Part shown: positions 1 through 52,113 of the stretch, one piece after another
How positions within the stretch are numbered: the stretch's first letter is position 1
Layout of the letters: each line of letters begins with the position of its first letter
DNA from: Candidatus Bathyarchaeota archaeon
GTDB taxonomy: Archaea; Thermoproteota; Bathyarchaeia; 40CM-2-53-6
Direction: 5' to 3'
DNA: 52,113 bases
NCBI GenBank assembly: GCA_005888635.1
Contig: VBAW01000020.1
Coordinates: 1 to 52,113 of the forward strand
The notes under the pieces: generated by a model
What the model was told of the DNA's origin: nothing
The model's database searches: none
The model's input: only the letters and a program-made list of their open reading frames with translations
Program-made: the position numbers and the translations under genes

Positions 1-22
1 AACTAGGACGCTGAACAAGATA

Positions 23-1198
23 GTGACAGAGAACGCTCCATTGCCTGCGTCGGCATTAGTCGAATCAGAGAGTCAAGCTCGCGCCGAGCCACGTAAGAAG
101 ATACGTCTCGCATCACCAATCATCGACGCTGAAATGAAGGCAGCGGCCCTTGCCGCCCTTGAGAACGAGATGATGGTCATGGGCGAGAGTGTCTTCAAAT
201 TTGAGGAAGAGTTCGCAAAGTACTGCGGCACGAAGTATGCCGTCTCTACTGCCTCCGGAACTGCAGCTCTCTCAATTACATTTCAAGCCATGAGTATCGG
301 GCATGGCAACGAAGTCATCACGACCCCATTCTCCTTCATCGCAACAGCAAACTCGATTGTTCACGCGGGAGCGGATCCCATTTTCGCTGACGTTGAAGAC
401 TCAGGAATGAACTTGAGCCCTCGCAAGACCCGAGTAAAGATCGGGTCCAAGACTCGTGCACTGATGCCGGTGCACCTGTACGGACACCCATCTCGAATTG
501 ATGAATTCCATGATCTTGCGGCTGAGTCAGGCCTAAGCCTGATTGAAGATGCTTGCCAGGCTCACGGTGCCGAATTCAGAGGACGAAAGGTTGGTTCTAT
601 CGGTGATGCCGGATGCTTCTCGTTCTATCCCGCGAAGAACATGACCGTAGGCGGTGACGGGGGCATCATAACAACGAATGATGAGGAACTGGCCGATGTG
701 GCACGGAGCATAAGAGACTGTGGCCGGGACAAGAATAGCAAATACTATCACGGTCGAATAGGCTTCACATCAAGGCTCAACACAGTCAACGCTGCCATCG
801 GAAGAATCCAGCTGAAGAGACTGGAGGCTTGGAACGAGGCAAGAAGACGCATATCCGAACAATACAGAAAGGAGCTCGAAAATGTGCGAGACATCATTCT
901 TCCACCTTTAGAGGCAAGTTTCGAAAAGGCCGTCTACCACTTGTTCGTCATCAGGACGAAATTCCGGGACCAAGTGAAAAAACGCCTTGCCGACAATGGA
1001 ATAGAGACCGGCATACACTATCCCAGACCGATCCACCTACAAGCACCCTACCGAGAGAAGTACGGGTATGCGGAAGGAGCTTTCCCGCTGAGCGAGTCGC
1101 TCTCAAACGAGGTCTTGAGCTTACCAATGTACCCGACCCTCGCCCAAGACGAAGTGGTCCGGGTGTGCGAGGCTCTGAAGAAATCCCTAGTCGCCTAG
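23..1198 (+). CDS. DegT/DnrJ/EryC1-family PLP aminotransferase
   Basis: This family moves an amino group onto nucleotide-bound or free keto-sugars, usually for surface polysaccharide or glycan synthesis, using PLP in the cytosol. The 391 residues match the usual family length. Family landmarks are visible: TASGTAAL near residue 77, TTPFSF near 100, an IEDACQAHG stretch near 175, and FSFYPAKN near 205, whose lysine should carry the PLP. The start is GTG, and about 25 residues precede the conserved core, so the true start could be slightly downstream. The gene lies at the left edge, so its sugar-pathway partners, if any, are outside the window. The substrate cannot be told from sequence. Confidence 0.9.
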   Translation: MTENAPLPASALVESESQARAEPRKKIRLASPIIDAEMKAAALAALENEMMVMGESVFKFEEEFAKYCGTKYAVSTASGTAALSITFQAMSIGHGNEVITTPFSFIATANSIVHAGADPIFADVEDSGMNLSPRKTRVKIGSKTRALMPVHLYGHPSRIDEFHDLAAESGLSLIEDACQAHGAEFRGRKVGSIGDAGCFSFYPAKNMTVGGDGGIITTNDEELADVARSIRDCGRDKNSKYYHGRIGFTSRLNTVNAAIGRIQLKRLEAWNEARRRISEQYRKELENVRDIILPPLEASFEKAVYHLFVIRTKFRDQVKKRLADNGIETGIHYPRPIHLQAPYREKYGYAEGAFPLSESLSNEVLSLPMYPTLAQDEVVRVCEALKKSLVA

Positions 1199-1252
1199 TC
1201 GCGCAGCCTATCCAAAACTCGTACTTTTTTCGAAATCTGAAGAGATCCTGAT

Positions 1253-2255
1253 CTACTTCTTCCTCAACAGAGGGGATGAGACTATTAGTGAGGGGAACAG
1301 GATTCCGGCACCGGCGAAGAAGATCCACTGTACGCCGAACTCCGATACAAAGCCGCCTAGAATATTGCCGATGGCCATCCCGATGCTCAGCACTACACTG
1401 TAGAGTCCATTTGCCGATCCCCTTCTCGCTTTGCCGGAAATATCACTGACGTAGCTGAGAATCGCGGGAGCGATTGCGGATGCCAAGAAGAATAGTGGTG
1501 CAAGGATTAAGGCGTATGTCAGAAAGTACGGGAAGGACCAGCCGAACAGGACTAGAAAGCCGAACTCTCCGATAGCGCCGAGCACCATTATCTTTGTCCG
1601 TCCGACCTTGTCGGATATGTGGCCAAAAACTATCGCGCCGAGGGCGAACAAGCCTCCGATCGCTCCGAGAAAGATCAACATCTGACCAGTGAGGGTAATA
1701 TTCGCATCCTTGAACGCCTTTGGCAAGAGAAAATACATTCCAAGAATAATCGTCTGACCAAGCCATACAGGCAAGACAGGTCGAATCTTTGATCCGAGCC
1801 AGAACAGACCCAACTCCGAAACCAAGCCCATATCCACCCAAGTTGGCCAAGTCGAAGCCTCCCATCTTCTTCCCCCGGTTGGTTTGTTTAGTCGCGTCAC
1901 CGAGTAGTGTGAGAGATGTTACTGCTGCCATTGCGGCGGAAACACCCATTAGAGCGTGGAGTACGGAGACGTTCAAGAGGTTCCTTGTGAAACCTATTGC
2001 TGCGGTCAGAATTGTGATGAGTGTCATACCCGTTAGGTGAAGCTTCTTCCTGCTCATTCGATCTGCTAGTCGACCAACAGGCATGGCAGAAACAGCCTCA
2101 GCGATAGGGTAGAGCGCCAAAATTAGACCAACCTGAAAAGCTCCAGCGGGCAAGTATAATGGAAATAGTATAGTCACCGAGCCGAATCCTATGCGAGTAA
2201 GGAACACTGCCAGGTAGAGGTATAGAATCATCCGCGCGCCGATCTTCTTAGCCAT
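1253..2255 (-). pseudogene. Broken MFS transporter (frame change plus loss of TM6)
   Basis: This is a major facilitator superfamily transporter split over two frames. The 5' part (from ATG at 2255) gives TM1-TM5, including the loop motif GRLADRMSRKK. The frame then fails near 1790-1810 and continues in another frame to a stop at 1253, with TM7 (LPVWLGQTIILGMYF) to TM12 and the second loop motif GHISDKVGR. The text passes almost directly from TM5 to TM7, so TM6 and the central loop (roughly 50-60 codons) are absent as well as the frame being changed. A single sequencing slip cannot explain this. It is either a decayed gene or a collapsed assembly. The transported substrate is unknown. Confidence 0.8.
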
Positions 2256-2376
2256 GGCAGCATCCGGGGGGACAACTTGGCATGGCGGTCCCTTCTTGTA
2301 ATAGGCTAGATGGTCCAGTGAGAGGTTTGGGAGGGGAACGGACTCCTTGGTCCATCTTCACCGGCCCTGGAAACAG

Positions 2377-2820
2377 CTAGAATTTGCGAGGTAGCTGGAG
2401 AAGGTTCAGCCCGACGTTCTTGTCCCTGTCTTTCAGAAGTCTCCCGGGTAGTCTGGTAACGTTGACTTCGACCATGTTTGCGAGGGAGTCTTCCTCCAGA
2501 TGTCCTCCGATAACCGAGAAGTCTCGGCGTCCAAGTGTGACGTGGGCATGAGGCAAGGCCTGACGGTTCATCGTTGAGACGTTTCCGGATAATGTAAGAA
2601 TCTCCAAGTCCTCATCGAACGTCTCATACTTGTAGGTCTTCGTGTCTTTGAAGTCGTAGTGGCCTAGCACTGCTTTGTACAGCGAGCCTATGCCTTCAAA
2701 GAAACTTGCGTGGAGTCTTTGCGCATTGGCGAATTCTCGCAGCGTCTTGAGTATGTCGTCGCCTTGTTCCAGGCGGAGTACAAAGCCCGAGCCGAGCTTC
2801 TTGTAAAGCGTGTTTCGCAC
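2377..2820 (-). CDS. PPC/DUF296-domain protein
   Basis: The 147 residues form a single PPC (DUF296) domain. In plants this domain is joined to AT-hooks; in prokaryotes it stands alone as a small trimer of unsettled function, often thought to be DNA-linked. Seen here are the family features HAHVTLG near residue 90, with its paired histidines, and GGHLEE near 105. No AT-hook or other DNA-binding segment is present. The gene ends just before the broken MFS gene and starts 49 bp downstream of the LarA-like gene on the same strand, so the latter two may be co-transcribed. The biological role remains unknown. Confidence 0.8.
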   Translation of the reverse strand: MRNTLYKKLGSGFVLRLEQGDDILKTLREFANAQRLHASFFEGIGSLYKAVLGHYDFKDTKTYKYETFDEDLEILTLSGNVSTMNRQALPHAHVTLGRRDFSVIGGHLEEDSLANMVEVNVTRLPGRLLKDRDKNVGLNLLQLPRKF

Positions 2821-2868
2821 CCGAGTATTGGACGGTTTAAGATATCTTTCCTGAAACTCTGTTGATGC

Positions 2869-4173
2869 TCAGGTGGCGACGGGAACTGTGGACGACCCGT
2901 ACGGGATCATGCCTACGTCTCGCTCGTACAACTTTGAGTCCATTGACCTCAATGCGTCATCGATCGTCCTGTAGAATTTTATCCGGGTCTTGCCGAGGAA
3001 TTCCTCAACTACGCTTGACGCTTTGGGAGAAACGACTGCAAAATCTGCTTTTGCATCGTCGAGCGCTAGCCGGTTCGGCTTTTGGGAGGCCTCCGTGACC
3101 TTGCCAGCCTTTGCCCTTCTCTTCAAATCCTCAACAACCTTGTCGGGTCCTATCTTACCGTAGGTCTCCATCTCGGTCTTGAACGCGTCACTTCCTATAC
3201 CGTTCTCCAGTGAAGCTAGGAGGACGACGACCGGCTTAGGCGATTGACCTGACGGCACGAGCCCGGCCGCGAAGGTGGCTGCTTTCAATGCCTGGTAGAG
3301 GTTCTGTCCCGTTGGCCCGTCAGCCCTCGTCAGTACCAAGGGTACCGGACGTGATTGGACAGAGTGGGCTCGCCTCGAAAAGTTCTCCGCTAGCTGTTGA
3401 TGAGCCAGATTCGGATCGCCGTAGGCCGCTTTGACAAGGCTGCCGTCCTGGTTGAGTACGAAGTCTAGAATTCGATGCTCGATCTTCATGAATTCCTTGA
3501 GAATGTTGGGAACCTCGTTCATGTCTTCGCGCATCGGGTTGCCTTTGACCACAAGCTCGTGGCAGCTCGGATTTCCGATAACATAGCCGTGGTTCGTTGT
3601 GATCGTCTTGAGACCAGAACATCCAGGGAGGAGAGCCTTGGCTCCTCCTTCGTAGCCTGCGAAGTAGTGGGGCTGAACGTTCAGCGTTGAGACTAGTAGG
3701 TCTCGGTCGAACAGTTCCTTGTTCAACTCGATGGGTGTTCCTCGACCGGTGAGGCCTATCCACTCGTATTTGCTTCCCGGGTTCTGGGTTGAGCTTACCT
3801 TGATACTTTTCTCGTAGCGCTTGTAGATGTCGTCCCCGAGGACTTTCCGGATAAATGACTGATCTGCGGGTACGTGTGTTCCGCATGCGAAAATGAACTT
3901 GATGTCATCAGTCTTAGGCTCTATCAGACTGATCAGTTGCTTGATGAAGGGCGATTGTTTGCGAGTGGAGTCCGTGAGGATTATTGCGGGACTCCAGCCC
4001 TTCTCTATCTCGAAAGGCCGAGCTCCGATAGGAGATGCGAGGGCCTCTCTAAACGCCAAATCGACGGGCTTGCTCGGAAGTGGATTCGCTTGGACGTATC
4101 GTATCTTGTCTGGGGTGAGAAGCTTGCTGCCTCCGAATTCATCCAAGACTGAGAGGCTAATCGTGGTAGTCAA
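2869..4173 (-). CDS. LarA-like (DUF2088) nickel-pincer-type racemase homologue
   Basis: LarA proteins racemise or epimerise 2-hydroxy acids using a nickel-pincer nucleotide attached to a lysine. The 434 residues match the family length. Visible family sites are TDSTRK near residue 68, GTHVP near 98 (the LarA His108 region), QPHYFAGYEGGAKALLPG near 167 (the His174 and Lys184 regions) and NHGYVIGNP near 193 (the His200 region). The cofactor-making genes larB, larC and larE are not in the window. The substrate may not be lactate, since many archaeal DUF2088 proteins belong to other subgroups. The family call is firm; the reaction is inferred. Confidence 0.8.
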   Translation of the reverse strand: MTTTISLSVLDEFGGSKLLTPDKIRYVQANPLPSKPVDLAFREALASPIGARPFEIEKGWSPAIILTDSTRKQSPFIKQLISLIEPKTDDIKFIFACGTHVPADQSFIRKVLGDDIYKRYEKSIKVSSTQNPGSKYEWIGLTGRGTPIELNKELFDRDLLVSTLNVQPHYFAGYEGGAKALLPGCSGLKTITTNHGYVIGNPSCHELVVKGNPMREDMNEVPNILKEFMKIEHRILDFVLNQDGSLVKAAYGDPNLAHQQLAENFSRRAHSVQSRPVPLVLTRADGPTGQNLYQALKAATFAAGLVPSGQSPKPVVVLLASLENGIGSDAFKTEMETYGKIGPDKVVEDLKRRAKAGKVTEASQKPNRLALDDAKADFAVVSPKASSVVEEFLGKTRIKFYRTIDDALRSMDSKLYERDVGMIPYGSSTVPVAT

Positions 4174-4249
4174 GGAAGGATTGAGATGGGATGGTGAAAT
4201 GGCGATTTAAGCGTTAACTGGTTCAATGAACCGCTTTGAGAACGATTCT

Positions 4250-4284
4250 GAAAGAAAGGGGGTCCGCCCTGGTTATCAGGGCGG
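4250..4284 (-). terminator. Hairpin plus T-rich tract after the 4276-4644 gene
   Basis: On the minus strand an 8-bp perfect stem (CCGCCCTG / CAGGGCGG, arms 4277-4284 and 4264-4271) with a 5-nt loop is followed by a C/T-rich run (4250-4262). The first arm overlaps the last codons and stop of the membrane-protein gene. This looks like an intrinsic terminator; the function is inferred from shape and position. Confidence 0.55.
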
Positions 4285-4644
4285 GGTATACCCGCGGCTA
4301 GAGCTGGAAGTGGTGGTGGTTGCGCCTGTCTTGTAGGTGTATCCTAGGAATCCTCCTATGAGGCCTAGGATGAGGCCGATGAAGTTCATGGATAGTATTG
4401 AGAAGACAAGCACTAAAGTGCTGCCTAGTTTTCTCTGGGCCGCGTTGTTGTACAGCAGCCAGCCTCCGACGAGGGTGAGTATGCCTGCGATACTTCCCCA
4501 GATCAGGAGCATACTGCTGGGAAAGCCTGGGACGAGTAGCGATGTGATGGCGCTAGCTAGAAAAGCGCCGACGAGGGTGAATATCCCTGCGAGTATTGAT
4601 AGCGCGAAGGCTGCTGTTGGCTTTTTCTCAACGTTTACTGCCAA
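4276..4644 (-). CDS. Small four-helix membrane protein, unknown function
   Basis: The 122-residue protein has four predicted membrane segments (about residues 10-35, 45-65, 72-90 and 92-108) rich in Gly, Leu and Ile. A Ser/Thr-rich tail (TTTTSSSS) near the C-terminus is probably exposed and flexible. The pattern resembles small DUF4064-like membrane proteins, but no signature residue makes that firm. The gene stands alone, is followed by a terminator-like hairpin that begins within its stop region, and has a 530-bp gene-poor stretch upstream. No function is proposed. Confidence 0.65.
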   Translation of the reverse strand: MAVNVEKKPTAAFALSILAGIFTLVGAFLASAITSLLVPGFPSSMLLIWGSIAGILTLVGGWLLYNNAAQRKLGSTLVLVFSILSMNFIGLILGLIGGFLGYTYKTGATTTTSSSSRGYTPP

Positions 4645-5176
4645 CGTTTATCCTTAGAACTACGCCCTTGTCGGAACTATCAATCCGCTGTAACCTGACA
4701 GGTGAAGAGCATGAACCATCGATACTGTGCCCAAACATAGGGCAGGCATAACATCCCGTGGATACCGTGGGCATTCCAGCACTCTCCCCTTTTCCCCTTT
4801 GTCTTTCGGGAGATTTTGGCAAACTCCCGAGGGGCTAGATAAGAATGCTTTTTCTGTTTCAGGAAACGTATTTTTTCGCCTTTCCTGGACGTCAGAATAC
4901 GCTATGCAGCATGTCGCGTGGAAGAGCCCGGCTTCGGGTGGGATCGGGAGTATCCTTTTCGCATCGCCCTTGATATCGTCCGGAGGCAATTTAGGACTGT
5001 GCGACTTAGCCTCGGGGGATAGAGCTCATCACCGATCGGTACGGCGGGAGACTGTCCCGGTCTTCTTTTTCTCCAATTAGACAACTCCAGACTCTCCACG
5101 CGAGTTTCAGCATGGCTATACGGGCTGGACCCTTCAGAATCGTGGACCTTAACGTTCCAAGAGACGGATTTCATCG
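4645..5176. other. Gene-poor stretch, no feature supported
   Basis: About 530 bp between two divergently transcribed genes. Open frames on both strands here have no family features and are rich in Ser, Arg and Pro, as expected of chance frames. A short inverted repeat, CGGGAG...CTCCCG near 4808-4832, could form a hairpin but is not next to a gene end. Promoters for both flanking genes should lie here, but I could not pick convincing boxes. Confidence 0.4.
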
Positions 5177-6040
5177 ATGTTGGACAAGTCTGACGAGAGT
5201 CTCACGAGAGTCTACAATGCTCTCGCCAATCCGACTAGGCGTCAGATTGTCCACATTCTGAAGGAGAGAGGCAAAGCCGGTTTCAAAGAGCTCCACGACA
5301 CTCTCAGAATAAGCGTAGGCGCTCTCTACCATCATCTAGATAGTTTGGAGGGATTCGTCGCTCAGGGAGCCGACAGGAAATACGTACTGACTGATGATGG
5401 CAGAGCTGCCATCAACGCATTCAGCAGTGGCGAGGAGAGAATTATCGCGAACGCTGCCCAGGCTCCTCCTGGGGAATCGCGCATCGGCTTCTTTTCGAGA
5501 GAGCTTCTGTTTGGCAGAACTGTATTCAATTATCTTAGTCAAGAGCCGTTGAGGAGCCTCCCAATCGCGGCCATGATCCTAGCTCTCGGGGGAGCGATAT
5601 CTTTCATGACAAACCTCGAGCCGATTCTTCTCTTCTATCTCAATCCGACTCAAGGAATCACTAAGACCTGGTTCCTGCTATTGTTCCCCTTGGGATGGTT
5701 CATCACGTTCGCGGTCGCGGATGTCATGTGCAACTTGTTCTATCATAGAAGTGGAGGGGAACTTAGCCTAATCAATGGAACCGCCTTCGCAATGGTGCCA
5801 CTTCTCCTAGTCCCAGGCCTGATTCTGCTGGTCCAACCTTTTTCGGCAGTGATACAATCCGCGACAGCATTCACGATTCTATTGCAGGTCGGGGTTCAAG
5901 TCTGGGTTGTCTGCCTGCTCTCAAGCGCCATCTCAATCTCAAAGGGTCTTAAGATGGAGCGGACGGCTCTGATCAGCCTCGCCGTGATGTACCTGAACAT
6001 CACCGCGGTCATCTTCGCACTATCGCTCGGACTGTTCTAG
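5177..6040 (+). CDS. Winged-helix regulator fused to a membrane domain
   Basis: Residues 1-80 are an ArsR-like winged helix: ALANPTRRQIVHILKERG, then a recognition-helix region SVGALYHHLDSLEGF and a wing ending KYVLTDDGRA. Residues about 120-287 hold five hydrophobic segments typical of Yip1-like membrane domains. The protein is therefore probably a DNA-binding regulator held at the membrane, a layout seen in several archaeal lineages. The ATG at 5177 opens directly into the DNA-binding domain. The next gene downstream, 140 bp away on the same strand, encodes a secreted anchored protein, which could be a target or partner. The signal sensed is unknown. Confidence 0.8.
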   Translation: MLDKSDESLTRVYNALANPTRRQIVHILKERGKAGFKELHDTLRISVGALYHHLDSLEGFVAQGADRKYVLTDDGRAAINAFSSGEERIIANAAQAPPGESRIGFFSRELLFGRTVFNYLSQEPLRSLPIAAMILALGGAISFMTNLEPILLFYLNPTQGITKTWFLLLFPLGWFITFAVADVMCNLFYHRSGGELSLINGTAFAMVPLLLVPGLILLVQPFSAVIQSATAFTILLQVGVQVWVVCLLSSAISISKGLKMERTALISLAVMYLNITAVIFALSLGLF

Positions 6041-6183
6041 GACCTCAGAACATTCCAGTTTGGACCCGTGGAACAGGTTCTACTAGTATAGAAACTATAA
6101 TTTCGCCTCATTTAGAAGAAAAACGCCTAAATCGCATCTAAAACATATGTCTAGCTTGAAGAAACGGAGATGATTAGAGAACA

Positions 6184-7260
6184 ATGACAAGAACCATGAC
6201 GATGCTGCTCGGAATCTTTGCACTCGCAATCTCAGTACTCGCGGTTCCCGCCGTAGCGGGAGCCGCCCCCACAGGATCGGTCGACTCGGCAAACAGGGTC
6301 ATCTTCAACAGCGGATCTTTGACGGGAGTTTTCGAGGAAAACGTCCCACACATTACTTTCTATGCGACAAACGAGCTTGGACGAACAACCTACCAGCTCA
6401 ACTTCAGGTCTCTCATAGAATTCAGCACTAGCTCTGGGGTGAGCACCTACGAGAGCCCTAGGTTGGTTGCAGTGGCCGACTTCGACTCGGCCTCCTGGAC
6501 CGCCAGCAACTTCTACCCAGTCAAGGACAAAACCACCGGCACAACGATTGGAATGGGTTTCAACTTCACCCTCAACAACCAGATGACCATTGTTGAAAAG
6601 ACCCCACCGCCTCAATCCCTCAAATCAGGCGACGTAGTGCTCGTTGTGAAGGCCTACAACAACACTAGGACCATAACCGTAAACGGACAATCAGTAACAA
6701 TCAACACCGCAGAAATCAAGATCGACTTCGTGCTGAAAAACTGGCCCTTCGCATCAACCAGTGACAAACTCGCTTTGCAAGTGAACATGCACAGCAACTA
6801 CAACCACTTCGATCTCGACCAGTCTACCGGTACGACAACTGTCGACGCAACCAATGACGAGGGCGCTGCAGTGATGGAGCATCCCTACACTGAGACTTCC
6901 AACACAGAACAAAAGGTCCGATACGCTTCTGGACCGGTCACGTCAAGCATGAACGTTGGGTTCTTCCACTTCGTCAACACAGCTACGGTAACCCCTGCTA
7001 GCGGAATTCCCCAATCGGTACAAGTAGTCGCCGCGTACAAGGCAGAAAAGGACGGACCTGAAACGTTCCTGAAACTATACCTAGTCTATCCCTATTTCCC
7101 AAGCGGATCAACCCTAGTTCATGACCCTAGCTTCGGCCTTCAAGGCGGACTGCCAACCCTCTACATCATCGCCGGAGGCGCGGGAGTCGCAGGACTCGCC
7201 GCGGTCCTCGTGATTAGACACCGCCACCTTCAAGTCCAAAGGTTTCCGAAGAGCAAATAG
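6184..7260 (+). CDS. Secreted, C-terminally membrane-anchored protein, unknown
   Basis: Residues 1-28 form a clear signal peptide ending in alanines (VAGAAPTG). About 290 residues of Thr/Asn/Ser-rich, beta-prone sequence with several N-x-S/T sites follow, then a single membrane helix (about 325-347, LYIIAGGAGVAGLAAVLVI) and a basic tail. This suggests a glycosylated surface protein tethered by its C-terminus. I recognise no enzyme motif. A purine-rich GGAGATGA lies 12 nt before the ATG and a clear hairpin terminator follows the stop, so it is probably a monocistronic unit. The neighbouring membrane-tethered regulator is the only contextual hint. Confidence 0.7.
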   Translation: MTRTMTMLLGIFALAISVLAVPAVAGAAPTGSVDSANRVIFNSGSLTGVFEENVPHITFYATNELGRTTYQLNFRSLIEFSTSSGVSTYESPRLVAVADFDSASWTASNFYPVKDKTTGTTIGMGFNFTLNNQMTIVEKTPPPQSLKSGDVVLVVKAYNNTRTITVNGQSVTINTAEIKIDFVLKNWPFASTSDKLALQVNMHSNYNHFDLDQSTGTTTVDATNDEGAAVMEHPYTETSNTEQKVRYASGPVTSSMNVGFFHFVNTATVTPASGIPQSVQVVAAYKAEKDGPETFLKLYLVYPYFPSGSTLVHDPSFGLQGGLPTLYIIAGGAGVAGLAAVLVIRHRHLQVQRFPKSK

Positions 7261-7269
7261 AAAATCTGA

Positions 7270-7307
7270 AGCGGAGCATTTCTCCGCTCCCCCCTCTTTC
7301 TTTTTGT
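7270..7307 (+). terminator. Hairpin and T-rich tract after the secreted-protein gene
   Basis: A 7-bp perfect stem, AGCGGAG / CTCCGCT (7270-7276 and 7282-7288), with a 5-nt loop is followed by a pyrimidine run with a T5 tract (7289-7307). It starts 10 bp after the stop codon at 7260. Shape and position fit an intrinsic terminator. Confidence 0.65.
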
Positions 7308-7387
7308 CACGTTAAGTTTAATCAGGCGAGACTAAGATTCTGCAAGTTCATCATTTGAAACGGATATTGTTTGGATAGAGTCCCACT

Positions 7388-8332
7388 ATGAAATACCGGA
7401 CCCTTGGAAAGACAGGTCTCAAAGTCAGTGAGGTGGGATTTGGGGCGTGGGCTATAGGAGGAAACAATTACGGGAACAGCTACGGACCCACAGACGACAA
7501 AGTCTCGCTCGCTGCGGTTGAACGAGCCTTTGAGCTTGGATGCAACTTCTTCGATACGGCTGACGTCTATGGACACGGACACAGCGAAGAGATCCTGGGT
7601 CACGCTCTGAAAGAGCACCGGAAAGATGTTGTCCTCGCCACAAAAGCAGGAGGGGACTTCTACCATGATCCTCCACGCATGAACTTCAACCCGGACTATC
7701 TAGAATTCGCGTCAGCGAAGAGTTGTGAACGACTGCAGACAGACTACATCGACCTCTACCAACTTCACAATCCTCCCATCCAATTGCTCAAGAATGGGAA
7801 GATCTTCGATGGTCTAGAGAAACTGAAGGATTCTGGAAGAATCCGACACTACGGGATCTCGATACACGACCCGCAAGAGGGACTAGTATCAATGAAGTAT
7901 GGAGAGCCAGCAGCCATCCAAGTCGTATTCAACTTATTGCGCCAGGAGGCTAAGAACCAGCTTTTCCAGGCAGCCCGAGAACGAAATGTTGGGATCATCG
8001 CGCGAGAACCACTCTCGAACGGATTCCTCAGTGGGAAGTTCACCATCGACTCGACTTTCCCATCAGGTGACATTCGAAGCAATTTTCCCCGTAACTATCT
8101 CTCGGGCTTGATAGGAGCAGCCCAACAGCTCAGACTTCTCGAATCGAAGACGAGGACTCTCGCCCAAGCCTCTCTTAGATTCGCGCTTGATCATAAGGAC
8201 GTGTCAACCGTGATACCTGGAGCGAAGACCCCACAACAGACAGAAGAGAACATCAGAGCATCGGACCTACCTCCCCTGACGGGAGAAGAGCTACTGAGAA
8301 TCAGAATTCTGAGAGAGCAAGGATTCGCATAG
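7388..8332 (+). CDS. Aldo/keto reductase
   Basis: A 314-residue NAD(P)H-dependent oxidoreductase of the aldo/keto reductase superfamily, acting on carbonyl compounds in the cytosol. The catalytic tetrad is in place: Asp in FFDTADVYG, Tyr four residues later, Lys in ATKAGG near residue 86, and His in YQLHNP near residue 120. The N-terminus MKYRTLGKTGLKVSEVGFG is typical for AKR5/AKR11-like bacterial-type members. It is followed closely by the DUF309 gene on the same strand, probably in one transcript. The substrate is not deducible. Confidence 0.9.
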   Translation: MKYRTLGKTGLKVSEVGFGAWAIGGNNYGNSYGPTDDKVSLAAVERAFELGCNFFDTADVYGHGHSEEILGHALKEHRKDVVLATKAGGDFYHDPPRMNFNPDYLEFASAKSCERLQTDYIDLYQLHNPPIQLLKNGKIFDGLEKLKDSGRIRHYGISIHDPQEGLVSMKYGEPAAIQVVFNLLRQEAKNQLFQAARERNVGIIAREPLSNGFLSGKFTIDSTFPSGDIRSNFPRNYLSGLIGAAQQLRLLESKTRTLAQASLRFALDHKDVSTVIPGAKTPQQTEENIRASDLPPLTGEELLRIRILREQGFA

Positions 8333-8496
8333 ACTGAGGTCGAACAGCATCGGCTAGGTACCTTCTCAGAATAGCCAACAAGGAGGGATACACTCCGAGA
8401 GAGGTTGAACAGGTCTCAGCTAGCATCCGGAAGATTCTCGGCTCCCGGGAGAGCGCTAGCCACTTCCGGGTAGGGACTGACGCAGTTGAATTCAAC

Positions 8497-8934
8497 ATGT
8501 TCGCGGATAACGAGAAGGAGCTGGCGGAGCGGAAGAGGCTCCTCACTGAGAGTTCGTTCAGGATAGTTAGCGTAAGGCTCCTGGATACGCCTCCGAAGGC
8601 CGTTGACAAGGCGGAGGCGTTGGAAGAAGGGATTCAACTCTTCAACGAGGAAAGGTTCTGGGAATCCCACGAAGCCCTCGAGCAAGCGTGGCACATAGCG
8701 AAAGGCGTTGAACGAGACGCGATCCAGAGCATAATCCTCACGGCAGCCGCATTCGTCCATTATCAGAAGGGTGAAGAGGAAATCTGCTTATCCATCATGA
8801 AACGGGCACGAGCAAAAATGTCCTTGGTCAAGGCTTGCGAATTGATAGACTTTGACAGTCTTGAGAGGAATATCAATGGCATCTTAGACTCTGAAAAGGT
8901 TCAGCTTTTCAAGCTGCGAATCAGTCGCGTTTGA
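8497..8934 (+). CDS. DUF309-domain protein (frame extends upstream without a start)
   Basis: The DUF309 core is clear: GIQLFNEERFWESHEALEQ near residue 42, with the conserved FNxxxFWExHExLE pattern, then an Ile/Ala-rich helix and HYQKGE. The family is small, helical and of unknown function. The ATG at 8497 is the first usable start, but the same frame stays open back to 8338 and reads RYLLRIANKEGYTPREVEQ and RVGTDAVEF, which look like the N-terminal part of archaeal DUF309 proteins. No ATG, GTG or TTG occurs in those 53 codons. The true start is therefore unresolved: a rare start, a lost start or a sequence error. Confidence 0.75.
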   Translation: MFADNEKELAERKRLLTESSFRIVSVRLLDTPPKAVDKAEALEEGIQLFNEERFWESHEALEQAWHIAKGVERDAIQSIILTAAAFVHYQKGEEEICLSIMKRARAKMSLVKACELIDFDSLERNINGILDSEKVQLFKLRISRV

Positions 8935-9019
8935 TAGTACGATTTTTCTATCAGCCGTCGACTCTGGTATCCCTATCCTTTTAGCTGGAATCCCGAAAAA
9001 TTCGGAGGGACCCTAAGGC

Positions 9020-9634
9020 TTGGCCATCGTCAACATCGATAATCGATATTCGACCGTATTGGCCATGATCTCCGGCGTCATGATTACGGCAACAAGACTG
9101 GCGATCCCCCAGTTCTACCCGTCCCAAGCGACAAATGGCTGGGCAAATCTCTTCGCCGAGCTATCCAGTGGCGGCCTCACACTATTCGCGGTGCTAGCGG
9201 GAATCATATCGTTCCTCGTCCAGTTCGGAGGAGTCTCGATATTCATCGGCGGCTTGCTGTGCTACAAAAAGCACTTACGATCTGGAAAAGAATTTGTCGG
9301 AATCGGAACAACTTTTGGTTTCGCCGATCTGCTGCTGGCAATACCCTCACTAGGATCGAGTAGCTCTGGCCCAATCTACCTAGTAGCCGTCGCCTGGACG
9401 AGCCTCCTCCTCGCCGTCTTCGCGGGACGTCACATCAAGGGCCCCAAGGGAAGCTATGCCGGCGAGGTGAGGAAGCTCATGACCGGGATACGGAGCAGGA
9501 TTCTTCGGCAGGAGAAAAGAAAGAGGAGGGAGAGGCGTCTTCGCCGAAGGCGCGCGCAGTCGAAAATTACTAGGGGAAGCCTACCCTCTGCGAAACAGTA
9601 CAACGTCAGCAGCAATAAAGACGGTGAGAGCTAA
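9020..9634 (+). CDS. Membrane protein with basic C-terminal tail, unknown
   Basis: A 204-residue protein starting at TTG, with four hydrophobic segments (about residues 10-30, 45-78, 92-108, 115-135) followed by a strongly basic stretch (about 150-185, many Arg and Lys) that should lie on the cytoplasmic side and could bind nucleic acid or phospholipid head groups. No family is recognised. Its last 54 bp overlap the 3' end of the opposite-strand gene at 9581-9793. It lies 85 bp after the DUF309 gene and may share its transcript. Confidence 0.6.
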   Translation: MAIVNIDNRYSTVLAMISGVMITATRLAIPQFYPSQATNGWANLFAELSSGGLTLFAVLAGIISFLVQFGGVSIFIGGLLCYKKHLRSGKEFVGIGTTFGFADLLLAIPSLGSSSSGPIYLVAVAWTSLLLAVFAGRHIKGPKGSYAGEVRKLMTGIRSRILRQEKRKRRERRLRRRRAQSKITRGSLPSAKQYNVSSNKDGES

Positions 9635-9793
9635 CCCGCCACCAATCAGGGCTGCCGGTGCCGCTAAATCCCAATAAAGGAGAACTGTGGCGATTAGAAT
9701 CGCTAGAATCGAGAGGAGATCGGTTAGTAGCCTCCTGTCTGTGGGGTCCAACTTGGAACGACCCTTTGAAGTGGGTTTCTCGACGTTACTCAT
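9581..9793 (-). CDS. Small two-helix membrane protein, hypothetical
   Basis: A 70-residue frame from an ATG at 9793, with a charged N-terminus and two hydrophobic stretches (about 25-43 and 46-65). It is convergent with, and overlaps by 54 bp, the preceding plus-strand gene. The hydrophobic pattern, ATG start and lack of any other gene in this interval favour a real gene, but no homologue is recognised. Confidence 0.45.
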   Translation of the reverse strand: MSNVEKPTSKGRSKLDPTDRRLLTDLLSILAILIATVLLYWDLAAPAALIGGGLALTVFIAADVVLFRRG

Positions 9794-9868
9794 TTCGGAG
9801 ATTCTGGTAGAGAGCCAGATGAATTTGTAGATAAGTCCTATCTGAGATTTCTGTAACGTTTCGTGAGA

Positions 9869-10720
9869 TTAGCCGGTTATGGATCTGATGAGGATCAGAA
9901 TGTTCCTCTTCCTCTCTCTCATCCTTCTCTTGCTGTAGTTGTACCATTCAGGACCGTAAGGAATGTACTCGCTTACTCTGAATCCGTTTGCGAGGAGGCT
10001 CGATTTTAGATCATCCCTGATCCCTTTCAACAGTTGGAACTCGAAATCAGCCTTGTGATCACGGCTAAGCTTCTTGGCTTCAGTGATCATTTTCTCATCA
10101 TGTGTGCCGATCGCAAAGAATCCATTCTGTTCAAACAAGATATGCATTAGCCGTAGATAGTTGGCGTTAAGCTCGCTTCGACGTTTGAAAGCAACCTCCC
10201 GATTCTCTGGGTACGCACCTTTCACGAGCCGTATTTTTCCGCCTCGCGGCAAGAGATCTCGCAGATCACTTTCGGTGCGCTTCATGTTTGCCTGCAGACA
10301 CAATCCAAGATCCTTGTGCGTTCCGAGCAGTTCGCGGTAGATCTCTACTGTCGACTCCGTGTAAGGGGAGTTTTCCATGTCTATCCAGACGAAGCGTCCT
10401 TCCTCCTCGGCCCTCGCGATTATATTGAGAAGGTTGTCTTTGTAGAGCGAAATCTCAGCCGCAAGCCCTATCTGTGAAGGTTTGACTGATATGGTGGCTT
10501 GAAGGTTCTCGCTCTGGATCGTCTCTAGAAGCTTCAGATATTCGTCCACGTATTGCTGTATCAGCTTCCGATCAGGAGTATGCTCTCCTAGACGGTTGAG
10601 GATAGCGTGGATCTTTCTCTCGTTAGCATTGCGGGCCGCATCCATAGCATCTTGCAGAGTGTAGCCTGCAATCCAGCGCCTGGCGATTCGGTAGAAGAGT
10701 CGTTCGGTGATTCGTGTCAT
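9869..10720 (-). CDS. Proline dehydrogenase
   Basis: FAD-dependent proline dehydrogenase oxidises proline to pyrroline-5-carboxylate and passes electrons to the respiratory chain. The 283 residues match stand-alone archaeal/bacterial ProDH. Characteristic stretches are FVWIDMENSPYTEST near 112, QANMKRTESD near 140, IRLVKGAYPE near 162, FEFQLLKGIRDDL near 228 and the end signature YIPYGPEWYNYSKRRMRE, whose two arginines bind the substrate carboxylate. No P5C dehydrogenase gene lies beside it, though a glutamate dehydrogenase is 19 kb away. It is the last gene of the minus-strand catabolic block, 77 bp below the Fe-alcohol dehydrogenase gene. Confidence 0.88.
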   Translation of the reverse strand: MTRITERLFYRIARRWIAGYTLQDAMDAARNANERKIHAILNRLGEHTPDRKLIQQYVDEYLKLLETIQSENLQATISVKPSQIGLAAEISLYKDNLLNIIARAEEEGRFVWIDMENSPYTESTVEIYRELLGTHKDLGLCLQANMKRTESDLRDLLPRGGKIRLVKGAYPENREVAFKRRSELNANYLRLMHILFEQNGFFAIGTHDEKMITEAKKLSRDHKADFEFQLLKGIRDDLKSSLLANGFRVSEYIPYGPEWYNYSKRRMRERKRNILILIRSITG

Positions 10721-10797
10721 CGTTGAAAGGTCTCAGACAGTCTCGTTCTGAAAGTGGTCTCTTCGATCGCCAATCGATAAAGGCTTCGAACGTTTCC

Positions 10798-11907
10798 TCA
10801 CCAGATTCTCGCCAGAATCTCTAGAGCATCGGCCGATTCACGACCACCAACGTCTCGCGCAATTTTTGGCAAATCATCTTTTGTGATCCCATAGTCTCTC
10901 AGTCTCTTCGACAGGCCCAGTCCACGGACCAGTTCAGCGACTCCATCGGCAGCTTCCAGCGCTACTTTGTCCACATGAAACCCTTCCGTGTTTTTACCTT
11001 CGGCCCTTGCTATGAGAGCCAGCCTCTCCGGGTTTCGCCTTGCTTCCATCCGCATTACCTCTGAAAGCGTAAGGCATGACGTAATACCGTGAGGGATATT
11101 CCAAGTTGCGCCAATCACCCGTCCTATCGAGTGGCTTAGTCCAGTTCCTACGCTGACAACTCCAGCAAAAGACATCCAGGCAGCTAGCTGGCATTTCAAT
11201 CTAGACTTGAGGTCTACGGGATCTCCGGTCGAGAGTTTCAGGTTTTGAAAAAGAAGGCTGATGGCCTCGAGCGCGAGTGTGTCAACGTATGATTGATGGT
11301 TTGGCGAGTACACAGCCTCCACCGCATGATCTAGACTTCTGATTCCGCTCGAAGCCCAGAGCCAGCCTGGTGTGGGAAGGGTCAGCTCAGGGTCGAGAAA
11401 GACTGACCGCGGAACCATGCGCAGGTCTCGGAACCCTGTTTTGCGATTCAGTTTCTCATCGGTCATTCCGGCGATGTGGGAGAATTCGGCTGCGGAAAGA
11501 GTCGTGGGAACGGCAATGTGTGGAATTGTGGGACGCCGGAAATCTTGGGACAATTCTTTGACAATGATCTTGGTCGAGTCGATCGGGCTGCCTCCGCCTA
11601 GGCTGATTAGAGTATCCGCCTTGGATTCTCCAACTGCAGTTGCTGCCTGGCGGATTCTACTCATAGGTGCGTGTTGCTTGATTTCCGAGAAGACGCCGGC
11701 GAGCTTCGTTCCCGCGGCATGCTCTACTCGTGCGATTAGATCCGTCTTTTGCGCGATGCTTTGTCCAGTTACGAGAAAGAGTCTGCGCGAACCTATTCTA
11801 TCTAGTTCGTCTCTCAGTCTAGTAATGATTCCTGGCCCGAAAAATACTCGTTCAATAGGAAGGTAGGTGTACTCGCCTGACGCCACACCAGTCTCAATGG
11901 TGGACAA
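10798..11907 (-). CDS. Iron-containing alcohol dehydrogenase, maleylacetate-reductase-like
   Basis: A 369-residue group III (iron-type) dehydrogenase. The GGGSPIDSTK motif near residue 104 binds NAD(P). Metal ligands are visible as Asp and His in RSLDHAVEAVYS, His in GLSHSIGR and His in NIPHGIT. The PTTLSAAEFSHIAGMT stretch is more like maleylacetate reductases than ordinary alcohol dehydrogenases. Its stop is followed by the ProDH gene and its start lies 8 bp below the homogentisate dioxygenase gene, so it belongs to the aromatic operon. A role on a ring-cleavage product is inferred; the homogentisate route as known needs no such reductase. Confidence 0.8.
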   Translation of the reverse strand: MSTIETGVASGEYTYLPIERVFFGPGIITRLRDELDRIGSRRLFLVTGQSIAQKTDLIARVEHAAGTKLAGVFSEIKQHAPMSRIRQAATAVGESKADTLISLGGGSPIDSTKIIVKELSQDFRRPTIPHIAVPTTLSAAEFSHIAGMTDEKLNRKTGFRDLRMVPRSVFLDPELTLPTPGWLWASSGIRSLDHAVEAVYSPNHQSYVDTLALEAISLLFQNLKLSTGDPVDLKSRLKCQLAAWMSFAGVVSVGTGLSHSIGRVIGATWNIPHGITSCLTLSEVMRMEARRNPERLALIARAEGKNTEGFHVDKVALEAADGVAELVRGLGLSKRLRDYGITKDDLPKIARDVGGRESADALEILARIW

Positions 11908-11915
11908 GTGTTCTG

Positions 11916-13097
11916 TTATGGTACGGTTGCGCCTATCTTGACAGGTCCCATCCAGCTGAACGGGTAGTTCGGATCGTCCAACCTCTCTGCGTTGCTAGTG
12001 ACTCTTAGCGGCTTTTTTGTCTCTATCATTATCGCCAGTTCATTCGTCGAGTCTTTTCCGAGGCTTGCTTCTATCGCCCCCGGTTGGGGTCCGTGATGGA
12101 TTCCTCTCCGGTGCAGTGTGTAAGAGCCTATCTCGATCCCTCTGCGGCTTCCGAAATCGCCGCTGACATAGTAGAGTATCTCGTCACTATCTATGTTGCT
12201 GTGATTGTACGGGACAGGTATGGCTAGTGGGTGATAGTCCAGTTTTCGCGGGACGAAGGATAAGACGTCGAAGCCGGGAGCTTCAAACGTTTGATGTATG
12301 GGTGGGGGCTGATGGACCCTTCCGGTGAGGGGTTCGAAATCGTTGACGTTGAAGATCCACGGGTATAGGTAGCCGTCCCAACCTACTACATCCAGAGGAT
12401 GAAAGTCGAACGTGTACGACATCAGGGCGTTGTCAACTTTCATGCGTACCTCGAATTCTCCCTTCTCATTGTGAATAGCCAATTCTTTTGGTTCTCGAAA
12501 GTCGCGGTCCGAATAGGGCGCCAACTCCACCAACTGTCCGTAATCATTCCGGTATCGTCGCGGTATCTCGATCGGACCTGCTGACTCGGCTACCAGGAAC
12601 CTGCTCTCCTTAGAGTCCAGCATTATCCGGTAAGTTGTCCCCCTAGGCACTACGATGAAGTCGCCCTCGTGAAAGGGGAGGAGTCCGAATACGGATTCTA
12701 GGGTTCCTCTTCCTTCATGGACAAAGTATAGCTCGTCGCCCTGGGCATTTCGGAAGAAGGACTCCATTGATTGAGTCGGACGAGCCGACGAGATGAACAC
12801 GTCACTATTGTAGAAGAGCGGCTGTCGGCCCTCAACGACATCTTTCGTGGTTTCAATATTCTTCGTACGAATGTGATGATGACGGTGTTCATTTGGCTGC
12901 CACTCAGAGATGCTCAGGTCTCTGAGTTTCTTGATGTGTGAGACCCGAGTCGGGGCGTATTCATGATAGAGGGTCGAGTAGACTCCAGAGAAGGCCTCTG
13001 TCCCGAAGATTTCTTCGTGGTACAGCGACCCATCTGGCTTTCTGAATTGAGTGTGTCGCTTCTGAGGAAGTTTTCCCAGTCGCTGATAACTTGGCAA
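11916..13097 (-). CDS. hmgA: Homogentisate 1,2-dioxygenase
   Basis: This Fe(II) dioxygenase opens the ring of homogentisate with O2 to give maleylacetoacetate. The 393-residue protein is slightly shorter than the ~430-residue bacterial and animal enzymes. Diagnostic C-terminal stretches are present: FNVNDFEPLTGRVHQPPP near 253, PYNHSNIDSDEILYYV near 298 and YTLHRRGIHHGPQPG near 327, carrying the His/Glu iron ligands. The N-terminus YQRLGKLPQKRHTQFR is also typical. It sits 12 bp downstream of the FAH-family gene and 8 bp upstream of the Fe-dehydrogenase gene, which fits one transcript. Oxygen use implies an aerobic or microaerobic life. Confidence 0.9.
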   Translation of the reverse strand: MPSYQRLGKLPQKRHTQFRKPDGSLYHEEIFGTEAFSGVYSTLYHEYAPTRVSHIKKLRDLSISEWQPNEHRHHHIRTKNIETTKDVVEGRQPLFYNSDVFISSARPTQSMESFFRNAQGDELYFVHEGRGTLESVFGLLPFHEGDFIVVPRGTTYRIMLDSKESRFLVAESAGPIEIPRRYRNDYGQLVELAPYSDRDFREPKELAIHNEKGEFEVRMKVDNALMSYTFDFHPLDVVGWDGYLYPWIFNVNDFEPLTGRVHQPPPIHQTFEAPGFDVLSFVPRKLDYHPLAIPVPYNHSNIDSDEILYYVSGDFGSRRGIEIGSYTLHRRGIHHGPQPGAIEASLGKDSTNELAIMIETKKPLRVTSNAERLDDPNYPFSWMGPVKIGATVP

Positions 13098-13109
13098 GTT
13101 CGCCTAGCG

Positions 13110-14117
13110 CTACGACTTTGCGGTCTCTATAATTCTGTTCCTCAAGACCCCTAACCGCTCGACTTCCAGATCCACGCGGTCTCCAGGTTTCAGCCACGGG
13201 TGAACTTCCTGCCCAAGCTCCAACAGAGAACCCGTTCCTACCGTGCCCGACCCGAAGATCTCTCCGACTCGCAACTCGACCGATTGTGAGGCTCGAGCGA
13301 TCATTTGCGGGAAGGTCCAATGCATCTTATTCATGTTCCCGTCCGACAGATGCTTCTCGTTGATTGTTGCCTTCATCTGCAGTTCGAATTTTCCGGGCCC
13401 AATCTTCTTGTCTTGCAATTCATCCGGAGTGACGAGCCAAGGTCCAAGTGAAGTTGCGAAGTCTTTCGCCTTTGCCGGTCCCAGTCCAATCTTCATTTCT
13501 GGTTGTTGTATATCCCGTGCGCTCCAATCGTTCATTATTGTATATCCGGCGATGTGGCTTTCAGCTTCTTCTTCTCGAATATTCGTACCATTTTTTCCGA
13601 TGATACAGGCGACCTCCAGCTCATAATCGAGCGTTTTGGTGTACGAAGGGTATGGGACCTGGTCGTCTTGACCATATAGCATGGCGGGATTCGAATAGTA
13701 GAATGCCGGGAACTCATACCATTCCTCTGGCATCTGAAGGCCTCTTCGAGCTCTTGCGGCTTTTACATGATCCTCGAAGGCGTAAAAGTCCCGGATGATT
13801 GGAGGGCGATAGATAGGGGGCCGAATTCTCACTTCGTTCAGCTTCTCCATCGTTCGTGGGATTTTTTCTGGGTCGATTCTGTTGAAAATCCGCCAAGATA
13901 GTTTCTGAAGATCTTCAAGGACTTTCGGACCCTTCGCAAGTACGTCGAGAGTTGAAGACGCGTTTTTGGACAATGTCTGTATTGTGCGTGGGATGCGAAT
14001 GCCGAGAGGAGCGGATACTCGAGTTAGCTCGTGGACGTCAAGAATCCATTTCCCCCAGAGTAGTGCTGGCCGGGTCTTCAGCGGGGTCTTGTGTTCGCTG
14101 TAGGTGACCAGCTTCAT
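13110..14117 (-). CDS. Fumarylacetoacetate hydrolase family protein
   Basis: FAH-fold enzymes cleave C-C bonds of beta-diketo acids using a Ca/Mg site. The 335-residue protein has the metal-binding YELEVACIIGK near 170, YTIMNDWSARDIQ near 196, GPAKAKDFATSLGPWLV near 217 and GSGTVGTGSLLELG near 290. Between HPPD (6 bp upstream) and homogentisate dioxygenase (12 bp downstream), its likely job is to split fumarylacetoacetate, or maleylacetoacetate directly, into acetoacetate and a C4 diacid. No maleylacetoacetate isomerase gene is seen, which makes the second option worth considering. Confidence 0.88.
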   Translation of the reverse strand: MKLVTYSEHKTPLKTRPALLWGKWILDVHELTRVSAPLGIRIPRTIQTLSKNASSTLDVLAKGPKVLEDLQKLSWRIFNRIDPEKIPRTMEKLNEVRIRPPIYRPPIIRDFYAFEDHVKAARARRGLQMPEEWYEFPAFYYSNPAMLYGQDDQVPYPSYTKTLDYELEVACIIGKNGTNIREEEAESHIAGYTIMNDWSARDIQQPEMKIGLGPAKAKDFATSLGPWLVTPDELQDKKIGPGKFELQMKATINEKHLSDGNMNKMHWTFPQMIARASQSVELRVGEIFGSGTVGTGSLLELGQEVHPWLKPGDRVDLEVERLGVLRNRIIETAKS

Positions 14118-14123
14118 GCGTTG

Positions 14124-15212
14124 CTAGAGATTGCCGCGCTTCGCCTGTTCCTGTTCTATCGACTCGAAGAGGGCCTTGAAATTGCCCTTGCCAAAGGACT
14201 CGCTGCCTCTCCTCTGTATCAGTTCGAAGAAGAGCGTGGGTCTGTCCTGGAGAGGTTTGGTAAAGATCTGGAGCATGTATCCCTTCTCATCCTTGTCGAC
14301 GAGGATGCGGAGTTTCTTGAGATCGTCTATGCGCTCGGAGATTCCTCCGACTCGCTTCGGTAGTTCTGCGTAGTATGAGTCTGGAGTGTTCAGGAATTCG
14401 ATGCCCCTCTGCTGGAGGCGCGTCACTGTTGCGATCAGGTTGTCAGTTGATATGGCGAGATGCTGGACCCCTGCGCCTTTGAAATAATCGAGATACTCTT
14501 GGATCTGCGACTTTCTCTTTCCAGCGGCGGGCTCGTTGATCGGAAACTTGACCGTTCCGGACGGATTCCGCATCACTTTGGAGCGAAGGGCCGAGTATTC
14601 AGTGCTAATGTCCTTATCGTCAAAACTGATTAGTTGTGAGAATCCGAAGACTTTGCCGTAGAATTCCACCCAATAGTCCATCTTTCCCTCTTCGACATTC
14701 GCCACGACATGGTCGACGCGTTGAAGTCCAACTGGCTCAGCATTGCCCTTGATCGGCACAAAGCCCGGAGCAAAGACACCCTTGTACCCTTCTCTTTCGA
14801 TAAACGTGTGAACTGTGTCCCCGTAGGCCGAGATAGCCGAGCCCTTGAGGACCCCATAGTCGTCCTTCAAGCTAGTGGGAGCTCTGATTCCCTTAGCTCC
14901 TCTCTTGATTGCCTCGTTGTATGTCCATTCCGTGTCTTTTACGCGGAGCGCAATATCGGCGACGCCATCCCCGTGCGTTAGAACGAACCTTGAGATTGGA
15001 TGGTCAGGGTTTAGGCCTGTAGTTAGGAGTAATCGAATGTCTCCTTGTTGCATCAGGTAGGAGGTCTTGTCCTTGACCCCTGTTTCGGGTCCGGCGAACG
15101 CGATAGGTGTGAATCCAAAGCCGTTCTGATAGAAATAGCTCGCCTGCTTGGCGTTTCCAACGTAGATCTCTACGTAGTCGATGCCTTCGATCGGGAGAAC
15201 TTCAGATTTCAT
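14124..15212 (-). CDS. hpd: 4-hydroxyphenylpyruvate dioxygenase
   Basis: This Fe(II) enzyme turns 4-hydroxyphenylpyruvate and O2 into homogentisate and CO2. The 362 residues form two vicinal-oxygen-chelate halves. The iron ligands are visible as His in QRVDHVVANV near 164, His in GVQHLAISTDN near 243 and Glu in TLFFELIQRRG near 325. The C-terminal pattern GFGKGNF of the family appears as SFGKGNFKALFESIE. It is the first gene of the tight operon with the FAH-family enzyme and homogentisate dioxygenase. A TATA-like GAATTAATAG (minus strand, 15247-15257) lies about 40 bp before the ATG. Confidence 0.93.
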   Translation of the reverse strand: MKSEVLPIEGIDYVEIYVGNAKQASYFYQNGFGFTPIAFAGPETGVKDKTSYLMQQGDIRLLLTTGLNPDHPISRFVLTHGDGVADIALRVKDTEWTYNEAIKRGAKGIRAPTSLKDDYGVLKGSAISAYGDTVHTFIEREGYKGVFAPGFVPIKGNAEPVGLQRVDHVVANVEEGKMDYWVEFYGKVFGFSQLISFDDKDISTEYSALRSKVMRNPSGTVKFPINEPAAGKRKSQIQEYLDYFKGAGVQHLAISTDNLIATVTRLQQRGIEFLNTPDSYYAELPKRVGGISERIDDLKKLRILVDKDEKGYMLQIFTKPLQDRPTLFFELIQRRGSESFGKGNFKALFESIEQEQAKRGNL

Positions 15213-15245
15213 CTCGTCTCAGCGAAGCTTCTGGCTTGGACTACT

Positions 15246-15258
15246 GGCTATTAATTCA
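15246..15258 (-). promoter_or_regulatory. TATA-like box for the tyrosine-degradation operon
   Basis: Reading the minus strand, GAATTAATAGCC lies 35-45 bp before the HPPD start codon, leaving room for a start point about 25 bp downstream and a short leader. This is inference from base composition and spacing only. Confidence 0.4.
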
Positions 15259-15316
15259 TTCCCCCGAGGAAGCAACAGGCACGCGAGGGGACGTGAACCA
15301 GAGTTTGCATAATCGG

Positions 15317-16147
15317 CTACAAATTGTGACTTTCAAGAAAATTCTGAACGAGTTTCTCGACTTCTTGAGGTGAATCCTCAGGAACGAAATGTCCAGCGTT
15401 CACTGTCTCGAGCTTCGATTCCGGAATCATCTTGGAGATTCGTTCAGCATAGGTCGTCCCTGATTTTCCTGTGCCCCAAATTATCGTCGTTGGAACCTTC
15501 AGATGAGTGAGACCCTGCTCGACCTCCTTCAGCGGCTTGAAGCTCGGATGATAATTTGAATCGGGAAACATTCTCGCAAACGCCTGGTAGGCTTGTTTTG
15601 ACTCGTCATCAGGAAACGGTGCCCAGTAGGCCTTCATCGTCTCCTCGGATATTTTCTCAGGATGCATGGCAGAATCTTTGATTATGGCAGGAGTAATTTT
15701 TGAAGCAGCAGCAGGTGGAATGCGAAAGTCCGTTGTGAGAAATGTGTTGAGAATGACCAGCCCAGCGATATTCTGAGGGTTGCGCACTGCATATTGCAAT
15801 GCGAAGGGAGCCCCCCAATCATGAACGACCAGAACTATATTCCTGAGTCCCAAGGACTGGATTAGACCAGAGACCATTCGGGAATGATGGGGAAAGTCGT
15901 GGAGCAGAGGGTTAGGCTTGTCAGACTTACCGAACCCCATCAGGTCCATCGCGATGGCCCGGTGACCGGAAGATATTGCGGGTATGAGGCTTCTCCACAT
16001 ATAGGACCATGCTGGATTGCCATGGACCATTACGACCGGCCGGCTCCCGTAGCCTTCGTCTACATAGTGGATTCCGAGACCGTCGATTTGGAGCCAACGC
16101 TCTTGAAACGGCCAACCCTCAAAGTACGGCCACCCCTGCCTTATCAT
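15317..16147 (-). CDS. Alpha/beta hydrolase, haloalkane-dehalogenase-like
   Basis: A 276-residue alpha/beta hydrolase. The oxyanion-hole motif VHGNPAWSYMW near 41, the nucleophile elbow VVHDWGAP near 108 with Asp in place of the usual Ser, and the catalytic His in NAGHFVPED near 252 are the haloalkane dehalogenase pattern; the Trp after the nucleophile is one of the halide-stabilising residues. Actual dehalogenase activity cannot be assumed, since epoxide hydrolases and other Asp-nucleophile enzymes share this layout. It lies 105 bp upstream of HPPD on the same strand and could be part of the catabolic block or an independent gene. Confidence 0.82.
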   Translation of the reverse strand: MIRQGWPYFEGWPFQERWLQIDGLGIHYVDEGYGSRPVVMVHGNPAWSYMWRSLIPAISSGHRAIAMDLMGFGKSDKPNPLLHDFPHHSRMVSGLIQSLGLRNIVLVVHDWGAPFALQYAVRNPQNIAGLVILNTFLTTDFRIPPAAASKITPAIIKDSAMHPEKISEETMKAYWAPFPDDESKQAYQAFARMFPDSNYHPSFKPLKEVEQGLTHLKVPTTIIWGTGKSGTTYAERISKMIPESKLETVNAGHFVPEDSPQEVEKLVQNFLESHNL

Positions 16148-16277
16148 CTGGTCAGACGCCCTCGGACACTAACAATGAGTGCATTGGGGTCCGAGTCTCA
16201 AATGATATAGGAGTGTTGTAACTGCAAAAGAAACCATAATATTTCGTTGCTCTATGATTGGCAATTAGGTTTTCACT

Positions 16278-17102
16278 TTGGACTGGGGAATGAAAAATCG
16301 TCTGTCACGAATCATCAAGCCGTCAAGTGGTCACGCCGTGATGTTAGCCGTAGACCATGGCTATTTCATGGGTCCGACACATAAACTGGAAGAGCCTCGA
16401 AAGACCATAGAGCCCCTCCTCCCATATGCTGACGCGATCATGTGCACTCGAGGAGTCCTCCGCACCTCTGTGGACCCAAAGACCAGCGTCCCGATAGTGT
16501 TGAGGGTCTCTGCAGGCGCGAGCGTCATTGGAGAGACACTGACAAACGAAGCAACTACCACTTCGTTCAGAGATGCGATCCGTCTCAATGCAGCCGCAGT
16601 TGCCCTATCCATCTTTGTTGGAACCCAGCATGAACATCAGACCCTAAAGAGTCTGGGTCAGCTAGTGAACCTCGGAGAGGACTATGGAATTCCAGTTCTC
16701 GCAGTTACTGCGGTCGGAAAGGAACTTGAGAAGAGGGACGCGAGGTATCTGGGGCTGGCTTGTCGAATTGCTGCCGAGATAGGAGCTCACTTCGTCAAGA
16801 CCTACTTCTGTGAAGATTTTGGAAAGGTTGTCAAGGGCTGTCCTGTTCCTCTTGTCGTCGCGGGGGGACCGAAGTTAGAGACAGAACTGGACGCGTTCGA
16901 ACTCGCCCACGACGCAATCGCAGACGGGGCGATCGGTGTGGACATGGGACGGAATATTTGGCAGTCGGAATATCCAGTTGCAATGATCACCTCCATTCGA
17001 GAAATAGTCCACAATGGAGCAAGCGTCAGGGAAGCTCAGCAAGCTTTCGAGGAAGCCAAGAAAACGAAAACGCCCATCTTAACGAAGAATCCCGTCATGT
17101 AA
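16278..17102 (+). CDS. LsrF-like class I aldolase/thiolase
   Basis: The protein is strikingly similar to E. coli LsrF, which cleaves the phosphorylated autoinducer-2 product. Shared stretches include DWGMKNRLSRI at the start, AVDHGYFMGPT near 26, MCTRGVLR near 54, AVTAVGKE near 143, HFVKTYF with a Schiff-base-type Lys near 173, and GVDMGRNIWQS near 222. The conserved DWG supports the TTG start at 16278 over the ATG four codons on. No lsr transport or kinase genes are nearby, so an AI-2 role is unlikely; archaeal relatives also include fructose-bisphosphate and shikimate-pathway aldolases. A TATA-like ATAATATTT lies at 16235-16245. Confidence 0.8.
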   Translation: MDWGMKNRLSRIIKPSSGHAVMLAVDHGYFMGPTHKLEEPRKTIEPLLPYADAIMCTRGVLRTSVDPKTSVPIVLRVSAGASVIGETLTNEATTTSFRDAIRLNAAAVALSIFVGTQHEHQTLKSLGQLVNLGEDYGIPVLAVTAVGKELEKRDARYLGLACRIAAEIGAHFVKTYFCEDFGKVVKGCPVPLVVAGGPKLETELDAFELAHDAIADGAIGVDMGRNIWQSEYPVAMITSIREIVHNGASVREAQQAFEEAKKTKTPILTKNPVM

Positions 17103-17170
17103 GCTCTCTCCCAAAGCATGAGTGCTAATTGCGAGACCTCTCGTTCTCCTAGCTTCGGGGTGACTTTCGG

Positions 17171-17872
17171 TTGACGAAGAAGCTCTACTGGGAACAGCCC
17201 TACTCACAAGGCTTCACTGCGAAGATAGTCGGTTCCGATGGGACCCTGGTCGAGCTTGACCAGACCCTGTTCTACCCGAGGAGCGGAGGCGTTTCTTGTG
17301 ATACCGGCGTCTTAGATGGCACGAAAGTTGTGGAGACTTCGAAGGATGGGGACAAGATTCTCCACTCCTTGGAGTCCTCTGCTGGTTTTACCGTCGGACA
17401 AACGGTCACTGGTAAAATAGACTGGGACAGGCGGCACCGCCTGATGCGTATGCACACTGCAGGCCACTTGTTGAGCGCTCTCTTCTATTCTGGCGCTAAA
17501 TGCCTGATTACCGGTAACCAGATTGATGTTGAAAAATCTCGGATGGACTTTAGCCTCGAAGTATTCGACCGGACCCAGATTGAGGGATTTGTGAAAGAGG
17601 CGAACAAGCTCATTGCCAATGACGCACCAGTCAAATCCTATTTCCTGGATCGAAGCGAGGCTCTGAAGATCCCTGATATGGTGAAGCTGGCGGAAGCCGC
17701 TCCGCCGGTTGAGGCTCAGCTCCGCATTGTCGAAATCGCTGGAATAGACCGGCAGGCTGATGGCGGGCTACACGTAGCGCACCTTAACGAGATAGGACTG
17801 ATTGAGCTTTTGAAGCTGGAAAACAAGGGAAAGACAAACCGTCGACTGTACTATGACGTCGTGAACACTTGA
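17171..17872 (+). CDS. Alanyl-tRNA editing protein AlaX-like
   Basis: AlaX proteins hydrolyse mischarged Ser- or Gly-tRNA(Ala) in trans. The 233 residues fit the medium AlaX-M form: an N-terminal beta-barrel with FYPRSGG near 37, then the editing domain with the zinc motif HTAGHLL near 95. The second zinc half-site, normally CGGTHV, reads DGGLHV near 196, so the Cys ligand is replaced by Asp. This may alter zinc binding or activity. The start is TTG at 17171. It follows the LsrF-like gene by 68 bp and may share its transcript. Confidence 0.85.
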   Translation: MTKKLYWEQPYSQGFTAKIVGSDGTLVELDQTLFYPRSGGVSCDTGVLDGTKVVETSKDGDKILHSLESSAGFTVGQTVTGKIDWDRRHRLMRMHTAGHLLSALFYSGAKCLITGNQIDVEKSRMDFSLEVFDRTQIEGFVKEANKLIANDAPVKSYFLDRSEALKIPDMVKLAEAAPPVEAQLRIVEIAGIDRQADGGLHVAHLNEIGLIELLKLENKGKTNRRLYYDVVNT

Positions 17873-18057
17873 TATCCTCAGCCAGAGTATTTTCTCCCAA
17901 TTTGGCGCACGAAATCTCTCTATAGAGATTCCCGAGTCCGAAGGCTCGAGAATCGAGTTTTTGTCCAGCTCTTCCCGGCAATCGTTGAAATATCGAGATT
18001 TCATGCGTTCTCTCAAACTGTGAAGCAAGTCTCATCCTTCCACGGTGAACAATTGTT

Positions 18058-18987
18058 TTGATCGGCTTCGATAAGGCTGGCAAGAGATTCGGCACACTGG
18101 ACGCTGTAAAAGAATTCTCGATGACCATTCAGGACGAGGAAATTCTTGGCCTCCTGGGCCCGAACGGAGCAGGCAAGACAACCCTGATGCTGATGATGGG
18201 CACGGTCTATCGACCAACAAGCGGCAAGATCTCCGTGAATGGATTGGACGTCGTTCAGCATCCGAACGATGTGAGAAAGATGATCGGAATCGCTTTCCAG
18301 GATCCTCGAGTAGATGGAATACTGGGAGCTTTCGATGTCCTCAACTGGCACTTGAAGATGACGACGAACCTCGACAAGGTGGAGCGCGAGGATCGCGTGG
18401 AGAAGGTTTTGCGGGCTGTCGATCTCTGGGATGCGAGGAACAAGAGGACCTGGTTGATGAGCGGCGGAATGCGGAAGAAGGTTGAGGATTGTAAGGTCCT
18501 GGCGCAGCGTCCGAAGATTGCTGTGTTTGACGAGCCGACCGCTTTCCTTGACGTTCCGAGTAGACTGCTGATGTGGAAGATGATTCGGGAACTTAGAGAC
18601 GAAGGCTCTACTGTAATTGTTGCGACTAACATGATGGACGAAGCTGAGAGACTCTCTGACCGAGTAGCAATCGTAAACCTTGGCAAACTGGTCGCCATAG
18701 ATGCGCCTGAACAGCTGAAAGGCAAGACGAAGGGTGGAGAAGTCCTAGAACTTACGGTAGGAAACGGACAGGAGTTTCCACGCGAATGCCTTACACAGTT
18801 TAGCGAAGTGCAGGATGTGAGTCAAGAGAACAACAAAGTCACTGTCTACTTGAGCGGGGGAAGACTCCTGCTACCGAAGATTGTCGAGACGCTCACAAAC
18901 CGGGGCGTCAAGATTGACAGTGTCCATCTTAAGGAGGTCACCTTGGAGGATGTCTTCCTCAACTATACAGGTCACAGACTCGAGTGA
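18058..18987 (+). CDS. ABC exporter ATPase (ABC-2 type)
   Basis: A 309-residue ATPase with Walker A GPNGAGKTT near 39, Q-loop AFQDPRV near 80, signature LMSGGMRKK near 139 and Walker B AVFDEPT near 157. The C-terminal ~80 residues are the extension usual for DrrA/CcmA-like exporter ATPases. The H-loop, normally TH followed by xMEEAE, reads ATNMMDEAE, so the switch His is Asn. The start is TTG. It overlaps the first permease gene by 38 bp and so forms an operon with two permeases. The cargo (lipid, drug or polysaccharide) is unknown. Confidence 0.88.
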   Translation: MIGFDKAGKRFGTLDAVKEFSMTIQDEEILGLLGPNGAGKTTLMLMMGTVYRPTSGKISVNGLDVVQHPNDVRKMIGIAFQDPRVDGILGAFDVLNWHLKMTTNLDKVEREDRVEKVLRAVDLWDARNKRTWLMSGGMRKKVEDCKVLAQRPKIAVFDEPTAFLDVPSRLLMWKMIRELRDEGSTVIVATNMMDEAERLSDRVAIVNLGKLVAIDAPEQLKGKTKGGEVLELTVGNGQEFPRECLTQFSEVQDVSQENNKVTVYLSGGRLLLPKIVETLTNRGVKIDSVHLKEVTLEDVFLNYTGHRLE

Positions 18988-19753
18988 CCTTTCCGGTCAA
19001 TCGACCTCCCGGCTCGTCCTCCAGATGGCCCGGAGAGACATCTCCACCCTGTTCCGGACCCCATGGATCATAATCTCAAGAAGCCTGGCATTCATCATCC
19101 AACTATTCGTCTTCGCCTACTTGATTAGCGGCCTAGTCGTAAAGTTCCCCGGCTTCTTCCCCTACTATGCTGTAGGGAGCGTCGTTTCAGTTGTCGCTTC
19201 GATCTCTTTCATCATCGGATACGACATTTTCGAAGAGGCCGAAGAAGGATTACTAGATTACTTATTGACGCTACCGATCCCTAGACGCGAGTTCATCATA
19301 GGTCGCGCCCTAGGAGGGGCGGTCCGCGCGATGATATACACGATTCCGATGTTTGCTATAGTCGCCGTGTTGGAGAACTTCTCGAACTCGCTATCCCTCA
19401 TGGCCGCCATCCTCGATCTGTTCCTTCTCGCATTCGGCGTCACCGGACTCTCCATAACCGTAGCGGTCAGCGTTCGCAGCGCGAACAGGTTCGACGTCGT
19501 GCTCGCTTTGCTGGAGCTAGCCGTGTCCAGAGCAAGTACTGCCCTCTATCCTCTGGCTTTCATGCCAAGCTACGTCGCCGCCCTCGCGCCGTTTTCTCCT
19601 GTCACGTTCGCCGCGGATAGTACTAGGGCTGCATTGTCCGGATCCAGTCTGGATATTTTGGGACTGGCTGGCCTGTTGGCGTTTGTTGCCATTTTTCTCG
19701 GTCTAGGCGCGACCTTCTATTTCCGCCGGTTAGAGGGAGGGGTCTACGCATGA
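18950..19753 (+). CDS. ABC-2 family permease, first
   Basis: Six hydrophobic segments follow an N-terminal amphipathic stretch ending LVLQMARRDISTLFRTPW. The frame opens further upstream (to 18881), but that part overlaps the ATPase coding frame and is unlike any permease, so the ATG at 18950 is preferred. The loop DYLLTLPIPRREFIIGR (about residue 103) is a classic ABC-2 coupling-helix motif. The end overlaps the next permease by ATGA (19750-19753), typical of coupled translation. The two permeases probably form a heterodimer with the ATPase. Confidence 0.82.
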   Translation: MSSSTIQVTDSSDLSGQSTSRLVLQMARRDISTLFRTPWIIISRSLAFIIQLFVFAYLISGLVVKFPGFFPYYAVGSVVSVVASISFIIGYDIFEEAEEGLLDYLLTLPIPRREFIIGRALGGAVRAMIYTIPMFAIVAVLENFSNSLSLMAAILDLFLLAFGVTGLSITVAVSVRSANRFDVVLALLELAVSRASTALYPLAFMPSYVAALAPFSPVTFAADSTRAALSGSSLDILGLAGLLAFVAIFLGLGATFYFRRLEGGVYA

Positions 19754-20487
19754 GCTCGGTCCACCTAATCCCTCGGGTGATCGAGAGAGACGTCAAGATA
19801 CTCTTCTCCGACACGTTCCTGATAGGAATAATGTTCGCCAATTTCTGCATAGACCTGTTTGTCACGGCTGCGACGTTCGGAAATCTTATCGGCTCCAGCT
19901 ACTTCCTTAGAATAGCTCCAGGCTCCAACCTCATAACCGCCATGGTTGCCGCTTTTCAATCAGGGCGGGACATTTGGCGGGAGAAGTACATCAAAGATCT
20001 CGCGTCATATCTCTTGACCCTTCCTATCCCTCGGAAAGTATTCGCCTTGTCAAGGATCACTGGTGGAGTAGCGCGTAGCGTCATCGCAACGTTTCCTGGC
20101 ACTCTCGTCATATCGTATCTCTACGGTATCTTGTTTAGCCCTCGACTTGTCGAGGCTTTTGTGATTGTCGCAGTCTTTTCTCTGGGAATAGTGGGACTTT
20201 CAATAGCCGTATCGGCGTTCGCCTCTACAATTGAGGTGTTCGCAACTGTCAGGAGTGCGATACAACTCTACCTCTCATTCCTCAGCACAATATTCTATGA
20301 CGTCAGCCTCTTCCCAGTAATAGTGCAACCGATTGTCCAGACGAATCCTATGACTTGGGCTATGCAAGCTTTCAGAGCGCTTCAGAGCCAAGGGTCCACA
20401 TTATACCCGATCTCAGTCCTAGTTGGACCCTCGCTGGCTTTTGCGTTGCTCGGGGCTGTTTGCTATCTCTGGTACACGAGACTATGA
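19750..20487 (+). CDS. ABC-2 family permease, second
   Basis: A 245-residue membrane protein with about six helices. It has the same coupling-type motif as its neighbour (SYLLTLPIPRKVFALSR near residue 80), so the two are paralogues, probably partners in a heterodimeric exporter. Translation is coupled to the first permease through an ATGA overlap. No soluble domain or substrate clue is seen. Confidence 0.82.
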   Translation: MSSVHLIPRVIERDVKILFSDTFLIGIMFANFCIDLFVTAATFGNLIGSSYFLRIAPGSNLITAMVAAFQSGRDIWREKYIKDLASYLLTLPIPRKVFALSRITGGVARSVIATFPGTLVISYLYGILFSPRLVEAFVIVAVFSLGIVGLSIAVSAFASTIEVFATVRSAIQLYLSFLSTIFYDVSLFPVIVQPIVQTNPMTWAMQAFRALQSQGSTLYPISVLVGPSLAFALLGAVCYLWYTRL

Positions 20488-20562
20488 TCATGCGAAGTTC
20501 TTGCAAGCGCAACGAGATTCATCTAGGAATAACCTGAAATAATCAAAATCCGAACTCGCCTT

Positions 20563-21126
20563 ATGCCCAACTGTCCTGTGTGCGGAAAAGAAGTCCAGTC
20601 AACAACAGCCTATTGCCCGGCGTGTGGTACGAGTCTCAAGCCGACCGGCCCCGGTGCACCCATGCAGACTGGAACATACTCTCCAAACTATTCTTATCCT
20701 CAACAGGGCTATGGAATGCCAACGCCGAGCCAGCCCCACAGCCATAGAAAATACATTATTGCAATCATCATAGTCGCATTGATCGGTCTCATTGTTGGAG
20801 GACTTGTTACCAGCACATTCCTCATAGGACCCGACGTGACCGATGTGACCGGAACAGTCACCCTTCAGCAGCTCTACGCCACCCAGTACAACGGCATCCC
20901 GAACCGACTAGTCTTCAATAGCGCAGTAACAGGGAATCTGAGCGCTGGCGTCTTCCAGGACAAGTCCTATCAAGTATACCTCCCAATTCTGTCAAGCGGA
21001 AGCTACATCGTCACAATCCAATGGACAAATGTCACAGCGGGGGCCGTTTCATTCTACACCTGCACAGCCAATCCGAGCCCGTTCAGCTCAATCGACCAGA
21101 ACGCTACCCAGAACTTCTCTTGTTAG
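20563..21126 (+). CDS. Zinc-ribbon, single-pass membrane protein
   Basis: Residues 1-28 are a zinc ribbon with two CxxC knuckles (CPVCGK and CPACGT). A Pro/Gly/Tyr-rich linker, one membrane helix (about 65-88) and a ~100-residue outside domain rich in Thr, Val and Ser follow. This layout, a cytoplasmic zinc ribbon, a helix and an outer domain, is common in archaea and has no assigned function. It lies between two ABC transporters on the same strand (75 bp and 89 bp gaps) and may assist or sense either. Confidence 0.65.
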   Translation: MPNCPVCGKEVQSTTAYCPACGTSLKPTGPGAPMQTGTYSPNYSYPQQGYGMPTPSQPHSHRKYIIAIIIVALIGLIVGGLVTSTFLIGPDVTDVTGTVTLQQLYATQYNGIPNRLVFNSAVTGNLSAGVFQDKSYQVYLPILSSGSYIVTIQWTNVTAGAVSFYTCTANPSPFSSIDQNATQNFSC

Positions 21127-21215
21127 ACTCGTACCAGCCAAACTAGCCATTCATCCCACGTCCATCCTGTCGGTAAGTATAAGCCCCATCGACACAATAG
21201 ATCTGAAGAAACCCA

Positions 21216-21956
21216 ATGGCCTCCCAAGACGAAGAAACCGAGGTTAGGGCCCCAGGGCTCGCAGTGGACTTCCTAGACGTCTCCAAGGAGTACATAGTGA
21301 ACGGAAAACCCCTCAAAGCCCTCTCATCAATAACCCTGAACGTCAAAGAAGGAGAAGTCGCCGCGATCGTCGGACCGTCCGGGGCTGGCAAGACAACCGT
21401 TCTCAACATAATCGCAGGACTCGAGAAACCTTCTCAGGGAGAAGCTAGGGTCTTGGGACTTGATGTGAACGCTTCGAACGAACACTCTCTCTCTGCGTTC
21501 AGATCCGCAAACATAGGCTTCATCTTTCAATCCTACAATCTAGTCTCGACTCTGACCGCCGAGGAGAACGTGGAATTGATGATGGAATTGGCTGGATGGA
21601 GTGATAGCGGAAGGAATGAGAAATTGACAGCGGAGCTCATCAGCATGGTCGGGCTCACCGACAGGGCAAAGCATCTTCCCGCTCAACTTAGCGGAGGAGA
21701 GCAGCAGCGCGTTGCGATCGCACGTGCAATCGCCAATGATCCACCTCTAATTCTTGCCGACGAGCCCACGGGAAACCTTGACCAGAAGACCGGGCTAGAA
21801 ATCGTCAAGCTTCTCGCTAGGCTGAAAGGAGAGAAGGGGAAGACTCTTGTGGTCACGACCCATGATGATCGAATAGTCGAGATGGCAGACGTGATCTTTC
21901 ATCTCGAGAATGGAAGTTTGGGGAGCATTGATAGGCCCGCTAGGGTTCGCAACTAA
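21216..21956 (+). CDS. ABC transporter ATPase, MacB/LolD type
   Basis: A 246-residue ATPase with Walker [10 protein letters not shown] near 52, Q-loop FIFQSYNL near 103, the signature [14 protein letters not shown] near 155 and Walker [12 protein letters not shown] near 180, then a normal H-loop (TTHDD). The GNLDQKTG stretch is typical for MacB/LolD/FtsE-type ATPases working with large mechanotransmission permeases. It overlaps the permease gene by 47 bp. Confidence 0.88.
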
Positions 21957-23811
21957 GAGCCTGAGAAGGCGAGGATTTCACTCCTACCTAGCATTCCTAG
22001 GCTTAACCCTCACCGTCGCAACGACAACATTCCTCCTACTCCTTGGTCAAGACCTCGCTACGAGACTAGGAGATGATTCGTCGATGAGATCAACGTTCGG
22101 CATTTCCTGGATGATCTTCGCCTACTTGGTCCTCGCTCTGGGTCTCATTGGCATCGTGGGACTCCTATCCACGTCTTACTTGGTCTCATCAATGATCAGC
22201 CAACGCACGAGGGACATTGGCGTCATCAAAGCCGCAGGCGCTCTCCCTAGCCGCCTTCTCTCATACGTAACATTCGAGGCTCTTCTCGTGATAGTTTCGA
22301 GCTGTCTAGTAGGGGCGCTCTCGGCGCTCCTGGCCTACACTTCGTGGTCCTGGCCGTCAATTTCACTGTTCAAGCAAGTAGGGCCAATTGCTAATGCTGG
22401 TGCAACTATTCTGATCGTAGTTCCAATGATCTCTTTCTTGCTCGCCTACATGGTCGCGAGCGTTCGGGTGAGAAGAATTGTCGGATCTTCCAGCGTTAAT
22501 GCGATTTCGAAACAACTCGCCAACTTGGACCTAAAGAGTCTGGGAAAACCCCTCCGAATTGGGAGATTCGGCTCCACCTTCAACTTGGCAACAAGAAACG
22601 TTTCGCGAGACAGAGGGTTCAACAAAACGCTGCTCAGCATGGGCGTATGTATCTGTCTCAGCATGATTGTCCTATCCGGAGCGCTAGTCTCAGCAGACAC
22701 ATCAGCCAGCTACGTGGTCCGCGCAATGCCCCCACATGTCCTAATCGTTGCGAACAGCAACATCTACAACCAGTACGTGAGCCTCGCAACGTCCTTCTCC
22801 CGAATAGCACCTCTTCCCCCGATAGACTATGGGAACGAATCATACATCATTTCTCCTCAGAACGCGTCTGCGTTTGGAGCGATTCCCGGGGTCCAGACAG
22901 TAGACACGCGACTGATGACGATGAGCTCGATAACAGGTTACGTAAAGGCACATTTCGCGAGCAACCAAGACACCGGGGAGAACATCAACACCCAGATCAT
23001 TCCTGAAGCGGACACTGGCTCAACCAACGCCCTCATTGTGGGAATCAACGCGACCAGTGCTATAGGTGACTGGTACACTTCTGATGGATTTCTGCAGAGC
23101 AGTGATGCACAGTACACTATGATCGCTGGAGACTCGCTGGTAGGAAATATCGTCCAGACGCCCTTCAATCTCTCACAGGTAAGCGCCCTCGGCTATCGGT
23201 ATAACGTAAAGAGCGCGCTGGTAGATCCCCTCAACGCTGGACGAGTTCTGTATACACCCGTCGAAACTCTTCAAAAGAGTCTCGGATTAAATGGCTTCAA
23301 TGTTCTGCTGTTGAAAGTGAAAAGTGACCCAACCGTTTTGTCCGCAGTTTCACAACTGGCAAGCTCATTCGGGTTGGTAGTTGGTTCCCAGGATCCAATT
23401 CTGAACTCAAACTTGACATTCCTGAATGATACATGGTTCCACATCTTCCTCGTTCCGATTCTAGCATTGGCTTTAACATGTGGGATATTGCTGAGCTACT
23501 TGGCAACGAATTTCTCTCGAAGGTTCAACGACTATGTTATTTTGAAGGTCTTAGGCGCTAATGCCTGGTACAGACTGAGCCTATTGGTGTGGGAAGCATG
23601 GGGAGTCCTCGCGATCTCTATGTTGATCGCAATACCCGTTGCATGGGGCATCTCAATCTTCTTCCTCGTCCCTGATCCGAACCTATCTGTCGGCGACTTG
23701 GAACTTTCGACTCTCGTCTCATTGTCCGCACTAAGCGTCGTATCTCTGGCAAGCGCCACGATTTACTCAAGGAGGCTCGGATTGACAACAGTGAAAGATC
23801 TAACACCTTGA
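21910..23811 (+). CDS. MacB/FtsX-like ABC permease
   Basis: A 633-residue permease. One membrane helix lies near residues 25-42, three more at about 53-180, then a large extracytoplasmic region (about 255-505) with several N-x-S/T sites, then three C-terminal helices (about 510-620). Two FtsX-like repeats are visible: TRDIGVIKAAGALPSRLLSY near 98 and FNDYVILKVLGANAWYR near 538. Such transporters usually expel lipoproteins, peptides or drugs, or signal across the membrane, rather than import. Overlap with the ATPase gene indicates one operon. Confidence 0.82.
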   Translation: MEVWGALIGPLGFATKSLRRRGFHSYLAFLGLTLTVATTTFLLLLGQDLATRLGDDSSMRSTFGISWMIFAYLVLALGLIGIVGLLSTSYLVSSMISQRTRDIGVIKAAGALPSRLLSYVTFEALLVIVSSCLVGALSALLAYTSWSWPSISLFKQVGPIANAGATILIVVPMISFLLAYMVASVRVRRIVGSSSVNAISKQLANLDLKSLGKPLRIGRFGSTFNLATRNVSRDRGFNKTLLSMGVCICLSMIVLSGALVSADTSASYVVRAMPPHVLIVANSNIYNQYVSLATSFSRIAPLPPIDYGNESYIISPQNASAFGAIPGVQTVDTRLMTMSSITGYVKAHFASNQDTGENINTQIIPEADTGSTNALIVGINATSAIGDWYTSDGFLQSSDAQYTMIAGDSLVGNIVQTPFNLSQVSALGYRYNVKSALVDPLNAGRVLYTPVETLQKSLGLNGFNVLLLKVKSDPTVLSAVSQLASSFGLVVGSQDPILNSNLTFLNDTWFHIFLVPILALALTCGILLSYLATNFSRRFNDYVILKVLGANAWYRLSLLVWEAWGVLAISMLIAIPVAWGISIFFLVPDPNLSVGDLELSTLVSLSALSVVSLASATIYSRRLGLTTVKDLTP

Positions 23812-23866
23812 ATGCGATCCTAGAAAGAGTCGACTTATTCGGGTGACCCTCAGCTATCCCTCAAGA

Positions 23867-24778
23867 TTAAGGCGCGTAGTGTTCGTGAGGATGTTTGTGC
23901 GGGTCGACCACTGGAACCGGCGTAACGACTAGCCTTCGTAGCCCCGTGATTCTCGCCCTGACCGAGGCTTCAAGCTGAGTAGCGACTTCGTGAGCTTCGT
24001 TCAGTGTCATGCTCCCTTCAACCTCTACCTCTAGTACTCCTACTATGAACGGTCCAGCTCGGCGAAGTCTCAGATCCCTAATTCCCATTACATCCGGGTG
24101 AGCTCTAATCAGATGCTCTATTTCGCGAGACAGATCCGGCTCATGGAACTCATCTAGAAGGACGAGGCTAGACTCTCGTAGCGCAACGTATGCGACTGTG
24201 AGGATGTATACGGCAATCAGCATTCCTCCGATCGCGTCTGCATGGTGTATTCCGAATGTCGAGAGGAGGACGCTGGCAAAAGCTACGAAGGATGAGGACG
24301 AGTCCTTGATGGAATTTCTCGCGTCAACCTTGAGGGATAGTATGTTGTATCTGTTGGCTATTCGGCGCATTTGAAGAGCGCGATACAGCGACCCGAGACC
24401 CGCGGCTAGGAGGACAATGAGGGCGGGCAGCGGCAGCCGAATGGGTGCAGGGGTCAGCAGCGATCTGTAGGATCGGAGGAAGATGTACGCAGAGACTCCT
24501 ACGAGGATGATGGCCGTGATCAGTGCCGTGAAACTCTCGACTTTGTAGTAGCCGAACTGGAACCTCCGACTCGGCCTCCTACGGATGATGCGTAGCCCGG
24601 TCCATACGAAGAAGCTCACCACCGCATCGGAGATTGAGTCTATTCCGTCTGCGAGAAGCGAGATGCTGCCGCTGACCAGGCTGAAACCTATCTCAACAAC
24701 GCCGAGGGCTAGCAGGGTCCAGACCGAGATCTTTGCAATCCGCTCCCCCTCTCGGAAGCCTCTAGTCTCATCCTGCAA
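23867..24778 (-). CDS. Cation diffusion facilitator (metal/proton antiporter)
   Basis: CDF proteins pump Zn, Mn, Fe or Co out of the cytosol. Six helices are followed by a cytoplasmic domain that ends in a His-rich tail (HKHPHEH). Metal-site motifs are LLADGIDSISDAV in TM2 and DARNSIKDSS in TM5; Asp replaces the more common His, as in Mn/Fe-type members. The frame stays open to 24970, but that part reads into the tRNA-Leu 3' end and is unlike a CDF N-terminus. A TTG at 24778 gives a normal N-terminus; a GTG at 24799 is an alternative. Confidence 0.82.
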   Translation of the reverse strand: MQDETRGFREGERIAKISVWTLLALGVVEIGFSLVSGSISLLADGIDSISDAVVSFFVWTGLRIIRRRPSRRFQFGYYKVESFTALITAIILVGVSAYIFLRSYRSLLTPAPIRLPLPALIVLLAAGLGSLYRALQMRRIANRYNILSLKVDARNSIKDSSSSFVAFASVLLSTFGIHHADAIGGMLIAVYILTVAYVALRESSLVLLDEFHEPDLSREIEHLIRAHPDVMGIRDLRLRRAGPFIVGVLEVEVEGSMTLNEAHEVATQLEASVRARITGLRRLVVTPVPVVDPHKHPHEHYAP

Positions 24779-24942
24779 TGCCAGACTTTCTCCGCCCACT
24801 ACGACTTCGCCGTGAACCCTCCTTGCTACAACTTGATTTAGATTTTTGAATTCGTTCCTCCGAGTGAGTTCTATCTGTAATGAAATGGCGAATTGTGTCC
24901 GCCGACCGGTCAGTTCGAATTCGTGATCTCCACGGGCGAAAG

Positions 24943-25122
24943 TGGTGCGGGGGGTGGGATTCGAACCCACGAAGGCCTACGCCACGGGATAACACACCCG
25001 CGCTCCCAGAGACATCAAATCAACCTCGACGCCTCTTCGTTCGGGTCTTGAGTGTAGCGCGCGCATGCCAAGGCGCGACCCGCCCATATGGTCAGTGTTT
25101 GACCTGACTCTGGTACCCCCGC
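24943..25122 (-). tRNA. tRNA-Leu(CAA) with three introns
   Basis: On the minus strand, GCGGGGG (25116-25122) pairs perfectly with the 3' acceptor arm (24947-24953); A73 and an encoded CCA (24943-24945) follow. The mature 85-nt class II tRNA needs removal of three introns: 25088-25098 (11 nt, D-loop), 25054-25078 (25 nt, between positions 30 and 31) and 24991-25046 (56 nt, 37/38). The second and third sit in bulge-helix-bulge folds with 3-nt bulges and a 4-pair central helix (one U-U mismatch at U33 for the third); the first has a perfect GGTC/GACC helix but only a loop inside. The spliced anticodon loop is CTCAAGA on a 5-bp stem. Leu identity follows from the anticodon, A73 and the variable arm. 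Confidence 0.88.
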
Positions 25123-25146
25123 CGTGAAACAGGCTCCTCTTGCTAT

Positions 25147-25158
25147 GCAAATATATCT
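25147..25158 (-). promoter_or_regulatory. TATA box for tRNA-Leu(CAA)
   Basis: On the minus strand, AGATATATTTGC lies 25-36 bp before the first nucleotide of the tRNA, the distance expected for an archaeal TATA box when the transcript starts at or near the mature 5' end. Confidence 0.55.
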
Positions 25159-25385
25159 TGAGTGGGGCAACGATCGATGATCACCTATCTCAGTTTACCA
25201 TACAAGTGCGTCTGGACAGAGATAACGGCTGGTGAGTGTAAGAGATATCTTCGATCAGGAAGTCCAGCGTACGATAGTCTTAGACGAAACAATATTGATC
25301 TAGATCATGATATGGGCGAAGACCCTATTAGCGAGTTTTCCTCTTGGAACCTCTGGTTCTCGTCTACGAGGCGCGAGGCAGACTA

Positions 25386-25811
25386 GTGCTGAGGAACAAG
25401 ATGCTTGCAGTTATAGTCATCGTAGTAGCTGCGGCTCTGGGTGGCGGGATCTTGACGTTCGCCGTTGGTCTTCCCGGTTCACCTTGCGAAGGGATAGCCG
25501 GCGCAACCCGCAATTTCACTATCGTGGCTAACATCAACGGGTTCAATGACAGCAAGGATCATCAAGGACAATGGCCGATCATGAACGTACATCGGTGCGA
25601 CATCGTCAAGGTTACGATCATCAACGGTGATACTCAAACACACGGTTTTGCAATAGACAACTATGCAATACGGGGGACCGAGATTCAGGGCGGACAAACC
25701 CTTTCAGTGCCCCCGTTCTTGGCATCTAGGAATGGCCAGTTCAGAGTGTTCTGCATCTCCTTTTGTACTGTCCATACATTCATGCAGAGCGGATTGTTGA
25801 ACGTCGGATAG
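25386..25811 (+). CDS. Membrane-anchored cupredoxin with CuA-like motif
   Basis: A GTG at 25386 (or the ATG at 25401) begins a signal-anchor helix (MLAVIVIVVAAALGG), followed by a ~105-residue cupredoxin domain. THGFAID near the middle gives the first His, and [12 protein letters not shown] near the end gives Cys, Cys, His and Met. This is close to the CuA site of cytochrome oxidase subunit II and nitrous oxide reductase (CxxxCxxxHxxM), but with one residue fewer between the second Cys and the His. A binuclear copper electron-transfer role outside the cell is inferred. No oxidase subunit I is in the window. It overlaps the beta-propeller gene. Confidence 0.75.
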   Translation: MLRNKMLAVIVIVVAAALGGGILTFAVGLPGSPCEGIAGATRNFTIVANINGFNDSKDHQGQWPIMNVHRCDIVKVTIINGDTQTHGFAIDNYAIRGTEIQGGQTLSVPPFLASRNGQFRVFCISFCTVHTFMQSGLLNVG

Positions 25812-27454
25812 AGTGGGCTCCGACGAGCAGCGTAGGAACGGCAGCGATCTCAATCATCCTTCTAGCAACTTCCTTTCAGTTCTTTGGGGTCTTCACGACA
25901 AGAGCGGCTGGTCCAACGGCATCCAATTTCGTACTTGGTTCCTCATCAACCAATCCTTACGTGACTACGTTTCGCATTTCACAGAATTCGTCAGACTTTA
26001 CTCCGTTTGTCCTCTATCCAGCCAACAAGACTGTCTGGGTTGTCACGATAAAGGAGGGCAATATTGTAAATAATGTCGTTGAGCCTCCCCAAGCACAGAT
26101 AGTAAACTTCACGATCGGTGCAGGCGGCAAACCTATTGCCACACCCGTTATCACATTAGTAAACGCGATTCCATCAGACATAGTCTACGACCATAATCTA
26201 ACTAGAGTTTGGTTCCTCGAAAACAATAGTCTTGCTTACTACAATTCAACCGCCCCCCCTGGAAACATAACAATTGAACAGACTTTCCCAAGCGGCAGTC
26301 CCCAATACATGACCATCGACAACAAAGAGAGGATCTGGATCACACTTCTGGGCACCAATCAAATCATTGAGTACGACCCTGCAGGAAAGAGAGTAGTCAA
26401 TTCCTACACAGCACCAGCGGCGAGCGCCTCGCTACAAGGAATTACAACTGCGCCTGATGGCACAATATGGTTTGCTGAGACGACTGCAAAGAAGCTGGGG
26501 CATATAATTCCCTGCCAGACGGGCTCCTGCAACGTTACTGACTATGGTCCGCCGCCCAACGTTGAAATTACCTTCCCTATTCAATTAGCAGTCGACCGCG
26601 GGGGCGTAGTCTGGCTTACCGATCATGGCCGCGGCCAGTTCGGTAGCTTCAACCCTTCGACCGGAGAGTGGAGAGCATTTGGCATCGGATATTGTTCAGA
26701 ATCGTATAATCCGGACTGCCCTGTCGGGCTCCCGAATGCGATGTCTCTCGACTCCAACGGGATGATATGGTTCTCAGAGCATTTTGCCGGAAGAGTTGCC
26801 AAGTACGATCCAACTACTGGATCATTAACCGAGTACTTCGTGCCTGCAACTACGATCCCGTACGTCTGGTGGATGTGGCCCGGACCAGGGAATCTAGTCT
26901 GGTTCACAGCATTTGGACTCGGAGACATCGGATACGTCAATGCCAGCCTACCCGTTCCTATCTCTATCAGGGCAGGAGTCCAGCCTGTCAAAGTCGAACA
27001 GGGAGCATCTCAGGCCATACCTGCATCCATTACGGACCAAGAAGGAGGTCCCGTCTATCTGAATGTCTCAACTAACGGCCACGACGGGCCATTTGGGTCG
27101 CCACCGTTATTGTACGGCTTCGCCGTCCCAAGCCAGATCGGGCCGACCGCGAATGCGATAACGGCGACGTTCAGGGTCTCTGCTGCCTGGACCGCGGACC
27201 CTGGCCAGAGGTACATTACCCTGACAGCATACAACAGTAACGTCGCAGTGAACGCCTTCGTAAATGTTAACGTGACTCTGACAACCATTCCCTTCATCTT
27301 CCGGACAAATGCGCCGTACATCTCAGTAGGATTCGCCTTCAGCATTAGTCTGGGAAGTGTCGGGATTTTTCTGATTCGTCCTCTTATGAATCGTGGGAAG
27401 GATCAGAATAAGGAAGAGGTTGGAATAGAGACTAGACGAGCTCAATCTCGATAA
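25763..27454 (+). CDS. Secreted Vgb/NHL-like beta-propeller protein, membrane-anchored
   Basis: The N-terminal hydrophobic segment (about residues 25-48) is a signal or anchor. Residues about 60-395 contain repeats such as [32 protein letters not shown] and [17 protein letters not shown], the virginiamycin-B-lyase-like propeller pattern. A ~120-residue beta-sandwich-like region, a C-terminal helix (about 520-545) and a charged tail follow. The TTG at 25763 lies inside the cupredoxin gene (49-bp overlap); no better start is seen. Such propellers in archaea are usually surface proteins; lyase activity is not implied. Pairing with the cupredoxin suggests a joint extracellular role. Confidence 0.72.
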
Positions 27455-27740
27455 AAACGTCGTCCGGAGCTCGAATCCTCATCAGCCTTTTCAAAAATCG
27501 CTCATTCGGGTCCACATCGATGAGCCGTTTATGAATCCTCATCTCCCACTTGTCGAAAGTGTTTGTGCCTTGGCCCGCGGGAGATTTTCGGGTTGGGACC
27601 ATCAGCTTCTTCGTTGGGAGGGGAATAGGTCCCTTCAGCTTCACACCGGTCTTGTCCGCGATCTCTTTGATTTCCGCGCATATTGTGTTGATATCATGGG
27701 GGTCCGTGCTGGACAGTCGGATTCTAGCTTTGGAGACCAT
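27432..27740 (-). CDS. rps10: Ribosomal protein uS10
   Basis: A small-subunit head protein of 102 residues, full length for archaea. Typical stretches are [18 protein letters not shown] at the start, [11 protein letters not shown] near 36 and [17 protein letters not shown] near 62. It lies 203 bp downstream of EF-1alpha on the same strand, the usual archaeal order, and appears to have its own TATA-like box. Its 3' end overlaps the convergent propeller gene by 23 bp. Confidence 0.95.
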
Positions 27741-27797
27741 TCCAAGATACCTTCATGATTCTACATTTCTCGCGGAGTTCACAGCCCGCCCCTGTAC

Positions 27798-27809
27798 TGT
27801 TAAAAACAT
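27798..27809 (-). promoter_or_regulatory. TATA-like box for uS10
   Basis: On the minus strand ATGTTTTTAACA lies 58-69 bp before the uS10 ATG. A start about 25 bp downstream would leave a ~30-nt leader. It suggests uS10 can be transcribed separately from EF-1alpha. Confidence 0.4.
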
Positions 27810-27942
27810 TGGTATCTTGAGGGCAAAGATGATCCGTTCTGCTCGGGTACTCGTTGAGGAAATAGCCGCTACGCTATTCTTGAACAAACGACGAAAATCC
27901 GTTTACCTAAGAATATGGAACGGGAAGTATCCTTGTTGGATT

Positions 27943-29256
27943 CTAGGCTTTCGGAATCTCGCCCTTTTCCTTGATCTCTTGGACAACTCCCACGCCAACA
28001 GTGGCTCCCATGTCGCGGATTGCGAATCTTCCAAGCTCCGGAATGTCCTTGAAGTTTTCAAGCACCATTGGTCTGAGCGGCCGCATCTTGACGAGAGCAC
28101 TGTCGCCTACTTTGAGGAACGAGGGCTTCTCCTCAACTACTTGACCGGTTCGCGGGTCCAGCTTCCGTATCAGTTCCTCGAAGGTCACCCCTACCGTAGC
28201 GGTGTGAGCATGTAGTACCGGTGTGTATCCGGCGGCGATAGCCGTTGGATGGTAGATGACGATGATTTGGCCGACGAATGCCTTTGCGACCGTGGGTGGG
28301 TTGTCGGTATGACCCATGACTTCGCCTCTCCCAATCTCATTCTTTGCGACACCACGGATGTTGAACCCAATGTTGTCTCCAGGTTCGGCTTTGGTCATTC
28401 TAACGTGGTGGGTCTCGATCGTCTTGCACTCACCGACCTTCCCAGAAGGCATGAAGATGACCTTGTCCCCGTCTTTCAACACTCCAGTCTCGACCCGTCC
28501 CACTGGGACAGTCCCGACTCCGGTTATGGTGTAGACGTCCTGGATTGGAACTCTCAAAGGCTTGTCAAGAGGCTTAGCAGGTGGAACAATAGCGTCCAGC
28601 GCATCCAGTATGCTTGGACCCTTGTACCACGGCGTATTGGAGCTCTTCTTTGCAAGGTTGTCTCCTAGCCATCCGCTGGTGGGAACGAAATTAATTTTGG
28701 AAACATCATAGCCAACCGTCTTCAGCAGTCCTTCCAATTCCTTCCTGGCTTCCTTGTAACGCTCTTCAGTGTACTTGACCGTCTGGTCGTCCATCTTATT
28801 GATGGCTACAACCAGTTGCTTAACGCCGAGGGTCCTTGCGAGGTACGCGTGTTCTCGCGCCTGGCCTCCGGGTCCAATGGCTACTTCGAATTCTCCCTTC
28901 TTTGCAGAAATTACAAGTATGGCAACGTCTGCTTGGCTAGCGCCTGTAATCATGTTCTTGATGAAGTCACGGTGTCCCGGCGCATCGATAATCGTGTAGA
29001 AGTTATGAGGAGTTTCGAATTTTTGGAATGAGAGGTCAATGGTGACTCCTCTCTCTCGTTCCTCTTTGATCGTGTCTAGGACCCAGGCGAACTTGAAGGT
29101 GTCGCCGGCTCCAGTCTTCTCTGATTCTTTCGCGTAATTGTCAATCGTTTTCTGATCGATGTATCCGGCATCGAAGAGCAAGTGGCCTGTCAGGGTGCTC
29201 TTGCCGTGGTCTACGTGACCCATCACGATGAGGTTGAGATGAGGCTTTGCGGACAT
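27943..29256 (-). CDS. tuf: Translation elongation factor 1-alpha
   Basis: The GTPase that brings aminoacyl-tRNA to the ribosome. The 437 residues are full length. Motifs: GHVDHGKST (P-loop) near 13, [17 protein letters not shown] (G3) near 91, and NKMDDQ (G4) near 153; the C-terminal beta-barrels carry the tRNA-binding and SCxFxxK-like regions. A strong TATA box and an AAGGAGAG ribosome-binding sequence 14 nt before the ATG indicate high expression. Confidence 0.97.
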
Positions 29257-29307
29257 TGTCTAGTTCATTCTCTCCTTACGTGAAACAGAGCGAAGAAACT
29301 CTGGAGT

Positions 29308-29320
29308 CTTTATAAAAAGC
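29308..29320 (-). promoter_or_regulatory. TATA box for EF-1alpha
   Basis: On the minus strand GCTTTTTATAAAG lies 52-64 bp before the EF-1alpha ATG, a near-consensus archaeal TATA box. The predicted start point leaves a ~30-nt leader that includes the AAGGAGAG ribosome-binding site at about 29270-29277. Confidence 0.7.
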
Positions 29321-29436
29321 CTTGTCCATCCGCAAAAACTCCGACAACTTTTCCTTCAAACATTTTCGGTTGTGAGTGAAGAAAGGTCTAAATGGAGAAT
29401 TTCTCGATGGCGTTTCCGAATTAGAAGGCTCGTCTG

Positions 29437-30726
29437 TTGCTGGAGACTACATCAAAACACGACGCCGCCCCAGTCAGCATGGGGATGCAGAAGACCCAGT
29501 ACGACATGGCGCTGGAACAATTCCAGAAAGCCGCCGACATAATGAAACTAGACCCTAACGTTCAGGAGATCCTGCGAAAGCCCAGACGAATTCTTAGCAT
29601 CAACTTTCCAGTCAAAATGGACGATGGCCGAATTCTCCTCTACCAAGGCTTCAGGAGCCAGCACAACAATGCCCTTGGACCCTACAAAGGGGGAATAAGA
29701 TTCCATCCTAACGTCACCATCGACGAGGTGAAGGCACTCTCGATGTGGATGACCTGGAAGTGCGCGGTTGCGGGCATCCCATTCGGCGGAGCCAAGGGAG
29801 GAGTGACAGTCAACCCCAAACAACTCTCTCACTCGGAATTGGAGAGACTGTCGAGATCATTCTTTTCCTTGATCAGCGAGATAGTTGGTCCCTTCAGAGA
29901 CATTCCCGCACCTGACGTCTATACAGACTCTCAGACTATGGCATGGTTCATGGATGAGTACAGCAAGAACGAACGAAACAATCCTTTCGCTGTCGTCACC
30001 GGGAAACCGTTGATAATCGGGGGATCGCTTGGCCGAGATTCTGCCACCGGCCGAGGTGTGTCCATCAATGTCGAAGAAGCGGCTCGGCACCTCAAGATGG
30101 ACCTCAAAAAGGCGACGTGTGCAGTACAAGGCTTTGGCAATGTTGGATCTTTTGCTCACATGTTCCTTGAAGAAGCGGGCGTAAAGGTCGTGGCGGTCTC
30201 CGATTCTAAGGGCGGAGCCTACAAGAAGAATGGAATCTGGTTCAACGAAGTCTCAGCTTACAAGAAGAAGACCGGCAACATCGTCAACATGCCTGAGAGC
30301 GAGCCTATTACGAACGAAGAGCTACTGGAGCTTGACGTCGACATACTCGTTCCAGCCGCCCTTGAAGACGTTATCACAGAAAAGAACGCGTCCAAGATCA
30401 AAGCGAAGCTCGTGGCCGAAGGCGCCAATGGTCCGACTACACCGGAGGCTGATGAGATTCTTTTCAAGAGAGATGTGACGTTGATTCCGGACATTCTCGC
30501 GAATTCTGGAGGGGTCAGCACAAGTTATCTCGAGTGGGTCCAGAATCTCCAGCATCTCTACTGGAGCGCGGAGGAGGTTGACCAGAGATTGAAGGCGATA
30601 ATGAAGAAGGCTTTCGCTGAGGTGTACAAGACAAGCCAAGAGAACAACGTGGACATGCGTACAGGGGCTTACATCTACGCTATTGGCAAGGTAACCGCGG
30701 CGATGAAAATCCGCGGATGGGTCTAA
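29437..30726 (+). CDS. gdhA: Glutamate dehydrogenase
   Basis: This enzyme interconverts glutamate with 2-oxoglutarate and ammonia. The 429 residues fit the hexameric archaeal type. The substrate-site lysines are seen in GPYKGGIRFHP near 80 and PFGGAKGGV near 112; the cofactor-binding glycines are in GFGNVGS near 230. Start choice is unsure: the TTG at 29437 gives MLETTSKHDA..., while ATGs at 29479 and 29485 would give a shorter N-terminus more like typical archaeal forms. Coenzyme preference is not clear from sequence. Confidence 0.94.
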   Translation: MLETTSKHDAAPVSMGMQKTQYDMALEQFQKAADIMKLDPNVQEILRKPRRILSINFPVKMDDGRILLYQGFRSQHNNALGPYKGGIRFHPNVTIDEVKALSMWMTWKCAVAGIPFGGAKGGVTVNPKQLSHSELERLSRSFFSLISEIVGPFRDIPAPDVYTDSQTMAWFMDEYSKNERNNPFAVVTGKPLIIGGSLGRDSATGRGVSINVEEAARHLKMDLKKATCAVQGFGNVGSFAHMFLEEAGVKVVAVSDSKGGAYKKNGIWFNEVSAYKKKTGNIVNMPESEPITNEELLELDVDILVPAALEDVITEKNASKIKAKLVAEGANGPTTPEADEILFKRDVTLIPDILANSGGVSTSYLEWVQNLQHLYWSAEEVDQRLKAIMKKAFAEVYKTSQENNVDMRTGAYIYAIGKVTAAMKIRGWV

Positions 30727-30742
30727 CACCCATCTGACGGGG

Positions 30743-31198
30743 CTATTCTACTAGAGCAGAGATTCTCTGTTCGTCCCGGGCCTCTTCAGCCATGACATCC
30801 ATGGCCATTCTGTAGGTTATCAGGTCGCTGTCTCGGGTTTTCAATGCTAGCTTCTGGAAGAAGTCAATGGAAGCTCTCTCCAGCTTCAGGCTATCCTTGA
30901 TTAGAGCTTTCAAATCGTTTCCTCTCCTAGGAGGCTCATAATATGGAAGAAAACTTCGCTTCTCCCACTCGGCTGGCCTTGCGACGGGAACGCCCCCTAG
31001 CTGAATTATTCTTCCCATCAAGGTCGATGCATGAGCCCACTCTTCTTTCGCGATCTCTTGGAAGATTGACGAGAGATGGGCAGAGTTAATCCCGTTGGCG
31101 ATTTTGCTTAGGTAAAGATACCGGAAGGCGGCCAGGGTTTCCCCCGCCAGGGCCTGGTTTAGGTCTTCCAGTAAGGTGGACTCTTTCTTGACGGACAT
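30743..31198 (-). CDS. Ferritin-like diiron protein
   Basis: A 151-residue four-helix bundle. Diiron ligands are visible: Glu in LAGETLAAFRYL near 20, ExxH in AKEEWAHASTL near 53, Glu in LKLERASIDFF near 107 and ExxxxE in MAEEARDEQRI near 138. It resembles bacterioferritin/DPS-like or rubrerythrin-core proteins, but no rubredoxin tail is present. Likely roles are iron storage or peroxide removal. Its start codon is inside a near-perfect palindrome, and it diverges from the UbiA gene over a shared AT-rich promoter element, suggesting repressor control. Confidence 0.8.
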   Translation of the reverse strand: MSVKKESTLLEDLNQALAGETLAAFRYLYLSKIANGINSAHLSSIFQEIAKEEWAHASTLMGRIIQLGGVPVARPAEWEKRSFLPYYEPPRRGNDLKALIKDSLKLERASIDFFQKLALKTRDSDLITYRMAMDVMAEEARDEQRISALVE

Positions 31199-31217
31199 AT
31201 GTCGATATCGGCATATG
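31196..31217. promoter_or_regulatory. 22-bp near-perfect palindrome, candidate operator
   Basis: Two CATATG half-sites (31196-31201 and 31212-31217) flank CGATATCG (31203-31210). Only one base pair of eleven (31202/31211) breaks the dyad symmetry. It covers the ferritin-like gene start codon and, given the TATA box at 31224-31237, the predicted start point of that transcript. This is the position expected for a dimeric repressor site. Which regulator binds is unknown; iron or redox control is inferred only from the target gene. Confidence 0.5.
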
Positions 31218-31223
31218 CCTCGT

Positions 31224-31237
31224 CAGTTTATTTAGGC
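31224..31237. promoter_or_regulatory. Shared bidirectional TATA-like element
   Basis: CAGTTTATTTAGGC reads as a TATA-like box in both directions. It lies 26-39 bp before the ferritin-like ATG on the minus strand and 22-35 bp before the UbiA GTG on the plus strand, so both transcripts would be nearly leaderless. Function is inferred from spacing. Confidence 0.45.
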
Positions 31238-31258
31238 TTATTCTGAAACAATGCAATT

Positions 31259-32167
31259 GTGGAAACCACAAATTCCTCCGACGATCGGCGGCTGAATCCG
31301 ACAAGCCCCGCATCTTCCGCTCGACTAGCTCCGTTCCTGACGCTGGTCAGAATTCCGAACTGCCTCATGATTGGGTTGGCAGTTCTAGTCGCTGAGACGA
31401 TTGGCCTTGGTACCCTGCCGAATCCGACGCAGGCCATCTTTGGCTTCCTCACAGCGTTCTTGCTTCTAGCTGGGACGATGGTGTTTAACGACATTCAGGA
31501 TGTTCAAGTGGACAGGGTCAACAGCCCTAACCGGCCAATCCCTTCAGGAAAGGTGACTATCCGACAGGCCTACGGATTGTCGGTGGTTTTCTCTGCCTTC
31601 GCGCTGTTATCCTCACTGGTGCTCGGTATCCTCACATTTCTGACTGCACTGTTTGCCTTAGCCCTGATGGCTTACTATAACACACGTGGAAAGAAGACTG
31701 GTCTGTTAGGAAATGTCGTCGTAAGCTTCAACGTCGCCCTGCCTTTCTTCTTTGGGGGCTTGGCAGTCAATAGCTTGCGCCCATTGCTCTTCATCTTCTT
31801 TCTCCTCGCCTTCTTGGCTAACACAGCTCGTGAAGTGGCGAAGGGGATTGCAGATGTTGCGGGGGATAGTTCAAAGGGAATCATGACTATCGCGGTTACG
31901 CAAGGACCGAAGCGTGCCGCGGAACTTGCAGCAGCATTCTTCGTAGTAGCTGCTCTCTTGAGCTTCTTAGTTCCTGTTTTCGATCAGAGAGTTTCAATGC
32001 TATACTACCCTATTGTCGTAGTTGCGGATCTTGGTTTCTTGTACTCATCCTACCGGCTTATCCGCGACCCGACAGCCACAACCGTTCGTACGGTGAAGAG
32101 TCAGGTATTAGTTTGGATGCTTCTTGGCCTGGTGGGGTTCTTTGTGGGAGGCATCCCTGCTCTTTGA
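31259..32167 (+). CDS. UbiA-family prenyltransferase, likely DGGGP synthase
   Basis: Likely geranylgeranylglyceryl phosphate geranylgeranyltransferase, adding the second isoprenoid chain of archaeal ether lipids in the membrane. Seven to nine helices. The Asp-rich motifs are NDIQDVQVDRVNSPNRPIPSG near 79 and REVAKGIADVAGDSSKG near 190, with YYNTRGKKTGLLGN between them, a typical archaeal DGGGPS pattern. The start is GTG, nearly leaderless. It is convergent with, and overlaps by 60 bp, the HMG-CoA reductase gene. Quinone prenylation is an alternative but less likely function. Confidence 0.82.
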   Translation: METTNSSDDRRLNPTSPASSARLAPFLTLVRIPNCLMIGLAVLVAETIGLGTLPNPTQAIFGFLTAFLLLAGTMVFNDIQDVQVDRVNSPNRPIPSGKVTIRQAYGLSVVFSAFALLSSLVLGILTFLTALFALALMAYYNTRGKKTGLLGNVVVSFNVALPFFFGGLAVNSLRPLLFIFFLLAFLANTAREVAKGIADVAGDSSKGIMTIAVTQGPKRAAELAAAFFVVAALLSFLVPVFDQRVSMLYYPIVVVADLGFLYSSYRLIRDPTATTVRTVKSQVLVWMLLGLVGFFVGGIPAL

Positions 32168-33442
32168 GGACACCAGTTCTGTAAGCAGCTCTTTGGCTCG
32201 GTCCAATCTCACTTTCTTCTCTTTCACCATTGCCGACGCAACGGTGTCGATCATGTCTCCTTCAGCTCCAGCCATGGCCGCAATGTTTCTTGCATGGAGA
32301 GACATGTGACCTCTCTGGATTCCCTCTGCGGCCAAAGCCCTGAGTGCCGCCAAGTTTTGCGCTAGGCCGACCGCCGCCATAACTTCCCCCAATTCCTTTG
32401 CAGTCTTAACTCGTAGAATCTTTAGGCTGATCCTTGCTGCTGGATGTACGGAGGTTATTCCTCCCACTATCCCAACAGCGGCGGGTATCTCTATGGATCC
32501 TTCAAGGTCACCATTCTCATCCTTACTCCAACGTGTCAAAGGCGAATAGTGCCCTGTCCTAGCCGCGTAAGCATGTGCGCCCGCCTCTATAGCCCGAGTA
32601 TCGTTTCCTGTCGCCAGGCAGACCGCTGTGACCCCGTTCATTACTCCCTTGTTGTGAGTGGCACACCTGTACGGATCCGCGGCCGCAAAAGCGTAGGCTT
32701 GAACGATTCCGTCAACAACTTCCCCTCCACCTAGATCATCTTTCGAGAAGCGCGCTGTGGCCCTCGCGATTCTTTTGTCGGCTAAGTTCGATATGATTCT
32801 AAGATTCGCATTTCCGCCCGAGAGCCTCTCCAACATGGGAGCTACTGCTTCTGCCATCGTGTTGACGACGTTCGCTCCCATAGCGTCTCGACAATCCACG
32901 AATAACTCAGAAATCACCATCGTGCCGGTGAGACTAGGCAGTATTCTGACACGCAAATCCTTCGCCCCCCCGCCCTTGGAAACAAGTGTCGGGTCCTGCT
33001 GGTTCGCCTTGCTCAGGATCTCCTGCTTCGAGGAGAGAATTGCTTTCTCCGCATCTCTCGGTGATGGGCACTTTACAAGTTGTACTTGCCCGATCATGAT
33101 CGGCTCAGTGCTACTGGTCTTGAACCCGCCCTTGGCCCTTGCCATCTTGGCGGCGTGACTGGCTGCCGCAACAACTGAGGGTTCCTCGATGGCCATTGGT
33201 ATGAGATAGTCCTTGTCGTTGACAAGGAAGTTCACGGCGATCCCCAAGGGTATTGGTAGAACTCCAACGACGTTTTCGATCATTCTCTGTGCCGAGGCAC
33301 CGGGCAGAGCGCCAGTCTTCAGCGTCTGAACTTCTTCGTCGGAGAGTACTGAGAATTCTTGGACGATACGTAGTCTCTCTTCGGTCGACAGTTTGTAAAA
33401 TGATCCAATGTTCGATCCCCTCTCCACACTCTTCACTTCCAA
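32108..33442 (-). CDS. HMG-CoA reductase, class II type
   Basis: Makes mevalonate from HMG-CoA for isoprenoid lipids. The 444 residues and stretches such as SVVAAASHAAKMAR near 88, VDCRDAMGANVVNTMAEA near 186, ATHNKGVMNGVTAVCLATGND near 267 and RGHMSLHARN near 385 match the class II (Pseudomonas mevalonii, Archaeoglobus, Thermoplasma) enzymes rather than class I, usual in most archaea. The catalytic Glu, Lys and Asp fall within EEPSVV, THNKG and the DCRDAMG region; His is in GHMSLH. It lies 55 bp downstream of the IPP isomerase gene, probably in one transcript. Confidence 0.9.
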   Translation of the reverse strand: MEVKSVERGSNIGSFYKLSTEERLRIVQEFSVLSDEEVQTLKTGALPGASAQRMIENVVGVLPIPLGIAVNFLVNDKDYLIPMAIEEPSVVAAASHAAKMARAKGGFKTSSTEPIMIGQVQLVKCPSPRDAEKAILSSKQEILSKANQQDPTLVSKGGGAKDLRVRILPSLTGTMVISELFVDCRDAMGANVVNTMAEAVAPMLERLSGGNANLRIISNLADKRIARATARFSKDDLGGGEVVDGIVQAYAFAAADPYRCATHNKGVMNGVTAVCLATGNDTRAIEAGAHAYAARTGHYSPLTRWSKDENGDLEGSIEIPAAVGIVGGITSVHPAARISLKILRVKTAKELGEVMAAVGLAQNLAALRALAAEGIQRGHMSLHARNIAAMAGAEGDMIDTVASAMVKEKKVRLDRAKELLTELVSSKSRDASHKEPHQAKKHPN

Positions 33443-33497
33443 CCTTGCAGTCTCCTGGAATCAGATCGTCGGAACAATTATGCGCGAGCTTTTGTGG

Positions 33498-34025
33498 TTA
33501 TAGCTTGATCCTGTTTCGCTGGACCAAACCCTCGAACGCTGGCTTCAGCCAAGGAGTATAATGGTCAGGATTCTGAGCGAGATCATTCCTGAGTTCACTC
33601 GGAGTGACCCACTTCCAATCGTCAATTTCCTCAGGATTTGGCCTTGGAACACCGTTGTACTCTCCAATGAATACGTGATCGAATTCGTGTTCTGTTAGCC
33701 CGCTCTTCGGGTCCTTTGCCTTGTAGAGGAAACTGAAGACCTCCTTCAGTTCCGTATCAAATCCAAACTCCTGCTTGAGTTTTCTATGGGCTGCTTTCTC
33801 TAGCTCCTCACCTTTCAACGGGTGGCTGCAACACCCATTGCTCCAAAGACTTTGAAAATGGTGTTTTGCATTTGACCTAAGTTGGAGCAACATTTGATTC
33901 CTGGAATTGTAAATGAAGATAGAAAACGCTCGGTGAAGCTTTCCTCCGTCGGAATGAGCCTTCATCTTCTCCTCGTAGCCAATTGGATGATCTTTCTCGT
34001 CTACGAGGACAACGATTTCAGACAT
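33498..34025 (-). CDS. idi: Isopentenyl-diphosphate isomerase, type I
   Basis: Nudix-fold enzyme that converts IPP to DMAPP. The 175 residues follow the E. coli Idi pattern: HRAFSIFIYNS, HFQSLWSNGCCSHPL near 55 with the catalytic Cys, and GLTEHEFDHVF near 110 with the catalytic and metal-binding Glu. Most archaea use the unrelated FMN type II enzyme, so this is a minority type. It is placed just upstream of HMG-CoA reductase on the same strand. Confidence 0.92.
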   Translation of the reverse strand: MSEIVVLVDEKDHPIGYEEKMKAHSDGGKLHRAFSIFIYNSRNQMLLQLRSNAKHHFQSLWSNGCCSHPLKGEELEKAAHRKLKQEFGFDTELKEVFSFLYKAKDPKSGLTEHEFDHVFIGEYNGVPRPNPEEIDDWKWVTPSELRNDLAQNPDHYTPWLKPAFEGLVQRNRIKL

Positions 34026-34243
34026 ACTTCAATTCACTTTTTCGAGGCGATAAAACCTTTCTCGGTTCCTCTCACCGGATTAGAAGAGACCTAGAATATC
34101 TCCGAAGTTTAGGGCCCCTGGTTTCCTACTTTTAACACATCAACCTTTCGAGATCTCCTCCCATCCTCATCTCCCTGTGGAAATAGTCAAATCCGCTACT
34201 CCTTCCGCCCCCCCACTATGATCGCCATGAGCAATGTTCAATT

Positions 34244-35974
34244 ATGGGTCCGCACCACCATGGAGACGTCATGTCTTACATCGTCCCCATGAAGGCATTG
34301 ATTATTCTCCTATTGACAGCCGCCGGTGGGTCCCTCGGAGGAGTTGCCTACTATTATCAGGCACGAGCTTCATCTCTCAACAACCAAGTCTCAAATCTCA
34401 ACAACAATGCCAGCTCACTTAGCGACCAAATTGCAGCCCTCAAGGCCGAGATCGCAAATCTCACAAACCAGATTTCCCGCCTTCAAACGATCAACTCTCA
34501 ACTTAACCAAAGTTCTCTTCAGATTCAATCACTCGAAACTCAACTAGCAAATGCAACCTCACAACTCCAGTCACTGGAGACGCAACTTGCCAACGAGATC
34601 AGTAAGGTCCAATCATTAGAATCATCATTCAGCACTCAACTTAGCGCGCTCAGCGCACAACTGGCACTAGACCAAACCGAAATTACCCAGCTTCAGACTC
34701 AAATCTCTCAACTTCAGATTCAGCTTCAACAAAAGGGTAGCTTATGCCTCTCAGGGCAGACCGTCACCATCGGTGAACTTCTCGACCTTTCAAGCGCACT
34801 TGCAACACAAGGCGTGAGGGCCAAGGACGGTTCAGCACTGGCGATAGCTGACATCAACTCTTTTCTCTCCTCGGCCGGTTGCAATCTGAAATTCGCAGCG
34901 TCGGTCAGCGACTATTCTCTAGATAGCTCAAGGGCACTCTCCGAGCTGCAGGCCTTTGCGGCGGCAGGAGTCCAGGTTGTCGTCGGTCCGTTGAACAGCG
35001 GCGCTATCCAATCCATACTTTCGTTCGCAAATGCTAACCACATTGTTCTCATTAGCCCCTCCTCAACTTCTGTTGCTCTCACGATTCCGAATGACTACCT
35101 ATTCCGAACTGCCCCCAACGACAGGTGGCAGGGTCAAGCCGATGCAGCTATGCTGAAAGCCGAAGGAGCAACGAAGGTGGTTATTCTCCAGAGGCATGAC
35201 AGCTATGGCGACAATTTGGCGAACGCGACGGCTGTCGATTTCGGCGGCATAGTCGATTATGCTGGATGCATTTCCTCGGACAGCGTCTGCGTCATTCGTT
35301 ATGATGCTTCGGCTACAGCTTTTGCCAATGTGATTCAGCAGTTGTCCGTTGAATTCCAGGCGTTGAACGCGACGAGCCCAAACAGAGTCGGAATTGATGC
35401 GGTCTCATTTGAAGAGTTTGGGGCTATAGTATCTGAGATAAGTCAGAGTTCGTCTACTTCAATCAGAGCTCTTCTTACTGGTAAGCTTCCCGGCACAGGA
35501 GGCGGGCCGACCTCTGTTTGGACCGGCACAGATGGCGAGGCACAAGACACTTTCTTATCCGATAATGTTACTTCGGGACCAATCATATCCAGCATTAGAT
35601 TGCCCTCAACAATCTATGGCTTCCTCAACAACACCAAGACCGAACGACTCTACCTGACCTTTGCCAGCACATATCCGGGAGCCACATGCGATTTCTACTG
35701 TACTGGCGCGTACGATGATGTCTGGCTCGCCGCCCTTGCGACTCTACAAGTAGGGTCGTATAATGGGACTCGCATACAAGCTGCGATGCTTACGGTCGCA
35801 GACAACTACTATGGGGTTACTGGCTGGACCCAGCTTGAACCAAGCGGCGACCGAGTGGCTTCGATCTACGAGATCTGGAAGGTCATCACACCCAGTGGCG
35901 GAGTTCCAACATGGGTGTTCGCTGGCTACTGGGACGCAAGCTCGAACGGACTCGTGGCCTTCAACCCATACTAG
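34244..35974 (+). CDS. Coiled-coil, membrane-anchored receptor-type binding protein
   Basis: Residues about 15-38 form an N-terminal anchor helix (MKALIILLLTAAGGSLGG). A ~125-residue coiled coil (about 45-168) rich in Leu, Gln and Asn heptads follows, and then a periplasmic-binding-protein fold of the Leu/Ile/Val type (about 175-560; VVVGPLNSGAIQSILSFAN near 244, HIVLISPSSTSVAL near 266). No ABC permease or ATPase gene lies beside it. The long stalk would hold the binding domain well away from the membrane or mediate oligomerisation. A receptor rather than a transport role is possible; the ligand is unknown. The start could also be the ATG at 34271 or 34289. Confidence 0.75.
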   Translation: MGPHHHGDVMSYIVPMKALIILLLTAAGGSLGGVAYYYQARASSLNNQVSNLNNNASSLSDQIAALKAEIANLTNQISRLQTINSQLNQSSLQIQSLETQLANATSQLQSLETQLANEISKVQSLESSFSTQLSALSAQLALDQTEITQLQTQISQLQIQLQQKGSLCLSGQTVTIGELLDLSSALATQGVRAKDGSALAIADINSFLSSAGCNLKFAASVSDYSLDSSRALSELQAFAAAGVQVVVGPLNSGAIQSILSFANANHIVLISPSSTSVALTIPNDYLFRTAPNDRWQGQADAAMLKAEGATKVVILQRHDSYGDNLANATAVDFGGIVDYAGCISSDSVCVIRYDASATAFANVIQQLSVEFQALNATSPNRVGIDAVSFEEFGAIVSEISQSSSTSIRALLTGKLPGTGGGPTSVWTGTDGEAQDTFLSDNVTSGPIISSIRLPSTIYGFLNNTKTERLYLTFASTYPGATCDFYCTGAYDDVWLAALATLQVGSYNGTRIQAAMLTVADNYYGVTGWTQLEPSGDRVASIYEIWKVITPSGGVPTWVFAGYWDASSNGLVAFNPY

Positions 35975-36079
35975 CAAATCTGATCGCTCAACAGCTGAGG
36001 ACCCGAACATCAACCCCACCGAATCACTGTTACGGTCGACATGCTATAGTCCGAAGTCGACAGCCGAGCGCTCCCGCTT

Positions 36080-36643
36080 TCAGACTCGACCGTCCGTTAG
36101 TACATTCCAGCCTCTTGTAAACCATGGCGCTGCCTTCTCGGATGAAGCAATCGCATTAACTTCGTCTTTTGTGTGGAATGACGCGCCAGAGGATTCCGAT
36201 GGATCAATCTTGATAGGATCATCACTACTACAGGAGAATACTGCAACGATCTCGTTCTCGGGCGGGATATGGTACGAGAACTTGCCAAGGTAGGTGAGCG
36301 GTGCGGACATCCCTGTCTCTTCTCTGAGTTCACGTCTTGCTGCTTGTTCGTAGCTTTCTCCGAACGTGACATGGAAGGAGCTTGAAGAATCCCAGCAGTT
36401 TGGGAATATCGTTTTGCTGGAGCTCCGATGCTGAAGCATTATCCTGCCATCGGAACGAATGACGAAGATCATGCCAGACCTATGCAGAATCTGGTCTCGA
36501 TGAGCCGTCGATCTCTCTACAGAGCCTAGGACAGAATCTTCCTTTGTAACATGATACAGTAATTCCAAGTGTTGACTCGAGGCGCTCTTCGAGTTCTGGC
36601 GTGTCTGCTTTGGCTGTAGTGCTACGCTTTGAATTTTTCCCAT
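36080..36643 (-). CDS. Nudix hydrolase, IPP-isomerase-like, in the mevalonate kinase operon
   Basis: The Nudix box reads GESYEQAARRELREETGM near residue 108, a full GxxxxxExxxxxxxREUxEExGU match. The upstream part (HRSGMIFVIRSDGRIMLQHRSS) resembles type I IPP isomerases, but the NTCCSHP-type Cys is replaced by DSSSSFHV, so isomerase activity is unlikely. It lies 19 bp downstream of mevalonate kinase on the same strand. A role with isoprenoid phosphates or diphosphates is inferred from position only. Confidence 0.75.
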   Translation of the reverse strand: MGKIQSVALQPKQTRQNSKSASSQHLELLYHVTKEDSVLGSVERSTAHRDQILHRSGMIFVIRSDGRIMLQHRSSSKTIFPNCWDSSSSFHVTFGESYEQAARRELREETGMSAPLTYLGKFSYHIPPENEIVAVFSCSSDDPIKIDPSESSGASFHTKDEVNAIASSEKAAPWFTRGWNVLTDGRV

Positions 36644-36662
36644 CGCAATTCAAGAACCCCTC

Positions 36663-37688
36663 TCAGGCAGACTGTGATTCGACGCCAGTGGCATCCATTG
36701 AAACCTTGTATGGCGTCCCGCCCTCTCTTCTGAGAACGCGAGACATTCTATCTCGATCCCTAGTACTCCGGCAGAGGACTATCATGCAGCCTCCTCCTCC
36801 AGCCCCGGTAAGTTTCGCTCCCAAACCACCTGCGCGCCTTGCTACTTCTACCAAGTGGTCGAGTTTGGGATGGGAAACGCCGATCTTTCGAAGAAGATCG
36901 TGATTCTGGTACATGAGTACGCCAAGCTCTACGTCGTCGCCCTCTCTTAGCGCATTGACGACTCCGTTGGAAATGTCGCGAACTTTCGCAATGTAATCCC
37001 GAAAGTCTTTCTTCTCTCTGCGAGATTTCCGAACAACACCTCCTACAAGCGTCCCAGTTGCGTGGTGAATGCCAGTGTCACAGACGACGATTGCAGGCTC
37101 TTTCTCCAGTCGAACCGTCCTCACATTTGACGGACGATTGAACCGTATCAAGCCCCCATAGATACAGGCAGCCTGGTCTACTCCCGAGGGTTTGCCATGA
37201 AGGAAGTTTTCCGGTATGAAGGCGAGCTTGAAGATCTTCTTCCTGCTCAGTTCGATTCCCCTCGACCTCGCTACGGCCGAAATTATTGCCACGGTTGTCG
37301 ATGCTGACGAGCCGAGGCCCGCCGCGACAGGAATCTCACACTCCACATTCACCCGCAGTCCGCGGTCCTTGGCGACAACTTGTTTCAGGGTGGCTTCAGC
37401 AGCGAGTTGAAGAGGGCGTAGAAGCTGTCGAGGATCAGAAACCCCCGAGTTTCGATTCTTCCCAGCGAGAAATCGAAGCGGAATGTCCGCATCGACATCT
37501 ACTCCTGGACTATTTTTGGGTGTTACCTTGACCTCAGAGTACAGGTTGATGGCCATGGCTACCGCGGGCGCGCCGAGGACTACGAAGTGTTCTCCGGCTA
37601 GGATTATCTTGCCTGGGGCCCGTGAAATTGCGCGGGAAACGTCGGTCGGCCGCGAGGATTCTTCACTTCTCAAATGAAGCTGCGGCAT
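36663..37688 (-). CDS. mvk: Mevalonate kinase
   Basis: GHMP-family kinase that phosphorylates mevalonate. The 341 residues contain GKIILAGEHFVVLGAPA near 25, the ATP-binding PVAAGLGSSASTTVAI near 116, the HGKPSGVDQAA stretch near 163 with the catalytic Asp, and GAKLTGAGGGGCMIVL near 296. It overlaps the Memo gene by 26 bp and is followed by the Nudix gene. The usual archaeal partner isopentenyl phosphate kinase is not in the window. Confidence 0.93.
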   Translation of the reverse strand: MPQLHLRSEESSRPTDVSRAISRAPGKIILAGEHFVVLGAPAVAMAINLYSEVKVTPKNSPGVDVDADIPLRFLAGKNRNSGVSDPRQLLRPLQLAAEATLKQVVAKDRGLRVNVECEIPVAAGLGSSASTTVAIISAVARSRGIELSRKKIFKLAFIPENFLHGKPSGVDQAACIYGGLIRFNRPSNVRTVRLEKEPAIVVCDTGIHHATGTLVGGVVRKSRREKKDFRDYIAKVRDISNGVVNALREGDDVELGVLMYQNHDLLRKIGVSHPKLDHLVEVARRAGGLGAKLTGAGGGGCMIVLCRSTRDRDRMSRVLRREGGTPYKVSMDATGVESQSA

Positions 37689-38511
37689 AGCCTACCACTG
37701 CGCTCTTGTCCCCGGTGACGTCTCCACTAGTCTGATAGGAGAGTAGATTCCCACTTTTCGCTCCGCGGAGCTTTGCCGCGTGGATCATCGCGGTTACCGG
37801 ACCGTATCCGCAAGCCGAGACGGAGCGTTCCTCGATTATTTCCTGGAATTTTTTCTCGTTCATTTGCAGCGCTTCTTCGATCGCTTGCTTGTCTTTGGAT
37901 TGAGCTTGTTCTTGCGGTTCGTAATGGGTCCAGTCCGAGGAGGCTAGGACGATGGCCCGATGATTCTCCGCCGCTTTTGCTATAGCCTCGCCGACTTCGA
38001 TGCTGGTCTGAAGGTCTTGGAGCATCATGCAGATGGGAACGAACTTGAATCTTCTCGGATAGATGAATTGCAAGAATGGCAGCTGAACTTCGATGGAGTG
38101 CTCGTTTCTGTGAGCCTCGTCTTCGACATCTACTAGATCGGAGCTGTCGACGATTTCTTGAGCGAGATCCGTGTCTATGGGCACGTCTCCTAGAGGGGTG
38201 CTCCATTCGCCCTCAGTCATTGTCGAGACTCCGCTTCCAAGCCCTGTATGGTTGGGTCCGAGGATGATTATGGACTCGAAGATTCCAGCCGACGCCTGGT
38301 GGTAGTAGCTGTGTGCCGCGACGGGTCCAGAGTAACTGTAGCCAGCATGTGGAACGATCAATCCGAGAAGGTTCTGGTTTCGGGTTCCGGGAATTGTTGG
38401 TATGGCTCCTGGTCCCAAGGGATGGAGGAACGACTGTTGGATCTGGGTTCTTAAGGCTCCTTCAGTGTCCGGGTAGAATGTGCCTGCTTGAGCTGGGGGG
38501 CGCTTCTTCAC
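37663..38511 (-). CDS. Memo-family protein (AmmeMemoRadiSam protein B)
   Basis: The 282 residues show the Memo pattern: PAQAGTFYPDTEGALRTQI at the start, GLIVPHAGYSYSGPVAAHSY near 52, NHTGLGSGVS near 85, EHSIEVQLPFLQ near 138 and SDWTHYEP near 195. The His residues in these motifs form the dioxygenase-like metal site. In archaea the gene is conserved next to uS2 and mevalonate kinase, as here. Its function is not settled. Start overlaps the uS2 stop by ATGA. Confidence 0.9.
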   Translation of the reverse strand: MKKRPPAQAGTFYPDTEGALRTQIQQSFLHPLGPGAIPTIPGTRNQNLLGLIVPHAGYSYSGPVAAHSYYHQASAGIFESIIILGPNHTGLGSGVSTMTEGEWSTPLGDVPIDTDLAQEIVDSSDLVDVEDEAHRNEHSIEVQLPFLQFIYPRRFKFVPICMMLQDLQTSIEVGEAIAKAAENHRAIVLASSDWTHYEPQEQAQSKDKQAIEEALQMNEKKFQEIIEERSVSACGYGPVTAMIHAAKLRGAKSGNLLSYQTSGDVTGDKSAVVGYAAASFEK

Positions 38512-39185
38512 GCCTCGCCACCTGAAGCTCGTCCCAGGGGCATGGCGGCGAGCTTCGTCTCGAAATCGTCTATCGTCAACGGGATTGTCCCATCCTGTGG
38601 GATTTCTCCTCTTTCTCTGAGGACTTGGCGTGTGAGTAGCCAGTAGACTACCGCTAAGGCTCTTCGTCCCTTGTTGTTTACCGGAATTACTAGGTCAACT
38701 CCCGAGAATACATTGTCTGTGTCACAGAGTGCGATGACTGGTATGCCAACGGCTGTTGCTTCTTTGATGGCTTGCCAGTCCGCCCTCGGGTCCGTTACTA
38801 GGACGACTTGTGGTTCGGCGTGCTTTGGCTGTAGGGGGTTGGATATGAGGCCGGGCATAAATCGACCGACAATCGGCATGGCCTTCGTGAGCTCGGCAAA
38901 TCTGTCTATCGGAGTCTTGCCGTAGAGTCTTGATGATACGGCCAGTACTCGGCCCGGTTCGAAGCGCGCCATGAACTTGGCGGCCACTCGGATTTTTTCG
39001 TTCGTCTCTCCGATGTTTAGTATGAAGAGCCCGTCGGGTCTGACTCGGAAAATGTACTTTTCCATATCCACCGTCTTGATCCGGGTTCCAATGTGGAGAC
39101 CGGCGGCCAAGAGCTCTTCCAGCGAGAGGAGAAGGTTCTCCGCTCGAGGGATTGCTTCCCTGTCCTCAAAGTCTTGGCTCTCCAT
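38508..39185 (-). CDS. rps2: Ribosomal protein uS2
   Basis: A 225-residue small-subunit protein. Typical stretches: LLSLEELLAAGLHIGTRIKT near 25, FILNIGETNEKIRVAAKF near 53, FMPGLISNPLQPKHAEPQ near 108 and VLVTDPRADWQAIKEA near 128. It lies 12 bp downstream of rpo10 and is coupled to Memo. Enolase and Rpo6, often found between Rpo10 and uS2, are absent here. Confidence 0.95.
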   Translation of the reverse strand: MESQDFEDREAIPRAENLLLSLEELLAAGLHIGTRIKTVDMEKYIFRVRPDGLFILNIGETNEKIRVAAKFMARFEPGRVLAVSSRLYGKTPIDRFAELTKAMPIVGRFMPGLISNPLQPKHAEPQVVLVTDPRADWQAIKEATAVGIPVIALCDTDNVFSGVDLVIPVNNKGRRALAVVYWLLTRQVLRERGEIPQDGTIPLTIDDFETKLAAMPLGRASGGEA

Positions 39186-39197
39186 GCGACCAAGACC

Positions 39198-39422
39198 CTA
39201 AGCGAGTTCTGCCCGTCTCTTCGCGGTCACTTGCGGATATTTCAGGAACTCGTCGATTAACTCGACATGAGTTATGAGCATCCGTCTACAGCAATATCGC
39301 CTGACTCCCAGTTCGTCAAGGACCTTCTGAGGCTTATCGCCGGCTCTGACCCTCTGATTGAAGGTTTCCCACTTGTCAGCTATCTGCTTCCCACAGGTGA
39401 AGCATCTTACTGGAATTATCAT
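39198..39422 (-). CDS. rpo10: RNA polymerase subunit Rpo10 (RpoN)
   Basis: A 74-residue zinc-bundle subunit in the assembly platform of RNA polymerase. The motif [15 protein letters not shown] at the start and RRYCCRRML near 42 give the four zinc cysteines. The gene is 10 bp downstream of uS9, in the classical archaeal order. Confidence 0.95.
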
Positions 39423-39432
39423 AGGTCAACCA

Positions 39433-39843
39433 TCACCTGTACGATTTTTGTTTTCTTCGCCGTGCGCTTGGTCCGCCGAACTTTTTGGGTTCTGTGACTC
39501 TCTGGTCTCCAGCTATCATGACTCTATCGTAGGCGAGGAAGGTCTTTCTCAACTCAGTACCCTTCGTCCAGCCTGCCAACGCCCGGGCAATTGCTATGCG
39601 TGCAGCTTCTGCCTGAGCCATCACTCCGCCACCCTCAATGCTGACTCTGATATCGACAGCCTTCGACCTATCCCCAGCGATCAACAACGGCTCCTCAATC
39701 TTCATTCTCGCAACTTCCGGATACATGTGATCGAGCGATTGATCATTGATGTAAATGCGTCCCTTCCCAGGCCTCATTACTGCTCTCGCGATTGCGGTTT
39801 TTCTCTTGCCTGTTTCAAGTGAGAGTTTCTTCTTCTCGCTCAC
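39433..39843 (-). CDS. rps9: Ribosomal protein uS9
   Basis: A 136-residue protein whose basic C-terminal tail (PSARRRKQKSYR) reaches the decoding centre. GKRKTAIARAVMRPGKGRIYIN near 12 and GGGVMAQAEAARIAIARAL near 71 are typical. The start overlaps the uL13 stop (39840-39843) by ATGA, so translation is coupled. Confidence 0.96.
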   Translation of the reverse strand: MSEKKKLSLETGKRKTAIARAVMRPGKGRIYINDQSLDHMYPEVARMKIEEPLLIAGDRSKAVDIRVSIEGGGVMAQAEAARIAIARALAGWTKGTELRKTFLAYDRVMIAGDQRVTEPKKFGGPSARRRKQKSYR

Positions 39844-40298
39844 TGTGGATAACCTCCGATCTCACCGGATAACTGGGCGATGGTGATGTAAGGAACTCTC
39901 AGTCTTGAAGCGTCAGCGTCAGCGACTCTAGTCGCGGGACGATCCTGATATTCGCTAGGGGTCCCGATGTAGACCTTGACTCTATGGAAGGCGTCTTTGC
40001 CTCCTGTTTTTTTCCAAGGTAGCATTCCCCGTATGACTCTTCGGACGTAACCGTCAGGCTTGCGCGGATGGGTCGGGCTTTTTTCCAAGTTTCCGAGCGT
40101 TCGAGTCTTTAGTTTCAGCTTAGCTCTAGCGACGACTCGCTCTTTGGTTCCGGAAATGACTGCGCGTTCTGCGTTGATGACCACCATGCTCTTTCCGTCA
40201 AGAGCCTTCTTGGCCACGTAACTGGCCATTCTTCCCAGGATGAGATTGGAAGCGTCAACAATCTCCTCGGGCTGCGAGACAGCTACTTGCTTTTTCAC
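39840..40298 (-). CDS. rpl13: Ribosomal protein uL13
   Basis: A 152-residue large-subunit protein. DASNLILGRMASYVAKKAL near 15, NAERAVISG near 42 and RVIRGMLPWKKTGGKDAF near 87 are typical archaeal features. It overlaps Rpo3 upstream and uS9 downstream by 4 bp each. The eL18 gene that commonly stands between Rpo3 and uL13 is missing. Confidence 0.95.
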   Translation of the reverse strand: MKKQVAVSQPEEIVDASNLILGRMASYVAKKALDGKSMVVINAERAVISGTKERVVARAKLKLKTRTLGNLEKSPTHPRKPDGYVRRVIRGMLPWKKTGGKDAFHRVKVYIGTPSEYQDRPATRVADADASRLRVPYITIAQLSGEIGGYPQ

Positions 40299-40930
40299 TT
40301 TTCAGAAATTCCTCCGAGCCCTTCTTCGAACCCCAAGGTTTTCGCGCTGATGAGCCGAGCGGCGTCTAGAACCAGCTTCTCCGGCGGCAGGGTCCCGGTT
40401 GATTCGACTAGAAAATTGAAGGTCTTGGCTTTCGGGTCGTAGCTGTAAGTGCATGCTGATGCTGGTTGCCACTTTGCATGGTCTCTTCCTCTTCCAAGCC
40501 GCGCGTATGCTTCAAGCTTGATTCTCTGGCCCTGGGCGAGCTTGACGATCGGCACCTTGTCGGACACGGGTTTCACTTCGGGGTTCTCTGGTTTCAGATT
40601 AGAGGTGTAGACAACCTCAACAGGGTCCGAGGCCTCGACCTCTAGAGAGAGCGATGCTCTACACTTTTCGCAACCTAGTTCGCTCTTGCAGGTGCATTCC
40701 TCGGGAAGATTGTAACTCTGATCGGTTGTGATCGGGATGAGCCCTAGGCGGTGGGCCAGAATCTCATCATACATTACCGAGCTGTTCTCGAGAATCATGA
40801 CGTCTTCAATCGCCATCACCGGGACCTCGGCGAGGATTATGCGTCGGAGCGCGTTGGCGAATGCTGGCGAAACATCGGACAGGACAAAACGGATAGTATC
40901 CTGTTCCTTGGTGAGGAGCTTTATGTCCAT
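40295..40930 (-). CDS. rpo3: RNA polymerase subunit Rpo3 (RpoD)
   Basis: The 211-residue platform subunit equivalent to Rpb3 and bacterial alpha. FVLSDVSPAFANALRRIILAEVP near 15 is the dimerisation signature. The cysteine loop CTCKSELGCEKC near 78 matches the Rpb3 zinc loop. The length leaves no room for the iron-sulfur domain found in some archaeal homologues. The gene is first in its transcript, with its own TATA box, rather than following uS11 as in many archaea. Confidence 0.94.
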   Translation of the reverse strand: MDIKLLTKEQDTIRFVLSDVSPAFANALRRIILAEVPVMAIEDVMILENSSVMYDEILAHRLGLIPITTDQSYNLPEECTCKSELGCEKCRASLSLEVEASDPVEVVYTSNLKPENPEVKPVSDKVPIVKLAQGQRIKLEAYARLGRGRDHAKWQPASACTYSYDPKAKTFNFLVESTGTLPPEKLVLDAARLISAKTLGFEEGLGGISEK

Positions 40931-40978
40931 CTAGTTATCATACTTCCAACGCGAAGTGTCCAGCCCCGACCCGCCGGA

Positions 40979-40990
40979 CTTTATTTAAAG
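40979..40990 (-). promoter_or_regulatory. TATA box for the Rpo3-uL13-uS9-Rpo10-uS2 operon
   Basis: CTTTAAATAAAG on the minus strand lies 49-60 bp before the Rpo3 ATG, a near-consensus archaeal TATA box giving a ~30-nt leader. It indicates that the operon begins at Rpo3, separate from uS13-uS4. Confidence 0.6.
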
Positions 40991-41177
40991 CTGTTCACGA
41001 AAACCTATGGCGTTATCTGAGTTTTCAACATTTGCTTGGCTGAAAACACGATCGTTAACGCAGAATGACGGACCAGATTGAAACTGTTTGATGCCGTTTC
41101 TATACTTTGGTTTCGGTCGCGAAGAACTGCTAGAGACTCGTTCGGAGCCCCAGTGAGGGATCTGTGAGATTACTCGA

Positions 41178-41717
41178 TCAGGAAGCGAAGGTTATGATTC
41201 CAAAATAGATGCTTACGAGCCCGATTGCGATCGCGACGGGTGGAAAGGCAAGTACTGTTCCAATGAACTCAAGGATATCCTCGACAAATCTAAGGAGTGT
41301 GTAGACGATTAGGATGGTAACTATGAAAACTACACCCAAGACAACCGTGCTGGAGACAGAGAACGCTACGTGAAGATAGGCGGCTGCGAGAATACCGATT
41401 CCAAGTGCTATCAAAGACGCCCAGCGTACGTTGCGAAGCGGGCGTGAGAAGAGGAGAATTCCTAGAACAGCCATGACAACCAGGTAGTACTTCAGGTACG
41501 GATTCGACGAAGAAGCTGGCGTTAATCCTATTCCGAAAATGCCGGATAGGATGCCCAGTCCAAGCGCCAAGTCTATCGCAACAATAATTATTGCGACTCC
41601 TACCGCAAGGCCCAGAATGACCAGACCTTTCTCTAAGCCTTTCGAGACTCTTTTGAACAAGGGTGCAGCGGCGCAGATTCCTCCTACGATTAGGAGAATG
41701 GCGGTTGAGACGACCAT
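41178..41717 (-). CDS. Multi-pass membrane protein in the uS11 position
   Basis: A 179-residue protein almost wholly hydrophobic, with five to six helices (about residues 3-20, 30-55, 75-95, 98-120, 122-142, 150-175). No signature is recognised. It starts 35 bp downstream of the uS4 stop on the same strand, exactly where archaea usually encode uS11, and is therefore probably transcribed with uS13 and uS4. Its role is unknown. Confidence 0.65.
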   Translation of the reverse strand: MVVSTAILLIVGGICAAAPLFKRVSKGLEKGLVILGLAVGVAIIIVAIDLALGLGILSGIFGIGLTPASSSNPYLKYYLVVMAVLGILLFSRPLRNVRWASLIALGIGILAAAYLHVAFSVSSTVVLGVVFIVTILIVYTLLRFVEDILEFIGTVLAFPPVAIAIGLVSIYFGIITFAS

Positions 41718-41752
41718 TGGTATCGGGTGTGTTTCTTACCGAAGAAGGGGGT

Positions 41753-42448
41753 TTAAGCAGGTTGCGTCTCTTTCTCTTCTCCCTGCTCCGCGGGCGCTTC
41801 TTCTTCCTCGACTTCAGGAATTACGAGAGGTTGTTCGGCAAGAACTTCTTCCTTAACTTCAGGCGAGACTTCTGGAAGAATTGGAGCAGTGGGTGCGGCT
41901 ACTTCCTCTATGATCCGGGACACTCTCTTACCTGTGGGAGCTGCTCTGGCAGGGTGTTGAGCATTGCTCAAGGGACTGCGGGCGTGGAAGGCTATTCTTG
42001 ACTCTTGTTCGCGCTGAACAACATAACTTGGCACGGAGACAATGTCGCCGGCGACACTGATGTGACCATGAATAACGAACTGGCGAGCCTGGTGGATAGA
42101 CTTCGCGAGACCCGTTCGGTGCACTATTGTTTGTAGTCTGCGTTCCATTAGATCTTTAACGTTCAGATCAAGAATATTGTCGACAGTTGCTGATTCCGGA
42201 AGAATCCCGAGTCTTGCCAGCCGAGTCAGGTATTGGCGTTCAAGCGGACCCCGTTCCTCTTCCTCCGCTCCGAGTAATGTTCTGGCGATTCCTCTGATCT
42301 GCGACAGCTCGGTCTCGTGACCGCGTAGTTCTCTCTTGTTTCGTAAGCCGTATTCTCCTACTAGGTGGAGTTCTTCTTCGAGTTGGTCTTTTCGCCATGG
42401 GTGGCGAGGGGTCTGGTACGCTTTTCTTGGTTTTCGCGGGTCTCCCAT
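41753..42448 (-). CDS. rps4: Ribosomal protein uS4 with acidic extension
   Basis: Residues 1-170 are a normal archaeal uS4: PRKAYQTPRHPWRKDQLEEE at the start, then the S4 RNA-binding domain (RRLQTIVHRTGLAKSIHQAR near 103, RQFVIHGHISVAGDIVSVPS near 120). The last ~55 residues are an added tail rich in Glu, Pro and Val (EVEEEEAPAEQ). This acidic tail is longer than in most archaeal uS4 proteins and is probably unstructured. The gene is 14 bp downstream of uS13. Confidence 0.94.
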   Translation of the reverse strand: MGDPRKPRKAYQTPRHPWRKDQLEEELHLVGEYGLRNKRELRGHETELSQIRGIARTLLGAEEEERGPLERQYLTRLARLGILPESATVDNILDLNVKDLMERRLQTIVHRTGLAKSIHQARQFVIHGHISVAGDIVSVPSYVVQREQESRIAFHARSPLSNAQHPARAAPTGKRVSRIIEEVAAPTAPILPEVSPEVKEEVLAEQPLVIPEVEEEEAPAEQGEEKETQPA

Positions 42449-42462
42449 GGCATTACCCTAGT

Positions 42463-42963
42463 CTACTTTTTCTCCTCTTCCTTCTCCTTCTTTCCGGCCG
42501 CTCTCGCTGCTTCCATGAGAACCTTCTTCTTCACACCAACCGCCTTCCCTGACCTACCCGTGGTCCTCGTTCTCTGGCCCCGGACCTTTAGTCCCAGAGA
42601 GTGTCGGATTCCTTTCCAGCTCTGGATATCCTTCATTAAGTCAATGTCAGATTTGATCTTGAGAGCCAGATCAGCCCCAACGAGGTGCATGTCTCGACCG
42701 GTTTCGATATCCTTACGTCGATTGACCATTCGAGGAGGTATGCCGTGTTTCAGAGGGTCTTTGATGACGTCTTCCACCCTCGACAATTCACCGTCTGAGA
42801 GGGCTCCCATACGGGCTTCCGGGTTGATCTTTGCCGCTTTGACGACTGCAAAGGCTAGATTGGGTCCTACGCCTCGTATCTTGCCGAGACCATAGGCTAC
42901 TTTCTTGGTCCCGTCTATGTCGGTTCCCATGAAGCGGAGAATGAGCCTAAACTCTCGGGACAT
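42463..42963 (-). CDS. rps13: Ribosomal protein uS13
   Basis: A 166-residue protein with FRLILRFMGTDIDGTKKVAY near 6, ALGKI-like KIRGVGPNLAFAV near 29, DLMKDIQSWKGIRHSLGLKVRG near 111 and the basic GQRTRTTGR end. A Lys/Ala/Glu tail follows. It is the first gene of a transcript with uS4, with a TATA-like box about 45 bp upstream. Confidence 0.95.
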   Translation of the reverse strand: MSREFRLILRFMGTDIDGTKKVAYGLGKIRGVGPNLAFAVVKAAKINPEARMGALSDGELSRVEDVIKDPLKHGIPPRMVNRRKDIETGRDMHLVGADLALKIKSDIDLMKDIQSWKGIRHSLGLKVRGQRTRTTGRSGKAVGVKKKVLMEAARAAGKKEKEEEKK

Positions 42964-43000
42964 AATTTCACTATGAGACTAGCAATCGGCCCGTCCTATC

Positions 43001-43013
43001 GCGTAATTTAACG
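43001..43013 (-). promoter_or_regulatory. TATA-like box for uS13-uS4
   Basis: ACGTTAAATTACG-like sequence on the minus strand, 38-50 bp before the uS13 ATG, leaving a short leader of about 15 nt. Inferred from composition and spacing. Confidence 0.45.
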
Positions 43014-43502
43014 TTTCCACTTTGAAGATCCCTCTTCACCTTGCTGGTTGCCCTCAAACCCGCGTGTTAGAGAATGAGACCCTAAGTCGATGAGTTATCC
43101 CCGTCGTCCACAGTTGGTTTCAAGGTCGAAGCGAGCAAACATTGGTCAGAAGTTCAAGCCGCTCCACGAGTTCAGAGTCCAAGAATCGTTGGAGCGATCG
43201 ACGACTCGCACATCAAAATTGTCTGAGTGACGAGCAAATTTGTTGTACACGAGACGCCGAGGAGCCCTGGCGGCACCAACTTTGCTACAACTTTGTGTGT
43301 TTGTCTCATTCCAACCTCAGCGGATATTTCGTTGTGGGATTCTGGAGTTGTCTGCGGAATTTTTATCTACGATTTATTGCTCGCAAGCGACCGGATGATC
43401 GTTTTTTCGGTGAAAAAGTTCGTGGAGAGAGAATTTTCTCCGTTCACTGAAAAATTTCTTGCTCGAAAAAATTACTGTTGCGATCGATCTGCGCGCAAAC
43501 AA

Positions 43503-43513
43503 TTCTTAAATAC
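43503..43513 (+). promoter_or_regulatory. TATA-like box for the AdoMet-decarboxylase-family gene
   Basis: TTCTTAAATAC lies 57-67 bp before the ATG at 43570, giving a ~30-nt leader. Confidence 0.45.
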
Positions 43514-43569
43514 GCGTTGACCGTTGATTATTATCATCCGGAAAATTCGGACTAGAAAATCTTCCAGAA

Positions 43570-43992
43570 ATGTTTGGACCACATCTTACGCTTGATTTGT
43601 CGGAGTGTGATCGTCGGAAGCTATCCGACCTCTCCCACATCTATGATCTCTTAGATGAGCTTCCCGACGTTATCGGGATGCACAAGATCACCCCGCCTTA
43701 CACTTTCATCTATCGCCCCGGCGATAATCCTTCTGAATGGGGAGTCAGCGGATTCGTCATAATCGCTGAAAGCCACATTAGTATTCACACCTTCCCTGAC
43801 AGAAACACAGCCTTCGTCGACGTCTTCAGCTGCAAACAGTTCGATATTCACAAGGCTGTCGACTACGTCGTCGCCAAGCTGGACGCTCACAAGGCTGACA
43901 AGAAACTCTCCGGGCGAGGAAAGGAATACCCGCGACAGGTGGAAGCTGCGAGAGAGATCGTAATACGATCCCGCCCCAGCCTGAAGCAGTAA
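43570..43992 (+). CDS. AdoMet decarboxylase-family proenzyme (SpeD/ArgDC)
   Basis: A pyruvoyl enzyme made by self-cleavage. The 140 residues contain the cleavage site and processing residues in IIAESHISIHTFPD near 72 (cleavage before Ser gives the pyruvoyl group; His is the proton donor) and the Cys in VDVFSCKQF near 89. The family makes decarboxylated AdoMet for spermidine or, in many Thermoproteota, agmatine from arginine by a paralogue of the same fold. Sequence alone does not decide between them. Confidence 0.88.
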   Translation: MFGPHLTLDLSECDRRKLSDLSHIYDLLDELPDVIGMHKITPPYTFIYRPGDNPSEWGVSGFVIIAESHISIHTFPDRNTAFVDVFSCKQFDIHKAVDYVVAKLDAHKADKKLSGRGKEYPRQVEAAREIVIRSRPSLKQ

Positions 43993-44609
43993 GCTGGATC
44001 TAGATGGTCCAGTATTAGATCCGACGACCCTGTAAGTAGGAATCGGGTCTCAGCGCGGTTCGGCCCAAACCTGTTCCGCCACAAAGGACCCTTCCCCATA
44101 ACAACGCCCGTCTAATTCTTCAAGTTTGAAAAACAGCCCCGGATCCGAGAATCCAAGATTGCGGGGTCGCACAAGAGATTCCAGGCGCTGACCCTGCAAT
44201 TAATTTCTTAGCTCGAAACCCGCCGAACAGCCACCTCTATCCATGTCCCCATGAACGCAGACTAGCGTGAACGCCCTGATAGTCCCCAGGAGAACGGCTA
44301 GAAATCAACTGAGGATCCTTAACAGTGGCAAGATCGACTGGACAACAGTTTTGCGCGATAAGGCGTGACGATGAGACCCTGTTAAGACCCCGTCAGCAGG
44401 CGCGTCGAAGAAAAAAAAGGTATGCGCGCGAGTCTCGCGACGCAGATCCGGCCTTCACCGCCGAGTTTTTCCCTTCTTCTTCATCCTCCAGCTCTAGAAC
44501 CTTCCTTGCCAGATCTTATCTTTCTTTTTTCTACTAACTATTTCTCGACCCCCCCGGGGGTATCTGAAAATAAAAAAACTCCTTCACACTTTCAGTATGG
44601 AAATCAGAA
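43993..44609. other. Gene-poor stretch, no gene supported
   Basis: About 615 bp after the decarboxylase gene. Short open frames are low in complexity (Ser/Arg-rich) and unconvincing. GC-rich segments with partial inverted repeats (for example 44052-44084) hint at structured RNA, but I could match no SRP RNA, RNase P RNA or C/D-box pattern. A homopolymer-rich AT segment lies at 44500-44580, close to the 3' end of tRNA-Ser, and could serve its termination. Confidence 0.35.
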
Positions 44610-44733
44610 TGGCGCCGGGAGTGGGATTTGAACCCACGCGCCCCGAAGGGGCACAGGCTGACAGGAGAGCCTATTCCAGACATGGGCCCGCGTGCTAGGC
44701 AGACTGCCCGGTACCAGGCTCCGGAATCCCGGC
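44610..44733 (-). tRNA. tRNA-Ser(GGA) with two introns
   Basis: On the minus strand, GCCGGGA (44727-44733) pairs perfectly with TCCCGGC (44614-44620); G73 and an encoded CCA follow. Removing 44682-44703 (22 nt, between positions 29 and 30) and 44660-44673 (14 nt, 37/38) gives an 85-nt class II tRNA with the stem CAGGT/GCCTG and loop CTGGAAA, anticodon GGA. The first intron has an ideal bulge-helix-bulge: central helix GGGC/GCCC and an inner stem. The second has a central helix with one U-U mismatch and a two-pair inner stem. The G73 discriminator and long variable arm support Ser. Confidence 0.88.
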
Positions 44734-45080
44734 TAAACTGGGCAACGTTTCACCGACTATTTTCCCTTTTGGAAAGCGCGCGAGACGCTAACTCAAGGAA
44801 TCCAGTATGCGAAACTCGCACAAGAATCGCCCCAAAGGAAGAAGCCTGGGCATGTTTCTTGAGAAGATTGACGAGAGTGGCGATGGGAGCGAGCCAGCCA
44901 ACAACCCTTAACGGGCGAATGGCAGTGCTCGCGCCCGGGGGACGCCACCCTTGAATTATTTACGTGAGGAATAACAATTCTAAGCCTGGCGTTACCCAGA
45001 TTTCGAACCGCTCGTAACTACAACAGACTCCTTTGGAGGCACGATTTTAAGTGACTAACACCCCATAACACGAGGCAATC
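44734..45080. other. Intergenic stretch with S2P promoter
   Basis: About 350 bp between tRNA-Ser (minus) and the site-2-protease gene (plus). A TATA-like ACGATTTTAAG at 45041-45051 lies 30-40 bp before the TTG start of the protease gene, which would be almost leaderless. I see no gene here. Confidence 0.4.
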
Positions 45081-45926
45081 TTGGAACGCTGTGCAGTATG
45101 CGGAGCAGAGGAATTCATCCCCTACGTCTGCCGATACTGCGGCCGCACCCACTGCGTCCTCCATCGCCTCCCTGAAAATCACGAATGCCCCAACATCCAG
45201 CAGGCCCGCGCCCCCAGACAGCCCATCGTACTAGAGCGGCGCCGTACCGGAACGACTCTAAAACTCATTCAATCTCCAAGGATGAACTTGATGCCGAGGC
45301 GCGAGCTGGTAGCGCTCAGCACGGCCTGGATCGTCCTTGCAGTAAGCTTCTCGACGAGATACATGTTCGCGTGGTTTGCCACTCCGATAGCCCTTCTCGA
45401 GGTGTTTCTCCTCAGCATGATTGTTATCGGTACGGGTTTCCTCGGCCATGAGTTAGCGCACAAGTTCACAGCGCAGAGATACGGCGCCTGGGCCGAGTTC
45501 AGACTGTGGACTATAGGAGCAATTATGACTCTCGTTTTTGCGGCCGTATCGCAGGGCACTTTTGTCTTCGCAGCCCCAGGCGCGGTCTACATCGCATCCC
45601 GATCCAGCTACATTGGTGACGCGATGGACAAAAAAACCAACGGCATCATTTCGCTCGTGGGACCCTTAGTCAACGTTGCTGCGGCCGGAGTCTTCGCGCT
45701 TGCCTACTTCACGCTTCCGGTAATCGGAATCAACGGAATAATCATTAATAGCCACAATTTTCTCCCATGGGCTATATTCATCAATCTCTGGCTGGGAGCC
45801 TTCAACATGATACCCTTCTTCATACTCGACGGGCAGAAAGTCCTGACCTGGAACCGAGCCATCTGGGCACTAGTCACGATTCCCCTATGGCTAGCAACCG
45901 CAGCAGCACTCATCCAATTATCCTAA
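45081..45926 (+). CDS. AN1 zinc finger fused to a site-2-protease (M50)
   Basis: Residues 1-40 form a complete AN1 finger: Cys pairs CAVC and CRYC, then C, H, H, C in THCVLHRLPENHEC. Residues about 75-281 are a membrane metalloprotease: HELAH near 127 binds zinc, and FFILDGQKV near 252 gives the third ligand Asp. Site-2 proteases cut transmembrane helices inside the bilayer to release regulators. The AN1 finger may recruit ubiquitin-like or unfolded partners. The start is TTG. The gene is convergent with the zinc-ribbon gene, with no gap. Confidence 0.85.
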   Translation: MERCAVCGAEEFIPYVCRYCGRTHCVLHRLPENHECPNIQQARAPRQPIVLERRRTGTTLKLIQSPRMNLMPRRELVALSTAWIVLAVSFSTRYMFAWFATPIALLEVFLLSMIVIGTGFLGHELAHKFTAQRYGAWAEFRLWTIGAIMTLVFAAVSQGTFVFAAPGAVYIASRSSYIGDAMDKKTNGIISLVGPLVNVAAAGVFALAYFTLPVIGINGIIINSHNFLPWAIFINLWLGAFNMIPFFILDGQKVLTWNRAIWALVTIPLWLATAAALIQLS

Positions 45927-46079
45927 CTAGTCTGACTTCCATCTCAAGACACTTTGACCAAAGAAACGGTACTCCTGGCCACATTTGGAACAGGCAACAT
46001 TGTACTCCTCCTCAGCCTTCACTTCCATCACGATCTCCTCTCCACAGTTGCAGACGAAAGAGACTTGATTCTCGGTCAT
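45927..46079 (-). CDS. Small zinc-ribbon protein, 50 residues
   Basis: Reading the minus strand from the ATG at 46079 gives 50 residues with a CNC pair near 10, a Glu-rich strand (EVKAEEEYNV) and CSKCGQ near 30, a CxC...CxxC zinc ribbon, ending at TAG 45927-45929. It begins 7 bp after the cbf5 stop on the same strand, so it is likely the last gene of that operon. The frame is too regular to be chance, but its function is unknown; similar small ribbons accompany translation genes in archaea. Confidence 0.72.
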   Translation of the reverse strand: MTENQVSFVCNCGEEIVMEVKAEEEYNVACSKCGQEYRFFGQSVLRWKSD

Positions 46080-46086
46080 TGAGAAG

Positions 46087-47122
46087 TCAACTCTGAGCTT
46101 TGACTGTGACGGTCTTCGTTTTCCATAAACGGGGATAGGTCTCAGCGGGCATTATGACTCTCACAGTTTTCGCGGCCAGGCCGTGATCCTCCTTCATCAT
46201 CTGTTCGCTCGACATGAGTGCCTTTGACAAGGCGACGAGCTCGTCCTTCAAAGTGAACAATGCGATCGGCATCTTTGGGACAATACCTTCACTGAGCCGG
46301 ACTATTCCGGGGACTGCCAGTTCTGCTCCGTGGCAGATTGAGCTGACCGTAGAATCACGGATGTAGACATGTGGGACATACTGGAAGGCTGACTCCATTG
46401 GTTTCACCATTCGTCTCGTTAGCATGTCTCTCTCCTTAGGGTTAGCCTCTGACAGTTGCATCAGGTCGTACAATGAGAATGATTCCTCTTCGGTAAAGCT
46501 TCCCGCCCGGGTCCGTCGAAGCTCACGCATATGCGCGCCAACTCCAAGCACCTCGCCAACGTCATAGACTAGTTTCCGAATGTATGTTCCTGCCTGACAT
46601 CCGACCCTGAACAGAATTTCGCGTCCATCCATCTCAACGTCTCGAATGTAGTAGATCCTCCTTTTTCTCACATCTCTCCTAACAGCAGCTCTAACAGGAG
46701 GTCTCTGAAGAATGTCCCCGACGAACTCTTCGAGCACTGCCTGGATTTTCTTCTCTTCCACGTCAGCGTGGAGCGCCATTAGGCAGACGTATTCTTTGCC
46801 GGTAAGTAGGAAGGCCTGGATTGTCTTTGTTGCGTCTTCAAGAGCTAGAGGAAGCACGCCTGTGACCATCGGATTGCTCCAACCTGGTGAAGGTCTCTAG
46901 AGTTCCGCCATGGCCGGCATGCTTCAGCCGCAACATTCGTTTGACCCAAGCTACAACCTCGTGGCTGGACGGCCCGGAGGGCTTGTCCAGGTTGATGAGT
47001 CCAAAACGAAGATGCTGATCGAGAGGCCTCTTCGTCGGCGGACATCCTAGGGCTGGGTCGGTTTCCTCTTCAAGCTTGACCAGTAGCTTTCTCTGCTCTT
47101 CCCAGGGAGCCCGCTGAGACAC
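46087..47122 (-). CDS. cbf5: tRNA/rRNA pseudouridine synthase Cbf5, with mRNA intron
   Basis: Catalytic subunit of H/ACA ribonucleoproteins. The coding sequence is complement(join(46087..46874, 46897..47122)), 337 residues. Exon 1 reads [16 protein letters not shown] near 40 and KHAGHGGTL near 68; exon 2 continues as [17 protein letters not shown]. Only the join gives the conserved GGTLDPxxTG motif with the catalytic Asp, split across the junction. The C-terminus (about 255-335) is a PUA domain ending [10 protein letters not shown]. Reading without splicing shifts the frame and loses the catalytic Asp. It lies downstream of eL14, in the usual archaeal order. Confidence 0.92.
46875..46896 (-). 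other. 22-nt bulge-helix-bulge intron in cbf5 pre-mRNA
   Basis: On the minus strand the exon ends CTCT-AG and the intron ends GGAG-CA. CTCT pairs with GGAG (one wobble) as a four-pair central helix, with 3-nt bulges AG|A and CA|A on opposite strands. A five-pair inner stem GACCT/AGGTT closes a short loop. Cleavage after the second base of each bulge yields an in-frame GAT, the catalytic Asp codon. Such introns, removed by the tRNA splicing endonuclease, are known in cbf5 of Crenarchaeota. Confidence 0.9.
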
Positions 47123-47223
47123 TCATCATCTCCACTTCAACAGTGGAATCCGGCATCTCTTAAAGAATCTCAACTGAAGAACGGATGTTTGCAGATAGGA
47201 GATGAGTTCCAGCATGGAACTCG

Positions 47224-47520
47224 TCAGGCTGTTACGAGAACTTGTTTTGGAAGAACGGCTTCTTTGAAGGCTTCGGCCTTCTTTCCCTTGCCGATGGCCT
47301 TTGCCACATCCTCATCCGATGCTCCTTTCTTGATATCGATGGAGTCTTCTGTAGGTTCGAGGTGTTTCACATTTGTTCTTCGACGGCGAACGCCAGAGAT
47401 CTTCTGTGGTCCTGTAACCAGGACGAAGTTCTTGTCAATCACGTCAACAATGACGCATTTCTGTCCCGTTTCCCGACCGTTGACTTTCACGCAGACGCGT
47501 CCGACTTCGATGGTGGGCAT
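47224..47520 (-). CDS. rpl14e: Ribosomal protein eL14
   Basis: A 98-residue large-subunit protein of archaea and eukaryotes. EVGRVCVKVNGRETGQKCVI near 5 (KOW-like) and VLVTGPQKISGVRRRRTN near 33 are typical. It lies between CMP kinase and cbf5 in the conserved order cmk-eL14-cbf5. Gaps of 101 bp to cbf5 and 40 bp from cmk fit one transcript. Confidence 0.94.
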   Translation of the reverse strand: MPTIEVGRVCVKVNGRETGQKCVIVDVIDKNFVLVTGPQKISGVRRRRTNVKHLEPTEDSIDIKKGASDEDVAKAIGKGKKAEAFKEAVLPKQVLVTA

Positions 47521-47560
47521 CGGGACAATCTTCCTAGGCTCTCGCGGTCGAAATCCTCAT

Positions 47561-48121
47561 TTAAGGTTTCGTCGATTTTCGCTGGGATTTCTTTGCTCTT
47601 CTAACCATCGCGGCCGCTGAAACGAGAACCTTGGCTGTGTCCTCAATCGAGCCGAGACTCGTATCAAGGATGAGATGATAGATGGAGCGATCCTCAACCT
47701 GAAACCCGTAGTGTCTGAGATACCTTTCTCGCTGGACAGATTCTCTCTGTTCCGTCTGCGCTCGAGCCTCTCGGAGGCCTACTTTGTCCCGCTTGGCAAT
47801 TCGTTCCAAACGGATGTCTTCGGGAGCGGTGAGGTAGATCCGTAAATCCGACCTGTCTTTCAGAATCCAGCCTGCGAGTTGACCGTCAATGACAACATTA
47901 CCCTTGTCCGCTTCAGCTATAGTTCGCTGATCAACCAGTTTGTCAATGGAAGGATCTTCCAGAGCCTTCTCTCCTAATTCCTCGAGAGAGATCTTCTTTT
48001 CCTTCGCGATTCGTCGAAACACCGCGCCCGCGGAAACATGCCGGATGCGTAAGGCATCGGCCAGTTGGGCTGCATACGTTGACTTGCCTGTGCCGTGCGG
48101 CCCACTGACGGTAATGATCAT
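47561..48121 (-). CDS. cmk: Cytidylate kinase (archaeal CMP kinase)
   Basis: Phosphorylates CMP and dCMP. The frame opens 20 codons further up, but ATG at 48121 begins MIITVSGPHGTGKST with the P-loop at once, as in archaeal homologues, and overlaps the eL34 stop by ATGA. Residues include HVSAGAVFRRIAKEKK near 29 and VIDGQLAGWIL near 77. The C-terminal end is Lys/Ser-rich. Confidence 0.92.
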   Translation of the reverse strand: MIITVSGPHGTGKSTYAAQLADALRIRHVSAGAVFRRIAKEKKISLEELGEKALEDPSIDKLVDQRTIAEADKGNVVIDGQLAGWILKDRSDLRIYLTAPEDIRLERIAKRDKVGLREARAQTEQRESVQRERYLRHYGFQVEDRSIYHLILDTSLGSIEDTAKVLVSAAAMVRRAKKSQRKSTKP

Positions 48122-48390
48122 GTTGAAACGCTGGAAGAACGGACGAGGGCTCGAACCTGCGTCGAGAGACAGTTCGGGCACAATACCCCTCCATACGGCC
48201 TTGATGGAGCGCGAGCGCTCCTCGAATATCTCAAAGGCTTAGAGGTTGGGACCCCATGTAGCTCCTTTCCACAGCGCGAACACTGTGCCTTCGCTGGGGC
48301 TCTTGGCTCAAAATGCAGAGTTCTCCTCCCTGAGGGTAACCTCACAGGCAACCTTCTTCGGCCGTGAGTCCTCTGATGCGGGTTGGTCAT
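48118..48390 (-). CDS. rpl34e: Ribosomal protein eL34
   Basis: A 90-residue protein with a CSRC...CPNC zinc ribbon (about residues 37-72) and a PSRPYGGVLCP stretch typical of eL34. It is coupled by ATGA to cmk downstream and overlaps the EMC3-like gene upstream by 4 bp. Confidence 0.92.
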   Translation of the reverse strand: MTNPHQRTHGRRRLPVRLPSGRRTLHFEPRAPAKAQCSRCGKELHGVPTSKPLRYSRSARAPSRPYGGVLCPNCLSTQVRALVRSSSVST

Positions 48391-48974
48391 TTCGTGTCTC
48401 CCGTTGTCGGTGCCATCGAGAATGCTGCTGAGACACCGAAGATTCTCGAGAGCGGAATGCTTATCGTAAATGAGCAGACGAGGTACCAGAAGAAGAGAGG
48501 CAATCCGGCCGCGACTCCAGTGCCGATGATTGTGGCGAAGGGAAACAAGAAGGGGGCGTAGGCCGTGTATGGAGTTGATGATAGGGCGTAGCCTAGCACT
48601 GCGTAAATCAGATAGAACGGGACGATCGTGATCGGATACGTTTTCAGCTGCTCAAGTGTAGCTCTAGAGCTCATTTTCATGACCGCCGATTGCCGCTTCA
48701 TCAGTTTGTCCAGCTGCTTTTCGTCTCCGTCTTTGCGGGCTTTTCTTACGGCGTTCATCCAGTTCATATATTCTCGTCTGTAGCTTGCGACCATCTTGTA
48801 GTTCACCAGGAACCGGTTAGCTAGCATCGCAATAAGGGAGAGAATAAGGGCGGCTGAAAGAACAATGAAAGCTGAGAGGGGTGCACAGGATGGAGCTGGT
48901 GAGATATGGTTTGGGTTGCAGAGGTTCTGAACGGGACCGCCGAGGAAGTGGATGATATCGTCTATGAAGCTCAA
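48387..48974 (-). CDS. EMC3/TMCO1-like membrane insertase (DUF106)
   Basis: A 195-residue protein of the archaeal Oxa1/YidC superfamily. A short outside N-terminus is followed by TM1 (about 34-53), a charged cytoplasmic coiled hairpin (about 60-105; EYMNWMNAVRKARKDGDEKQ) and further helices (about 108-130, 140-165, 170-185). The protein is thought to insert short-tailed membrane proteins. It sits next to SecY and adenylate kinase, its usual archaeal place. Confidence 0.88.
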   Translation of the reverse strand: MSFIDDIIHFLGGPVQNLCNPNHISPAPSCAPLSAFIVLSAALILSLIAMLANRFLVNYKMVASYRREYMNWMNAVRKARKDGDEKQLDKLMKRQSAVMKMSSRATLEQLKTYPITIVPFYLIYAVLGYALSSTPYTAYAPFLFPFATIIGTGVAAGLPLFFWYLVCSFTISIPLSRIFGVSAAFSMAPTTGDTK

Positions 48975-48975
48975 G

Positions 48976-49575
48976 CTAGCTACGCTTCTCGATAATCTTT
49001 AGGAGTTCCTCAGCCGATTGTCGCTGCTGGCCAGTTTGGTTCTGCAATATCTGAATCGGAACCCCAGCAAGGACAGCTATTGCGCTCGCCATATTCCTCG
49101 ACCATTGCAGATCCGCCTTGGCATCTTCCAGGTTCTGACTGTCACGGTAACGCGTGGTGTCGGCAGCTCTTCTTCGAGCGACCTCTTCCGGATCCGCTTC
49201 TATCAATATGATCATACTGGGATCTAAGGCTTCGAGCACCTTTCGTGGGGTCCCCGGCCATATGCCGTCGTTGGTTCTGACGAACATGTGAGTGTCGACG
49301 ACTAGGGTGGAGTTTCCTGGGGTCTTTGAAATCATTCGGGCGGCTTCTTCCTGTATCTTAGCTTGGAGGGAAATGTCCTCCTTGCGCATGTGGTCCCTGT
49401 GAATCTCTACCCCGCGGTTTTTGAAGAGTTCGTTCATGACGTTTCCAAAGTTGACGATCTTGAGCGGGACCTTCCTTTCCGTGGCCACAGCCTCTAGCTC
49501 TTGGAGGATTGTTGTCTTCCCGACCCCGGGTACGCCGGCGACTATGATTGTTGCCTGCAAGGCTTGGCCTCTCAC
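48976..49575 (-). CDS. adkA: Archaeal adenylate kinase (AdkA type)
   Basis: Balances AMP, ADP and ATP. The 199 residues include TIIVAGVPGVGKTT near 9 (P-loop), IVNFGNVMNELF near 40, a DHMRKED stretch near 60 and VVDTHMFVRTNDGIWPG near 92, typical of the archaeal family. It overlaps the secY stop by one base and lies one base upstream of the EMC3-like gene, in the standard order. Confidence 0.93.
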   Translation of the reverse strand: MRGQALQATIIVAGVPGVGKTTILQELEAVATERKVPLKIVNFGNVMNELFKNRGVEIHRDHMRKEDISLQAKIQEEAARMISKTPGNSTLVVDTHMFVRTNDGIWPGTPRKVLEALDPSMIILIEADPEEVARRRAADTTRYRDSQNLEDAKADLQWSRNMASAIAVLAGVPIQILQNQTGQQRQSAEELLKIIEKRS

Positions 49576-50948
49576 TATCCCAAGAGGCCTTTGGTTCCCG
49601 GGTATATCTCGGTAATTCTTTCTTTTACAAGAATTTCATAGTATTGCTGTATAATGCCTACGGTGAGCAGGATTCCTGTTCCCGTGCCGAAGGCACCGAG
49701 GAAGTCTGCACTGGCAGCTATTACTCCGATTGTGATTCCACCAATAACCGTGACTGCCGGGATATACCGGTCAAGGATCTGTCTGATGGTTGAGCCGGAT
49801 CTTCGGAATCCCTCGATTTGCATTCCCGAGTCGATGAGTTGTTTGGAGACTGTCTTCGAGTCCATTCCGCCGACTTCGACCCATGTTACGGCGAAGAATA
49901 CGCAGGCTAGAACGAATATGAGCATGTAGACTCCTGCTCTTATCGGGTCGCCCAGCACGACTCCCAGCGAACGGGGAGCGAACGTGTAGTATGCTAGGCC
50001 TTTGATTGGGATTAGTTGTCCGGTCTGTGGTTGGGACTGGTAGCATCCGGGGATTAGGCTTAGCCAGAAGTTTATTCCTGTGTTGGAGCATCCGGGGTTG
50101 TATCTGTTGAAGATGAGTTGGCCGATGAAGAATATGTTTCCGAAGAGGGCTGCTGCGAAGATTACGGGTATGTTTGATACGTAGAAGAATTTGATGGGGA
50201 ATCGTCCTCGGAATCCTCGATATCTAGCGTAGGAGACTGGTACTTCGACTCGCAGCCCGTTGAGGTAGATGACGATTAGAAACACTGCTATCGTTGTGAT
50301 GAATCCGAGCATGTCTGGAAGGTTGCCGCCTCTGTAGAGCGCGGCTTGCCATGATGTGAAACTGAGTGGACTGGCGAGTACTGGTCCTAGGGATTGAAAG
50401 AAGGCGATTATTCCTCCCAGGTATTTTCCGTCGGAGACGGGGGAGATGGGTCCGAGGCTGCTCCAGACTATTTGGAGGCAGACGCCTGCTGCGATGAAGA
50501 GGCTGATTCCGCTTCCGAAGCCCCATTTCTTCTGGAGCATTTCGTCTAGGAGGATTATGACTATTCCAGCGAATACGAGTTGTACTAGAATGAAGAATTC
50601 ATTCTGTAGGCTGGGCGGGATCGGTTGTCCCGCGGAATTTGTGACGTTGTATGCTCCTCCGAGTAGGAAGGCGAGTCCTTCGAATATGGTCATGAATACG
50701 GAGAGTACTTTGCTGGCTCCGGTGAAGAGGGCCCGGTCGCCTGGGTTGCTGAAGTCTACGTTGATCATTTTGGAGCCGGAGAGGACTTGGAGTATGAGTC
50801 CTGCTGTGACTATTGGTCCGATTCCTAGCTCAACAAGTGTGCCTCTCTGGCTTGCGAAGATAACTCGTAGGGGTCCGAAGGGATCGTTGATCCCTCCGGT
50901 GTGTGGGACGCCGTAGATCGGGGTCTCCGCCATTATGAGGTAGATCAC
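49575..50948 (-). CDS. secY: Preprotein translocase subunit SecY (N-terminus extends upstream)
   Basis: Channel of the Sec translocon. From a GTG at 50948 the frame gives 457 residues, beginning inside TM1 (IYLIMAETPIYG). The same frame is open to 51068 and reads RFIEIFRPLTRILPSVR and REVGFTEKLIWTALALV, the conserved SecY N-terminus, but these 41 codons have no ATG, GTG or TTG and are bounded by the uL15 stop TGA. The true start must be a rare codon, or the sequence is wrong there. The plug region, ten helices and the C-terminal ITEIYPGTKGLLG are normal. Confidence 0.92.
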   Translation of the reverse strand: MIYLIMAETPIYGVPHTGGINDPFGPLRVIFASQRGTLVELGIGPIVTAGLILQVLSGSKMINVDFSNPGDRALFTGASKVLSVFMTIFEGLAFLLGGAYNVTNSAGQPIPPSLQNEFFILVQLVFAGIVIILLDEMLQKKWGFGSGISLFIAAGVCLQIVWSSLGPISPVSDGKYLGGIIAFFQSLGPVLASPLSFTSWQAALYRGGNLPDMLGFITTIAVFLIVIYLNGLRVEVPVSYARYRGFRGRFPIKFFYVSNIPVIFAAALFGNIFFIGQLIFNRYNPGCSNTGINFWLSLIPGCYQSQPQTGQLIPIKGLAYYTFAPRSLGVVLGDPIRAGVYMLIFVLACVFFAVTWVEVGGMDSKTVSKQLIDSGMQIEGFRRSGSTIRQILDRYIPAVTVIGGITIGVIAASADFLGAFGTGTGILLTVGIIQQYYEILVKERITEIYPGTKGLLG

Positions 50949-51068
50949 TAGCGCTAGGGCTGTCCAGATCAGCTTCTCTGTGAACCCGACCTCTCGATCA
51001 GGGGGGCGGACACTGGGGAGAATGCGGGTTAGGGGTCTGAAGATTTCGATGAAGCGGACCGTTTGGAA

Positions 51069-51524
51069 TCAGCCTTCTTTACTGGCTTCGGCGGGTTTTG
51101 GGAGTACTACTTCGCCGCCTGCCTGGGATATCTTGCTGGCTGCTTTTTCAGTGCACTGTGCGACGATGATTCTGAGGGCTTGTGTGACTTTTCCGTTGCC
51201 TAGCAGTTTGGTGTAGCCTATCTGGCCGAGGTCAACTTCTATCCGGTTACCGGACGGTCTTGTCTTGCCCTGTTCGGATAGTGTCTGGAGGTTCTGGCTT
51301 AGCTGGTCTATGTTGATTGTTCGTTGGTGTTTTGGGTTGATGGGTGTGAAGCCTGTTTTTCCGATCTCCCAGCCGTAGCGTATGACGCTGCTCCAGCGGT
51401 GGCGTTTCCATCCGGCGTTGCCGTGTCCTCCTTGCATTCCGCTGTCTCGGTGTTGTCCGGATCGTCCCCAGCCGTGGCACCGGCTACCGCGTAATCGTCT
51501 TGTTTTTCTGCGCCGGGTGGCCAT
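51069..51524 (-). CDS. rpl15: Ribosomal protein uL15
   Basis: A 151-residue protein with the typical start RRRKTRRLRGSRCHGWG and GGHGNAGWKRH near 34, then GKTGFTPINPKHQ near 56 and the C-terminal ASKISQAGGEVVLP. It is at the head of the secY transcript. The usual upstream partners uL30 and uS5 are absent; a tRNA and an integrase frame lie there instead. Confidence 0.94.
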   Translation of the reverse strand: MATRRRKTRRLRGSRCHGWGRSGQHRDSGMQGGHGNAGWKRHRWSSVIRYGWEIGKTGFTPINPKHQRTINIDQLSQNLQTLSEQGKTRPSGNRIEVDLGQIGYTKLLGNGKVTQALRIIVAQCTEKAASKISQAGGEVVLPKPAEASKEG

Positions 51525-51686
51525 GGAGACATTGTTCCTGTTAGCTTGGATAAGTAGGGTTTGTGTGGGGTTCCGGGGCGGGGTTCAATTAAACATTGCC
51601 CGGTTTTGATGGGATTGGTTGATTGGCGAAAGCCAATTAGGGGCGTCGTTTGGGTTTGGGTCTTTGCGGGAGCGGGCCTGGTGTTT

Positions 51687-51829
51687 GCGGGAGTCCGCCT
51701 TGTTATGGGGGCGGCTCGTGTTGCCAAGCCAGGTCAAAGAGACCCGTCGACTGTAAGGGTCTTGGACGCGCAGGCCTGAGGCGCCTGTCCCGTAGGGGTT
51801 CGTGGGTTCAAATCCCACCTCCCGCACCA
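51687..51829 (+). tRNA. tRNA-Leu(GAG) with two introns
   Basis: GCGGGAG (51687-51693) pairs perfectly with CTCCCGC (51819-51825); A73 and an encoded CCA follow. Removing 51694-51720 (27 nt, between positions 7 and 8) and 51740-51767 (28 nt, D-arm) leaves an 85-nt class II tRNA with anticodon stem CAGGC/GCCTG, loop CTGAGGC (anticodon GAG at 51778-51780) and a 14-nt variable arm. Both introns show 3-nt bulges, a four-pair central helix (CGGG/CTCG and TCAA/TTGG) and a five-pair inner stem. A second GCGGGAG at 51666 is a less likely 5' end, as it gives no such fold. Confidence 0.88.
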
Positions 51830-51830
51830 T

Positions 51831-52113
51831 GTTCCAACCTGCGAACCAATCATCCAATATGGGTTCCATCTACAGAGAGAAGGTTACAGAGAATCAAGCA
51901 TTGATAGGGCTCTAAGAATTCTAAGAAGGCTCTCCCAGCACTCAACCTTGGAGGATACTGAGGCTGTCAAGGGCTACCTCTCAAAACTAGATTGGAGCCT
52001 TGGAACCAAAGAGATTGCCTCCAATGCACTCTATAATTTCTACAAGTTCCAAGGTATTCCTTTCTCAAAGCCCCACTATCGCAGAGTAGACAGGATACCG
52101 TTCCTGCCCACTG
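51831..52113 (+). CDS. Tyrosine recombinase/integrase, partial, start-less
   Basis: The frame runs to the window edge and reads HLQREGYRESSIDRALRIL, ALYNFYKFQGIPF and YRRVDRIPFLPT, resembling the core-binding domain of archaeal tyrosine recombinases. No ATG, GTG or TTG start is found; the frame stays open back through the 3' end of tRNA-Leu. In SSV-type integrases the attachment site lies within the gene, and integration at a tRNA leaves a start-less 3' portion, int(C), beside the tRNA. This is a good match, but the catalytic domain is beyond the window. Confidence 0.6.

Follow-up and report, generated by a model that had tools for sequence, protein, structure and literature searches.

Pre-mRNA introns in the cbf5 gene of crenarchaea were reportedly described by Watanabe in 2002. 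According to the accessible part of Yokobori 2009 (PMC2738675), these introns measure 16–44 bp, split the catalytic Asp codon after letter 1 and are confined to Desulfurococcales and Sulfolobales, while Thermoproteales, Cenarchaeum, Nitrosopumilus and Korarchaeum stand without a cbf5 intron in its table, and a single gain, before these two orders diverged, was inferred. In 2020, the accessible text of PMC7714728 gave the crenarchaeal cbf5 intron as the only other archaeal mRNA intron of the bulge-helix-bulge (BHB) type reported, besides the one found in HVO_1309 of Haloferax volcanii. In the papers found, as far as their accessible parts go, archaeal mRNA splicing thus comes down to two orders of crenarchaea and a single haloarchaeal leader, and none of this literature (few subscription papers among it, and including the accessible parts of PMC7714728, PMC12918454, PMC6379350 and PMC12397907) places a cbf5 intron beyond Desulfurococcales and Sulfolobales.

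The stretch of DNA analysed here (hereafter the window, 52,113 nt from a Candidatus Bathyarchaeota archaeon) contains a cbf5 gene interrupted by 22 nt, and this copy is the known crenarchaeal cbf5 intron, ordinary in its class. It resembles the introns of Desulfurococcales and Sulfolobales in gene, position, size class and BHB-like motif, in a predicted cut after letter 2 of each bulge and in lacking a reading frame of its own, and differs from them in that the lineage of the window lies outside both orders. Comparison of the intron position with the crenarchaeal ones, which the original prediction had proposed as a check, gave the same break after letter 1 of the Asp codon, a match that rests on the wording of the accessible part of PMC2738675. 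With the HVO_1309 intron (PMC7714728, accessible part), it shares its location on an mRNA and, as predicted, processing by EndA, but that intron lies in a 5′ UTR instead of a codon and in another gene. Archaeal tRNA and rRNA BHB introns have the motif and the enzymes (EndA and RtcB) in common with it, whereas their host RNA is non-coding; the rRNA introns often come with homing endonuclease genes (PMC2738675, accessible part).

The split cbf5 gene and its 22-nt intron

All features of the locus lie on the minus strand. Exon 1 (47122-46897, 226 nt) opens with a GTG start and ends with CTA-G, its final letter being letter 1 of the catalytic Asp codon; exon 2 (46874-46087, 788 nt) begins with AT-CCG and runs from letters 2 and 3 of the Asp codon through the stop. 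The intron between them (46896-46875, 22 nt) is bounded by the cuts AG^A (46897/46896) and CA^A (46875/46874), as assigned from same-site introns and compensatory pairing. From the letters alone, the junction could slide by one, since an A opens both the intron and exon 2, and sliding junctions of this kind (same first letter in intron and exon 2) were settled throughout by the bulge rule. The two cbf5 pieces had been read as a single gene rather than a frameshift, and this was borne out: removal of the 22 nt gives 1014 nt, i.e., 337 codons plus a stop, which encode a full-length Cbf5 with HGGTLDPMVTG intact. In the unspliced frame, a stop is reached 19 codons beyond the Leu of GGTL.

With PRK04270, the NCBIfam model of Cbf5, the spliced protein reached 412 bits, compared to 306 bits for the fragment from 46869 (the second open frame) and 83 bits for the open frame 46841-47122 that holds exon 1, the latter also reaching 87.9 bits with the model CBF5 (TIGR00425) over residues 10-76. 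In addition, spliced Cbf5 aligned through its GGTLDP catalytic motif to the solved archaeal Cbf5 2aus_C (E 5.8e-114). The host genome (92.33% complete, 159 contigs) gave a single TruB_N match, so that no spare cbf5 copy was seen, and the nearest named relatives among the best 80 kept from the protein scan were Bathyarchaeota and archaeon bins, whose titles suggest a soil habitat. An Rfam search of the window yielded no match at gathering thresholds, and a tRNA scan of the window found none.

The BHB motif (46870-46907, minus strand) is both the minimum-energy and the centroid structure of 46912-46860, and the pair tables support it. It comprises an outer helix of four pairs (46907-46904/46873-46870, CGGA/UCCG), a 4-bp central helix (46902-46899/46880-46877, CUCU/GGAG), a 5-bp inner stem (46895-46891/46885-46881, GACCU/AGGUU) and two bulges of 3 nt each (46898-46896 with AG^A, 46876-46874 with CA^A), and cutting between bulge letters 2 and 3 yields the right exons and GGTLDPMVTG. 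The fold had been called ideal. This description fits the 3-nt bulges, the four-pair central helix and the five-pair inner stem, but it is too strong for the outer helix, which is set off from the central helix by a bulged A (46903) and has two of its four pairs in strict register, and for the energy, which is ordinary (z -0.13, with 85 of 200 dinucleotide shuffles equally good). Folding energy was consequently rejected as support for the intron, and the proof of the intron is comparative. Note that among the 15 sequences folded, window included, the minimum-energy fold was clearly non-BHB for a close relative (L005) and for L036.

For this comparison, a first set of 259 loci including the window was read at the site, with an intron in 138 and none in 121 (113 by pattern, 8 by eye), and 50 more loci among L336-L385 added 3 with an intron and 47 without (three by eye); some loci are the same gene fetched twice, and once identical introns were removed, 132 distinct ones were left. 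It should be noted that all counted introns follow letter 1 of the Asp codon because the search pattern demanded that site, introns elsewhere in cbf5 falling by definition outside the count. Since the pattern constrains nothing but exon letters, the letters of the introns and their pairing count as independent evidence. The 132 introns are 12–76 nt long (median 23), with lengths in all three residue classes, and the very short intron of the original prediction is at 22 nt an ordinary one, by this range as well as by the published 16–44 bp (PMC2738675, accessible part). Same-site introns of just 12–13 nt, below that published minimum of 16 bp (same source), were seen in L252, L246, L274, L275, L283 and L290 and leave scant room for an inner stem.

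Pairing was kept across these introns while the letters changed. Relatives from other assemblies (L002-L006 and L010) carry 22–23 nt at the same nucleotide, and their stems, like that of L085, are altered yet mostly paired; in nine sequences near the window, the inner pairs co-vary (e.g., A-U to G-C) and 42 of the 45 cells are paired. The central helix has 4/4 pairs, with compensatory changes, in 125 of the 132 distinct introns, the remaining seven being without a full one. In permutation tests, which were not corrected for relatedness among the sequences, 122 complete central helices in an earlier set of 129 distinct introns compare with a mean of 76 and a maximum of 87 when introns were permuted among genes (2000 permutations), and the 452 of 500 cells in which the first five inner pairs are formed in introns of at least 20 nt (n=100) compare with a mean of 303 and a maximum of 330 when the halves were permuted. 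Alternative registers (-2 to +3) gave at most 5 complete central helices out of 129. As an example of the exon-intron covariation, the third base of the Thr codon and its partner in the intron pair as C-G in 84 cases, U-A in 32, A-U in 10 and U-G in 2, with one mismatch (129 distinct).

Genes for the splicing machinery were found in the host genome, namely two EndA paralogues (PF01974 matches, on contigs C17 and C69) and RtcB. The 189-aa EndA matches catalytic chains of the crenarchaeal type, the nearest being 3p1z_B (E 4.9e-45), presumably from Aeropyrum pernix; its active-site stretch (GADFAVY...DHAPF...RK) is retained, and a Lys aligns with residue 44 of that chain. In the accessible part of PMC6379350, K44 is the lysine of a crenarchaea-specific loop tied to broad substrate specificity. 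The 207-aa EndA is diverged, with a Phe in place of Tyr and a gap in the His column of its alignment to 1a79_A. Separate catalytic and structural EndA genes are present, whose products would form a joint enzyme, and the literature links this EndA type to imperfect BHB motifs and cbf5 introns (PMC2738675 and PMC6379350, accessible parts).

The split frame and its restoration, the fold, the covariation, the fixed site at the published crenarchaeal position and a host gene set of EndA alpha, beta-like paralogue and RtcB all agree with the BHB pre-mRNA intron first put forward for this locus, and we hold with high confidence that the 22 nt represent such an intron of cbf5, to be cut out by EndA and joined by RtcB to give the Cbf5 mRNA. 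The codons for G-T-L-D-P would provide the exon half of the BHB, with the 4-bp central helix completed by the 3′ end of the intron; a two-subunit EndA (alpha plus beta) would then cut after letter 2 of each 3-nt bulge, RtcB would ligate the exons into the message encoding Cbf5, an RNA-guided pseudouridine synthase of 337 aa, and this spliced form would be the one translated. Translation across the 22 nt by programmed ribosomal frameshifting or bypass, with no splicing, is how the first cbf5 examples were once taken by others (PMC2738675, accessible part), but it is very improbable here: lengths of 12–76 nt in all three residue classes fit RNA removal and not a slippery site, the Asp codon is split after letter 1, exon and intron covary within a splicing-endonuclease motif, and pre-mRNA splicing of cbf5 has been reported in several crenarchaea (same source). 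An artefact of sequencing or assembly, or decay of cbf5 into a pseudogene, might be suspected in a fragmented draft of 159 contigs, but the chance is negligible given the same interruption with pairing kept in independent assemblies of relatives, the intron in 101 of 173 Thermoproteota genomes fetched at the site (a non-random sample), and conserved exons on both sides in the only TruB_N match of the genome.

Range of the intron across archaea

The survey covered the phyla of the window, of L036 (Asgard), of L047 (Woesearchaeota by title) and of G416; Thermoproteota, Nanoarchaeota and DPANN are names that we assume for the surveyed groups, and the phylum of non-named genomes rests on the titles of named central loci. 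In the phylum of the window, 389 of the 398 genomes searched had a Cbf5 match. Four of its genomes with 92–97% completeness (G035, G344, G364 and G248) lacked any Cbf5 match when searched with the exon 2 query, and G035 and G248 gave none with the spliced query either, which reflects gaps or real absence. The site was fetched in 173 Thermoproteota genomes, 101 with and 72 without the intron, a ratio that is not a prevalence since the first picks favoured high scores and broken-looking frames. By family, 49 of the 65 sampled include the intron: 44 (often represented by one or two genomes) are only intron-bearing and 5 have both states, the other 16 being only intronless, with L375 and L382 counted intronless by eye.

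Beyond this phylum, a Cbf5 match was obtained in 220 of 227 genomes of the Asgard phylum, where an intron at the site was confirmed in at least 14 (L036, L060 and the genomes of L217-L219, L221, L223, L224, L226-L228, L231, L361 and L362), and in 264 of 279 genomes of the phylum of L047, where at least 7 carry it (G425, G655, G671, G685, G708, G738 and G831), as do the named L049 and L062. Both carrier counts are lower bounds, because only broken, low-scoring and over-long matches were followed. In the phylum of G416 (5 genomes), all five Cbf5 matches were unbroken across the site. A second, intron-bearing cbf5 was observed in two Asgard bins (L216 in G619 and L335 in G597); as these copies are placed among Thermoproteota in the tree and another cbf5 lies in the same bin, they are probable bin contamination, and their introns are still within the 132.

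In the genome sequences of Thermoproteota, Asgard archaea and Nanoarchaeota, introns of this class thus share a single nucleotide position. The original prediction mentioned neither this breadth nor the pattern of stops described below. The range looks new, being wider than the one published in the papers found, and it does not fit a gain in the common ancestor of Desulfurococcales and Sulfolobales as proposed by Yokobori. If the survey holds, archaeal mRNA splicing of this one gene would occur in three major archaeal groups, and gene callers that ignore the cbf5 intron would split an essential gene in all of them. Moreover, the fixed site, the presence of intron-bearing beside intronless relatives and the pattern of stops described below would make intron gain, intron loss and translational selection testable in prokaryotes.

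In-frame stops, codon usage and the question of regulation

In eukaryotes, the multiple-of-three introns of ciliates are enriched in stops. The cbf5 introns resemble them as frame-keeping introns with in-frame stops, whereas ciliate introns are spliceosomal and come with nonsense-mediated decay; we know of no pathway of this type in archaea. All 27 multiple-of-three introns among the 132 distinct ones contain an in-frame stop, compared to 58 of the 105 others (Fisher p 1.8e-6), these counts ignoring the tree and the 27 falling into 23 clusters of similar interior. When the interiors of the first 24 multiple-of-three introns were shuffled 5000 times, stops occurred in 9.6 of them on average and in no more than 18. 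The enrichment extends beyond the 27, since among the 105 other introns, too, stops are commoner in the reading frame (58) than in either of the remaining frames (25 and 27).

A bias was suspected in that stop-free multiple-of-three introns might hide in long open frames. The long-frame check found 35 more Thermoproteota genomes to be all intronless (L378, L375 and L382 by eye), leaving aside about eleven listed Thermoproteota long-frame genomes and those beyond the list. Five Asgard genomes with over-long matches comprised three intronless ones and two with multiple-of-three introns, both with stops, and four Nanoarchaeota with over-long matches (L250, L251, L253 and L254) were intronless at the site. 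The in-frame stops suggest selection against readthrough to a full-length, catalytically dead Cbf5, which might still bind its partners and occupy H/ACA guide RNPs.

A regulatory role for the cbf5 intron is said to be an older suggestion of Watanabe and co-workers, and authors working on the crenarchaeal intron had proposed a negative regulator (PMC2738675, accessible part). In the same vein, splicing had been predicted to gate pseudouridylation at this locus, i.e., the intron would be a switch through which the splicing rate sets the pseudouridylation level. The active enzyme does need splicing, and the stops in 27 of 27 multiple-of-three introns leave unspliced mRNA unproductive, but nothing indicates regulation, and 17 of the 32 genomes fetched in family f6 are without the intron, which is odd for an important switch; we therefore regard such a switch as unlikely, and the gating claim goes further than the requirement for splicing.

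Codon usage next to the site also differs between the two kinds of gene. The codons GGG and CTA are found in 96/132 and 108/132 intron-bearing genes, respectively, and in 12/112 and 10/112 intronless ones, the latter counted over 112 distinct genes with 8 read by eye and 47 later finds excluded. Within family f6, genes with the intron have CTA 14 times and TTA once, and the intronless ones (5 of 17 counted) have TTA twice, CTC twice and TTG once. A tree-aware test of the Leu codon gave 7 independent pairs on starred branches, with a mean of 2.8 in the expected direction and 0.0 against and a median p of 0.25; these independent pairs are too few to separate the association between CTA and the intron from kinship.

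Possible gains and losses at a single nucleotide

The history of the intron was followed on a FastTree tree of 153 Cbf5 proteins from 162 loci, from which L244 and L272 (no protein) and L004, L006, L028, L215, L222, L232 and L333 (short or repeats) were dropped, and on a second tree (IQ-TREE) of 67 rows, with L243 excluded for its long branch and 28 of 61 inner branches open. In the former, the Nanoarchaeota rows and a single unclassed one group together (64 rows, FastTree support 99) with the carriers inside, and thus their introns did not come with a Thermoproteota gene. In the latter, the 8 Nanoarchaeota carriers are unclustered, requiring 8 changes compared to a shuffled mean of 7.7, and constraining them to one clade was rejected (AU p 2e-35). 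On the 153-protein tree, a minimum of 16 changes accounts for the intron when gains are permitted, compared to 26 losses for a single origin at the drawn root. Such scatter across groups implies either gains recurring at the same nucleotide or a very large number of losses, and we lean towards the repeated gain over one old origin with many losses.

We give about an even chance to repeated independent insertion, in which the exon half of the BHB is supplied in advance by the conserved G-T-L-D-P codons, acting as a proto-splice site. The native nesting of the Nanoarchaeota carriers, with their placement in one clade rejected, argues for it, as do the Gly-Thr and Asp-Pro codons that encode the outer helix and a second cbf5 site in another genome, by which insertion elsewhere appears possible. 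It is weakened by the scarcity of outer-helix codons in intronless genes (GGG, 12/112), since these codons may follow the intron instead of preceding it, as well as by the many weak branches of the gene tree and a gain process for which no mechanism is known. Somewhat less probable, in our view, is one ancient intron that predates the split of Thermoproteota, Asgard and Nanoarchaeota and was lost many times. Its identical nucleotide position, a consensus common to the groups and the 44 of 65 sampled Thermoproteota families that are only intron-bearing (often one or two genomes each) speak for this history; in contrast, the 26 losses against at least 16 changes with gains (FastTree tree) and the lack of clustering among the Nanoarchaeota carriers (8 changes for 8 carriers) speak against it. 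Building on repeated insertion, we tentatively propose, at slightly worse than even chances, that the Asp codon acts as a hot spot for introns, hit separately in Thermoproteota, Asgard and DPANN archaea because the conserved GGTLDP motif preforms half of the splicing-endonuclease substrate, and that the introns then evolve so that unspliced mRNA always terminates. If true, these stops would constitute a translational safeguard of prokaryotic mRNA splicing, comparable to eukaryotic introns.

The enzyme side was looked at in Nanoarchaeota. Among the carriers searched, one EndA match each was found in G425, G433, G685, G708 and G671, one cut by the contig end in G738 and two partial ones in G655, and the search of the genome of L049 gave none. 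EndA is present in nine of the ten intronless Nanoarchaeota searched, and as intronless genomes also have one EndA, the single gene is not peculiar to carriers. The central and outer helices are complete in all 9 Nanoarchaeota introns, compared to a complete outer helix in 70 of 123 others (Fisher p 0.011), which would fit a stricter enzyme; the little or missing inner stem in four of the nine (L049, L246, L252 and L343) fits such an enzyme less well.

Other interruptions of cbf5 were also encountered. A second, different BHB site of 41 nt lies at L028:2864-2904 (the gene is that of L215, Hermodarchaeota), between codons for LD and KP; its minimum-energy fold combines CUGG/CCGG as central helix with an inner stem of 6 bp, excision restores GIINLDKPPGPTSHEV, and it was seen in one genome only. 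In 10 further cases, the Cbf5 match comes in two halves with a break near residue 178, about at a Cys, pointing to inteins, and judging by their titles, none of the papers found concerns inteins in cbf5. Five of these genomes belong to the Asgard phylum (G441:C1:1889115-1891550, G595:C60:1133-3568, G462, G498 and G499) and five to the Nanoarchaeota phylum (G665, G814, G866, G878 and G907). The intein-bearing Cbf5 frames span 824–902 aa, the halves in G498, G499, G866 and G878 being listed with different frame lengths, and an Intein_splicing domain (PF14890) lies between the halves in 10/10 genomes, with several matches under the family cut-off.
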